DNA from: Sclerotinia nivalis
Lineage: Eukaryota > Ascomycota > Leotiomycetes > Helotiales > Sclerotiniaceae
Assembly: GCA_029531795.1 (NCBI GenBank)
Contig: JAPEIS010000001.1
Span: 930,001 to 994,000, forward strand
Direction: 5' to 3'
Length of the DNA stretch: 64,000 nucleotides
The notes beneath the pieces were generated by a model. The model ran no database searches. It saw only the letters and a program-made list of their open reading frames with translations, and had not been told where the DNA came from. Shown here piece after piece: positions 1 to 64,000 of the stretch (within the stretch, counting starts at the first letter, position 1; each line of letters begins with the position of its first letter). A program made the position numbers and the translations under genes.

Positions 1-1
1 T

Positions 2-3000
2 ACTAGTCCAAAGACCACAAGTCCAAAAACTACGGAGACTACAGCAAAACCAATTGAGACTCCAAAAACCACAAGTTCAAAAGCCACAGAGACTACTCCA
101 CAGCCGACTGAGACTCCAGCAACTACGAGTCCAAAAACAACACAAACTACCTTCACTACATCTAAATCACCGACTGCCAAGACTAGCATAGCTTCCGAGA
201 CTTCCCAGACAACTTCCGTAGCCAGCACGTCCAAAGTTACAGAAAAAGCATCCACAACTTCGAAATCCTCTTCTCTCAATCTAACCAATCTTTTATCTAC
301 CAAGAATTCCATAAAAGAAAGTAGTACAAGCACGAGCTCAGTTTCCAAATCTTCCGTTTTAGAAACTCCTCCAGCGAGCTTTTCTTCCACCAAAAGTTCC
401 ATAGAGGGAAGTAGTACGAGTACCCACTCGGTTTCTATCTCAACAATTAAAATCTCACCATCCCTTTCCTCAACTAAAGTTTCTTCCCTCAACTCTCCTT
501 CCATTACCCCTGGCGGCTCCAATTCGATAAAACCATCCACAGCCTCAATCTCAATCACGAGCAATACTCAAGAGGCAACTTCAACTCTCCATTCGAATTC
601 CGCTATATCATCCCCTACACCAAGTAACAATAAAAATTCCATCCTATCCAGCAAACTCTCAACTTCGACTTCCGAAGCACCTTCCAAAATTTCGGAGTTA
701 AGTAGCAATTCTGCAGCGTCTACATCGACCAAATCCACGTCACTAGAAACATCATTGCAAAAAAGTACATCGCAACCACTCACTTCAACAAGCAGTATTC
801 ACACACCTGGTATCTCAACTACTACCACATCGACTGGTTCCATCTCGAGTGAAACAAAATCGCGCTCCGTGTCGAGTTCTGTATCAGAAGCAACTAAGAA
901 TTCCAGGTTGACATCTGTTGCCTCCAATTCAAATACGCTTGAACCGACTCCTGCATCGGCGCCAGAATCTGTACCAACTGCAGAATCAAGTGGCTCTCCA
1001 GAACAAGTTGTGTCTAGCAGTGCCCCAACTAGTAGCATTAACTCTGTTCCTATATCTACAAAAGCCAGCCTCACTGAAACACCCGCTACCGTACCCACCT
1101 CTGCAGTCATTCCTGAATTTCCTAGCAGTGAAGAAACTCCAGCATTTTCGGCTAAGTCAACCACTTCGGCTGTAACAACGAAACTTACCGAATCATTGTC
1201 TAGATCTGAATCTATTCCCACCACTTCAGGCTCAGGAGACATTGTCAATAGCAAGCCTGTACCAGTCTCCGCCACATCAGAATCCCCCTCATCTACTCAA
1301 ACCGACTCCGTCCACACTAGTGAACCTGTATCAGCAGCAATAAATACAGTCTCCAAATCATCAGCGATTTCTAGCCCTGTTCCTGAGGTCACACCTGGGC
1401 CATCGAGTCCCGCAATTCAATCAAACAATACTGAGGAAAGCAACGCCACCCCTAAACCATCAATAACATCAATGATTTCGAGCGGAGCTCTCACATCTTC
1501 CCTACAGCCTGAAATCACGCCTCCTCCATCAGGTTCACCAGCTTCCGAAACCACCGCTTCAACTTCAGTCTCAGAACCTCTCTCCCAGGGCATTTCAACC
1601 AAATCCATTATATCTTCAATAGGACCAGAAATTACTCCTCCCTCCGAGCCTACCTCTCAAGCTATTTCTACAGGATCCCTTACATATCCCGTAGAGCCTG
1701 AAATTACTCCTTCTCCTTCCGATTCGCCGGCTTTTGAAACTACCACTTCAAGTCCAGCCGAAACTTCCGATCCATCAGAGACGACTGATCCTTCCGAAAC
1801 GACCAATCCATCCGAAATATCCCCACCAGACACAGCGGAAAGCAGTCCAACAGACACTGCACTTACTTCTCCCACCTCATCTCCTTCGGCAACTTCATCT
1901 ACATCATCCCCAGTCTGTTCAGCCACCACAGGAGGAAACTGCTCTACGTGTTACCAATACACCGGTTCTGGCGATCTCTCTCCCTCTCCCTCCAACAGTA
2001 CCGATGTTCAATCTCGCAGCTTACCGCCATCGATTGCTGGTCGAATATCTACTACTAATCTACACGCAAAGCTACGCAAGCGAGCCACAGAATCGTTCAC
2101 TTCGTTCGACAATAATAATGCATGCGTTTTTGGCTCAGTGGACATTCCTTCCATCCCAGGTACGCATACACCCGGCAGATGTCGTGTATAAGTCTAAAAA
2201 GGGATTAGGCTAACACAAGAAATGAAGATTCATCAAATCTAGTCAGTGAAGCGGGCGCTCAAACAGAATACTGGTACGTTTTGCAGGATACCGCCGTGAA
2301 TGGAACAACTTGCCCCGTGCTTGGTTTTACAAAAGTTACGGATGGAGCGCTTGCTTCTCAACTTATAAATTCAAATGCGGCGGGATACACAAACTCTGGA
2401 CCGGGAATTAGCTGGAAAGCGAATGCCCCTAGTAAGTGCCCCTCTTGAAATATGTTTTTTTTTACTAACCGCCTACTAGCTGTTGACGTAAATCATGTCT
2501 GTAAGTGTCGAGTTTCTACCCTTGAAGACATGTAAGAGTGTCAGGCTAATGATAATAGATGAATTATCAATTTTGCAAGATTTTTTCGCAAGTAGGGTTG
2601 ATAGCAATAATTGTGCAGCTTTCAAGGCTATATTCGATCAGCCAGATACTTACAATGGAGGAAAATCCAGGTTGCAGACTATCTGGGAGTAAGTTTATAT
2701 GGCTCCTCATACATTCATAGCGCTTCTAACACAAAATATAGTCAACTTCCTAGCGATACCAATCCCGACTATGCTGGAATGGACCAAAAGGTATTTAAGC
2801 CAGCCAAAAAGATCAAAATGCGTAAAACTAACAGACCAAAAGATAAGCACCGTCAAAGCGCAAGCTTTCAAAGATCAATTGCAACAAAGTTATACGGGCG
2901 ACGATGAGAAACTAGCATATATCTCCGAATTGGCCGTCGCAATGGCCATAATCAATGATGATGCTATCGCGTCTCTTTTCCAAAGCACAAATCTCCGGAT

Positions 3001-3492
3001 TTACCAAGCGCTACTTGGTATTGATGCGGTTGTTGGAGCTGCCAATAGTACTACAGCCAGCCTTATGAAGCCAGATGTGAGTACTAACTACTATCTGATT
3101 TGTGCACCACTATGCCGTACACTTCCTCCTTGGTGTCATACAACACGATCCTACCTAAATCAAATTCCCCACCCAAGGCTCTCCCTTGATTCCTACCTTC
3201 AGAATAAAAGCTAACCCCGCTTCTTTCTCTCCAGTGGGCATCCACCTACCGGACCTACCTCACCAACCTCCTAACCACACGCTCCTCAGCCATCCTGTCC
3301 CAAGTCTCCAGCTACGTCGACAATGATCTTGGGCCTGCCGCAAGAAGTGACAACGTTACACTTTCAGATGGAACTGTGTCAACAACCGAAAATTCCATTG
3401 GAAATGGCGTGGATGCATTCTTGAACGCTTATCCTTTAGCTAGTGCTTTTACCTTTGATCAGGAGAAATTGTTGGGGTTTCCTGGAATATAA
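2..3492 (+). CDS. Mucin-like Ser/Thr-rich secreted or cell-wall protein, 5' partial
   Basis: The reading frame is already open at the first bases, so the start and any signal peptide lie upstream. Proposed exons: 2-2159, 2243-2431, 2480-2500, 2559-2688, 2742-2790, 2843-3076 and 3235-3492 (stop). All phases agree and give about 1012 visible residues. The first ~640 residues are almost pure Ser/Thr/Pro with Glu/Lys, as in heavily O-glycosylated stalks. A Cys cluster follows near 1915-1950, then a compact non-repetitive region of ~300 residues with segments such as DVNHVYELSILQDFF, a Gly-Met-Asp motif and conserved-looking Trp/Tyr. That tail resembles, from memory, the C-terminal region of some fungal subgroup-C GH18 chitinases, but no catalytic GH18 motif is visible here. 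Exon 2480-2500 is only 21 nt. The last intron is long (158 nt), and an extra micro-exon there cannot be excluded. Function: extracellular or wall-associated (inference). Confidence 0.65.
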
Positions 3493-3846
3493 GTGAACTT
3501 TGAGAGAATAAAAGAAAAGAGGAGGTTCCTAAGATCAGATATTTGATGATGTAGGTTATGGTATTGGTTGCTTGATTGTTGGTGATGAACTCATTATTTC
3601 GAGTAGATGTGTTAGTTATTTCTTGGTGGTTTTTTGTAAAGTATTTTTGTTTTCATATTTTGTGTTTGTATCTTCAGATCTAGAAATGAAATACTTCAAC
3701 ATCCGAGCTAAGCCTGATAATGCACGGACCATACAAGGCTGATCAAATCCCCCCTCCACCAAGCTGCCACACAATATCCCACCCCTCATTCATTCATACC
3801 TCTTTCATCACATCGCCTCGCAGCAGCTCCTTCTCCGGATCCCAAA
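3493..3846. other. Intergenic, mucin-like gene 3' end to vps25
   Basis: A tandem gene arrangement (both plus). It holds the presumed 3' UTR of the upstream gene and the vps25 promoter. T-rich and then C/T-rich sequence around 3745-3840 precedes the vps25 start. No separate gene is seen. Confidence 0.5.
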
Positions 3847-4498
3847 ATGAGTACCTCTCAAACTCCAACTCCTGTCAAAACGTTCAAATTCCCCCGCGAA
3901 CACTCATTCCCTCCTTTCTTCACCCTCCAACCCACCTCTTCGACCTTACACGCGCAACTTCGCAAATGGAGCGATTTGATCCTCTCTTATTTCGCCTTTT
4001 ACCGACTATTTCGTCTTACAATTTCTACTTTATTATCTTCTGAGTTATTTAAAAATGAGAGGATCAATAGGAGGTTGGATGAGGAGGCATTGAGGGAGGT
4101 GTTGGAGTTTATGAGGAAAGAGGGGAGGGTGGAGTGGATTGGGGGGAGTGGGAATGGGAAAGTGGGAGGAGATGTTTGTTGGGTTTGGTGGAGGAAGGTA
4201 GATGAATGGGCAAGGGTTATTGAGGAGTGGGTTGATGAGACAGGCCATAGAGGGAGCGTCTTGACACTTTACGAGTTGGTTGAGGGGGAGGGCGGCAGGG
4301 GTGCTGGTATGTTATTTGTTTCTTTTCTTACTTTGTTGTTTTGGATTTATATAAAGAGTCTTGCTAATTATTGGATTGATAACAGAGTTCCACGGCCTGG
4401 ATGCGGAAATTTTACAAAAAGCGTTGGCAATATTGGTGAAGAAGGGAAAGGCACAGGTTTTTGGACAGGAGGATCAACAGGGTGTGAAATTCTTCTGA
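3847..4498 (+). CDS. vps25: ESCRT-II subunit Vps25
   Basis: Vps25 is a winged-helix subunit of ESCRT-II, which acts on endosomes in sorting ubiquitinated cargo into multivesicular bodies and links ESCRT-II to ESCRT-III (Vps20). Exons are 3847-4306 and 4386-4498. The intron has a GTATGT donor and an AACAG acceptor and sits in phase 1, giving 190 residues (human 176, yeast 202). The N-terminus carries the hallmark FPPFFTLQPT segment followed by the QLRKWSDLILSY stretch, and the protein ends GVKFF, as orthologues do. The middle is Arg/Glu/Trp-rich, corresponding to the first winged helix (EEALREVLEFMRKEGRVEW). The start at 3847 gives the expected N-terminus. Exon 1 is G-rich in its second half, unlike its flanks. 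The call rests on several conserved segments in the right order. Confidence 0.93.
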
Positions 4499-6171
4499 AG
4501 TGCGTAACATCTTCTAGATATACCTAGGATACACATTGGCGCTGAGATTGAGATATATCATGCACAGCGGGAAGTTTTGTAGGCGTCGAGGGTGTATCAG
4601 ATATCCAAAATGATAGGGGTTTGAACACAAGGAGGGACTACTTTATCAAAGCTCCGTTCCCCTTCTGGAACCTCATTAGGCCTCCTCCCACCGAATTTCA
4701 GCCGCATCGATATCATTGCTCAATACTTCAGCAAATTCAAACCCAAGATCCTTTCCGTGTCTGACCTTGAAAGATCCTCCGAATCGGGAAACATCCATAA
4801 GGACAGCAAAAACCTTATATTACAACTTCAAACATTGTACACACACTTAACAGTGCGCAATATCATAGTAAAGTACCCAGAGTCAAAACGACTCTTTCGG
4901 AAGTAACACCGGACCACGAGCAAGATGCGAACCAAACTTTAGCAAGAAGATGGAAAGGAAATTTGGAAGCAATCACTAGGAATAGCTTCCAGGTCTAGGC
5001 CTGATGAAATAAGAAACGGTACGCGGTGTCGTTCTTTTCCCGCTGTCTCCGGGGGACGTACCGAAATTGGATGGAGAATAGAATTTGACCCTCAGCCCAC
5101 GTTACCTAGTCCTCTAGTGTCAATGCTAGATTATTTTGAGCTTAGAACCATCGAATATCGTCGTCCATCCCTTTTCCTTAGCAAAAATTTGATATTTGAT
5201 CTGCGTGGTGCTGGAGCTTCTAACTAGAAATGAAAATTGGAATATTGGAGTGAGTGGAACAACTCATGATATCGGAGTATTCTCTCTGTATGCACAGAGT
5301 ATGAAATACGCACGAAACTTTAGCATGAAAATTCGGACAGTTCTGAATCTTTAGCGAGCAGGCCCCTTGTTAGATTAGAAATTAGGAAGCACGTTATCTT
5401 AGCCGTAATTTGATTCGCATCTTCGGAAGGGGGGTTCTTATGAAGGTTGCGTAGCTATGAAGCCCATGATTATGAATCCTCGGGATTTTTGATTTCACTT
5501 ATCCGACTCGTTCATAGAGGAATGTACTTCAGAGACAGAACGAACTCTTTGTAAGCGAGAAAGCTGGCCAAAATATGTTCAATATTCCAGTTCAATTCAA
5601 GCGACAAGGTGGAGTGTAAAATAGTCAATCTTAAGCGTTTTACTTGTTTATTGAGTGAGTTATTTTGAAGTACGTATTAAAGTAATGTGTAAATCGAAAT
5701 AGATCGAAGCAGATCATGTTGGGACTTAAAAGGTCGATCAAGAGGGAATCCGGAAATCAAGGAAAGGAACTGGCAAACACGGCCGAATTTTAGAAATCAA
5801 GGAAGTCTCGGAGAAAAAAAAAGAAAAAAGAGACTGTAGGTACAAATATCGATCGAATCAACAAAACTTAATCACGATAGGTCTAACCGAATATATGAAA
5901 TGCGGAAATAAGGCCAGGTACCCTAAGCTTCCCATTGGTCGAATGATATGAACGGCTTTAAAATCCAACGTTTGGGTTGCTGACAACTTTTATTATGATA
6001 AGTCGGGAAGGTACAGGTTGGTAACTGTACAACGTGTACCTTCCCTTCCCCTTCTTTTCCTATCTGCTTTCTAATCAGTAAGTATTAGGTAGTGTCAACG
6101 AATACCTAATGGAAGCTTCCGTCGGACCAGTGCTGCTTTTCTGCTCAGGAGTAGGTAACTCGGCCTTGAAA

Positions 6172-6190
6172 TCGCATCGCATCGCATCGC
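6172..6190. repeat. (CGCAT)n short tandem repeat
   Basis: Pentanucleotide CGCAT/ATCGC repeated about four times, followed by ordinary sequence. Read directly from the bases. Confidence 0.7.
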
Positions 6191-6263
6191 AAATTGAGCG
6201 TCATCATCAGTTATGGGAATTATGCCTAGTGCTTGGAAGTTGTCATCATGCATTTCCTTCTTT

Positions 6264-6333
6264 TCTTGATTCTTGATGCTTGATTCTTGATGCTTGATTC
6301 TTGATGCTTGATGCTTGATTCTTGATTCTTGAT
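6264..6333. repeat. TTGATTCTTGATGC-type minisatellite
   Basis: About six imperfect copies of a 7-14 bp unit built from TGATTCT and TGATGCT words lie head to tail. It has no coding potential. Confidence 0.7.
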
Positions 6334-6509
6334 TCCTAATTCATTTACTTTCTTACTTAGGTAGATACCTAACTCAATGATGGTTTTAAACTTAATCCTC
6401 TAGGATCTGTAACAACCTCTTAACAATTGCAATTGACTGGATAGCCTAGATATTAGAGTAAAGTCTCCCTCGGTCTATAATAGACAGTTCACATAAAGAC
6501 CAACGCTTG

Positions 6510-6570
6510 GATGTATGTATGTGTGTATGTGTGTATGTATGTGTGTGTGTATGTATGTATGTATACTATA

Positions 6571-6605
<35 letters not shown>
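6510..6605. repeat. (TGTA)n/(TG)n and (CATATA)n microsatellite
   Basis: A compound microsatellite. The first block alternates GTAT and GTGT words; the second is about five copies of ACATAT. It lies upstream of the TBC gene's leader. Confidence 0.8.
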
Positions 6606-7792
6606 AATAGAGATAGGAGACTTTAATAAAGAGAATTGAATTGAATTGAATTATATTATTATAAGACTTACAATCTTGTACTTTCTCCTACCTACTTAAC
6701 CTCCCTAATAATCGAATCCACGAAGGATACGATAGCATTATCCTGTCATATCATTCACACATACAATACAAGCATCTCAAAAATCAGAGTCAGGGGTGGA
6801 AGATATCTTCTCGTTCCCGAATCCCCAGTTTGTTTAATCTTCTTCTTATTCTTCTACGACCCACCGATTGCCAAATGAAGCAATTGAATTGATCCACAGA
6901 ATCGTTGCAACCATCTAAAAAAACCCAAGAGACAAGAGATCGACTCAATCCATCGAGGCCACGACCACCTTCTACCTTGTCAATTGCGAAAGTGAGAAAT
7001 AATACTTATTAGAGGCTTCTTATTATTGTGTTGTAACTTGTAATTATTCTCTGCAGTTGCTTTGTGGAATTCTTAACTTTTTTTTTTCAACATCATTTTA
7101 AATTTTTAACTTTGGATTTCTTTTACTTTGCGCTTTACTTTACAAACCTTCCGACCGTTCGCATCCTATTCTATCTAAAGTTGACTTCAGAGCATTTCAT
7201 CAAACGCAGACTTTCCCACAAGTACTTTGCTTGTTTGCTTTCTCTCTTTCTTTCCTCATCTGAACGAATTCATTACGACCACCCAAAATATATCACCAAA
7301 GAGCGAAAACCAGAATATCATCCCACTGAGAGTAACTCGACAGCTTCTACAGCAGCAACAAGCATACAATCAACACATCACACAATAATATCATTTTATT
7401 TTCACAACCAAAAATTCCATTCATTACAATCGTTAATCAATAACATAAATTCTTATTATTTTCTGGCTTTTACTCTCTTTCAATCAGTCAATCAACCAAT
7501 CAATCAAGCTTCAAAAGGTTTCCTTCAAAATCAATTCCCCTCAATTCCAAAATTAGTTCGACTTCTATAGATTATTGGATTGGATTATTTCCATTCCTTC
7601 TCAAGTTCCTTCGAAACCCAGCCTCAGACCCGATAATCCCTTATACATAACATAATCAAGGGGGGCAGGTATCATCCTATCTTTTTGAAACGACCATCAT
7701 CAAACCTCCGCATTATCCTAACTTTCAATTCAATACCGCCAAAATAGCTACCTTACAAGAAAACCAATATCCTCAAATTTCATCTTTTGAAG

Positions 7793-7801
7793 ATGCGATG
7801 A
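7793..7801 (+). promoter_or_regulatory. Minimal uORF overlapping the TBC start codon
   Basis: The sequence ATGCGATGA places a two-codon uORF (Met-Arg-stop, 7793-7801) so that its stop overlaps the ATG at 7798 chosen for the TBC protein. Such an arrangement permits leaky scanning or short-range reinitiation. A regulatory role is inference. Confidence 0.4.
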
Positions 7802-10036
7802 TCTATTCAAATGATGCGGATTATCCAACATCAATGCCTGGTTCACCCCCCGAGCTAACGGGGTCCAAATCCTCCAAATCCTCTTCATTTCATTCCTCAT
7901 ATCAATCAGATAATGATGAGATACTTTCCGACGTCAATCATTTTGAAGAAATTGGACTCGATGATGAATCAAGACTCGACTCGGAGATTGGTGATTTCGC
8001 TGTCAAAATGTCGACAAATCCATACTCTTCCACATACACGACCGACCTGCGCAGTCAAGCAAAACAACAACGACAACAACGAGTTCCCATGTCCGCCACA
8101 CAAGGAAATACTAGAATTCCGAGAGATTTGACATCAAATACAAAAGGTCGTTCAGGTTTTCCAACATTGAGATCACAGATAAGAAATGCGGCATCGGATG
8201 GCTTGGCGATTGTCCCTGTGCCCACTTCATCGGCAAGGACCAGAAGAGGAATGAGTAATCCCAATGCACCTGCATTACCGACTACTACACTTACACGACA
8301 GCGAAGTTTAAGTCCAAATATTAGCGCGAGCCCGAGGAGTAGTATATCAGGAGGTTCCGCAAAAGGGAGAAGGGGCAGTTGGGTCTCGAATCGAGAACGA
8401 AAAACCTCACTGGAGTTAGAAAGGGAATGTGATGAGGACGATGGAGATGATGTACCTGACGAATGTCTTTTGGAAAATGTGCCGATATCACCACGACCTC
8501 CTCAAGAACGAGGGAGTGCTGCACCATCAGCGTCGACGAGCCCGGAGAGGCCTGCGAAGGAAAAATCGAAACCACTTGGAAATGGAACTTCTGCTAAACC
8601 GGCAGAACAGGGAGAACTTAGATCACCGAGAGCTATCATGACACGAGGGGTAACTACGGGACAATTTCCAACTAATCTTTATAATTCTAATAAACCTCGG
8701 GCGAAGAGTTGGAATGAAGCTTTGTCAGATTTGAGCGAAGAAGCAAAGGCTTTGACAGAAGCTTTGGAGGCACATGCGGAGGATGAGGAAAGGAGGGAAT
8801 CTGATACTCATAACTATGTACGTTCTAAGCCAACTCGAGTGAAATCATCATTCGCCGAATTACCTCCACTACGGAGAACGGAACTTATGATCGATCCGTT
8901 ACCTATATCGAAGGAAAAGGAAGCTGTTCTCTCGAGGACTAGGCCATCATGGCTTCCTCCGAAGGATCCGGCTGAGGAAAGACGACATCTTAAGGAATAT
9001 CAAAAGATGATGGCATTGGCAGAGAAAGTGGAACGCAAGAAAGAATCCGAAAAACATAGCAAATCAACTTGCAGAGATGATACAGCAAGTTCACTGTTAA
9101 GGATTTGGGAAGAACATGTTTTGCCCAATTGGGATGATGTGATAAGACAACGAAGAACGAGGGAGCTTTGGTGGAGAGGGATAGCACCAAGAAGTCGTGG
9201 GGCCGTATGGACAAAAGCGATTGGAAATCCATTGGGTTTATCGGAACCATCATATACAGCTGCTCTTCGAAGAGCTCAAGCCTTGGAAACAACAATCAAG
9301 AGTGGTTCTCAATTGAGTGCAGAGGAAGAGAAGAAGAAAGGTTGGTTGGAACGAATTGAAAAGGATGTCAAGGAAACATATCCTGAATTACGTATATTTC
9401 AACCCGAGGGACCTTTACATGTGGCTTTGACGGATGTTCTCAAAGCTTATGCCATGTACAGGAGTGATGTGGGCTACGTACATGGAACAAATGTAAGTAA
9501 AAATTTCTTTGTCATTTTACCTTCTTCATCAGGAACGGAAGCTAATTTTATCACAGACAATCGCAGCTATTCTTCTTCTCAACCTTCCCGATACTTCCTC
9601 ATCCTTCGAAGCCTTGTCAAATATTCTCAATCGACCTCTTCCCCTGTCCTTTCATACCAACGACTCCGGCGCTATTTCCCGCGTCTACAGTCTTTTTCTC
9701 ACCACACTCTCTCAAAAATTCCCTCGTCTTCATTCTCATCTCACCTCGGAAGATCTAAATCTGAACCCAGATGTCTATCTCCGTGATACCTTCGCTTCCC
9801 TATTCACTAGTTCGATATCTCTCGATAATGCAAGTAGATTGTGGGATGTAGTTGTCTTTGAAGGTGATTCAATATTGGTTAGGGCGGCGGTGGCACTTTT
9901 TGGATCCTTGGAAAATAAACTTCATGGTGTTACTAGTGATGAGGAGGTTTTGACTGTACTTAATTCGGAAGGGTTAGGATTGGGAGAGGAGGATTGGATT
10001 GCGTCTGTTAGGGGGGCGGGAAAATCGCGTGATTAG
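7798..10036 (+). CDS. TBC-domain protein (Rab-GAP fold) with atypical catalytic fingers
   Basis: Exons are 7798-9492 and 9557-10036. The phase-0 intron has a GTAAGT donor and a TCACAG acceptor, giving 724 residues. Residues 1-~430 are disordered, Ser/Pro/Arg-rich with acidic patches. A TBC domain spans ~455-690: RELWWRG, then IEKD..., the GPLHVALTDVLKAYAMYR segment, DVGYVHGTN at the exon junction, and after the intron IAAILLLNLP, the LNRPLP segment and SRLWDVVVFEG. The layout is closest to the TBC1D12/14-like group. TBC proteins normally stimulate GTP hydrolysis by Rab GTPases using an Arg in IxxDxxR and a Gln in YxQG. Here those positions are Glu526 and His562, so catalysis by the usual dual-finger mechanism is doubtful; a scaffold or Rab-binding role is possible (inference). 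The start is supported by the overlapping mini-uORF and the absence of an earlier in-frame ATG nearby. Confidence 0.85.
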
Positions 10037-11728
10037 GATGGATAGGTTTGATGGGATTTGAGTGAGAGGAAGGAGAGCAGGGGAGAGGAAAATGTGGATG
10101 GAATGTACCTCAGTCCTACAATCGTGTAGTGTAGTGTAGTTTACTAGTTGCAGTGAAGATTAAGATAAATGTCTTTTTCTGTTAACTGGATTCAAATCCA
10201 AAATCCAATTATAAAGAGAAATTCAAAGTTTATATAAGTGCGGGATAATAAGGATGATTGTTATTATAACTTATGTATAATAGAGTGTATAGTTATATAA
10301 TTTTCCCCCTGTGCCCCAGAATAAAATAACTACTCGAATAACCCTAATATTAAATATAAGATAACTAGATAGATACATCTCATCTCACCATGAAAACCTT
10401 TCTATTTTATAAAATAGATGTAGGAAATCGAACTATTGATAAGATAGATAGATAGATAGATATCGCTTAATTAACCTTAGAACGTAAGGTTACGAGTCAA
10501 GATAATAAAACATCTGATTTTGATCTGATGGTATCGGCATATCTTTTCGGATCATGTTATATTGTATCACCTTATTCGATTTTCCTCGCGATGTGGTGGA
10601 TGTGTTGTGGTTTGAGCATGGAGAGATGATAGTGGTAGGTAGGGGGGAAATGGGGAATGGGGAATACAGTTGGAGGGAGATGTTCCGATTTGTACCGATA
10701 GATGTGCAACATTTGAATTTTTGGTTTGGGTTTTGGGTTTGGGTTTGGAGTTTGGAGTCGGGGGTTTGGAGTCGGGGGTTTGGTTGGTTGGTTGGTTGGT
10801 GTTATGGGAGGGGATGGGATGGGTATGAGGGTGTGTAATGGGGTTGGGGGGATGGGATGGGATGGGGAATTGAGGACGGAAGGAAGGGATGTGTATGGGG
10901 ATGAGGGGAGATTTTGGGGGTGATTTGAGGAGATATCTTTCGAGTTATAGAACAGAGGGATGTATGTATACTATAAAGTTCGAAAGCTATAAGAGTGAGT
11001 AGTATAGAAAGAATATAGAAAGAACTATCTATAAGACTATTGAAATATTTAATAGTATTCCTTCTTATCGAGAACCTTCAATGATAGAAGTGAAAAAGAT
11101 AAAAAAAATTAGTATAAGAAAGACGGACCAAAAATTTATATACAATCCTTCATTCAATTTTTTCCTAAATACAACTAACTAACTAATTAATAATTTCAAA
11201 ATTCCTCCGTCATTATATAAATGAATGTTCAGATTCATATTTCTCTCAATTTGTATTTAATCATTGTTCGTTTCTTTTCCGTCATTTATTTGTTTATCCA
11301 TTCATCCATCCATCCATCTAACCATTCAATCAACCATCCGACTTTCTGTCTTCCTTTTTCTTTTTCCGTCTTTGAGAAGAATAAAAAGCAAATAAAACAC
11401 CACATCAATGCCCCACACCCAAAAGGAGATTGCTCTCAGAGTATTCGTAGAAAGAGAAAATGAGGGAAAAATAAACATCTCGCCCTATCTAGAAGTGTAA
11501 AAAAAATAAAAAATAAAAACCAGAAAAAATAAAAGAACGAGAACTCGGTATTTTTTCTTTTTTCAAAAGAACCGAACCTCAGAAAATAAAACTCGCCAAA
11601 ACTCCCCTCCCCTATTCATAAAAGGTATTCGTCGTAACTAGAAGAACAAAAATGTGGTATCAAACCCATATCCCCCATCATTCATCATCCATCATCAAGC
11701 ATTAGCCATAAATACAAACATACAAACC
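10037..11728. other. Convergent intergenic region, TBC gene to SAM-PH gene
   Basis: 3' flanks of two convergent genes. No gene is seen. It holds short tandem repeats ((GATA)n near 10440-10462), a G-rich block (listed separately) and C/T-rich (CCAT)n-like sequence near 11300-11340. Open frames inside the G-rich block are Gly/Trp artefacts of composition. Confidence 0.5.
10724..10866 (+). repeat. G-rich tract with many GGG runs
   Basis: TTTGGG/TTTGGAG words, four TTGG repeats, then GGGATGGGATGGG. More than a dozen GGG runs lie on one strand within ~145 bp, so G-quadruplex formation is plausible. It is not a TTAGGG telomere array. Confidence 0.7.
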
Positions 11729-14537
11729 TCAAATTATATTCCCATTAACATTAACCTCATAACCCTCACTCTTCTGCTTCAACGCCTTAGCCAACATCAA
11801 CTCCCTCATCCAATCAATCCTCTCATCGCGACTCCTCACCGCAAAATAATGCGTTTTATTATTCGCGCCACCATTTCCCCCCATACCTCCAGGCATCAAA
11901 CTATCTCTCTTCTTCAATCTCACCCCCTTCTCTATCGCCTGAGGAATCAACTGAAAAGCAAAAACATCCACCTTTTTATCCCGATCGCCTCCGCGACCCA
12001 TCGCAATATTAACTCGTTTAAAAGCAGCGTTTAGTTTGGAAGAAGACGCGAGAGAAGAACAGGCAATGGCGTAATCGTCAACGTCAATGCATTCGAGAAC
12101 GTCCATGGCACTTGCGTCTTTGTGCATGGCGAGGGTGGTGCCTCGAAGTGTAAAGTGGTGTTCGTGCCATTCGTGACGCAGCATTTTCGTGCGTCGCTTT
12201 TTCATCCAGCCGGCATAGGAGGGAGCGTCTTTCTCCGGGGAGGATGAGTTAGAGGAGGAACCTGAGGAGGGGTGAGCTGGTAACGGCGTGGATGTAGAGG
12301 CTTGAGCGGGATTGGAATTTGGCGCGCCGAAGTGGGCCCAGGGGTCGGTGGTGGAGTAGGCCCGGATGGAGCTTGCGAGAGCTAATGGGCGGGTAGGATC
12401 TCTACTGGTGGTTGTGGTTTCGGGGAAGGTGCGGGCCGGTTCGTTGGGAAGAATTTGGACTTGGGCTGGGTGGGAAGGTCGAGTTGTTTCCGTGGCTCGA
12501 TATTCATCGACACGAGGAAGTAGGGAGGGGCGACGATTGGAAATACGGGAAAGGCTGCGCTGGAGAGAGTTGTTCATCGAGAGATTGGTGGATGTGTTGG
12601 TAGTTGGGCGATAGGTCATGTTAGGTGGAACGGATTGAGAAGCTTCTCTAGCGACGGGACTCATGGGCACAGCAGTAACAGGAACGTCCATTTCGGAAAA
12701 GGGGGTACCGAATCGATAGACGGTGGGTGAGCGGGTTTCGTTGCGGAGTTCTGGAGAAAGAGCTTCTGCCCGTTCCATTTGGTAAGGTGAGAACGCAACT
12801 GCGCTGTTTGGGATGGCGATCGCACTGCAAGGGCCATATCCATTGGCGCTCTGAGATCTGATGGGTTGTTCGGGACGAGGTGGAGGGATAGAAAGTTTAG
12901 GTAAGCCCCTAAGGCCCGCAATAGGTCCCTTTAGTGGTGGGAACATCTCATATGGGGGAGTTGACGGCTCTTCGGATGATTGGTTGGGTGCGAGATGTTG
13001 GAATTTAATGAATTGCTTCACATTGTCTTGGGGATCACGTAATGCGACATTTCGAAGACTTTCCTCTTCCAAATAAAGAAGGGCAGGAGTTGAGCCCGGA
13101 CCAAAAACATCTGAGGATGCAACCACTGAAGGTACCGCATCGGAGATTGGACGAGCTGTGAGAGCATTACCTGGGTCTCCAGCAATAAGTAGCGAGCCAC
13201 CTTCTGTTTCAATCTTTAGTATAGACTCAAATATTCTGTCGCAAGTTGTAAACGTACCTTCAGGACTGATCGGGTGATCCTTGTTGAAAGCAGCAATCAA
13301 TCGTTGTTGTTTCCTCCATTTCCCACAATTTTCTCCCTTTGAGCACTTATGTGGTTTTGGCATAAGTTGCTCTATGCCCACAATAGAGATAGATTCGAAA
13401 GGCAACACCGTCTCGTGTTTATGAGCCCTTCTTGACCCCTTGCGTCTTCGAGATCGGTTTCGCTCTTGACTCGCCGAGCGATTTTCTTCTCTACCTCTAT
13501 CTGACCTGTCTTTTCTCATTCGGAATTCTGTGGCCGGAGAAGTTTCTTCGATAGGGGTAACTGGCTTAGGTGTACTTGGAGCGCTTCCCCGCAGGACGTG
13601 GATTTCGTTCCAAACTTTTGTGCGTTGTCCAAATGATGAGATGCCTAACTCTCGGAGATCTTCGAATTTGAGAGTGGTCAGGATCGCACCCGAAATATCA
13701 TTTTCTTCGAATTTTTCAACGATTGACCATTCGAAACCTGCATCGTGCATCCATCTTGCGACTTGACGTGGTGTCCATTGAACGATGTTGTTCAGGTTGA
13801 GATCCGCGATGTTTTCGGTCAATACAGATAATCTCTGGCGTCTCGTAGGACTGTTTGGTGAGACCGGAGTGGGAGGACTAGCTTGATATAGCGGTGTGAG
13901 TGTTGATGGCTGTGGAGTTATTGGTGACATTTCCAAAACATATTGATTCGGAATATCTATCGATGAGGAAACAGAGCTGCGGAACAAATGAGGTCCCCGA
14001 GGTCCCTCGACCGCTTTCTTCGGGTTCAAGTCGAAATTGAAAGATTGGAATTCGTTCGTGGCCGATGTGGGTGTGAATACTTCTTCATAGGAGGATAATG
14101 TAGTTTCACTCGCTCGACCTCCCTGGATAGTGACATGTTAGTACGGGCGGATAAGAGGAATGAAACGTTGTACATACTGATCTATAACTCAGGCTGGTGT
14201 AGTCCAAATCCTCTTCGAAATCTGATCCATATTGTGCCTCTTCCACATATTGTTGGGCATTTTGACTCTCTTCAAACTCCTCACCGTCACTTACATCCTC
14301 CTCGAAATCTGTATCGAATATGGTTGCGGATGATAAAGGTCGTTCAGGATGATATTGTGCTTCCTTGAACCCAAGAAAAGTATCTCTAGGTTGACTAGTG
14401 TAACCTTTTTGGAACATCTCCACCCGAGTGTCGATGGCTGTCAGATGAGTCCTCATGGCCTACATTCAATCGTAAGATTAGTATGATACTCCAATGCACA
14501 TGAGTATATCATTGCCAAAGCCTCATTCACTTACCAT
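11729..14537 (-). CDS. SAM and PH domain protein (Boi/Pob1-like polarity factor without a visible SH3)
   Basis: Minus-strand exons are 14537-14535 (ATG only), 14459-14178 and 14122-11729. Introns are 75 and 55 nt with GTAAGT/TGTAG and GTATGT/TCCAG borders, giving 892 residues. The alternative start at 14456 removes two residues. Residues ~205-275 form a SAM domain (VQWTPRQVARWMHDAGF, then LRELGISSFGQR). Around 320-350 is a basic stretch with a conserved-looking HKCSKGENCGKWRKQQR segment. ~760-875 is a PH domain (YAGWMKKRRTKMLRHEWHEHHF; later HYFAVRSRDERIDWMREL). The rest is Pro/Ser/Thr-rich and probably disordered. Boi1/2 and Pob1 bind phosphoinositides and Cdc42/exocyst partners at growth sites. 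Lacking an SH3, this is a relative and not a clear orthologue. An acidic N-terminus (DFEEDVSDGEEFEES) precedes the SAM domain. Confidence 0.82.
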
Positions 14538-16005
14538 ACTGCCTGGTGTAAAGGCGGAGTATCAATTGATAACTCGGGCAGGACAAGAAAACTTGCAAGA
14601 CTGCTTGCTTTCCCGTTGCCGGGGTTGTATTCTATAAGCCGAAACAGTTCCTGATGAAATATTATGCACCAAGATAACGATAAAGGAAGCCTGAAGCAAA
14701 AAGCAAATTCAATCTGACAAGAATGAATTGTAAAATGTCAAAAGGATCAGAAGGAGAAATCGTGGTAAAGTTAATGGCACCTATGGCAGTATATGTATCG
14801 CCATTTCGAAACGAAACGATGTATCATGGGCCTCAAATATATCAGAGCACACCAATGGGCAGCATAACGTCCCGGCTTTTTTCTATATTGTGAACTGTGC
14901 TCAGCACTCCTGCATGAAGATTGTGACTATTCTTGAATATGCCACACAATGCCACAAGGCCTCGTTTGTTGGCCCCGGAGCCATTGAAACGATCGGGTTG
15001 CGAGCCTTGCGACCCACATCGCAGGAAGCTTAGACCCAATGAGGAGATTCTGCTAGGATAAACATGCGAAATGCTCACATTTCTCACAGAAGACAAAAAA
15101 GTGAAATTTAGAAAATGTTCCAATAATAATCAAACTTGGTCAGATGGATCCTGCAGAAACTCTTCGTGATTGGTTGTGAAGGGTCAATAGTTCTGCATGT
15201 ACGCGCCGAGTCACCTCTTTTTCTTTGTCTACCCCAGTTACCAAATATAATTCGTCAATTGAGCCGTTTGATTTGTCCATTGAAGGATAATTTGCTCATG
15301 ATTGATCATGATTCGACCGAGGATGATGCCCCAGAGAAAATCTGTAAATCCAGACCCCTATATCTTTTCATATCATCCCGCCATTTTCATCGGGCTTTCG
15401 GGCATCGGTTTATGTTATCTAGTTTCGACACTATAAGAAATTACTTTAACCGATAAGGCCAATAAGCAATTGAGAGTGCGTTTCTAACTATAAGAAATTT
15501 GCTTTAATGATAAGGTCAATTGTGCATCGCACACCGGAGTATCTATGTCGAGCTAGATTGAAGTGGAAAATTTAGATTCTCTAGGGTCTCGTTTAGACTT
15601 TTACGGTGCGGTCCGTTGATGAAGGGGTACAGTATCGCTTGAATTGAAGTTCAGTGAATTCAAGGTTGAAGCTTGTTAAAATACTTCAAAGGACTCCGTA
15701 ATGTAAAAAAAATTGGAACCACCGGGTCTAGATATTACGGAGTACAAGCATGAACACTCACATCGAACGGGACTGCAAGAAATCTGTACATACGATTATC
15801 GACATATTGGATAATGTTGGTTGTACGTGATAAGGAATATGGATTATCGGCATCGCCATCCTATCAGTCGTAATACCAAGAACATCAACGTTGAAAATGG
15901 GGAGGCTGGCTGCTGCTCGAAAACTTTGAAAACTAGAGGAAAATAATCCTTCTTTCCTTCCTCTGTCTTCGTCTCTCTCCACAGTTCCCGAACTCCCATC
16001 TAACA
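14538..16005. other. Intergenic region between divergent genes
   Basis: Upstream region of the SAM-PH gene and of the candidate secreted-protein gene. No gene is seen; short open frames lack recognisable features. A short C/T-rich stretch (about 15950-15985) lies just before the 16006 start. Confidence 0.4.
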
Positions 16006-16474
16006 ATGGAAATGCACATGCGGATCTTTCTGATCCTACTAGGTATCTATCTACTTACGGCGGTGGAGAATTCTACAGTACCTACATTTCCGAGTACCAA
16101 CATGTATGATAACGGTACGTATTCGTGCAAGGAAGAGAGAACTCTCGAATGTAAGCCTTATATTAAAGAGGATATTCCCATGTTCCGCCGCTGCCGGCCC
16201 TCTATTCCTGCAAGTATGTAATTCTATATGTTATGCAATATAGGGAATTATCAGCATCGGTACATGAATATTACATGCAGGCAAGAGAGCAAAGCTGTGC
16301 TGTGCCGTTCCCGTACATTCCCGTCGCATGCGTTTATCCAAACCGTTCCAGGTCCGTGACTTGAGAAAACAATCAATCGATCTTCCGAGACTTCCTCTTC
16401 CTTGGATAAACTGTTCCCATCCCATAAAATTCGTTAATTTTGTACTATGCCCTTGTCCCGGGTATTGTTCTTGA
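16006..16474 (+). CDS. Candidate small secreted cysteine-rich protein
   Basis: Exons are 16006-16213 and 16281-16474, joined in phase 1 across a 67-nt intron (GTATGT donor, TGCAG acceptor, weak branch site), giving 133 residues. The N-terminus has a hydrophobic leader (RIFLILLGIYLLTA) after closely spaced Met codons at 16006, 16012 and 16018; the start at 16018 would give the tidiest signal peptide. The mature part has nine Cys, including LCC in exon 2 and a C-terminal CPCPGYC, plus basic patches. No family is recognised. Size, leader and Cys content fit effector-like or antimicrobial-like secreted proteins of filamentous fungi, but that is inference. It sits alone in gene-poor DNA. An earlier AG (about 16243) would make an intron of only 30 nt and was not used. 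Splicing into a frame that stays open and Cys-rich is the main support. Confidence 0.42.
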
Positions 16475-19400
16475 TAAGCAACTCTGGGTTGGTCAGGGAA
16501 ATCTACCGCAAAGCATTGCAGAATCAAGTCACGTACATAGTCAGCTAGATTCGACTATCGCTGTCGCAATTTCGAAGGATTCAATTTGCCCCTCAGTTGA
16601 TTTGTGTGATTGTTCAGCGTCCTTGATACAAGCCCGATGTACCACGGTCCAAGTGATTGACATATATGATTGAGTCAGTAGCATCTTGTCTCAGGCCTCA
16701 CCGTCTTCTTGACCTGCGTAAATGATGTATTCTCATGCGATATGCTATCGGTAAGGTATAAAAAAAATACATGGCATTGTAAGTACAAAAGGAAAGAACA
16801 TATGTATGGAAGTGGATAAAATGTTAAACTTTGAAAGTACACATGATGTAGGTTACATTTGTGGAGTATTGATTTATTGATTCATCAGCAACAGGAAAAT
16901 CAAAATTCTTCCTCGACGAATCAATGTTGAAATAGGTACGTGTAATGTCAATATCCTAGCTAGAGAATCCCAAACGCATCAATGGCTTCTCCAGGTCTCG
17001 ATATTTTCACAATTTCCCCCAACCAATGGCTCGCGAGAACAGCACTCACACTGGCCTCACATGATTGTTTCTTCATGCGGGTTTACATCAAATGAATGCT
17101 CAATGAGATAAGTCAATTCAAGAAGGACCGAACGTTACATACGGAAGTTTTGGTGTCCAGTACAACATATAATACGCTCCACCATGGTAAAAAGAAATGT
17201 ATGAAAATATGAAAAGGATGAACTAGAATAATGGAAGAGAAAAATTAAATTCGTCTCTGGCTGGCTGGACACGAATGAATGGCATTCGGCAGATGCACAG
17301 TATTCGAAGTCGAATCGCACATCAAGGCCCAAGTATTGTCAGGATGCAAATTCCTGTTTTGGAAAACATCATCATCGGAATGAGATATCTATCGAAGCTA
17401 TTGATTGATCTGATACACAAGTGTGCTGTACATATCTAACTGGTACTCATACGTCCGTCCGTGATGGAAAAACGTCGGATTGTGTAAGAAACTCCGCCTT
17501 CCGCTTCCCGTTGAAGATCGTGGCTTTAAATCCAGAAAGTTTAATTTCATCTTGATGATTTGAATTTATTTTTCTCCACAATTTTTGACAGTTTTAATAT
17601 GAAGATGTGATGTTGAACGAGCTCGTGCATATATAGCAGATCCACAAATAACCTTCATTATGTTTAATATATCCTAAATGGTAACCTGAAATTGCGGAGC
17701 TCTTTTAGTGGAGTTGTCCGCGATGGAAACGGCCGTTACAAGTTGCTAGAAGGCCTAGATGTTGCATGAGCCACCTCCTCTCCCCCATTTTGGTCAAAAA
17801 TGACGACGTCGACAACAACAACCGCGAGGAATTATTTTTGTCTCGGAAATTTAATTTACCTCTCCTACAAGGCAGACACATGGAGACGATGAGGATGATG
17901 ATATATATCAAATTAGAGATACGATATATGAAACTCTCGCATAGAAAATGGATCAATAAACTCATCTCAACCTAGTAAGACACGAGGGACTAAACGTTCC
18001 GATATCAGACGATACTGGGATCGTTGAGGGAATCTTCTTCCCACTCGTCCCAGTAATCTCGAGGCCTGGAGAAGCTTCACAACCAGCCTCAGTAGAGTGA
18101 GAACATTGACCGTTATCAGACGATACTGACATCGGTAACGGTGTCTCTCTCCACTTTTGTTGTCAGTAATGTCAAAGCCCCCTTCAGAATCGAATGTTCA
18201 GCGTTAACAATCCTTTGTTTGGTTTTCCGCCTCGAATTCCTACACCATAGCTGAATTGACATGTATACGAACATGAGTTAGATAGAAGCGTGCAAATGTT
18301 CAGGGTGGGCTGCATCCTCAACACATACCACGCATCCTACATGTCGTTTCGATGAGGATTTTAGAGCCAAGAGATGTATTTCAAATATTCAACAGCTGTG
18401 ATGAAGATATCTTGGTCCACTGTCCTCATATAGGCCCAAGCTCCATACGTTATCAACAGAAACGAAATTGCGATCTTGTTGATTCACAGACGTGGGAGAT
18501 AAAGATGTTATTTTAAGAATAAATACTTTGAGGAATAGGAGATGAAGGCTCTTGTTGCGTCGAAATCTCTTTCTGGGCGTACTTTTTCATCTATTCCATA
18601 TTGTCAAGGAGTTGCAGAAATGGGGAGAATCTGCGAGTGTAAAGGAATGTGCACAGAAACGTGTGAAGATGAACGTGCGTACCTTGTGCAATTTGTAGAA
18701 ATGAAGGTTTTTAAGTTGAATCCTATGAAGGCTTCAGTGCTTGGTGTGATTGTGGAGATGGTAATACTTAGCAAAGCCACATGGCTTGCGGATAATTGTA
18801 AACATGTGTGGGGGTGAACCGAGCCTCTTCTGCCTTGAAGGAGACATGTCGACCCTAAGGCCATTTGAGAAGACTAGCACAAGCGAAAGCGAGAGACAAT
18901 TGACTATTGAAAATGTTGATTAATTAGGTCCGATTTCTGCAAGGCCAGCAGATGTGAATGTCCAAAAATAACACCGCATTAGGAGCGGAATATGTTGCTA
19001 ATTAAGGATAAATGTGACGAGATGTGGCAGATGGGGACAGGAAGAAGGCCAATTGATGATCAAGTGATAATGTTAGAAATGACACTTAATTATTGACAAT
19101 AAGCGCTTAATTTGTACCATTAATAGGATATTGGTATGAATGAGAAAGGAATGTATTGGATGTGATGAAATATAGATTTGGGCTCGGTTAAGGGTTGACA
19201 AGGAGCTTGGGCCATTATGCGACATTCATAGCTGGGATTTTTAATAGGGATTCATTTCCTTGGTTATACTGCGTACTGCCGGGAAAAAAAACGCATTTGA
19301 GTATATGGCACAGATGCATCATTGATCTTTTTGACTTACAGGGCGAATACCCCTACCTACCGTTATTATTATTTCAAGGGTTCAAATTTTGAGGTTCCAT

Positions 19401-22400
19401 CCGAGCAATCCTCCCATCTCGCATTTGCATATTTGCATGCTTCCCTTGTAATCTTGGCTACCTCCACTCTAATCTATACATCCCGCTATTGTATGTTGTA
19501 TGTATACTCTCTCCACTCAGCCAAGCTCGAGAAAAAAAAAAAAATTTCTGAAGACAAAGAGGTTCACCGCTGTCGATCATGGATGATTGTAGAGAAGTAA
19601 CAGACCTGTAGAGTCAAGCAACTCATCGTCATTCACTGATCAATTGGACCCTATGAAATCTAACCAACCAAATCTTTATAATGAAAGCTTAGTTTACGCT
19701 ATGGGACTCAATAGCTTCTCATGCACAGATAATATTGTTACTTTGCACAAGCAGCATATTGCGGGGTGTGAAGTAGTTTATCCTAATCATCCTAGTTTAT
19801 CTACATATCAATTTTTCGGGATATCCTTGACTTTTTTTTTCTTCAACGCTGTCAGCCGTACCTGACCACTTCCCCCGATTAGTCTTTAATCTAATCGAAC
19901 CACATACAATAAAAATTGACAACCCCTTCATCAATAACTTCAGCTTCGCTTCCATTGAATCATGAGAACCCTAAAAATCCCGTAAAATATTTGATCATCT
20001 CGTACGGTTATTTCCTTGAAAAAAAAGCGTAAACCACTGAATTAACTTGGTAGCACTGGTAAATATTTTAGACAATTTCCTTCATACTAGTTGATAGCAG
20101 CAAATGTCAACCGTTGGCTACGGGTAAAGCCGCTCTGTCCTCGCTAATGCAAGTCGTCACACTCATTCAACGACATCTTCGAATCACATTCATCAAACCA
20201 CTTTCCCAATTCCCATCCACGAAAATCATGCAAAAATTCAGATATTCTAAATGGTTGCATTTTATCACCCTGTCGTGATCGATTTCCGCCCAATCTTACT
20301 TGACCGCTATTTGATGCAATACGATTTGTTACTTTAACATGATTTCTTTTCAGAACCGGAATCTATCGAATGGGGGTGTAATCTCCATCCGTCATTTGTC
20401 TCGTGATATCAAATATCCATTCACCGCTGAATGAAAGAAAATTTCACGAATCACAATGCCGTTGACCGAGTGTAGAAAGTCAATTCAGCAGGTTTCATTT
20501 GGCAATGGAAGTGAGCACGGGATTACGGCAGAAAGAGGAGAAGTACAGTAGGTAGCGTTCATATCGGGATTCGGGAGGTTTTGTAATTTTTCCACAAGGT
20601 CTCATTTGTTGTATGTGGACTGGGTTAAAATGAAGGAATATCACTGCGGATAAGCAGGCAAAGCAGGTATCGATTAAAAAAATGTACCCGGCAATGTTCA
20701 ATGCTAATCCACAAGCATGTGGGTGAATGTAACCCTCGAGAAAAAGGCACGCTGTAGGTACCGTTCAATGGTGAGATTAGGAAGGTGTTGTACCACTTTT
20801 TCGGAAGCGGGGGGTGCATTACTCTATGTACTATGTAGGTACTATCGATATTATCTCTTTTGGGCTTTTGTCAGGCTGACAAATTAGAACGAATGAACGA
20901 ATGAACAAATAAGACGATTGAAGCAATCTACTTTTATGTACATGGATATTTATCGCGAAATGGCGAAATGCAGGTGTTCTGCAGAAAAGAAGCATAGACC
21001 ATATCTCTTAAGATGTGTTCATCCGTTGCACAAAGAGTAGCTATCCATAATATTCGATATTCGAGGTCATCGAGTAACAAAGCATTGAATAAGAAAATGT
21101 GGGTGGGTCAAGAAGGCCTGACTTGCTGGGAGAAAAAAAGGAAACTAAATTTTATCTATATGTCTACCTATCACATACAGCACAGCCGGATCCTCTCTTG
21201 CCGATCATCGTCCTAGAACCTTAAAATCATCTGAGGAGTTTGTTCGGATAGTATCCATAATGATATCAAGAAGAGGATGAATTCATGGATCCTTACAATG
21301 GATGCCAGGTATGTTCTATGTGCTATTGTGCGATATGCGATGTGTTATCGTTCCCATCGATCCATCGTGCCAGTTGAATGGTATTCGTAGTACAAACACA
21401 CAAGCAGGCAAGGCAAGCAAGCATACTGAAAAGCAAGATAGGTGGGGGCCCGATTGGTAGGCTGCATGGGAGGCGCCTCGCGAAAATAGCACAATCGCCT
21501 TCTTTTACCGCTGAGCTTCCCCACTGGGCCAGCCACACTTGTTCCTTAACCGAGCCATAAAAGTTTAGTGTAATACTTTTCATTAACAAGGGGAGAAAAT
21601 ACAAGGGGGCACGGAGAAGGATGGGATCAAATGCAGCTACCTGGGGTGTCTATGGGTACGACATCTGTGGAACCAACCCCAATACATGGATTAATCTCTT
21701 TTACACCAGTCACAATTTCTGAAGTTATCCATAATAGTATGTTGGAAAATATTTCCTAATGTTCCTTTAGGCTCGTGAAGCTAGTCGTGCTCAACTGCAT
21801 AACCCCCATGCGGACACCACTTTTTCACTAGCCTTTCTTCATTCCCTGGTCTAATCCTAAGCCTAGTCTACAACTGCACCCACCTTTTTCTGCCCACCTT
21901 TAGCCCACCAATCCTTAACGGGAAATGTCCTATATTCGGACCTAGTCGATGTTCGTCCTCTCATAGGGCCAAATGGTAACCAACTGGTAGCCGCACGTGT
22001 GCATGTACGTTCGTGGGCGGGAATATGGGCTAGGTAGATGAATGCAGGAAAAATAGCATCACTCCATTCGGTATCCAGAAATAGATTTTTAATTCTTCCA
22101 TGGCTGAAGATGATTATTGTACAATTTTTGACATCTTCATATATAGGTCGTCAAACATGCAACCACTACCTACATCTTCATTGAGGCTCTCGAACATCGA
22201 AAAAGGTCAATTTCATAGTCCCTCCCTCTCCGCGTCGTCGTTAGATTGTTGTCTCTTCCTAATTCAACGTCTATCACCCACACACCCACTCATTTACTCG
22301 AGGTCAAGCTGGACTTGATTTGAACCGACATTCATTAATTTTATCTGTCCCCGGTCTCGCCAATCAGTTACGCTACTAACCCCAGTCTCTCATCGCAATA

Positions 22401-22466
22401 TCACGCACTTAGAACCGGACTCAACTCTCGCCCACCCCACTATTATCTACTGCTGGTACAGTACAA
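16475..22466. other. Gene-poor 6 kb region
   Basis: No gene can be supported. Composition is normal to slightly AT-rich and frames are short and unlike proteins. A 14-bp direct repeat near 18.0-18.1 kb is listed separately. 20.54-20.81 kb holds two loosely similar ~55-bp segments (both with GTAGGTA.CGTTCA). 22.1-22.46 kb is the pyrimidine-rich promoter and leader of the downstream Zn2Cys6 gene. Unannotated noncoding RNA or genes with many small exons cannot be excluded. Confidence 0.4.
18004..18128. repeat. 14-bp direct repeat ATCAGACGATACTG, two copies
   Basis: Exact copies at 18004-18017 and 18115-18128. Sequence after each copy is related but diverged (GGGATCG and ACATCGG, then a CCCAC/CCAC stretch with CAGTAAT). 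This could be a degenerate ~110-bp tandem duplication. Confidence 0.6.
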
Positions 22467-24592
22467 ATGTCAACACAAACCCCCAACGCTCAATCATCAA
22501 CTAGAACGACGAACGTCAACATGGCTGTCGCTCAACCTAAAGCAAAGGCTCCCAAAGCTGCTCCAGCTACAAAAGGAAAGATGCAAATGCATAGACGATC
22601 AAGGACAGGTTCGTTCGACTTTAATTCATCTCAATTCGCCATTCTTTCCTTGATATTCGTCGTCGTCGGACTTTATATGCTGACCCTAGCTATCAAGGTT
22701 GTTACACATGTAGATTAAGAAGAAAGAAGTGTGATGAAGGCGCCATAGCTTGTAGTGCTTGTAAGCATCTCGGTCTACGATGTGAATACAAGAGACCCGG
22801 ATGGTGGGGAAACAATGAGTTGCGCCGTCAGCAAAAAGAAGTTATCAAGACCATCATCAAGAGAAAGAAGCTTACGGAGAAAACCACCGCATCATCCCAA
22901 GCTCAGTCACAACAAGTTATGACATCAAGTATCGATACCCCTCCCGGACTTTCACACTCTCTTCCTACCTCTGCAACCTATTCCGATCACTTAGACCGCA
23001 ACCGATCATCATCAATCGATTCTCAATTATCTCTCTTTGATTTCAATGCTCCTCCAATGGTCGATTACACTGCCTACAATGCGCAAATGCACTCATCGCA
23101 TGCTCAATACGCAACGATGTATCCTGAATACTCACCATATGAAATCGATGTAAAGACGGAACGACAAATGTTTGTTAATGATGTTCCTACTCATCGTGAA
23201 TCAACCATTTCGACCTTTAGCACGTTCCACCCACCACCACCACCCAATTCGTTGCTACCATCCTTCCCTATTGATCATGAGTGGGATACCGTTTACGATG
23301 AGCGTCATGAAGTTCTGGCAGAAGAAGCATTGAACATGAATCTTTTCGACTTCTCACACGGTCCACCATCTACATTTCGACAAGTTGCTATTGAGTTGGA
23401 TGAGAGTGATCAAAGACTCCTCGATCACTTTGTCTCCGATGTTTTACCTACCATATTCCCAATTCTTGAGACTAATCAACATGGTTCCGCACGAACAGAT
23501 TACATCCTCCCAGCACTCCAGAGCAACAAGTGCTACCTGCATTGTTGTCTTAGCATTTCTGCTCAACATTTCAAATCCACCATGAATATTCAAGGTGATC
23601 AAATTGATAACGATATCATGCGCCACCGTTACGCAACTATCTCTGAACTTTGCGAGGCTCTAAACCGCGACACAGATCACGTATCAATATTAGAAGCTAC
23701 TTTGGGAATGATCTTCTTTCAATGCTCAGTAGGTCGATTTGACGACTCTCTACCAGACATTCCATGGCACCAACATTTCCAAGCTGCCATTTCTCTTGTT
23801 CAAAAACTTGAATTGCCTCGTCTAGTCACCGAATCGCATGATCTGATGTCCTTCAACATGACTTTGACAGCTTGGATTGATATCCTCGGTTCCACCATGC
23901 AAGGCCGTGCACCAACATTCGCTCACACTTACAGAGAAAAGCACTTGTCGCAAACCAACTCATCTCTGGGATTGAGAGAGCTCATGGGTTGTGAAGATCG
24001 CGTGTTGTATCTCATCTCCGAAATTGCTTGCTTAGAAGCTCTCAAGAATGATGGCATGGATGACATTCAACTTTGTCAACATGTCCATGCTCTAGGTGAT
24101 CAAATCGGTCTCACGGAGATTGGTGAAACGGGACCAAGATTCCCATATAATGCTCATGGTGTTCTGAGCCCAAAGCAATTGAGCAGAAATATGACGGCCG
24201 CTTTCCGTCTCGCGGCTCGTATCTATCTTTGCAGTCTCGTCCCCGGTTTCTCCCCAAATCAAGAGAGCTGTGTTGGTTTGGTTGCAAAACTTACTCAAGC
24301 TCTTGAATTCATCCCAGCCGGACCCATTGGTTTTGACCGCAGTCTCGTTTGGGTTTATCTCATTGGAGGATCCGTCAGTACTGCCAACTCACCCTTCCGT
24401 CATCATTTTGCCGATCGTCTCGCTGCCCTTGGAGATCTCGCCAATCAAGGAAGTTTCGGTCGCGTAACCACTCTTCTCAAGGAAGTTTGGTCACATGTCG
24501 ATGGACGATACAGTCCTGGTGGTGGTGATGCACATTATGTCTCCTGGAGAGATGTTATGCAGATGAAGGGCTGGGATTTCTTGTTGATCTAG
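22467..24592 (+). CDS. Zn2Cys6 fungal transcription factor (Fungal_trans_2-like)
   Basis: Exons are 22467-22608 and 22698-24592. The 89-nt intron has donor GTTCGT, a GCTGACC branch and acceptor TCAAG, phase 1, giving 678 residues. The junction creates the binuclear zinc cluster: Cys49-x2-Cys52-x6-Cys59-x6-Cys66-x2-Cys69-x6-Cys76, with basic residues LRRKK between. Just after it is a Lys-rich linker (KTIIKRKKL). The middle is Ser/Thr/Gln- and Pro-rich. From ~residue 185 on is a helical region with LDHFVSDVLPTIFPIL, HCCLSISAQHFKS and ATLGMIFFQCSVGRFD, typical of the C-terminal fungal_trans_2 (DUF3468) domain of UGA3/ARG81-like regulators. Role: nuclear, sequence-specific DNA binding, probable metabolic regulator; the target is unknown. 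Without splicing the frame stops after 83 codons and the zinc cluster is not made. Confidence 0.9.
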
Positions 24593-25712
24593 ATTCCTAG
24601 CTTGAGGATCTTTCACTGGTTTGGAAGATTTACGAAAACTTCATTTTTGCAGTGCTACGTTACAGATACAATATACTGTATCGTAATCATCACTCCGGGC
24701 ATTGAGCCCATTGTCAGCATGGACCTAGCTTTTACTAGAACCAAGAGAAGACGAGACTTTATGAGACATCGAGGATTAATGGATAGCAACATGAGCTACG
24801 AGAACGAGATACGGTGTCAAGAGTTAAGAATCATTGAGATCAACGATAGTACTGCACGAGGAATTATACCAAGATCACAACGAGAAGACGCGAGATGCAT
24901 AGCAAGGATTCAAGATTTTCTTTCTAATTTTACATACTGGATACTCACTGCATTATCATTATCATTCAGCATACCCCATTCCCTTACAACGGCGTTACGG
25001 CACATTAAGAAAGATATATTTGGAATCACGAGGTTATTGAACGGAGGCGGGGGCAAACAATCGGAGAAGAGGAAATACCAACACTAGCACTAGGCGTTCA
25101 GCGGCATTTTGATTTTTTATTACCACATACCATTTGGTCGCTCCGCGTCCAATACTTACTTAACTTTCTATCATTGATGTATATTATTTACCTATTTACC
25201 TTTTGGGGAAGGGGTTTGAAGAAGCTTCCCGGCTTGGATTTCTTGGCATGTTTATTAGTGTTGTATAGGGCTTTTTTGCATATGGGTTGAGCGCTCACGC
25301 TGCTCCCCGATTTAGGATTGGGATGGGATAGGGAATAGGGTTAGGAATGAAAAATGAAAATATCAAAATATGAAAATCAAAATTTAATGTCCTGTTTTAG
25401 ATGTACGTATCGATGTGAGATTTACTTTTGTTTTATTTGTATTGCGTAATCGTGGTCAAGATCGTATATCTACAGCATAACTCTAAGATCGCAGCTATTT
25501 TCCTCTTTCCTCTTTCCTCTTTCCTCTTTTCCCTTTAATACATAATAGCATCTAAGAATCCAATTCTCATACATATATTTCACCCCTCCTCGTGTACTGT
25601 GCCACATACAGTATTTGAACAAAACATCTAGCTAAGAACGAACATGCGGCTTTAATTTACAAACAGACTTCCCAGCTTCGGAAACCCGTCTTATGCTAAT
25701 GAGCAATCCCTC
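24593..25712. other. Intergenic, 3' of the Zn2Cys6 gene
   Basis: Contains the 3' UTR of the transcription factor and AT-rich spacer. A 161-codon frame at 24602-25087 begins with TTG, has no recognisable domain and was not accepted. (CCTCTTT)n tandem copies lie at about 25501-25535. Confidence 0.45.
25501..25535. repeat. (TTTCCTC)n short tandem repeat
   Basis: About five head-to-tail copies of a 7-bp C/T unit, read directly. Confidence 0.75.
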
Positions 25713-26039
25713 ATGCTGAATTCCGGCCCAATTATCCAAGATGGCGGCCTTCAGAGTCAACTTGACGGTAAGCTGTTGTTCTGGGTCATTTCTTGTCATA
25801 TACTGATTTTTCCAATAGAAAGTTTTGGGACCAGAAGAGCAAGACCGTTTCTGGAAATGCGGGCTGGATTGTCTGAAGAGAATGGTTGCTATACGAAGGA
25901 GAAAGTAGCTGCTAGGCAAGATATGATGGAGATGCTAAGGAATCACGAGGAACTTCTTGATGTGTTCAACAGATGGTGGTTAAATGATAATTCGGAGGTT
26001 CGCCTTGTGCCGCGTGGGGATCACAGCGATGAAGTGTAG
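25713..26039 (+). CDS. Uncertain small spliced gene, two competing frames
   Basis: A well-formed 51-nt intron lies at 25768-25818 (GTAAGC donor, CTGAT branch-like, AATAG acceptor). Two frames cross it. Frame 1 starts at 25741 in good context (CCAAGATGGC) and gives 38 residues beginning MAAFRVNLT, continuing KVLGPEEQDRFWKCG and ending in a basic tail, stop 25906-25908. Frame 2 starts at 25713 and gives 91 residues ending at 26039, with the helical-looking stretch ARQDMMEMLRNHEELLDVF. Neither product is recognised. Because the intron is a multiple of three, retention does not break either frame. A real transcript seems more likely than not; which product is made is open. Confidence 0.3.
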   Translation: MLNSGPIIQDGGLQSQLDGKLLFWVISCHILIFPIESFGTRRARPFLEMRAGLSEENGCYTKEKVAARQDMMEMLRNHEELLDVFNRWWLNDNSEVRLVPRGDHSDEV

Positions 26040-27155
26040 GGCTTATTCGCACTTTAACCCTTGGCTATTCGGACTAAAGCTTTGGAGGAGCAACAACCAG
26101 CCTAAAACACAAACAGAGTAGTGCCTATGTATTAACCACATATCCCCGAACATAAGGTGATGATTAAGTGACTGAATAAAACACCAATGTAGAACAATAT
26201 AAGACTGATAATTTGGTGATTATACCGGTTTCATGTTTCCCGCATGAGAAGTCTCTTTGCGCCCAACCAGCCATCCGGCAATGGTACTCGTGTCTAGACC
26301 CAATTTCAAATCTGGCGCACACATCACTAGTAGTAATAGTGGCGCAATGACATCTAAAATGGGATACAGGCGCAATGTACAAAAATCGAGAGGTGACCCT
26401 TGAAAGCAAAAGAAATATTATCCTGACCTTGAAACGTTCAGATAGGCAGTGCCTCCTTCACATGGGAGATTTTCTTCGGTCGCTGTTTGCGCAAAACCAT
26501 GAACACGATGCATACAAAACATACTCATCAGTGGAGCACCAAGAACACTCCTATCCTCGATGACTCAGATGCAGGCACCTGACCGTGCGAAAACTTTCTT
26601 TCCGTCAGGTCCAGGAATCACCTTGAAGGACTTTTCAGAAATCAATTTTACAAATCCACGGCTTCGTGAGAAAGTGTCAGACCGCTGAGGATAATACTCA
26701 CTTTCAGACGATTGCGGAACTACATTTTGGTAGGTAGTTATAAGCCTAATTCTTCTAGCCACCATGTAGGACAAACAACTTCTCCTGCAACAACAAATAT
26801 CTAACGTGGATAAATAGAACAATGAGGGGGCACAAATCCTTAGAAAAGCATTAGTTGATCCTTGAAACTTGAAACTTGACATTGTACTCTTAGGCTTAAT
26901 GATGATTGATGCTTTAATGAACTAATAATATCAGGGTGAAAAGGAGGTTTATCGCTTACTACCATCAACTCAGTCCCTCGTATTCACTTGAATAGGATCT
27001 CCCATAGAATTATTACTTGTTCCAGCATATGGTGCCTACTAACTTCCCAATCAGATTTTCTTTTAAGAAAGATAATCGTAATTCGAATACATAGATAAGT
27101 ATCATCAAACAGATCATCACTCAACAATACATCATGAAGCAAGAGAACCCCATTT
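26040..27155. other. Intergenic, no gene recognised
   Basis: Mixed sequence with short frames on both strands, none with recognisable domains, ending in the 3' flank of the minus-strand MFS gene. Confidence 0.4.
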
Positions 27156-28839
27156 TTAAGGCTTCCACTTGAATCCCGGATGTCTCCAATCCAGATCCTG
27201 AATCTGTTTCTGAGTCAAACCATCCAACTCGGCATCCACATCTCTCTTTTCCCTCTTCTTATTATCCATTTTCATCCACAAAAGCAACGCAATCGACAAA
27301 AAGAAGATCGTCGTTCCAGTAGCTAAATTAAGTCCATTCCCAGTATGATAATCAGGTGCATCTGTGGGCAAAAATGACCATGTGGATATGAGACCTCCAA
27401 TATTTCCCATCATAACATTGGTACCAATGGCACTCGAGCGGGCGGTGTCCGAGACGACGTTTGCTGCGACTTGAGCATTGGATAGAGCGCCGAATGAGAA
27501 GGCTCCGCTGGCTATGAGGAACGTGGCTCCATAGCGGGTTTGAGCATCTGTGCTGGCGAGGAACATGATGTAGCCGCACATCATTAGGGGAGCGCTCATG
27601 ATGAAGAAGACATTACGTCGGTCGAAACGCCAGCTGAGGAAAGGGATAAGAACTGTAAAGAATGCACCGACGATGTAAGGAGGGACAGTATGGAGTTGCT
27701 GGGAGACGACGGTTGCTTTCGGATAGATAGTCCTCACAATGGTGGGAGTAAAGAAAGCAAGACCTTGGACGGTAATGTTGTTTAGGAGAAAAATAAAGGA
27801 CGTAGCGATAGTTACTGGACTGAAGATACCACGGAGGATCTTCTTGGAGTCGAATGCATCTAGGACTTCAGTAGCTCCAACTCGCTCGGATTTGACACGC
27901 GCGATAGCGAGATCTTTTTCTTCTTGCGTGAGCCATTTTGCGGTTGCCGGACGATCGGTAAGGGTTAAGAAGGCGATAAGTGAGAGACAACAGGTAATGA
28001 TACCTTCGATAGCGAATATCATCCGCCATGTGTGGAGCGTACCAAAGCCTGGTAGTTTCAGAATTCCCGAGGCGAGCAAGCCTCCAAAGACACCGGCCAA
28101 CGGAGCCATGACAATATATAACGATAGACGAAACGCCAATTCGGATCGCCGATACCAACGAGAAAGATAGTATGCAATACCTGGCATCATACCGGCCTCA
28201 AAAACACCTAGGAGAAAACGAACGCCCGAGATGGCGTGGATGTTGTGCACAAATGCCGTGGCAATTGAGCAAATTCCAAACGCCAACGAAGTTGCGGGAA
28301 TAAACCAGCCTGGACCTATCCATTTGCAGGCCATATTTGCAGGGATTTCGAAGATGATGTATGAGATGTAGAAGACCGATAGAACTTTGTTGTAATCATA
28401 CCCCACTAATTTGAGATCTTTTTCGAGCCCCGCAAGTTTGGCATTGCCTAAAAACATTAATATTACTATCGTCCGGTGTGAAAAGGAGTGCTTTTGCTGA
28501 GGACTCACCAATATTTGCCCGGTCGATGAAACAAAAGAGATACAATAATGCCACAGTAGGGACGATCATTAAATCAATCTTCAATCTTAGCTTTCTTTCC
28601 GCGATAGGGTCAAATGTTACAAGCGACTGGCCTCGCCTAGAAATTCAATAAGCAACCGACTAATATGGGGTGATATCTCCAACTACTGACCTATCAGTCG
28701 CTTCATGACCTCTCTCTGCAATCGCACGGGCGCCCTTATTGAGATGATCCACATGCTCTTCGTGATCAACACCAGATTTCTCATCCCGAGGCTCAAAACC
28801 AATCGTTCTCTCCTCAGCATTAATGATTTGAGGTCCCAT
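27156..28839 (-). CDS. MFS transporter, Dal5/TNA1-like anion:cation symporter family
   Basis: Minus-strand exons are 28839-28691, 28636-28509 and 28447-27156. Introns of 54 and 61 nt have GTCAGT/TCTAG and GTGAGT/TTTAG borders, giving 522 residues. The N-terminus (~60 residues) is hydrophilic and cytosolic. About 12 membrane spans follow, starting LMIVPTVALLYLFCFIDRANIGN, with the family's DRANIGNA signature at the exon 2/3 junction. Later landmarks are FEIPANMACKWIGPGWFIP, GVFEAGMMPGIAYYLSRWY and WRMIFAIEGI, plus the central loop TDRPATAKWLTQEEKDLA typical of this family. The C-terminal tail ends DWRHPGFKWKP. Members import organic anions such as nicotinate, allantoate, pantothenate or tartrate at the plasma membrane; the substrate here is unknown. 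The ATG at 28839 was chosen over an upstream in-frame Met (28917) because family N-termini start close to it; the longer form is possible. Confidence 0.88.
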
Positions 28840-30321
28840 TATGCAAAATGAGACGAGGTCTTGTATTTGAATTGATGAAAGAAAATCCACTGGTGAAATG
28901 GACAATGAAGTGAACAATTCATATTCATTGACGAGGATGTTGGATAATTTATATACCAGGCTCAGACGCTCCCATTTCCCGATGGAAGTCTGGATGTGAA
29001 ATCACCAGAATAACCTGGGGAAGCGAAAGTGCGGGGTTTACATCACGCTAAAATTTGGATTTTGGGGTGCCAAGTGTAACACTCCACCTTTAGTCCACTT
29101 CACATGCTGCAACCCCACAAACTAGACATCGCATACTCGGTTTTTGGGAGCTTTCCGCCTTGATAGAGCGTGTGGAATGGGTATCATTTACTATCTAGCC
29201 GTGTGGGCGTCGCTTATAATTTCCTTGGCTAGTCAGAATCGGTCAGTCAATACGAAAGCGGGAAGTCACCATGACTTATGTAGATGTAGTTAGTACAGAC
29301 TACTGAACCGTCTACTTGTCAAAGTTGAGGTTTGAAAAGGCATTACCAAGTATGCTAAAGTTTGATTAAACTGCCGTTCATCATTGCCAGAGTTAGAGGT
29401 GGAGGTAAAGTAATGACGCTAAGGTACAGAGAGATATTAGAGGTCGCCGTCGCCAAGTATGGATACATGCAGGCATTGTCAATTTGCGTGAAAAAAAAGC
29501 CATGCCGCGCGTGACTGTTTGCCAAATTGTGGGGACAGGACTTCTTGGCCTTTTCGCGGGGACTGTATGATATGGGTAGCTAATCTTTTTTTGACTGCCC
29601 TTTGATCCGGGACTCCTAGTGTATGTAGGTGAAGTAGAAGTCCGAATTGAAGTAAGTGTTCATGTCTGAGCGACCTTCGAGGTGAGTATTAGATGTGTAT
29701 TCACAGCTTTCAGGCTAAGTTGGATATTGAAAACATTTGTGCAAATATGAGTAGATGACATCAAAGATTTTCCATATCATATTTTCCTAATACGCTTTCA
29801 AACAGAGAGATAAATTTGTTAATTGATCCACAATCGACGCGAATATATCATACATGAAATGGTTATCCTTGACTAACTAGTGGACAGAAGCTGGGGTAAA
29901 AAAGAATTCGTCAGTATTTGAGATTACGCTAGGGTTTGCGCCATAATCTATCAACTTTCGATAGATTTGGTTGGATTGTGCATTGCTATGCACTTCATCG
30001 GTGTTTTGTAACTCCAGACTGCAGTACAGATTCGAAGACTTGTAAACCTATGAGTAATGATTTGAGTAGGGTCAGTATACCAACAAAATCAGTAAAGCAA
30101 GTCGAGTTGATGTATCAAACAACTTCAATAGATCTGCGTTGTTGGACTGTCGCCCAGGCTCGTGGAAGCTCTGCTTCCATATCTTTTGTATCTCTCAATA
30201 TGAGCGATTTTTTATGCGCCAGAACCGTCTGATTCCAGCTTACAGACTCCATGCTGCTATAACATGCAATGCGATGCCGTGCTATGCCATGTTCATAAAT
30301 TCCCGAAGACTTCCAAACTTC
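28840..30321. other. Intergenic, MFS promoter side and 3' flank of wax-synthase-like gene
   Basis: No gene is recognised. The part next to 28840 is the MFS upstream region; 29.9-30.3 kb carries short frames only. Nothing resembling an RNA gene was seen. Confidence 0.4.
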
Positions 30322-31983
30322 TCATATAGTAACACCACTCTGCCACCAATGCTCCCCCGTATACCACCCAATCCCTATATGCTCCCAACACCACCACCCA
30401 TAGTCTTTACCAGCAAACCCCAATCCTCTAAATATAGAAATAGGAATAGGTTCATAAAGCCAGATTCCCCCTCGGGCGAAATCATCCGCTAACCACCACC
30501 CAGTCAATAGACCCCATGATAATGCATATACCACATTCGTTGTTTGCCGTATTGGTTTCGGGATCTTCTTGATGTATTGACCAAAAAGAGTGCAAAAGCC
30601 CGTTTGTAGAAATATCCCAAGAGCTTGCAGCATAAAGAATGTAGGTGGACTCCAAGGTTTTGTAGAGGGAATTTGAGATATACTACCACCGGCATGCAGA
30701 GCCCCAGATATACCGAAAGCGAATAACGAAGCGATGAGTTTTGTAGTTGGGGATTTGGGGTTTAGATAATCGTTTGCGATGAGATAATTTGTTGGTGCAG
30801 AAAATATAAGACGGAAAATTTGGTGCCAGGCACCTCCCCAAAGCCCAGCTAGGCCTTTATTAGCTATTACTGAGAAAGAGCCCCAGGTGGTGGGGTAATA
30901 CCATGGTTCGCCTCTGAGACTCATGAATGGGGATGGGCCAAGAAGTAAACATCCTGTGAGAGGGGCAAGAAGAAAGGCCATATCTAAGGAAATAAGGACC
31001 CCAGCTATTGATAACAGCTCGCGATATACACAGCGTATGAGTGGAGACATTGCTGCAACATGTGCAGACATAGCATAGTTGTTGGGGCCAAGCCAAAAAT
31101 ATGAATCATTCATCATGGTAGTTTTAACAACGTCAAGTAAGAAATATCCAATGATGAAACGGGGAACTTGAGCTCGAAGAATTTCAAGCCTTGTGGTAAA
31201 GCGCTTGATTCCCGTCGAGGATGTATCATTCTTAGATGCTTCATCTGCAGGTTCACCCAATTTGGCATAGACGGAAGGGGGAGGCTTTGGTAGGGTGGAA
31301 ATTGTCCAATTCCAGCCAGGTCCACGGAAATTAATGACCAAGTCAGATATCCAGTCAAGTCTCTCCCAGATATTATCTGGGTACGATTGCCAATAATATT
31401 CAAACTCCGTCATCCCATCCGCGTTTGATTGGCCATGGGTTGGTCCTACATCTTTTCCATTTGGGGCCTTTGAGCCAGCCAATTTTTTATTTCCTTCTCC
31501 ATTTATTCTTACACGCGGCCTTAAATCAGATTCTGTACTCTCTGTATATGCTGTAGTTTTTCCCTCGTTATCATGTGTGGCAGGTTTGTATTTCTGATTC
31601 TTCTTTCTCTCAATCCTCTTAGCATCAAATTGCGGCCGCATAAACACAAGCCAAGTCAAACTTGTAGCGATACCATAAGTACTCATCAGGCCTGCCACAA
31701 AACTAATTGCCATATTCGTGCTGCTCGTATGCCAAAGCGTTTTGAGCTGAAACCATGTTATAACAGCCAACACTATCCACCGAGCCTTGTATAATATTGG
31801 TCGATTCGTGTGTCGCACACAGAGGTATATTCCCAACAATATATAGCCATAAAGATGATATGGTAGAACCATAGGTAGGATTGTTCCTTCCGCTACACGA
31901 TTTTCGAAGGTTCGCCGATAGGTGGCTATAACATCTTGTGGACTTAGGGCACCGGCCTGTTTTGCAGTGAAGAAGCTTGTCAT
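30322..31983 (-). CDS. Wax-synthase-domain (MBOAT-type) membrane acyltransferase
   Basis: Single exon, 553 residues, start at 31983-31981. Several hydrophobic spans: HLYGYILLGIYLCV (~43-57), around 68-80, 92-115, 275-290, 310-350 and C-terminal spans beyond 400. A polar Lys/Thr-rich insert lies at ~118-190. Family landmarks are RGPGWNW at ~220-226, the SPFMSLRGEPWYYPTTWG stretch (351-368) and LWGGAWHQIFR at ~381-391, with the presumed catalytic His387. A second conserved His is in GALHAGG. The family includes fungal enzymes that acylate alcohols or secondary metabolites (Tri7-type O-acetyltransferases) at the ER; the substrate here is unknown. It is the last gene before the transposon block and shares its strand with the MFS gene 1.5 kb away. 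No biosynthetic backbone enzyme is present in the window, so a metabolite cluster is not shown. Confidence 0.85.
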   Translation of the reverse strand: MTSFFTAKQAGALSPQDVIATYRRTFENRVAEGTILPMVLPYHLYGYILLGIYLCVRHTNRPILYKARWIVLAVITWFQLKTLWHTSSTNMAISFVAGLMSTYGIATSLTWLVFMRPQFDAKRIERKKNQKYKPATHDNEGKTTAYTESTESDLRPRVRINGEGNKKLAGSKAPNGKDVGPTHGQSNADGMTEFEYYWQSYPDNIWERLDWISDLVINFRGPGWNWTISTLPKPPPSVYAKLGEPADEASKNDTSSTGIKRFTTRLEILRAQVPRFIIGYFLLDVVKTTMMNDSYFWLGPNNYAMSAHVAAMSPLIRCVYRELLSIAGVLISLDMAFLLAPLTGCLLLGPSPFMSLRGEPWYYPTTWGSFSVIANKGLAGLWGGAWHQIFRLIFSAPTNYLIANDYLNPKSPTTKLIASLFAFGISGALHAGGSISQIPSTKPWSPPTFFMLQALGIFLQTGFCTLFGQYIKKIPKPIRQTTNVVYALSWGLLTGWWLADDFARGGIWLYEPIPISIFRGLGFAGKDYGWWCWEHIGIGWYTGEHWWQSGVTI

Positions 31984-32465
31984 TTCCTATCGCCTTACGG
32001 CAGCACAGAGATTGAGGAGAAGAGAAAAAAAAAAAGAACAGGCGCGGAAGTTGTGACTGAACTTCACAGTACCTTGTTTGAGACGAGAAATATTTGACAA
32101 AAGCTGCTAAGTGGCGTAAAACAATTTGACGATGTTTTGTGTGCCGTGAGACACTTCCCCAGATTTCCAGAGTGAAAGATAGGACGGTAACTCCTGAACC
32201 CTCAATTTTTCTATGATCAAAAATTGCGAGGCGAACGACTCAATTGTTTCGTCGAAGATTATACCTTCATACATTTTCCCGCGTCGATGAAGTCACCATG
32301 AAAGAATCAAGGTCGAAAACAAATTACGGGACTGCCTCACCTTGTGTCAAAATTGAATGAGAACTTCATATTTGATGGAAAGTAAAATCCGAGAGCACCA
32401 AGAGCATTGAACGTTGGATTGGTATTAATCTTGAAACATTGCAGTGTCATATTAAAAGGGCAGTT
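31984..32465. other. Promoter side of the wax-synthase-like gene
   Basis: Upstream region of the minus-strand gene, of normal composition, running up to the LINE tail. No gene is seen. Confidence 0.4.
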
Positions 32466-35400
32466 CATGATGATTTGATTTGATTTGATTTGATTTGTTT
32501 ATCGCCATAGGCCGCAGGCCGCACGTGCGTGCACGTGAAACCTTTAGCCACCGATTCCAATTTGGACAAATAGCGCTCATAAGGGTTTTAGGCCTTTGAG
32601 TGGAGTATTAGCTAGCTAGGAGTAGTATATATATATATATAGTTTTTAAAAGTGTTAGAATAGGATTTACATAATTGCTATTGTGAAAAGGGTTGAGCTA
32701 TATAGCTTTGTGTTTTATTTTGTAACCTCCTTCGTCTACTGGATCATTACTTTTGATTTCTCTTCCAATCCCCTCAAACATGTTTTATTGATTAACCTTT
32801 TATATATATCCCCCTTTTTTTTTTTTTTTGAGTATTCTATCTATTCCTACCAATCTTAAAATTATCAATTGCATTTGTCTTAATAATAATAAGGAAAAAT
32901 TTTTTTTTTTTTTATATAACGGCTATATACCGCAGACAAATTTCTGTATAGAATTTGGTAGCCTCTAGCCACTCAGCTAGTCTGGTTATACCAAAAGAGA
33001 AGCTTAGAAACCACGGAATAGCTTCAGAGAGGGGTATTTTTGTAAGTATTTTATACACTTTCCCTTTCTTACAAAAAAACAAATGTAATAAGGTTTTCCT
33101 TTTCCTACAAGAACAATATATAGAAACAATAGTGTGATTAAAACGTTTGTAGTATACTGCAAAATCCCTGTATTATAATCTAATTGCAAGAATGTAATGT
33201 AGTGTAGCTTTTTTTAAAGAAAGCAATATTGTATTATCTATATATATGTAAAATAAGTCTTTGTAGTATGAAGGGCTGATTGTATTCTATAATTGGGTAT
33301 CCGCTTTGTGTATATTGGTTTTCATTATCTTTTTAAGAGATGCTAACATACAAATCGGATTTGGGGGGGAAGATAATGCAATACCTTCTTTTGTTGCTTT
33401 GTCGGCCGCTTCGTTGTTCGGGATATTGAAATACCCGGGGACCCAACGGACTCGAATTCTGCTTAGGGGAATGTATGGGAATTTAGATCTGGTAATCCAG
33501 ATTCGGATTAATATCAAAAAGTCCTCGAAAACCGATTAAAAGGAGTTATTGAAATGAAAACCCAATCTAAAAATCACCTCATAATTATCTAAGAAAATCC
33601 AAAGATCTATAGCGAATCTGATTGATGAAAAGATTAAAGCCTTTATCGCTCCGTTCACTACAATTTTAGCTTCGGTATCAAAAACCTCTACATTGAAGCC
33701 CAATAAAAAAGAATCACAAATTACTTGAATACCAAATTGTATAATAATATAATCGCTTCCAGTAACGCCATCTTTGCTTTCGTTTTTGAAACCATCAGAA
33801 AAAATTTGTATATCATTCCTTGGGATCAATATATAAAAGGCTTTGAAATCCTCAACCGCTTATGTTTTTGATCTATTCTTCAAACCGGCCACTCGTTGTT
33901 CGGCTTCCTTTTTGGATTCCTTATACTTCTATACAAAGAAAACAAACGAGTTAATTCGTTCAGTAATTGATAGGGCCCTAATAAACCTTGTAAATCTTAT
34001 ATCTGATAATCGTTTATTTAGATTTTTAGTTTTGATCATTTTGTTAGCTCTAATTCGTAGAGGATGATAGGGATCCAATCTAATCGTTCTTGTAGCGTAT
34101 AATTGCGATACTAGGTTCAGTTCGATTTTTGAGGATCGGAGTTTGGATTCTTTATACAATACTGTTGCATTGATTGTTCTGAATACTAGGAGAATAGCTT
34201 TTGTATAAGACAATACTACTTTGTTTAATAGATTCAGATGATTGTCTATCTGGTTCGAGATTTTGTAGTTCGGGAAATTGGGTTTGGATTTATTTCGGTT
34301 TGGCTATTATGTCTTTGATGCGAAATAGCATTTTTTCAAAGTACAGACTATAGCTATCCGTTTTGTAAGATAAGGAGGGATCTCGTGATATGTATTGTTG
34401 AGGGATCGTATTATATTAGCTACCTTGAAGACTTTTGTAGTAAGGATTCGGATATAAGGTTTGAAACTCAGTTTTCTATCGAAGTAAACTTCTAGCTATC
34501 GAAGAGGGCCGGGCCTTTCTTCGATTTTCAGATTATTGGTTTATACTAATGGAGTTTCATTTAAAGTGTTATGCTTTTTGTAGAAATGAATCAATTCAGA
34601 CTTTTTAGAATCGAAAGTGATCCCTTCGGACTTCCCTTAATCCAGGGTTTCCTATATATCGGTCTGAAGTGTATTACAGTTTGTCTGTAGGCTATCGAAC
34701 GAAGCTAGTAGAGTAATATCGTCGGTATATCCGAACCTTTTTGAAAGATTACCCATCCAGAAAATAGGGGTAATGTAAAGCATGAACAGAATTGATGAGA
34801 TCGGGGAGTCTTGAGGTAGGCCGTAATTCAATTTGGTTTTTGAATCAATTTCGTTATCCAATTGTATTTGAATAAAGCGATTAGTAGTAAAGGATTGAAT
34901 CCATTTGATTAAATTATTCGATCAATTTTGTTCTCTAAGTTGGTTAATCAACCGGCTAGGGAGGATTGCGTCGAAAGCGCCTTTTAGATCCATTGAAGAG
35001 TGTAATAAGAGAGTATCGAACTGTTGGTTTGCGAATACTTTGTATTTCAAAGTTAGCTATAATATTTTTTTTGCTATAAGCCTTTCTAGGCCCTTTCCAA
35101 GGACCGAAAGTAGTGCGATAGAGCGATATGATCTTGGGTTTGTATGATCGGCTTTATTAGACTTTGGAATGATTGCAATTGTAGTAAAACGGAAGCACTC
35201 TGGGTGATAGCCTAACTCAAGGCAATTTTGAAAGAAAAACAAGATTAGATCTTTGATCAAAGGCTAAGCGGTTTGGATAATCCTTATAGGGATCTCGTCT
35301 ATACCTAAAGCTGTATTATCTACTTTCAAAATGATTATTTCAAGGTTTTGTATATCAATATTTGGGAAAGGGATAATACAGAATGAGCTAATCGGAATTC

Positions 35401-36060
35401 CGAAAGGGATATTGTCGATCTCGATTGAATTCGTTAATAAGTTCTTAACAAAAACCTTTCGTTTCTCTTCGATAGTATTTGTTATTCTAGGATCTATGGG
35501 ATCTACTAATGGAGGGGACCGGAAGACGCTTATAGTCTGGTGCTATTTAGTCATCCGGAAGATATCATTTATATCTTCGACCTTATTAATTTTTGAAGAA
35601 TAAAAGGATTGTTTTGTTTTCCTAATCGATTTCCGATAAGTTCGTTTAGCTTCTGATATCTTCGTAATTCTGTATATTCGTGCAGCCTTATTGCAATCCT
35701 TGCTCTATTATAGTTGTCGAAGTAAGCTATTCGTAGTTCTTTTTGCTAAATCTTCGTAAGCATTTCTGAGGGATTGTATAAGGTTCAGAGCTAGTGCGTC
35801 TAGATCGTTGGTAGAGAATGAATTAGCAGGGATATCGAGATTGTACAAATCTGTAGCTAATAGTTCTGTGAAGAGTTTGTCGTTCAATGAGTTTAACCGT
35901 AACTTCGGAATAGGCTTTATACCATGGCAATTCCAATATAGGAGGGTCTTCAGAGTTTTGTGGTCCGAAGTGCAATCCAGGTGTTCAGCTATGGCAGGTA
36001 TAATATTATATTTGCAAATCTATATATTTTTAACAAAACCAGTGAGACTACAACTATAAG
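32466..36060 (-). mobile_element. Decayed Tad-like LINE retrotransposon, 5' truncated
   Basis: Minus-strand order, 5' to 3': the tail of an endonuclease domain (CTSDH motif at ~35970), a linker (35.8-35.3 kb), reverse transcriptase (FTTIAIIPKSNKADHTNPRSYRS at ~35.2 kb; YGLPQDSPISSILF and FGYTDDI at ~34.8 kb), then RNase H (FSDGFKNESKDG at ~33.8 kb; VRWVPGYFNIPNNEAADKA at ~33.4 kb). It ends at the low-coordinate side in a (TGATT)n simple repeat, read as the LINE 3' tail. Many in-frame stops and substitutions of the G-to-A/C-to-T type, including in the RT motifs, mark RIP-type decay. The 5' boundary near 36060 is where AT-rich decayed sequence gives way to normal composition; no target-site duplication was identified. 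Confidence 0.8.
32471..32495 (+). repeat. (TGATT)5 LINE 3' tail repeat
   Basis: Five exact TGATT copies at the boundary between genic DNA and the LINE, followed by a GC-rich stretch with CACGTGCGTGCACGTG. Position and orientation fit the 3' end of a minus-strand LINE. Confidence 0.7.
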
Positions 36061-38609
36061 TAAGAGTACCGAATTCTTACCATGCTTTCCCAGATACCAG
36101 ATGTCAGTCTTAGTATCCTTCGAGAAAATTGCCCCCAGACCAAAAACAATCTTTCTATACCCATTATCCTGTTTGCTCTTTAAGCCTACCCGGTATCTCT
36201 ATCATGCCTTCTGCCCTATAATACCCTATTGTAGATCGATACGTGCATCCGTCCTTTCGAGCCGTATAGACAGTGTCATTGTCGCTGCCATTATACGCTA
36301 CGCTCCGTAGCTTGTACACCGTTTCGCATTACCTTGCCAAATCTCTCCTACACAACAAGGTCGACTGTATCTTGCAAACTTTGCTGTATCTTAATCCCTA
36401 ACTAGATAGCTTAAAATATAGCGTTTCCAGCTCACTAACCAAAGCACAGCTTACAAAATCCATTCCCCCAGTGTATAGATTGTAATCGATAATATAGAGG
36501 ATCGTATATATATATCATAAGATAGTCTCTACCAAAGCTCATCCACTATCATAATGTTTACCGAATGCTTCACACAAGAATGAAACTTGCTAAAAACGTC
36601 CCTCTCATTTATAAATTCCTCCGTTGCTATGATACCGCTCTTGTACATTCATAAAACAAAGTGCTAAAAGCGTCCCTTCATCCCTAATCTACTATACCAT
36701 CACCATTCTCAATTCTCGATTACTCCCCTCAACCACCTGTAAACTTCCAATCCAGTATACCCGCAGATTGTACACATTATTGGGTCATGAAAACTCTACA
36801 CGCTAACACCCCAGAGGTGCCCTATCAATCGCCGACACAACGTTTTCCTTCTCAAGCTTTGCTCCCACACAGATTCGTAAAGGCAATCCGCTTTGAAATG
36901 CTCCTTAAAGCAAATCTCAGGCTCTGCATCCCACTGCAGATTCGTAAAGGTGGTTCCGCTTCGAATTCCATCGTTGTTTCGTGATTGTCGGGTAGTTTTC
37001 ATCTCCATTCGACTGATAAATCCTCTGTTCCGGGCCTAATTCACGATACCTTCACTCCCAGTATCGCTCCTTTTTAAAGCACGACCTTTGCCCAGCTCCA
37101 GTCTGATTCAATCTTGGCTCTGTAAATAAATTACAGGTTCGTAGGATGCACCACGTACAGGTGTTGAATCATCGCATCCCAGTTCATGATGAAGATACAT
37201 TCTCCCTACCCGCGTGGTGTGCTAAGTGGAATTACACCACGTGATACGAGAACAGAAGGTCATAATTGCCCGGTTATCAGAAATTTTCCTGGCCGAAGTA
37301 CGGAGTATTAATTGCAAGTGTCGTATCTTCCACGCTTGGTAATTTTATGTAATCGATCTGATAAGATCTTCTTTAGTTGGGTAACCAATCTGATAAGATC
37401 TTCATCTACCAAGGACTAGTGTAGGAAAGCTTATATATATTGCTTATATAATATATATTGTCGGGATATTAATCACGTGATCCACTAGTATTGACGAATT
37501 CTTTTTCTGGTTCGCACCAATAGATGCAACTACGACACAAACAATGTTGCTGAGACTAAAGCCGAGGTCGCTAAGGGATCCCCACCTTTATTATATAGCA
37601 ATTGTGAATTTGGAGTGATAGCATTTTCATTATTCATCGTACAGATCGTAAATTTGACACTTTTATTTAAGGGTTCAGGAAAAGTTGAAAGAGCAGAAAT
37701 TATACGATTTAAAGATCCACTGCCACACAAATATGCAACTTCCCGGCAATAGCTCAACATTGTGTAACTAAAGTCTTACAACCATCAATTAAATCGATAA
37801 TGGAACAGTATCCCAAGCGATATTGTTTCCATTTCTATCCTTCCAATACCATCTCTTATTGACAACATCAAAAGTTCATTAATATCCATCTAGATGACTA
37901 GTCACTTTATGCTAATAGTCTGCTTCATTCCCCCAGAATGGCCTACCTGACCAATACTCAAACTCCCGGCGAAAACCACCATACGAGATTTGGGGGGCTA
38001 TCGCATAAACTCAACAACATGGGATCACACTTTCCTCATTGTTGAATAAGGTTATGGATGTATTATAATTGGATGGATTATGAAAGTGAATTGATAAATT
38101 GAAAATTTTCAATCCACTTTCTTGATTCTTCTATTTGGAAATAGGAAATAATAAATAACCTTATTCCATAATAAAGAAGTGCGATCTTATATTGTTGAGT
38201 TTATACGGTATCCTCACAACTTCGTTAGCTAGTTCCAGAGGATCATCAATAATACACCATATATACACCTATTACGATCATATAAGACTTCGCTATAAGT
38301 ATATATGAATTATCATAATCATCTAAACTTCAATCTCTCTTTACGAAGACATTTAGAAAAATCAAATCAAATTATCATTATTTTATATTGGATGTAAACA
38401 GACAGGCTAGGCCTATAAACTTTTTTTTATATCCACAATAGCAAACATGTACAGTCCGTACCCATTCCGGTAGTTAACCGGCGGACTCCATCGGGCGCGA
38501 CGTCCTAGAATTCATTAGTATTTATTGCCTATCCTATTGATGTCAAAGCCACAATGAAAGTGGCAAGAATGGTACTCACTCGAGGCATTTGGTTGTGTAA
38601 GCGCGCTTC
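36061..38609. other. Island of near-normal composition, no gene recognised
   Basis: Between the LINE and the amyloid-signalling pair. Small direct repeats: CAGATTCGTAAAGG at 36870 and 36937, and ATCTGATAAGATCTTC at 37356-37371 and 37388-37403. On the minus strand near 38560-38620 an ATG followed by a possible GTGAGT donor hints at a broken exon, but nothing recognisable continues from it. 38.0-38.45 kb is AT-rich. Confidence 0.4.
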
Positions 38610-39149
38610 CTAGTGACCATCTTTTCTTCGCAGAGACGGTCTTGAGCCGTGTTGTGCATGAATGTTGTCCTCTCTCCCATTACGATTAAGTGGCAATGGA
38701 ACACATTGTGAATGCGATAGGATGTCAAGCGTATATGACGTCTCTTGTGTATTACGGTCGTGTGTTAATGGCGGTGGACGGTCCCAACACGAACACTGCA
38801 TGTGAGTACAAAAAGACTCTGGCTGGCTTTTTCGTAGCACGGCGGTTGAGATGGTGCTAATAACGTGTTCTAACCGCTCACCTCTCGTCTTTAAAGTATT
38901 ATCCATTCGTTGCGGTGTTGGTGCTTCGCAGGAGGTAGCACTGGTATCATATGGCCAATGCAAGGATGCAGATTTACATGCGGCTCGGCCTTGTCGTGGG
39001 AATACAAATATGCAGCAACTGAACATCGACAAAATTCCCCAGTTATTGAAGTTATGGCCGCCATCTCGCTTATCAAAGGTGTCCCCGAGATGAGCTCGAC
39101 CAGAGATGTTGCTGTAACTACTGTGAACAGGATGATTTCTTGAGAACAT
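38610..39149 (-). CDS. Divergent ORF with N-terminal HET-s-like amyloid motif (candidate partner or receptor remnant)
   Basis: Uninterrupted frame from ATG 39149-39147 to a stop at 38610, 179 residues. Residues 14-31 read NISGRAHLGDTFDKRDGG. Aligned on Gly-Asp, the core GRAHLGDT matches ARFHVGDT and GRMQVGDD, the two amyloid repeats of the HeLo protein that starts 446 bp away on the other strand. In fungal HET-S systems such an N-terminal copy (R0) sits on the neighbouring NLR and templates amyloid folding of the executioner. Behind the motif (residues ~40-179) I recognise no NACHT/NB-ARC P-loop, repeats or other effector-activating domain; the sequence is Cys/His/Arg-rich and may be a truncated or frameshifted receptor. 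Another minus frame (39166-38891) is also open, so introns or a frameshift are possible. The motif call is stronger than the gene model. Confidence 0.5.
   Translation of the reverse strand: MFSRNHPVHSSYSNISGRAHLGDTFDKRDGGHNFNNWGILSMFSCCIFVFPRQGRAACKSASLHWPYDTSATSCEAPTPQRMDNTLKTRGERLEHVISTISTAVLRKSQPESFCTHMQCSCWDRPPPLTHDRNTQETSYTLDILSHSQCVPLPLNRNGREDNIHAQHGSRPSLRRKDGH
39057..39122 (-). other. R0-like HET-s-related amyloid motif
   Basis: Encodes residues 10-31 of the divergent ORF. The pattern [A/G]-R-x-[H/Q]-[V/L]-G-D is shared with both repeats of the HeLo protein (Podospora HET-s itself has RVQLGN and RVLIGN at this place). Seen directly in the translation; function is by family analogy. 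Confidence 0.6.
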
Positions 39150-39595
39150 AATAGCCACTTATCCACTCCGAGTTTCTGTGAGTCGAGTTGGTCGACTGAA
39201 TTTGCTTGGCTTGGGGACTAAATGTAGAGTTCGAGGGTTTTCGTGAATTATTCGCAAAATATGTTGTTGTGCAAGTGGTCTCGATCTGCTGCGTTGTGCA
39301 CAGGTATGGCAATTTGTGTACTGTGAGACAAGAGTTACTCGGCGATTTGCAGAAAATTAATGCGCGTTACCGATTTTTGCTGCTTTGAGTATGTGCAGAT
39401 ACGACTGATGGATTGTGTTACTTCTAACGGTGTCGAGGTACCAGTTTTAAATTCCAAGTATTCCTGATGACACATAATGTTAATATTCATCAACACCCAG
39501 TCATCGATATTCCTTACTCAGAAGCAGCTTTTCACCGCAACAGTCACACCTCGACTCTGATTCCAATCCAGAATATTTCTGGAAAACGATCAATA
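39150..39595. promoter_or_regulatory. Shared divergent promoter region of the amyloid-signalling pair
   Basis: A 446-bp head-to-head spacer between the start codons of the R0-bearing ORF (minus) and the HeLo gene (plus), of normal composition. No specific binding site was recognised; co-regulation is inferred from geometry. The HeLo frame is open upstream of its ATG back to 39467, but that extension is unlike family N-termini. Confidence 0.35.
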
Positions 39596-40447
39596 ATGGC
39601 AGAAGCAGCCGGCCTTGTTATTGGTAGCATATCACTGGCATCCATTTTCAGCGCGTGCGTGGATACATTCAAGCTTGTCAAGGTCGCGAAAGACGCTGGT
39701 ATTGACTTCGAGACAAACACAATTAAACTCGATCTCCTGCAACTTCGATTGACTCGCTGGGGAACTGTTGTTCGTATCGAGGAGCAAGAAGCCGCCATGG
39801 CAAGCGATGACCAAGAAAAAATCAGAGGAGCTTTGCAACAATTAGCGAAACTCTTCACGAGGGCCAACGAAAAGTCCGTTCAGATTCATGACCCCAATGA
39901 GCTTCCTACTCAATCAAGCAACGCAAGCCAGAAAATTCGCGACCTTGCCGCCAAATACCGAAAACGAAAGGGTGACAAAGAGAAGTGGACGACGATGCAA
40001 AAATGTAAATGGGCCTTGCACACCGCGGATGAAATGCAAAAGCTGGTAGATGATATCGTCCTCATTCTCGAATCGTTGGAAAAGATATTACCCTGCTCGA
40101 AGGGAATGGAGAATCTTGTTCCGAACGAGATCGAGGAAATTTCTCACATCGGCAGCCAGGGTCTAGAGATTGTAAGTCGAGTCGCTAAAGAGTGCTCAGT
40201 CGATCCTTTACTCGAGAAACATGTAGAGGACGCCATTGCGTGTCAAATCACAGCAAGGGCCAGTGTCGCTGAAAATCGTGTGGGAGAGTTTGCAAGATTC
40301 CATGTGGGAGATACGGGTAGAATAGATGGGGGTAGAACTGACCCTAGACCTAACACCAATACAAGCAATGTCGTCGGCAACAATATCACTGGAAGGGGTC
40401 GAATGCAGGTTGGTGATGATTATACAGGCCGCAGTATTTGGGATTAA
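39596..40447 (+). CDS. het-S: HET-S-type HeLo-domain cell-death protein with two amyloid repeats
   Basis: Single exon, 283 residues (Podospora HET-S/s: 289). Residues 1-~220 are a HeLo domain: hydrophobic N-terminal helix GLVIGSISLASIFSACVDTF, then LDLLQLRLTRWG, WALHTADEMQKLVDDI and a closing helix. In HET-S the N-terminal helix becomes the membrane-piercing segment when HeLo is activated. Residues ~222-283 are a prion-forming region of two pseudo-repeats: R1 with ARFHVGDTGRIDGG, an Asn/Thr-rich linker, then R2 with NNITGRGRMQVGDDYTG and a C-terminal RSIWD matching GFWD of HET-s. Repeat spacing equals that of HET-s to within a residue or two. Expected role: amyloid-triggered pore formation in heterokaryon incompatibility or programmed cell death. 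The ATG at 39596 was chosen because the HeLo fold starts there. It is flanked by a divergent ORF with a matching motif and, 130 bp downstream, by a mariner relic. Confidence 0.9.
   Translation: MAEAAGLVIGSISLASIFSACVDTFKLVKVAKDAGIDFETNTIKLDLLQLRLTRWGTVVRIEEQEAAMASDDQEKIRGALQQLAKLFTRANEKSVQIHDPNELPTQSSNASQKIRDLAAKYRKRKGDKEKWTTMQKCKWALHTADEMQKLVDDIVLILESLEKILPCSKGMENLVPNEIEEISHIGSQGLEIVSRVAKECSVDPLLEKHVEDAIACQITARASVAENRVGEFARFHVGDTGRIDGGRTDPRPNTNTSNVVGNNITGRGRMQVGDDYTGRSIWD
40259..40447 (+). other. HET-s-like prion-forming region (R1 + R2)
   Basis: Encodes residues 222-283. R1 about 222-242, R2 about 257-277, each one beta-solenoid layer of two in the HET-s fold. The Gly-Asp in each repeat aligns with Gly-Asn of HET-s; Trp282 aligns with the C-terminal aromatic loop residue Trp287. 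Confidence 0.8.
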
Positions 40448-40575
40448 TGAATGGGATTCTTTTGATGGGCGAGTTGACTGAGATACAAGGACGAGACGAG
40501 ACATGAGGGCGTGTATCCTTTAGTGTTACAGTAACCGTGCACTGATAATGGCCGAAAACACGTAAATATAAATTT

Positions 40576-41723
40576 TTGCGCGTTTCATTCCTACAACCTA
40601 TATTCTATTTATTAATTATACTATCACAACGTATTTCATTAAGATCAATTGATAATAATAATGTTCCTCAAAAGCATCTTAGCCTATATAATCGTAATAG
40701 AATTATTGGAAAAGCCTTAGAAGGTATAGGATCCACTAAAATTGCGAATGATCTTGGAATAACCTATATCATTATATATAATACTATTAAGATGAATCAA
40801 TTATACAATAAAGGCAAATCCTTATTCAAAAAACCCCAATAGAAGTATTATTCAGAAAGAGACGAATATATAATGATATAGTATATATGTTTATAATCCA
40901 AATCGATTTATTAGGAAATCATTATAGCTTATAGACTTGATTGTAAAAGGAATATTATCAAAAGGATCTTCTATGTATATAGAATAGGCAATTGGAGAAC
41001 TAGAAAGAGATCTGAACTTATATTAGAATATACACTTAAACGATTTGTATGATGCCTAATGTGGAAGGGCCTTACAGTAAAGGAATGGAGCTTAATCTTT
41101 TGATCGGATGAGTATTCTGTAAAGTAGAGGCAAGGTAAAAAGCAGGAATGAGTCTTTCGTTCTTCTTTTCAAAAATAGGATCGGAATATAATTCAAATAT
41201 ATTCTTCAAAGAAGAATATGAAGATTATAATCTGGAAAGGCTTTTGTGATATCGGAAAGAGCAATCTCTATATTATAAATAGAGATTTTGAATCCAAAAA
41301 GTTTGGGTATAATGCTAATTCATATTTGGAGATGCTTGATATAGAAATCGAATCTATTTTCGAAGGATTGGATTTAGGGTATCAATTTATGCAAAATAAT
41401 GTTCCTATATATATTGCTCGCAAAGTAAAAGTATAATTTCGAAAGAGGGGTATCTCATTAATTCAAGATTGACCTTTTTATAGCCCTGATCTGAATCCTA
41501 TAGAGTATATTTGGTGGTATCTAAAAGTACATGTTTTTGAGATGTTTCCTGATTTTGTTATAGATAAAAGCATTTCAGAATATACTAGACAAAGATTGAA
41601 GAGTACTTTACAAACAGTTTGAGATATATTGGATGATAGATTATTCGAAAAATTGGGGGCTAGTATATCGAATAAAATAAAGGCCTGTATCACAGCTAAT
41701 AACTGGTATACTAAATATTGAAG
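40576..41723 (+). mobile_element. Tc1/mariner-type transposase relic
   Basis: Plus-strand fragments in order: a helix-turn-helix region (GKALEGIGSTKIANDLGIT, ~40700-40770), the core strand IWKGFCDIGKSNLY (~41230), then MQNNVPIYIARKVKV and, after a stop, SPDLNPIEYIWWYLK-type sequence at ~41485-41525 containing the end of the catalytic triad. Several in-frame stops and an AT-rich composition show RIP-like decay. Terminal inverted repeats were not found by eye; boundaries are approximate. It begins about 130 bp after the het-S stop codon. Confidence 0.75.
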
Positions 41724-41921
41724 GTTTAAAGTAAAGTAACAATATAATTTTTTTATATTATTAAAATATATATATAGATCTCAAATATATCAAAATTTTA
41801 TATTAAAATAATGAAACGTTGATTTAATAAATAAGATTGAATAGAATGATATTGATAAATAATTCCTGTGACGATCCTGTTATTCTATTATGCCATAAAT
41901 GCCTTAGGCCATTCTTTCGGC

Positions 41922-41948
41922 TTTTGGTCCCCTCCGAAGGGACCAAAA
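41922..41948. repeat. Perfect 10-bp-stem hairpin (TTTTGGTCCC / GGGACCAAAA)
   Basis: Inverted repeat with a 7-nt centre CTCCGAA. It is GC-rich inside strongly AT-rich sequence. Confidence 0.75.
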
Positions 41949-41998
41949 TGCCTCAGGTTATTATTTCATTTATTTCACCCTGTATTCGCTTAGAGCTT

Positions 41999-42019
41999 TG
42001 GTCCCCTCCGAGGGGACCA
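41999..42019. repeat. Perfect 10-bp-stem hairpin (TGGTCCCCTC-C-GAGGGGACCA)
   Basis: Palindrome with a single central C. It shares the GGTCCCCTCCGA core with the hairpin 50 bp upstream, and its CTC-C-GAG apex recurs in the GC-rich island at 53.69 kb. Confidence 0.75.
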
Positions 42020-42195
42020 TAAAAGGCTCAACTCTATTGTATTTGATATAGTAGTTTGTTATTCTTTAGTATAGATTAATTGATTCATTCTATTATGTTT
42101 TGAATTAAGATTATCGTTATATTATAACAAACTCATTAGCACTTTTGAGAAGGATAGAATATCCCTTAAGAAAGCTATAATATTCTCTAAGAAGG

Positions 42196-42358
42196 TATCA
42201 CGGTAAGGGAAAAGGTATGTGTAGGTTTGATCTATTGTTGTACTACGAGGAGGAGAAGAAGGTCAAGGAGGTGACCTGACTATATAGAAGTGAGTGTATG
42301 CATGTGTGCCTAAGGCACACATGATCACGTGCAGGTGAAGGGAGATGAACCCGTAACA
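42196..42358 (-). repeat. 163-bp LTR-like repeat, copy A (inverted)
   Basis: In reverse complement it begins TGTTACGGGTTCATC and ends CCGTGATA, and matches copies B and C along its whole length. It differs from copy C by about three transitions, counted by eye. It contains the palindrome CATGTGTGCC-TTA-GGCACACATG. It lies just before the gag start of gypsy element 1, but in the orientation opposite to the copy at that element's 3' end. Confidence 0.8.
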
Positions 42359-45300
42359 TTTGTGTAATTGTAATTCTTTTTATAATGGCTTCCGGTTCTA
42401 TATTCGTTGGTAGTGTGACTTCTATTTTTATCGAAGGAATTTGTATCGAAATTTAACGAGTCTTCGGTTAATGGCTTACTATTATACAAATCCTAGCAGA
42501 ATTGGATGCTTTAGTGATGCCAAATCTTGTTGTTGGTTTTAATGAATAAACTGTTTATCTGAATTATGTTTTCTTTATCATCGAAGATCGTTTTATTATT
42601 CAAGTTATCTATATCGTTATTCAAACAAATAAGATTGAGGAATTCAAAGCGGAAAATATTGAGCTTCTTTGTATTTTAGTTGGTAAGCAAGTTTAGTTGG
42701 ATGTCGGTGGTGTTGCTATTAGCTAGAAACCGATTATTCTTTGTTAAATTTAAAAGGATTTGTTTGTTTTTAAAGGCGAAAGATTTAATATTCTTGTTCG
42801 ATAAAAGGATTATCAGTTTTGGAAGTTGGGTTTGCAATTTTGTTAAATAATCGATTTACAACTTTTTGTTTCCGAACAAAAGAAGATTAGTTATACTATT
42901 AATCTTTTCGATGGTTAAGTGTAATAAGAGTGTATTATGGATATCATTAGATTCGTTGATGATCTTATTTGCTTCGATTTTATTGTTTCGTTTTTGATCA
43001 AATTGGACAAATTATATATCTCTGTGGATATCGAAAAGGAAGCTTCGTTCAAATTCGACAAGCTTTTTATAGGTCCAAAGGAATCCTTTTCGGTTTTCTT
43101 TTTTATATTGTCTCATCTTGCTAATTCTTGTTACAAGTTTGATTGCGAGATTGTTAACGTGATGAAGCAAAAGGTTATGGTCTTTTTTCGAATTTTAGTT
43201 ATTGGTGATTCGAATCCCTATGCGGTTGATGATATTGATGGTTGGTAAAAGAAATTCTTTATTTGGAATCAGAATCTTCGTGATGCTGAGTATTATAACA
43301 AAAATTCTGGTAAAGCATTTATTGTTGACAATAACCTTATAGATTTCGATATAATGAAACAAAAAGGATAACAGAAAAAGGATTCGCAAAATAAGAAAAA
43401 GAAGTTTAATCCTATGATTTTTTGTAATTGTTGTAATAAGATCGGCTATCTTTAGATTGATTGTTATGTTATTTATGATATCAATGGTAATCTTCTTTTT
43501 GGTAAACAAGCTTCCGTTAATATCTTTTCCAATTGTAATATTGTTGTTTCAATTAATCCGGTCTTCGATCAATACACTGTCGTTCCGGCTTTTCGAGGCG
43601 CTAATAGGTTTAATAATAATTGCAATGGATTTCGAGGAGGATATACTGATAATTGGGTATAAAGTCAACAGCATCTGAATCAGGTATAATGGTAAGGCTA
43701 TATCGAGTTAGAGGAGGTTGTCTTTATATCCAGTTCAATCAAGGAAAGTCTCGAATAGGGAAAAGATTAATCTCTATAAAAAATCGTTTGTGGAGGAATA
43801 CTAAGGGTAAGAAGGTAAATCGAGGAATGGATAAAGATAAGCCATTGCAGCTCAACTTTATAAATAGCAAATCTCTATTTGTTAAAATCATTATGTTTCC
43901 TGTATATGAAAATCCTTTTATTGTTACAAGTCTTATTGATAGTGGATATTCTGGAGAAGTTTTTATTGATTGTTTTTTTGTTTCCAAATACAATATTGAA
44001 ATACAATTCTTATTTTATCTTTGCAAACTCCGATTTGCCGATAAAAAGGTTGCTAACAGAATTACAGAATATTTTGTAATGGAAATTGTTATGGGGGATC
44101 ATTATGAATATTAATCCTTTTATATTATTTAGCTTTTATTAGAGATGTCGTTAATCTTTGGTTTACTATGGTTATAGTGTTACAATTCTATTATCAATTG
44201 GACAGAGATGAGTTTAACATTCTCTTCAAACTACTATGCTTCCAATTATTTGGTGTATTATAATTCAGAGCCAATTATTGTATCAATGATTTTATCTTCG
44301 ATCAAGAAACAAAAGAATCTAGCAAAAGTTATTTTATAATAGATTATTGATATTATCAAACCTTTAAATAAATTCCTTATCGATTCTGATATAAAAGTTA
44401 AATGTATAGTTTATAAATATCGCTTTTTATATATCAAGGATTATTTAAAGAATAATATCGATTGTTTATCTATTTAAACGTTTTCTATTTTTAAAAGAAT
44501 TTCTTATAAAAAATCTTCTATTGAAGAGATACCAAATAAAGGTTATATATTACAATCTAACGATTCTTTTATTGATTTCGAATTTCAGCAGGGTCTGATG
44601 TTTGGTATAAATCATTATCGAACAAAACACTATGGAAAACCAAATAATCAAGTATAGATGATTCTCAATTGTCTGTATCCAAAATCGATCTTAAAGATTG
44701 TAAATCAATGTCAATCTATTTATAATTCAAAAAACCATTTGTCTTTGTTTTCTATTGGGGAATTCTTTATGTTTATTTATAAAGATATAAGTTCAAATAT
44801 GGATGATATTTATTGGTTGTAAGCTTTTAGTTTTGTTTCGTTTTGTTAACAAGATAATGTTCGGGTTATCCGATTGATATGGGATGAATTGGATATTGTA
44901 TAGAAAATTGTTGAGTAAGATCATTTGTGATAGGCTATGTTGTCCTCGATATTTATAGAAGGGGATTTTCGATCGATTTTACAAGGGCAAGGCAATATAA
45001 CAGAGATGCTCTTTAGAACTTTATTGCAACTTTATGATTTTATATACGATTATTATAAGCTGTTTCATTTGCGAAAGGTCTTTGAGGCTGATGTCGATAA
45101 ATTTTTAACTGGCAAATTTCCCTTTAGTGATGATCAAATATGACAAAGGCTTTTTATATAATTATAAGACAAACTTCCTATTTTCCTTCTACGTTATACA
45201 GATAAATTACTGTTTTGTCGAATCTAGGATTACAAAATTGAATTGATATTTGGTAAAGAGTTACTTTATTTCAAAAATTGCCCTTTATCGCCAATAAAGT

Positions 45301-48300
45301 TGATAATGGTGTACAAATGGTTTGATGATAATCTCTTCAAAGAGTTCATTTGGGAATCGAGATTGTGGTATGCTTTTCTTTTGCTATTGGTTGCCAAATT
45401 GGGAGGGGGGGTCTGTATTTGTCAAGATTATTAAGGACTAAATAATGTTACTATAAAGAATCGTTATTCATTATTTATCATTCGCGAAACGCTGGATATT
45501 CTTTGCAATGTAAAAATTTATATCAAGTTTGATATCATTACAGTATTCAACAAATTGTAAATCGTTGAAGGGGATGAATGGAAAACTATATTCATTACTC
45601 GTTTTGGTTTTTTTGAATTTCTAGTTATGCTTTTTGGTTTCTGCAATGTATTTATATTGTTCCAATATTATATCAATCATACGTTTTTCGACGAGTTGGA
45701 CAAGTATTACATTGTATATCTCAATAATGTTCTAATCTACTTTGATAATCTTATAAAACATAAAGAATATATCTATCAAATAGTTCAAAAATTAATGAAT
45801 ACTGGATTACAGATTGATATTAACAAATGCAAATTCGAAATTATGAAGATAAAGTATTTGGATTTTATTATTACAATTGAAGATATCGAAATGGATCAAA
45901 AAAAGATTACAATTATTATATTTTGGGAATTGTTTTTATATGTAAAGGATTTACAACGATTTCTTAGTTTCATCAATTTCTATCGACGTTTTATAAAAGA
46001 TTTTTCAAAGATTTGTTGTTCTTTTAATGATCTCTTGCAGAAGAATATTATATAGGATTGGACTGCAGATTATACAAAGGCTTTTGATACTTTAAAAAGA
46101 GTTTTCACAATGATATTGGTTTTGATATACTTTGATTACAAACGGAAAACTGTTTTGGAAATCGATACTTTTGATTGGACTTTAGGAAGAGTTCTTTCGT
46201 AATATAATGATAATAACATTTTGTATTCAATTGTTTACTTTTCATTTAAGTATACAATAACGGAATGTAATTATAAGATTTACAATAAAGAACTATTTGC
46301 TATTATCAAAACAATGGAAGAATGGTGTTTAGAGTTTCAAGGTTTATAAGAGGAGTTCGAGATTTTCATTGATTATAAGAACCTCGAATATTTTATGATT
46401 ATAAAAGCTCTCAATCAATAATAAGTGCGATGGTTTGAATTTCTGTCTCAATATAATTTCTGTATAGTTTATCGATTAGGAAACAAAGCTATTCGATTAG
46501 ACGTATTAAGTAGAAAACATGAAGATCGGTTATATCGCTTTGATCCAAACGATGAATATCTAAAGAATCGAGAATGCATTGTTCTTTTTCAGGATCGTTT
46601 TGATGATGATCTTTATAAGGATTTGATTGGGTATATCAATTTGGTATTAGTGGAGACAATAGTATTACTTTATGATCAATCAATTGATGTTTTAATCGAT
46701 GCAGTGTATACTAGGTCCGATATTGTAGATCAACTTATCTCTGCTTTTAACGATTCATCGGTGATTAAATGGCTAAAAGAGTATCGTAAAATCCTTCGGA
46801 TTGTTATACAAGATTGTTCGGTCCAAAATAATAGAATTTACTATCGGGATAAGATTTGGGTTCCACTAAACGATAAGCTCAAACTCCAAATTATCTATCG
46901 AATTCATTCTTCTGGTTCTGCTGGCTATTCTGATCGAACTAAAACAATCGATTTTGTCTTTCGTATATATTGGTGGTCTAATATGTATTTGGAGATTATA
47001 TCCTATATAAAAGCTTGCGAACTTTGTATTTGTATTAAATTGTTCAAATCGGTGCCTTTCAGATTTTTGAAACCGTTGTCTGTTCCTTTTCGTGTATGGT
47101 CTGATATTTCAATTGATTATATTATATTGTTTCTGGATTGTATTTGTTATAATTCTATTTATAAATATATCTTGGTGGTAGTCTGTAGGTTAATCAAAAT
47201 GAGATATTTCATTGGTACATGTATGCTAACGATAGAGGAGCTAATCGATGCTTTTATCAGCTGCGTTTATATGCTTCATGGATTTCCGGATAATATCATT
47301 TCCGATCGGGGAATGCAGTTCGTATCAGGATTCTGGTTACAACTCTCGGAGTGATTGGGAATTATCTTAAAACATTCTTTAGTTTTTCATTCTCAAATAG
47401 ATGGTCAGATTGAATGTATTAATTCGGTTCTGGAGTAGTATTTACAAGCTTTTGTTAATTATCATTAAAACGATTGGTTGGATTGGCTACCCTTAGCCAA
47501 ATTTGTATTCAATAATTTGGTCTCTGAAATAACTGGTTATTCGTCTTTTTTCATCAATTATGGTTTTAATCTATACATAGGTATTGAGTTTAATAAACTT
47601 TACCCACCGGATATAACTCTAATACAAAAACGGGAATTCTTTAAAGGTAATAGAACTACAGATCGTATAAAATATATCTTAAAGCAACTTTGTACTTTTA
47701 TACAACAAACAATTGCTACTTATAAGAACTATATTAATCACCATTGCTCTGATTCACCTTGTTACATAGTTGGCTAGAAAGTTTTTGTCAATACTAAGAA
47801 TATAAAGATTTTGTATAAAGCAAAAAAGTTAGATGATAAATAGATCGGCCCTTACAAAATTATCAAAGTTTATCCTTATACTTATCTTATTCAATTGTCT
47901 AAGAACATTAAAATCTTCCCTGTTTTCCATTATTCTCTTTTACTTCCAACTCATACTAATCCTCACTTCCCGATTTAAGTAACAATTAGCGAATCAGAAT
48001 CCCTGACTACACGGGACAGAATTTTGGAGCGGGATAACGATAAAGATAAGCCTATTCAGAAATGGATATTTGAAGGAGTTCTAAATAATCATAATAAAGA
48101 TGGTTATCATTATTTGGTCAAATGGAAACACTATACACCAATTTGGCAATCAGTTAATGATTTAAAGGGTAACAAGAAGATTCTTATCGAATATTATCGC
48201 CTTCATTCAAAAAAGTTAAAATCGCCAGCTTAGGTCCTAAAGCACCCCGACACTATTATATTGCAACCGGAACTATAGAATTTGCAATCGGAATCACACA

Positions 48301-48528
48301 ACACAATTGCTACACCTATTCTACAAAGATCCACTTGCATTAAAATTGTTCGTTTCGTTTAAAGGTATATTATGTATTATAACAATAAGAAATATAATAT
48401 CATTAAAGAATATTATACGTTTTTTATTCAGGAATCTAATTAAGAAAAGAGATCTGTATTTTTTCTTTATTTTTCTTTATTTTTTAATACCCATTTAAGG
48501 TCAAATAGGTTTCTTGAGAAGGGGGTAC
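42359..48528 (+). mobile_element. Ty3/gypsy chromovirus-type retrotransposon 1, RIP-decayed
   Basis: Plus-strand order is standard: gag (ATG ~42384; FKFDKLFIGPKESFSVFF ~43060), a Cys-rich knuckle relic (~43420-43460, His position lost), aspartic protease (VTSLIDSGYSGEVFID ~43920), reverse transcriptase (YYIVYLNNVLIYFDNLIKHKE ~45700), RNase H (~46080-46430), integrase zinc and core region (IYWWSNMYLEIISYI ~46960; ISDRGMQFVSGFW ~47300) and a C-terminal chromodomain (GYHYLVKWKHYTPIWQSVND ~48095). Numerous TAG/TAA/TGA stops stand where Gln or Trp is expected. A purine tract GAGAAGGGGG directly precedes repeat copy B, as a polypurine tract before a 3' LTR. The plus strand is T-rich and C-poor, so damage fell mainly on one strand. 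Confidence 0.85.
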
Positions 48529-48691
48529 TATTACAGGTTCATCTTCTTTCACCTGCACGTAATCATATGTACCTTAGGCATACATGTATACATTCACTTC
48601 TATATAGTCAGGTCACCTCCTTGACCTTCTTCTCCTCCTCGTAGTACAACAATAGATCAAACCTACACATACCTTTTCCCTTACCGTGATA
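48529..48691 (+). repeat. 163-bp LTR-like repeat, copy B
   Basis: Begins TATTACAGG (TGTTACGGG in A and C) and ends CCGTGATA. About ten differences from copy A, all C/T or G/A transitions by eye, concentrated in its first 70 bp. It follows the polypurine tract of element 1, so it best fits that element's 3' LTR. Confidence 0.8.
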
Positions 48692-51600
48692 GGTATCCTG
48701 GATATTAAAGCAATTAGTAACGATAAATGATTCAAATCTTATATATAGATAATAATTATAATTTGTAAAGAATAGAATCAAATAGGAACTTTCAGATTAA
48801 ACGGAATTGATTGAAAATTCAATAATCGATAATTATTCGGATTAATCGTTCTGTAAATACGAAATATATGATCGAAGATACTGTTCGAGTATAGTGTTTG
48901 CTTTTTTAGTTTACCTATCGATTTCCGGATGGTAGGCTATCGATAGTTTCGATATTGTATTCAAGCGTTTACAAATGTGTTTCTAGAAATCAAATATAAA
49001 TTGAATATTATGATCGAATATAATCATCGATAATAAGCTATATAACTTCCAGATATGTTTCAGAAACAAATAGATTACTTTTTCGGAATTATAAGTATTG
49101 TAATAAAGCAAGAAATATTTCATTTTAGTTAATCGGTTGATTATTATGAATATCATATTGTAATTAAAACTTTTTGAGAGATATATTATGAAATCGATCG
49201 ATATATCTTTTTATATTTATTGAAGGATTGGGAGTGGGTAAAGAATACCTTTTTGTTCTTTACGGTTTGGTGCTGTTTGGTAGTAGTTATAACAATTATA
49301 TATCTAATGATTGATATAGTTATAATATCCAGATCAATAGTAGTTTCGGGATAGGAGCTTGAAGGTACGAATACAATGCGGGTGATTTGTAGTAGAGGAG
49401 TTGTGGATCAAACAAAGCAATTCAGCTTTCAGGTTATTATAATCAGAAACGAAAAGCTTTCTGCGATAATATAATAAACTATTATTCTCGGTGTATTTGG
49501 ATAGAGTAATATAAAGATATTTGAATGCTTTCTTTATCAAAGTTTTTAAAATAGATACAGATATAGGGTCGGATATATATACTTCAGCAAATAGAGTTTT
49601 CAGTTTTTCTGGTGGTTCGAATAACAGATCGGGGATTACAATGAATGTTGGGGGCTGATCAAATAGAGTAATAGAAATAGATAGTAATTCAGGGATCAAT
49701 AAAGTTTTAAAGATAAATAGAATGTTAGAAGTAAACAAAAAACCAGGGATGGATAGGATAGATTTGAGGGTTGAACGAATTGAATCAAGTTTTTTCGGCG
49801 ATTGATGGGATTGATTATAAATAGTGATTGCAAAACGAATTCTTTTCTTTAAAGAATCTATTGGATTAAATGAAATAAGTATAAGCGAAATAGATATGGA
49901 AGCAGAAATGGATACAGGGAATAAAACAGAATTAAGATTTTCTGATTTCAAAATCGTTTGGTTTTGATATAAGAGACATTTATTTTTTTCTTTAAATAGA
50001 TTCTTTAACTTTTTGGTTAGAATATTAGATTTAGCTTCTTGTTTATTTGATCGATAAATAATCTTGAAATTGAATCGAGATAAAAATTCAGATCAATAGG
50101 TTTAACAATAGTTCAATAATTTGGTAATTATAAAATACTTCAAATTCTTATGATTTGTGATTATCTAAATTGAAGATAGCGTTTTCTTTAATTCTAGATA
50201 TTATTTCTTGAAGTATCGAATAATAACCAGTAGTTCTTTATTATAAATCTTATAATTATATTCGATAACTGAATACTTTTTCGAGAAATATGTAATAGGT
50301 TTCAGAATTCCTATATTATTGTATTGGGATAGTATTTCAATAAATACGAAATCGGATATATCGATTTCTATGATTATATCTTTTTCTTAATCGAAAGTAG
50401 TTAGGATTGGTACTTCAATAAACACTATCTTCAGAGTAGAAAAAGCTTTCGTATAAATAGGATTTCAAATAAACGGGATATTTTTTCGGATTAGATTAAT
50501 CAATGAATGTATAATAAATAAAAAACCACAAATAAATCATCGATAGAAATTACCAAACCTAATAAATGCTTGTATATCTGTTAAATAGGTTGGGATCTTC
50601 TATTCGATGATTGTTTTGATCTTTATAGAGTTTATTCGGATATCTTCTTGGTTTATAATAAGGCCTAGGAATTTGGTTTCAGATTTCAAGAAATTGTATT
50701 TCTTCAGATTCATATACAGATCAGTTTTCTTTAAAACTTTCAAGATTTTTTGAATATAAACGATATACTTAGAGTGGATTCTATTATAGATCAGAATATC
50801 ATTTAGATAAGCAGTATAGAATATATTTAAGTATTCTTGTAGGGTATCGTTGATAAAATGTTGGAATGTAATGAGTGTATCGATCAATCCAAAGGATATA
50901 ATCAGGGTCTCAAATAGATCGAAATAGGTATAAAAAACAATTAGATATTTCTATTTTTCCTTAATTCTTATATTATTGAATATAAAGATAATATTGATCT
51001 TTGTAAAGAATTTTATTTCTTTTAAATTGTTCAAGGATTTTTTGATAAACGATAATAAATAGCGATCTTTTATTGATAAATTATTCAAAATTTGATAATT
51101 GATACAGAATCGTAACCCTTTATTAGATTTCTTGATGAATAGAATAGATAAAATCGAAATGAACGAATTCGAATAAATAAATCCTTTTTGAAGGTTTTCG
51201 GATAATTAATCTTTCAGAATAATAAATTTGTTTCGGGATATAAAATAGAAAACTTCAAATAGTAATTTGGCTTCCTTTTTCAGACAGATATTGTGGTCGT
51301 ACGATCGATGCGGGGGCAGTTTGTCGGCGTTTCGCAGGGAGAATACATCGATTCAGGATCGGAATTTTTTAAACAGGTTAGATGGGATAGAGTCTTTTCT
51401 TTGGGACAGGATATCGTTAATTAGGTTTATAATAATTTGGAATATCTTATAATTGTGATGAGTATATATTATATAGATTTTCATTAATATAGATACAATA
51501 TCCTTACTTTGAAGAGTATTTGGATAGAAAGGCAGATATACTGGGTAAGCTTTCTTTGGGATATTCTATAATGCTTTTATACAGAATAATTGTAATAATA

Positions 51601-53112
51601 TATTACAGAATTTTCAATAGAATTTATTATTGAATCGGAATATATTAAATACGAATTTAATATAGGGATTATATTTTTTTAGTTATACTAATCCCAAAAT
51701 AATCGGATAATGGATTAATTCAGTAATATAGATTTTTGATTTCTTTTCGTAATAATCATTGATTTGCAAATTGACTAGAATATAACGATCCATTCGATTT
51801 TCAAATAGTATTTTCCCGTTGAATTCAATAACTTCGAATAAGACAGATAATTTGTACATTAGGAGCTTAATAGCTTTAACCCAATTTCGATTTGCAAAAG
51901 TATATCCTTTGCATTTGTTATCTATTATAATATAAATAGAACAGAATCGATCAAGCATTGGTAGAACAATAACAAATAATATTATTAGATTTACTTGATT
52001 GTTTGTTTTTTCAACAAAAGATAAATCTCGAATTACAACAATAAATAAGTATAATATATATAGGGTTTTTGTTTGACAACGATTTATGCTAGACAGATTC
52101 CGTTTCCCGAACTTGGGGAGCTAGAAGGGGATAGATTGTATGATAATATAGTATATGATTGAATCTGGGTAAAGAATAGAACAGGGAATGGCGGGGTAAG
52201 ATTGGTAAGACTAGTTTTAGTTTGCACAGAATGATTATCTAGGAATAGATAGTCTTTTATATAATGATCGGCAGATTTATAATGGAAGTATTCTTTTTGT
52301 TTGTATTTATTAATATATCTTTAGGAATTAAAATCTATTGGATCTTCAATAAATATAATCGTAGTAAGAATAGTAGATCGAATAATAGAATTCGGGAATA
52401 GAGCGGGGGTATAGTTAATAGAATTCAGATTTTGAATAGTAATATAGAGTAACAGAACGATTGGATTACGACCGGAGCTGATCGATTCCATCAGATACAG
52501 ATAACGATTCTCCAATGTTTATACAAAAGCAGCGAATATATTAATATTATCTGTAAAAAATTCAACAATAATAATCTGATTCTTCAATTTACTCGATAAA
52601 GTTTGTTCTAATAGAATAACTAGGGTATTGTTGTTATTGGTTATCCTAGTTTCCAATGCTAATCTTTGGAATTCAATATAAAAGATATAAAACGATTGAT
52701 TCCTTTATTTTAAATTGATCAAGAGTTTTTAGACTTTGATTTGTTTGTTTTGATTTCTATAAGCTCTTTTCAGTATTTACAATAGATCTTTATAATTAAC
52801 AAGTTTAACAAATTGTCCTTTGATATTATACGATCGAATTTGTGTAATAGTGGATCTAATTAATCTTCCAGTTATATAAATCAAATAGAAATGCGGGGAA
52901 ATGAAGTGATCGGAATTGATATATATTTTATTCTGTATTTGATCAACAAATCAATCAAGATCGATTTTCGTTCTATCAAATGATACAGAATCAGGTATTT
53001 TCTTATTCAATTGAGGTTTTAACAAAATAGGAATGGCAATTGGAATTGTAATAAGAATTAAAGACAAGGGATCGATCAGATCAATAAAAGTTGAAACAAA
53101 CGGGGCAATAGA
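48692..53112 (-). mobile_element. Ty3/gypsy retrotransposon 2, truncated at both ends, RIP-decayed
   Basis: Minus-strand order: gag (~53.1-52.7 kb), aspartic protease region ending ELIHYPIILGL (~51.7 kb; NRNWVKAIKLLMYKLSV upstream), reverse transcriptase (FYTAYLNDILIYNRIHSKYI ~50.8 kb; KFLGLIINQEDIRINSIKIK), RNase H relic (~50.3-50.0 kb), integrase zinc-binding segment (CLIHNSSTTNHPHCIRTF ~49.4 kb) and a core remnant with AYHPEID at ~48.95 kb. The sequence stops soon after the integrase core at copy B, and gag abuts copy C with no untranslated leader or primer site seen. The RT differs from element 1, so it is another family. The plus strand is G-containing but C-poor; stops are frequent. Confidence 0.75.
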
Positions 53113-53275
53113 TGTTACGGGTTCATCTCCCTTCACCTGCACATGATCATGTGTGCCTTAGGCACACATGCATACATTCACTTCTATATAGTCAGGTCAC
53201 CTCCTTGACCTTCTTCTCCTCCTCGTAGTACAACAATAGATCAAACCTACATATACCTTTTCCCTTACCGTGATA
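53113..53275 (+). repeat. 163-bp LTR-like repeat, copy C
   Basis: TGTTACGGGTTCATC to CCGTGATA, in direct orientation to copy B and inverted to copy A. Near-identical to A (about three transitions), and much less AT-rich than the elements around it. Confidence 0.8.
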
Positions 53276-53682
53276 ATAGAAATGGAATGGAATTGAATTA
53301 GATAAATAATCAATTTATCGTTTTCCTTTTTTCATCATATAAATATAGTTTTTTCGATTTACAGATCGAGAATAAACTTTTGAATTACAGATTGCAAATC
53401 AATCATTTCTGTTTCCATTCTTATACTGAATTCGTAAAGGAAGGTAAAATAACAATACCAGATCACAATATCATTGATTACAACGATAGCGAATTCTTTA
53501 GAGAAATCGGGTTGGCTAGACAGGTACGGATGGAACGATATCGTAGAAGTATCGGTACAGATAGGAAAGAGCTATATAGTATCATAGAGGTAGCAGACAG
53601 GATAATAGAAATCACTTTTATTAATAAGACATAGTTCGAAGAACTACATTTCTACAAAAGGAACGTTTCCTTTAAATACATT
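53276..53682. other. AT-rich spacer
   Basis: Carries an 84-codon plus-strand frame (53380-53634) with a basic segment RQVRMERYRRSIGTDRKE. It may be a retroelement gag or structural fragment, but no family is recognised. Confidence 0.3.
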
Positions 53683-53816
53683 TGTGTATGCTAGGGCTCC
53701 GAGCCCTAGCATTCTTACAGGGTACGATCACCGAGCGTACCCCGCTCGGTGCTGGATCGGACAGGTGGAGCCTACTAAAGGGGCCGGTCCAGTGGCCCGG
53801 CCCTGACCCCGTGATA
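53683..53816. repeat. GC-rich structured island, LTR-like end
   Basis: About 134 bp of strikingly GC-rich DNA in AT-rich surroundings. It holds a perfect hairpin at 53690-53710 (GCTAGGGCTC-C-GAGCCCTAGC) and an imperfect one around GATCACCGAGC / GCTCGGTGCTGGATC. It ends CCCCGTGATA, the same terminal octamer as the 163-bp repeats. It interrupts the reading frame of the adjoining LINE fragment, so it looks like an inserted solo LTR or short element. Confidence 0.55.
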
Positions 53817-55480
53817 ATACAGGCTATATATAATTGTCTTAATGTTTTCAGGTTGAGCCTTTTTTCTATATTAGTTAATCTGATTATTCGATAAAATGCT
53901 GCTTTAGTTTGAATAGTTTGGATTGAAATATGTTGTTTAAAGTTGAGGCTAGAATCGAATTATATTCTTAATTATCTTATTAATATTGAAGATTGTACAA
54001 TTTCGGAATTTGGAAGTTTGATTGGGGTATCTTTGATATATTTGGATATAGAGAAGTGTATAAATTCTGTTTTGGCTAGATCGAATTGAATAGTATTCTT
54101 TTCATTTAGAATATAGATTTACCGAATTGTTCTTTCGAGAAAAAGGATGTTCTCTTTTTAGTTTGTTGAATATGTGATTAAGGCTATATCATCTATATAC
54201 GAAATATATTCAATCGAATTCGATTGAAAGAGGTTTCGGATATAGATTAAGAAAAGGATTGATGAAATAGGGTTTCTTTATGGAATTCCAGTATTGATTG
54301 ATTTGAAGGTTTTTGTTTGATTATCGAATGAGAGTTTGAGTAATCTGTTTTCCAAGAATGATAAAATCCAAGCGATAAGATTGATTGAGAGTTTTAGATT
54401 TTTGTATATATCTAGAAGATGATTCTTGGATATATAATCGAAAACGCTTTTAATATTCAAAAAGAAAACTGAAGTTTTCTTTTTGATTTTAGTATTCCTT
54501 TTGATTTCGGTAATAAATAGGATTGTTGTATCGATTGCTGATTTTTTTTGTTTTTTATTTATTTGTGTATAATGAAATAGTTTCGTTGTTTCCGTTAGAT
54601 AGTTAAGTTTTTGAGTTAGGATTTTTTCATTGATTTTGTTTAAGTAGTTGAATAATATAATAACTCTGTATACTTTTGGTATATTATAATTTGATTTCGA
54701 AGGTTTCTTGAAAATAGCTTTTGTAGTTTGTTTTCAACAAGAAGAATGATATTTTAGATTAATTAGATTGTTAAAAAGTATAAAGAATTCTTTCGGGATT
54801 GTTTTGTAGATCCGGATAATAATTTCTTGAGTAATGTTATTAGGATCTGGGGTTTTCCTTTTGATTTTGATTGAGTATGTATTGAGAAGTTCGTTTTCAG
54901 TAAATTTGAATTAGTTTTATTATTTTGATTGTTTGTATTCTTCTTATATAGGTATAGAAATACTTGAGGGAGAGGGAAATAAGATCGATTTGAATGTTAA
55001 GTATTTTCCTTCGAATGAATTTTCCAATTTTGAAGAGTTAGATTTGATATTCGGGATTCTTTCGATTCGAAGATCTTTTGTATAGAATATAACTCTGAAA
55101 ATCGTTTGGGTATTTTTCTTTTTCAGAAATTCATTCTAATAGTTTTTCTTAATTGTTTTAATAGCTTGATAATAATGATTTCTTATCGATTGATAAACTC
55201 TTTTGAGCAAATCATTTTTAGGATATTGTTTGATATCTTTATATACTAATATAAATCTTTTTCGAAGATCTTTCAATTCTGAAATCCACCAGGGTTTTGC
55301 TTTTTTGGTTGATTTGTATTTAGGAATACTTGTATTTGTTGAATATATAATGATTCGAGTAAATTCTGTAATAATATCATCGAATATTTGTATATTCGAT
55401 TTGTTAATCAATAAAAAATCAAGGGAATCGAATTCTGAAATGGATAAATTAAGGTATTCATTCTGTTGGGAGGACAGGGG
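53817..55480 (-). mobile_element. Second LINE fragment, RIP-decayed
   Basis: Minus strand: pre-RT linker AKPWWISELKDLRKRF (~55.3 kb) then reverse transcriptase segments IKSVFDYISKNHLLDIYKNL, WILSFLENRLLKLSFDNQT (~54.4 kb) and ISYIDDIAL (~54.2 kb), running into thumb sequence (AAFYRIIRLTNIEKRLNLK) that is cut by the GC-rich island at 53.82 kb. No RNase H or 3' tail follows. The sequence differs from LINE 1 at 33-36 kb. Confidence 0.72.
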
Positions 55481-56560
55481 ATAACAACAGTATTCTATAT
55501 AGTATAAATAATATTGTATTGTAGTATGAGTTATTTTTCCTCTAAGGTTCTCTCCGTATGAAGAGGTTATATATCAAGGTGGAGTAACAATATATGACCA
55601 TGTTCTGATACTAACTAAACTCTTCTCTTTTGTACGAATGTGAGTCGTACAAAGGATTCGAATCGGAACATGTGACTATTATTGTACAATTGATTAGCCC
55701 CTCCTTTCATTTGCTTTTTCAACTCTTCAATTTTATCAACTTTCTATTCCTTTTCCTTTTCAATACAATTTCAAAACCAATCAATAACTCTTTCAAATCT
55801 ATCAAGAACTTCTAAAATAAAGCTTCCTTTCGTTTTCAAAAAGAAAATCGCGATTATAATATATATTCTATCATTCATACAACAAGGCTTTGTATAAATC
55901 TGATTTCTTGTATCAGGGCTATAGTTTTGTACGATACTGCTTTCGCTATTACTCGGGTCGATCAAAATCCTATTCTCTTTATTGGCGGACAACAACTCTT
56001 ACCCTTCTGTTATAATCCTTTGCAATTGGCTTTGATTGTGCTGTTTGGCCGTTCTGTTCTTTTTGTATATAACAGAATTTCACCAGTTCAGGTTCGAACA
56101 ATACACCTTTCGTACATCAATACGCTTTTGATACAGAATCGTAGAAGAATTGTTCCGAACAGATACTGTATATATCGTCGTTGGGGTTTGACGCCTTTTC
56201 TTGAATACCATCGGGTTGTTAGCCATTTCTATGATTGCTATAGAAATTGCAAATAGCGTAATCATACAGCTCGCTATTCTATACGAAAGGATGGTCCCGA
56301 AGATTCTAGAAAGTATAATTTACTTCCTACAAATGATAGAAACAGAAACGATAACAATAACGATAATAACATTACTCCTAATAATGAAGCTAAATAGAAC
56401 TAGCTCGTATTAGATTCTCGAAAAGCATCACTTCTTATCGAATGATTTTCTGATTTGGATATATACGGATTCGTATTAGGGATTCAACTTTTCTTTTTTC
56501 AATATTTAAAAGAAATGAAAAATAAATTTTAAATAAATATAATTAATCAATAATAAAATA
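55481..56560. other. Unassigned decayed AT-rich sequence
   Basis: Short frames on both strands without recognisable domains. It may contain the ORF1/endonuclease part of LINE 2 or the 3' flank of the copia relic. No gene is called. Confidence 0.35.
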
Positions 56561-58262
56561 AATACAAACAAACTCCAAAGAAATCCTAATATTCAATTTA
56601 TATATACAAAGGTTTAATTGCCTTTCGTATATTCTTCTTTACTTATCTATCCTTCGATTCGTACAACAAGATAATTTTAATCGATCAGTTTCTTCAATAC
56701 TTTATTTGGTATTACCTTTGTTATTGTATCAATAGAGTTATCTTGACCATTTATCCATCTGATTTCTATGAGTTTATATCGTTCATACGATTACCTCAAA
56801 GTTATGATATCAATCATCAGTCTCTTTTTTTTTGTAGTCCCCAACTTTACCAAGCATTTGTACAACGAATACAAATCAATGCAAACTATAATTGGAATAT
56901 CAGGAAGTTCCAATTATAAAGTTATCATACTCAAAATAATACGAATTGCAATATCAATATCGATATCAATTACCATTCCATATATCTCCACTACCAATAC
57001 ACTTCGTATTACCTGTTTGCTTTTCGTATTAATATATTGAATAACATTTCCTTTGATCTCGAATTTGCTTTTTTCAACTGGAATTTCGTTTACAAATACG
57101 ATAACATACCCAATCTGGTTACTTAAATCTTTGTTATTTGTAAACGATCCATTTACAAAAATAAATAGCTTTGTATTATCTAAATCAAGGAGAATATAAT
57201 ACAAACCTCGATTCAAATTATCCATTTGCTATTTCAATCGTTTATTTAATGTATCAATATCATTATCGTTTGATTGTTATTGTTGTACTGCGATTGATAA
57301 ATCGTACAAGACTTCTGATTGACATATAATTACAATATACACACTTCTTACTCGTTGTTCTCGATAGTATTCGTTTCGATCATTTGTTTTTTCAACGAAT
57401 TTGAGTTTCTTACCTTGATTTTTTTATATAAGGATCATATTGTCGTCGTCCTTACAAAGAATACAGTTATTGAAGATAAAAGGGGATTTGTTCGAAAATT
57501 GTTCTGTTAATTTTGCTTTCAAATTTGCTTTGATCAATTTTGAATTTTCTTGTTCTATAAATTCATCGGTTGCTAAGATCAAAGTATCATCGATTTGTAT
57601 ACCTACAATACCAAATTTCCGATCTTTTATTGTATAAATAATCAATAAATATAGATCGTATATAAAAATAATTATATTCAACTTTTCTTGATAGTATTTT
57701 CAGTATATTGCCCATTAATGAATTCCTGATTCTGGAATACTATATAATAGTTTTTTGACCATTATAATCGTATCAATCAGGAATTTGTATTTTAATTCTT
57801 TAGACAAATAAACTAGGATCGTATAATTCAACACTATTATCGATTGTAAATATATTTGGATTATATTGCGAAGTTATAAGAAGGCCTTCTTTTATACGAA
57901 TGATAGGGCTAATATTACAATCAATCGTTGATTTGATTATTGAATCGTAAACGACTAAATCAAAATCGTTCTTTTCCCTTCATTGTTGTAAATTTGAATT
58001 ATTAAATGCAACTTTTCGTATAAAATATCCGTTACCTTTCCTTTGATTTTATTAACCAATCAAGAATTGAAGATTTGTTCTTTATATATTTCAGGATCGT
58101 ATATTACAATGTTACGATCACAGATCTTACAATAACCGATCATATGAATACACGTTATGATTTGATCGAATTAGTATAAGATTAGAATGGTCGTAAAAAC
58201 AAACAAGCATAGGCTATATTAATACCAAAAATCATATAATAGACCCTGCATATTATATACGC
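56561..58262 (-). mobile_element. Ty1/copia retrotransposon relic (RT and RNase H)
   Basis: Minus strand: reverse transcriptase end with FGIVGIQIDDTLILATDEFIE (~57.6 kb, the xDD region), then NLNRGLYYILLDLDNTKLFIFVNGSF and LSNQIGYVIVF (~57.2-57.1 kb) and a TRSVLA-like SKQVIRSVLVVEIYGM segment (~57.0 kb), the usual copia RNase H landmarks. Weaker matches continue to ~56.6 kb. Stops and A/T substitutions are frequent. LTRs were not identified. Confidence 0.72.
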
Positions 58263-58270
58263 AAAGGAAA

Positions 58271-58362
58271 AATCCAGCAAAATTGTAAATCTAACAAAAT
58301 TATAAATCCAACAAAATTGTAAATCCAACAAGATTGTAGGTCCAATAGAATTCTAAATCCAG
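58271..58362. repeat. 17-bp minisatellite, about 5.4 copies
   Basis: Unit AATCCAACAAAATTGTA. Five consecutive 17-bp copies with mostly transition differences, then a partial AATCCAG. It lies between the copia relic and gypsy element 3. Confidence 0.85.
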
Positions 58363-58599
58363 GACCTTTCGAAATCCTAAAGGCTCCAAATACAAAAATC
58401 TATATAAGCAAAATGGATTCCTTTATTTGTAAAACTTCATACTCAAGAATAATCATTAATTTAACACTATAATTACTATACAATATAATCGTTATATCTT
58501 CATTCTCACCAAACCCCTATTTGATCTTTAATAGAAACCACCACGGCCTTTTTATAAATCCCTTGATCATTTCTTAATGATAAAGGATTATAGCAGCAT

Positions 58600-61500
58600 A
58601 ACATTTTGAATACCCTTACTAACTCAAACATCGACTTGGTACATCTCACTTCGAATTATATCTTCACAAGATTCTGTTACCAGTATTTTTCCGAACAATA
58701 ACAACAACAACAACAACGACAACAATATCGAATTACCAAATACCGACCCTGTCCCAATACAGATTACGGAAATCTTACGAATAACAATACCCAACAAATA
58801 TTACAACAATCAAAAAAAATTCGAAACCTTTCTACTCCAAACCAAAATATACTTCAAATTCAACACTACCAAATTTGTAACTCCCAACAATTATAATCTA
58901 TACACCTCCTTTTACCTTTATAAAGAAGCAGCCAAATGGATTCAACCTTATCTCAAAGATTACTTCACCAAATCTAAAGATTATTGTATAACAATCACAC
59001 AAACCATTTTCGAAAACTTCACAAAATTCAAAAGAGAAATCGAACAAGTATTTGAGAATATCGACGAAATCAAAACAACCAAACAAAAACTATTCGCTTT
59101 AAAACAAATCAAAGCAACAATCAATTATACTACAGAATTCAAACGACATGCTAATCAAACCAGATAGAATCAATAGACTTTACTAAATCATTTCCATCGC
59201 AACCTTAAAGATCATGTAAAATTGGAACTTGCAAAAAATATCGAGTCTACAAATATTAACGAAATGATAGAATTTGTAATTAAAATCGATAATCGGCTTT
59301 ACGAATATCAGCGAAACAAAAAGTTCCAAAATTATTCAGGTTAGAATTACAAGCGAAACGAAAAAAGATAACATCAAACTAGAAATGAAAGCTATAAAGA
59401 TCCAATGAAGCTAGATACTACCATCCAAGGAAAACCATCCAAGGAAGAAATGAATAAACACAGAAATAAAAAGTTATACTTCGAATACGGGCAATCAAAA
59501 CATAGAGCTACAATTTATTGCCAAAAGAAACAAGGAAATTTCAATCGAAATAAGAAACCTTGGAAGAACAAGAAACAATTCAATACGATATTTGCACCCC
59601 AATTATATATTCTAAATTGCATGGACTTAGATTTTAAAGAACAACTAAAGGATAATCAATTCGAAGAATCAGAAGATTCAAAAGAAGAATCAATTTTGTA
59701 AATCAATCGAAAACCAAGTTCAGGGGAACTTTGGACTATACAATATATCAACAAATGGAATCGTCGAATTTGGAAATTTGGAGAAACAAATGAAAGAACT
59801 CACAACAACAATTTAAATGTAAAAAACATTGTAAAAGAAAAAACTTATAAAACAAGAATTATCGACAAGTATAGAATCTTATAGTACGGAGTTACAATCA
59901 ACTTTTCCTTTATCGAAAAAAACTCATATCATTATATGAAAATACTCGAACCAGGAGAAATATAAGAAATCATTTATTCCCATCACAATATTAATCATCT
60001 TATATACAAGATACACTTAGTACGATAGGTAGGGGATAAATATTTGATGTAAACCCAAATCATACAATTTTCACAAACAACAGAACATTTTCTCCGAATT
60101 ATACAAGGACTACCTTTAACCACCAAGTGGAAAAATATACTCGACAACGAGATTTCAATTGATCAAGCAATTACAAACGATAAAGAAAAAGATTATTGGA
60201 ATGTTTCTCTATCGGATCAGTTAAATCGCTTAATTGACCAAATTGACCAAATTGACCAAAATAACCAAACAGATCAAAATAGGCAATTAAACACTACAAA
60301 ACATAATAAACAGATCAACCTGATGGTTATAATCAATAAACACCGGCTCAAAGCTATAATAGACTCTGAAACAACCGGAAATTTTATCGTACAAAAAGCT
60401 ACACAAAAAACTGGTATAAAATTCCAAACGAAGAAACATTTATATATATTACAATTAATAAACGGACAACTAATTGATATTGAAAATAGAATAATACAAA
60501 TGAAGACCAAACTAATAAAAATACAAATAAATGAATATCACAAGTTCATACAACTTAATATAATTCTATTGGGAAATCACCAGGCCATATTAAACATACT
60601 ATAATTGATATAGTACAATCCCAATATTAATTAGAATCGAGGAATTTTGATATTCGACCAATACGATTACGATCATCGAAATATATACAAATCTATAAGA
60701 TTGAATATACGCTTTAGAGAATTGAAAGCAAACAATCTTATCGATATAGAATACCAAATCTAGAATCCCTTATTGACGGATATATTAATAGAATACAAAA
60801 AATATATAAAGCTTTTCGAAGAAAGAAAAGACTATAAGGCTTTATTAGAATACAAATTGTAGAATCACGAAATAATATTAATAAAAGAAAAGATACCTCC
60901 ATTTGGATCTATTTATCAAATATCGAAAAAAAACTTGAGGACATTCAAAGAATACATTGACAATAGTTTAAAGAAAGAATAAATCAGAGAATCCATTTCA
61001 TAAGTAGCTAGTTCTATATTATATATATTTAAAAAGGATAGAACTAAAAGGCTATACATAGATTACTGTAAGTTTAACAATATAACAATCAAGGAGCGAT
61101 ATCCATTTCCATTAGCTACAGAATTGAGAGATCGATTAGGGAAAGCTAAGATTTTCTCCAAATTTGATTTACGAAACGGTTTCCATTTAATCAGAATGAA
61201 GAAAGATGAAAAATGAAAAACAGCATTCAGAACTCGATACAAACTATATAAGTATCAGGTTATGTCATTTGGGTTAATTAATACACCAGTAATATACATG
61301 TGTTTGGTAAACAACGTATTGAGAAAGTATCTCGATATTTGTTGTATTTGTTATTTGAACGATATATTGATCTATTCAAAGATTCTGGAATAACATATTC
61401 AAGATATCAGCAATATTTTAGTATGCTTGGAAGAAGCAGACCTTTAATACAAACCCAGCAAATATATATTCCATATTACGAAAACGGAGTTTTTAGGCTA

Positions 61501-63690
61501 TACAATCTTTCTAAAAGGACTCAAAATAAGTTCAGATAAATTATAGACTATTCAAGAATGAAATCAGTTTACAAATATTAAAGAAATACAATCCTTTTTA
61601 AGATTTGCCAACTTCTATCACAAATTCATTAAAGATTATTCGAAAATAATAACTTCGATATCCAAAATAACCAAAAAGAATCAGAGAGAGTTTCAATAAA
61701 CGAAAAAAGCATAGGAAACTTTCGAACTACTCAAGTAAACCTTTATGAAAAAACCAATATTTCTATCATTCGATCTTGAATTACCAATTGAAATCGAAAC
61801 CAATTCTTCGGACTATACTCTGAAGGCAGTATTAAGCCAGCCAAAAGCGAATAAGAAATAACAACCAATAGTCTACTATTCCCATAAACTATCATCAACA
61901 GAACTAAATTATGAGATTTACAACAAAAAACTACTAATTATAATCGAAACATTTAGAAAATGAAAAATCTATTTGAAAGAATCGAAATATACAATGCAGA
62001 TATATACTGATCATAAAAACCTAATTTACTTTATTACAACAAAGGAATTAAACAAACAGCAGATCAAATAATCCGAAACCATAGCTGCCTACAATTTTCG
62101 CATTTTATATATCAAAGAAACAGAAAACACCAGAACCAACATTCTCAACAGAAAACCAGAATATTTACAAAATAAAATATACAAAACATATACAATCTTA
62201 AAGAAAAAAGATAACGCATTAATACACAACAAACCACAACTCACTACTTCCTTCAGAATTGATTACAGCACAATCAAGAAGCAATTGAAAACAGAATATA
62301 AACAAAATACTACTACAAAACGAATCCTCAAAAATACAAACAATTTAGAAAAGGGATTCAGCATCGACAAAGAGTTTATATACTTCTACGATAAATTATA
62401 TATACCTTCCAGATTAACTGAAGAATATATTCAAGAACAATACAAACTTCCAATTTATAGATATCAAAAAGTAATTAGAATCTTTATTAGAATCAGAAAA
62501 GAAATTTACTTTCCAAAAATAAGGATTACAATTGAGAAAATAATTGGGAACTACAATATTTGCATACAAAACAAAACTGCTAAACATGCTCTATATGGTC
62601 AGTTCAAAACCCCTGAATTATCTATTCAATTATAAAAATCCATCGTATAGAATTTCGTAATAAAACTATCTATATCCAAAAAATCAATCATACTAAAAAA
62701 GTACAATTCCATTCTAATAATGATAGATAGATTAACGAAATTCGTTTATATAATATCATTCTGTAAAAAATGGATGGTAGATAACCTAATTTATATATTC
62801 CTACAAAATATAATCAATATTCATAATATATTAGAAGAAATAATTTCAAATAGGGATAAACTTTTTATATCAAAATTTTGGATTACTCTTATAGCATTGC
62901 TTGGAATCAAACACAAACTATCTATTACGTTTCATCTTCAAATAGATGGCCAAATAGAACATCTAAATTAGACAATAAAAGCTTATCTATATTACTATAT
63001 CAATTATAAATAAGACAATTAAGTTGAACTACTACCCTTAGCTCAATTCGTATACAATATATCGGAGACAGAAACAACAAAGGTAATGCTAGTATATATT
63101 AACTATAGATATACTCCATTAATCTATCGTTCATTATTCCCACAAACAACGAATACCGACGAAACTATAAAAGATATATCGGAAATCAAGGAACTATACA
63201 AATAGCTCTCATTGAATCTGCAATTCATAATTTTGAAAACAACCGCATATTACAACAAATTACAAAGTATAGGATCTACTCTTAAAAAGAGGGATAAAAT
63301 TTATTTGATTCGAAGAAATATTCAAATACAACAATCAAGCGATAAACTAGACCACAAAAAATTAGGACCATTCGAAATCGAAGAAATAGTAGAACCTATC
63401 AATTTCAGATTGAAATTACCAAATACCATGAATATCCATTCAGTATTCTATATATCCTTACTCGAACTAACACCACCAAGAATGCCGAATGTACCAGAAA
63501 CCATAATCGAATCTATCAATCCGAACACCAAATACAATATCGAAACAATACTAGATTACAAGTACATCAGAAATATAATAAAATATTTAATCAAATAACT
63601 CGATTACTCATATTTAGAAAACATTTGGGAACTCAGAAAGAATCTTAATTACCCTGAAAAACTGTAGGCGTTCCATTAGCGATATCCAAA
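58600..63690 (+). mobile_element. Ty3/gypsy chromodomain retrotransposon 3, RIP-decayed
   Basis: Plus strand: gag (~58.73-59.70 kb; KLFALKQIKATINYTTEF, HFHRNLKDHVKLELAK), protease (LKAIIDSETTGNFIVQKA ~60350), reverse transcriptase (~60.95-61.65 kb; IHFH.L-type and FANFYHKFIKDYSKI-like segments in changing frames), RNase H (~61.8-62.1 kb), integrase (YIPSRLTEEYIQEQYKLP ~62.4 kb; ISNRDKLFISKFW ~62.86 kb; HLQIDGQIEHLN ~62.94 kb) and a C-terminal barrel plus chromodomain (KLGPFEIEEIVEPINFRLKLP; DYKYIRNIIKYLIK then ENIWELRKNLN, to ~63.66 kb). A 9-bp tandem AATTGACCA lies in frame at 60232-60258. The plus strand is A-rich and G-poor, the reverse of element 1. Confidence 0.8.
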
Positions 63691-64000
63691 TCTATCCAGA
63701 AAGGATCAAGGGGATTTGAGAAAGACGAAGGGTCGAAACCCTCCAAAAAATCGAACGGAGTATTATTAGGACCGGAAACATTCCTGTCTGCTTTTTCCTT
63801 TTCCGCTTACTCTTTTGTCAACCATTCTTTCTCTTCCAAAGCATTTAGTTTATCTATTGTAAAAAGACTATATCGAATTATTTTGGAAACCCGATTCTAA
63901 AGAAAACACTATTGTTTATTGAAACGAAGCAATTTCGACAAAGTCTCTTTACATTTACAATCCAAACGTTCCTGTTCACGAATAATACTCATTATATCGC
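63691..64000. other. Terminal stretch, probable retrotransposon 3' region
   Basis: Slightly less AT-rich sequence after the chromodomain of element 3. No LTR boundary or gene could be defined before the window ends. Confidence 0.3.

Follow-up and report, generated by a model that had tools for sequence, protein, structure and literature searches.

Does the head-to-head arrangement at 38610–40447 of this stretch of DNA make up a working HET-S amyloid circuit, in which a receptor-borne R0 motif templates the repeats of a membrane-attacking HeLo protein, as an earlier note on the sequence had proposed, or is it what is left of one? In Podospora, according to the available part of the published accounts, the R0 motif of NWD2 (residues 3–23; divergent gene 0.6 kb from het-S) templates the HET-S repeats, after which HeLo attacks the membrane; the first 30 residues of NWD2 joined to GFP suffice for prion induction and for incompatibility with HET-S, and in het-s strains nwd2 is present as a pseudogene bearing the scar of a transposon. 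The window, by which we mean the whole stretch of 64,000 nucleotides that was analysed, corresponds to positions 930001–994000 of its contig, in a genome of 50.3 Mb and 31 contigs. A limited literature search for HeLo in Botrytis and HET-S in Sclerotinia returned no description of the present locus.

The plus-strand partner is made up as follows (coordinates are those of the window).

39596..40447, plus strand: HET-S-like gene, 283 aa, single unbroken frame.
39611..40153, plus strand: HeLo domain, expected to form the pore as executioner; PF14479 scores it at 106.3 bits in the search of the whole genome.
40253..40315, plus strand: R1, first 21-residue HET-s-related repeat, residues 220–240, core ARFHVGDT.
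40358..40420, plus strand: R2, second 21-residue HET-s-related repeat, residues 255–275, core GRMQVGDD.
40421..40444, plus strand: C-terminal tail YTGRSIWD after R2 (Tyr, Trp), occupying the position of the semi-flexible loop of HET-s and aligned with the HET-s chain.

Judged from its sequence, 39596–40447 is a real HET-S-type HeLo executioner gene, an added member of a known family. Its product is matched by PF14479 at E 5.3e-30 (105.2 bits against the Pfam cut-off of 23.2) and, among PDB sequences, by the solved HET-s HeLo chains at E 8.6e-19 (2wvn), 6.3e-18 and 1.1e-14. A further in-frame ATG lies upstream at 39467; the start codon is most likely that at 39596, because residue 1 counted from there pairs with residue 3 of 2wvn_A and residue 1 of 2wvo_A. 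Position 33, which we take to govern killing in HET-S, is Asp in the present protein and in two of its relatives (P0002, P0003), and Pro or His in two HET-s/S chains; it is uninformative on killing. An AlphaFold model of the HeLo protein (5 sequences) had a pLDDT of 37 and was discarded.

No second copy of the protein was found in the genome. Five other HeLo matches are spread over four further loci of the genome, and in the three of these loci that were scanned HeLo is fused to DUF7580 or to a ubiquitin-conjugating domain. Two HeLo-DUF7580 proteins are encoded on other contigs (L001:451–2145; L002:532–2145); one open frame on contig C8, near 1232147 (L003:1513–3330), holds HeLo, a Zn-cluster-like stretch and UQ_con (E 1.8e-25), an unusual fusion as read from a single frame, blind to introns. 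In the protein database, four relatives besides the protein itself were found among 1247 candidates, and the same four were returned by a profile search in which 7996 candidates were scored; the family may be wider, because candidates were limited to those having short exact words in common with the HeLo protein. The four are HeLo proteins of Monilinia vaccinii-corymbosi, Botrytis tulipae, B. narcissicola and B. hyacinthi (P0002–P0005), with 51–68% identity in the alignment and both repeats present. Compared with the present protein, P0004 is without a short internal segment. In P0005 (B. hyacinthi) R1 and R2 are intact and the first part of the HeLo domain is missing; this reflects either an error in the gene model or a protein that can no longer act as executioner and keeps its amyloid repeats. 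The description of the gene product in the earlier note, a HeLo protein with two C-terminal HET-s-related repeats, is borne out by the Pfam match and by the repeats kept in these four Monilinia and Botrytis relatives.

Identity among the family members was calculated from four of the five rows, P0005 being excluded because its N-terminus could not be aligned. The tail stands at 0.875, R1 at 0.70, HeLo at 0.69 and R2 at 0.62; the linker between the repeats reaches 0.36, against 0.90 for the R1 core. Among the R1/R2 copies of the five family members, ten in all, Gly 19 and Arg 15 occur in every copy, as do hydrophobic residues at 5, 10, 16 and 18; position 8 is Asn in 10/10 and position 20 is Asp in 9/10. 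The HRAM rules, in the available part of the source, are Gly 19, Arg/Lys 15 and hydrophobic residues at 5, 8, 10, 16 and 18, the last worded 'in general', and a loop of 6–18 residues between the repeats in 154 of 155 proteins (Daskalov 2015). The present proteins are like the HeLo proteins of HRAM1–5 (Daskalov, Dyrka and Saupe 2015) in Gly 19, Arg 15, the hydrophobic residues at 5, 10, 16 and 18, an R1–R2 loop of 14 residues and an aromatic tail, and unlike them in Asn at 8; from the HET-s repeats they differ in Asp for Asn at 20 and Asn for a hydrophobic residue at 8. The opposite-charge pair is absent from R1/R2 at the published positions 4, 6, 7, 11, 12 and 13, as read off the sequences.

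An HMM match of R0 was one of the tests on which the earlier note had placed its claim, and none was obtained: PF11558, the HET-s prion-domain profile, matches neither R0 nor, up to E 10, R1/R2, and of the 155 published two-repeat HRAM proteins it matches only 38 (Daskalov 2015, in the part available). Against the whole genome PF11558 found nothing, and the controls likewise gave nothing, so that this result has little weight. The five-member family profile aligned in register with residues 8–72 of the HET-s prion-domain chain, weakly (E 0.041); for the single C-terminus the match was also weak (E 0.066). With R1–R2 as query the genome search found only itself, the sensitivity of such short queries being low. 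By the profile match and by the conservation of the R1 core over the linker, R1 and R2 are real HET-s-related repeats; they are themselves divergent from the published consensus, which counts against the reading preferred below.

The minus-strand partner and the gap that separates it from the HeLo gene are as follows.

39150..39595: divergent intergenic region between the two ATGs, 446 bp.
38610..39149, minus strand: divergent ORF with an R0-like motif at its N-terminus and no known domain behind it; 179 aa from the first in-frame ATG, 182 aa from GTG 39158.
39078..39140, minus strand: R0-like 21-residue stretch, ORF residues 4–24, with a good match only in its last 8 residues, GRAHLGDT (39078–39101).

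The three cores are found on the strands and at the places where they had been reported, and the 446 bp between ATG 39149 (minus) and ATG 39596 (plus) is exact. Whether the minus-strand core is an R0 has two answers. GRAHLGDT forms ORF residues 17–24 behind ATG 39149 (motif positions 14–21). Scored with a profile of the ten family repeats and two HET-s repeats, this 8-residue core, delimited post hoc with the sequence already seen, is outscored among the 127,954 six-frame positions of the window by R2 and R1 alone and leads the next match by 4.4 bits; its score was reached by 4 of 7,999,954 random positions, none of the four having an ATG in the matching place. The full 21-residue stretch comes 13th in the window with the family profile and 15th once HET-s is added to it; since chance alone should give about 16 scores of this height per window, it is not above chance. 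The claim of an R0 in the divergent ORF is accordingly upheld for the core and not for the whole motif.

In gapped alignment of the first 40 ORF residues, R0 against R1 scores 34 (R1 against R2: 33). Of 5000 shuffles 15 score as high, and so does none of the other ATG-led open 40-mers in the window, of which 324 were compared; R0 against R2 is weaker, its score being reached by 138 of 5000 shuffles. Arg 15 and Gly 19 are common to R0, R1 and R2. The front half of R0 is off the hydrophobic pattern, with Pro at 4, Ser at 8 and Ile in the arch at 12. Its 21 residues include one D/E/K and seven S/H, a composition as extreme as that of 731 of the 45,574 open 21-mers of the window (1.6%); it fits the trend given for NLR motifs (less D, E, K; more S, H; Daskalov 2015, in the part available) and was therefore counted for a true R0. 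Most HRAMs in NLRs are placed at 'positions 5–9' in the available published text, which residues 4–24 of the ORF fit.

Two other candidates came up around the core. A recent tandem copy of R1 is an unlikely origin of R0: the 8 residues in common are mostly written in different synonymous codons. The core was also looked for at 394,358 six-frame positions of the loci with HeLo, NLR or repeat matches, which gave eight places of at least 12.5 bits. The best of them (17.5, in L021) was rejected as an R0, since it lies outside the NLR frame there and is apparently unrelated; so close a score in such a place counts against R0.

That the R0-like core is a chance likeness in non-coding DNA, the HeLo gene being alone and its NLR elsewhere or absent, is the main rival, an unlikely reading but one with real weight. 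The chance-level score of the full 21-mer speaks for it, as does the lack of relatives: no candidate homologue of the first 60 ORF residues was found among proteins of about 660–2100 residues, and the ORF had no match in the PDB sequences and no domain in Pfam (best DUF2735, E 0.17). The codon score of the ORF (-0.05) also favours chance in being under that of coding frames (5th percentile 0.014), although it is above that of non-coding ones (95th percentile -0.137), and an NLR-free HeLo gene has ample precedent, 57 of 155 HRAM HeLo genes having no adjacent NLR (Daskalov 2015, in the part available). Against chance, the core score, the place behind an ATG and the divergent orientation are jointly unlikely; the core alone, at about 5 in 10 million positions, would be met roughly once in 1000 cases in the 1 kb upstream of a HeLo gene, and the shuffles and control 40-mers that reach the R0–R1 score are as few as given above.

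A second alternative takes the 179-residue ORF for a small protein of a live, NLR-free two-gene circuit, whose R0 end would template R1/R2 on a signal sensed by its C-terminal part. The 182-codon open frame is matched in length by 6 of 1000 random sequences and is longer than the other 994, which also speaks for the reading preferred below; its codon score is the best among its six frames, and the activity of the NWD2–GFP fragment described above, as far as the available text goes, implies that an R0 fragment can act without an NLR body. With no conservation of the ORF found in the searches just listed (first 60 residues against NLR-length proteins; PDB sequences), no Pfam domain, a codon score under the 5th percentile of coding frames and an incomplete R0, we regard this circuit as doubtful.

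The NLR body itself was searched for in several ways. A six-frame search, in which exons would match singly, gave no NPHP3_N, NACHT or NB-ARC match in the window, and on the minus strand beyond the divergent ORF the DNA is rich in A+T, with many stops and repeats. Among the matches listed for the whole genome there are 54 to NPHP3_N, 38 to NACHT and 5 to NB-ARC, the nearest NACHT-type or NB-ARC match listed on the same contig being at 4,283,357, about 3.3 Mb off. NLR frames from 50 loci, compared with the window in six frames, revealed no remnant at the HET-S-like locus (best E 0.078, outside the locus). The R0 query found only itself in the genome and so no second R0-bearing NLR, at the low sensitivity of short queries. 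An intact R0-NLR facing the HeLo gene, intron-hidden or missed by the searches, would follow the rule of head-to-head R0-NLR/HET-S pairs in the available literature (46/55), but it is largely refuted, and very improbable, with no NLR domain in the six-frame search and such DNA beyond the ORF. The view of the divergent ORF as an NLR or complete receptor is likewise not supported, there being neither a NACHT-type or NB-ARC match in the window nor a Pfam domain in the ORF.

Behind R0, a different frame holds a string that resembles a degenerate P-loop; it was rejected as too weak. Elsewhere in the genome (L012–L016; contigs C4, C9 and C16), several near-identical NLRs have in common an N-terminal stretch in which Asn, Phe and Gly repeats abound; it precedes NACHT and is possibly another signalling motif.

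The locus is a 2.3-kb island flanked by repeats, the nearest of which are these.

37990..38219: MITE-like palindrome, about 230 bp long, with a self-match in reverse orientation and many other matches, including copies on other contigs.
40527..41800 (end of the stretch searched): start of a repeated AT-rich element, 80 bp past the HET-S-like stop.

The left half of the window holds ordinary genes (MFS transporter, Zn-cluster transcription factor, MBOAT) at 37–50% G+C; from about 32 kb rightwards G+C is mostly 25–40% and repeats predominate. The element at 40527, probably a DNA transposon, has 43 further genome matches (pieces counted separately), most at 83–89% and a second set at 71–74% identity; the two groups suggest two transposon subfamilies. 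Within the island, 38560–39470 occurs once in the genome, 38220–38560 has no second genome match, and 39470–40445 was searched for copies at the protein level only. An open frame at 46425–47351 of the window carries Integrase_H2C2 and belongs to a retroelement of the AT-rich half.

The reading we prefer, at a probability of roughly 0.6, is that of a head-to-head HET-S/NLR locus from which the NLR body is gone, with an R0-like stub left beside an intact-looking HeLo gene. Place, orientation and core make descent of the R0-like core from an NLR probable but unproven; we infer the loss from the stub alone, because nothing behind R0 could be recognised as the remains of an NLR body. The prior for an R0 NLR next door is high, since an adjacent NLR is present for 98 of 155 HRAM HeLo genes (Daskalov 2015) and an R0-bearing STAND gene for 46 of 55 HET-S homologues, as given in the available part of the sources. 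The layout is that of HET-S/NWD2 in Podospora anserina: HeLo with two C-terminal repeats, and a divergent neighbour whose first 25 residues include an R0-like motif (residues 4–24 here, 3–23 in NWD2) across a gap of 446 bp here and 0.6 kb there; the match in orientation and in the place of R0 was counted for the stub. In the lost-receptor reading the NLR is broken, as nwd2 is in het-s strains. Unlike the Podospora pair, the present one has no NLR body that was found, its R1/R2 are unmatched by PF11558 and the front half of its R0 is mismatched. In Podospora the broken nwd2 goes with HET-s, itself without cell-killing; the present HeLo domain may or may not kill.

When the ancestral locus still worked, its divergent gene would have encoded an NLR with an N-terminal R0. 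Ligand binding would have clustered the R0 motifs of the NLR, and the clustered R0 would have templated R1/R2 into a beta-solenoid amyloid; the HeLo domain, refolded, would then have attacked the membrane. The NLR body would later have been lost, its R0-like N-terminal stub remaining in the 2.3-kb island. Of the amyloid circuit that the earlier note had described, two parts hold: the HeLo protein of HET-S type with its two repeats, and the R0-like core on the divergent strand, situated as the R0 of an NLR should be. A complete, specific circuit with a working NLR partner is not supported. The specificity of the pair had been argued from co-variation at Asp, which is a single residue; Asp 20, being present in 9/10 R1/R2 copies, is a family trait and not a shown co-variation with R0.

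A more far-reaching version, which we consider improbable, is that the locus parallels het-s independently, the NLR having been lost and HeLo and the amyloid repeats kept; the repeats would then serve as a receptor-free, prion-like self/non-self switch, or be triggered by a residual R0 mini-protein, by way of their Asn 8/Asp 20 variant.

Detailed knowledge of NLR-to-HeLo amyloid signalling comes from a very small number of fungi. With the present repeats the HET-s-related family comes to include a form that escapes the Pfam prion-domain profile, and a conserved executioner with a decayed receptor in the Sclerotiniaceae would be a testable case of circuit decay or of reuse for incompatibility. 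Should the gene still be able to form a prion with no NLR present, [Het-s] would no longer be the only natural case of its kind.
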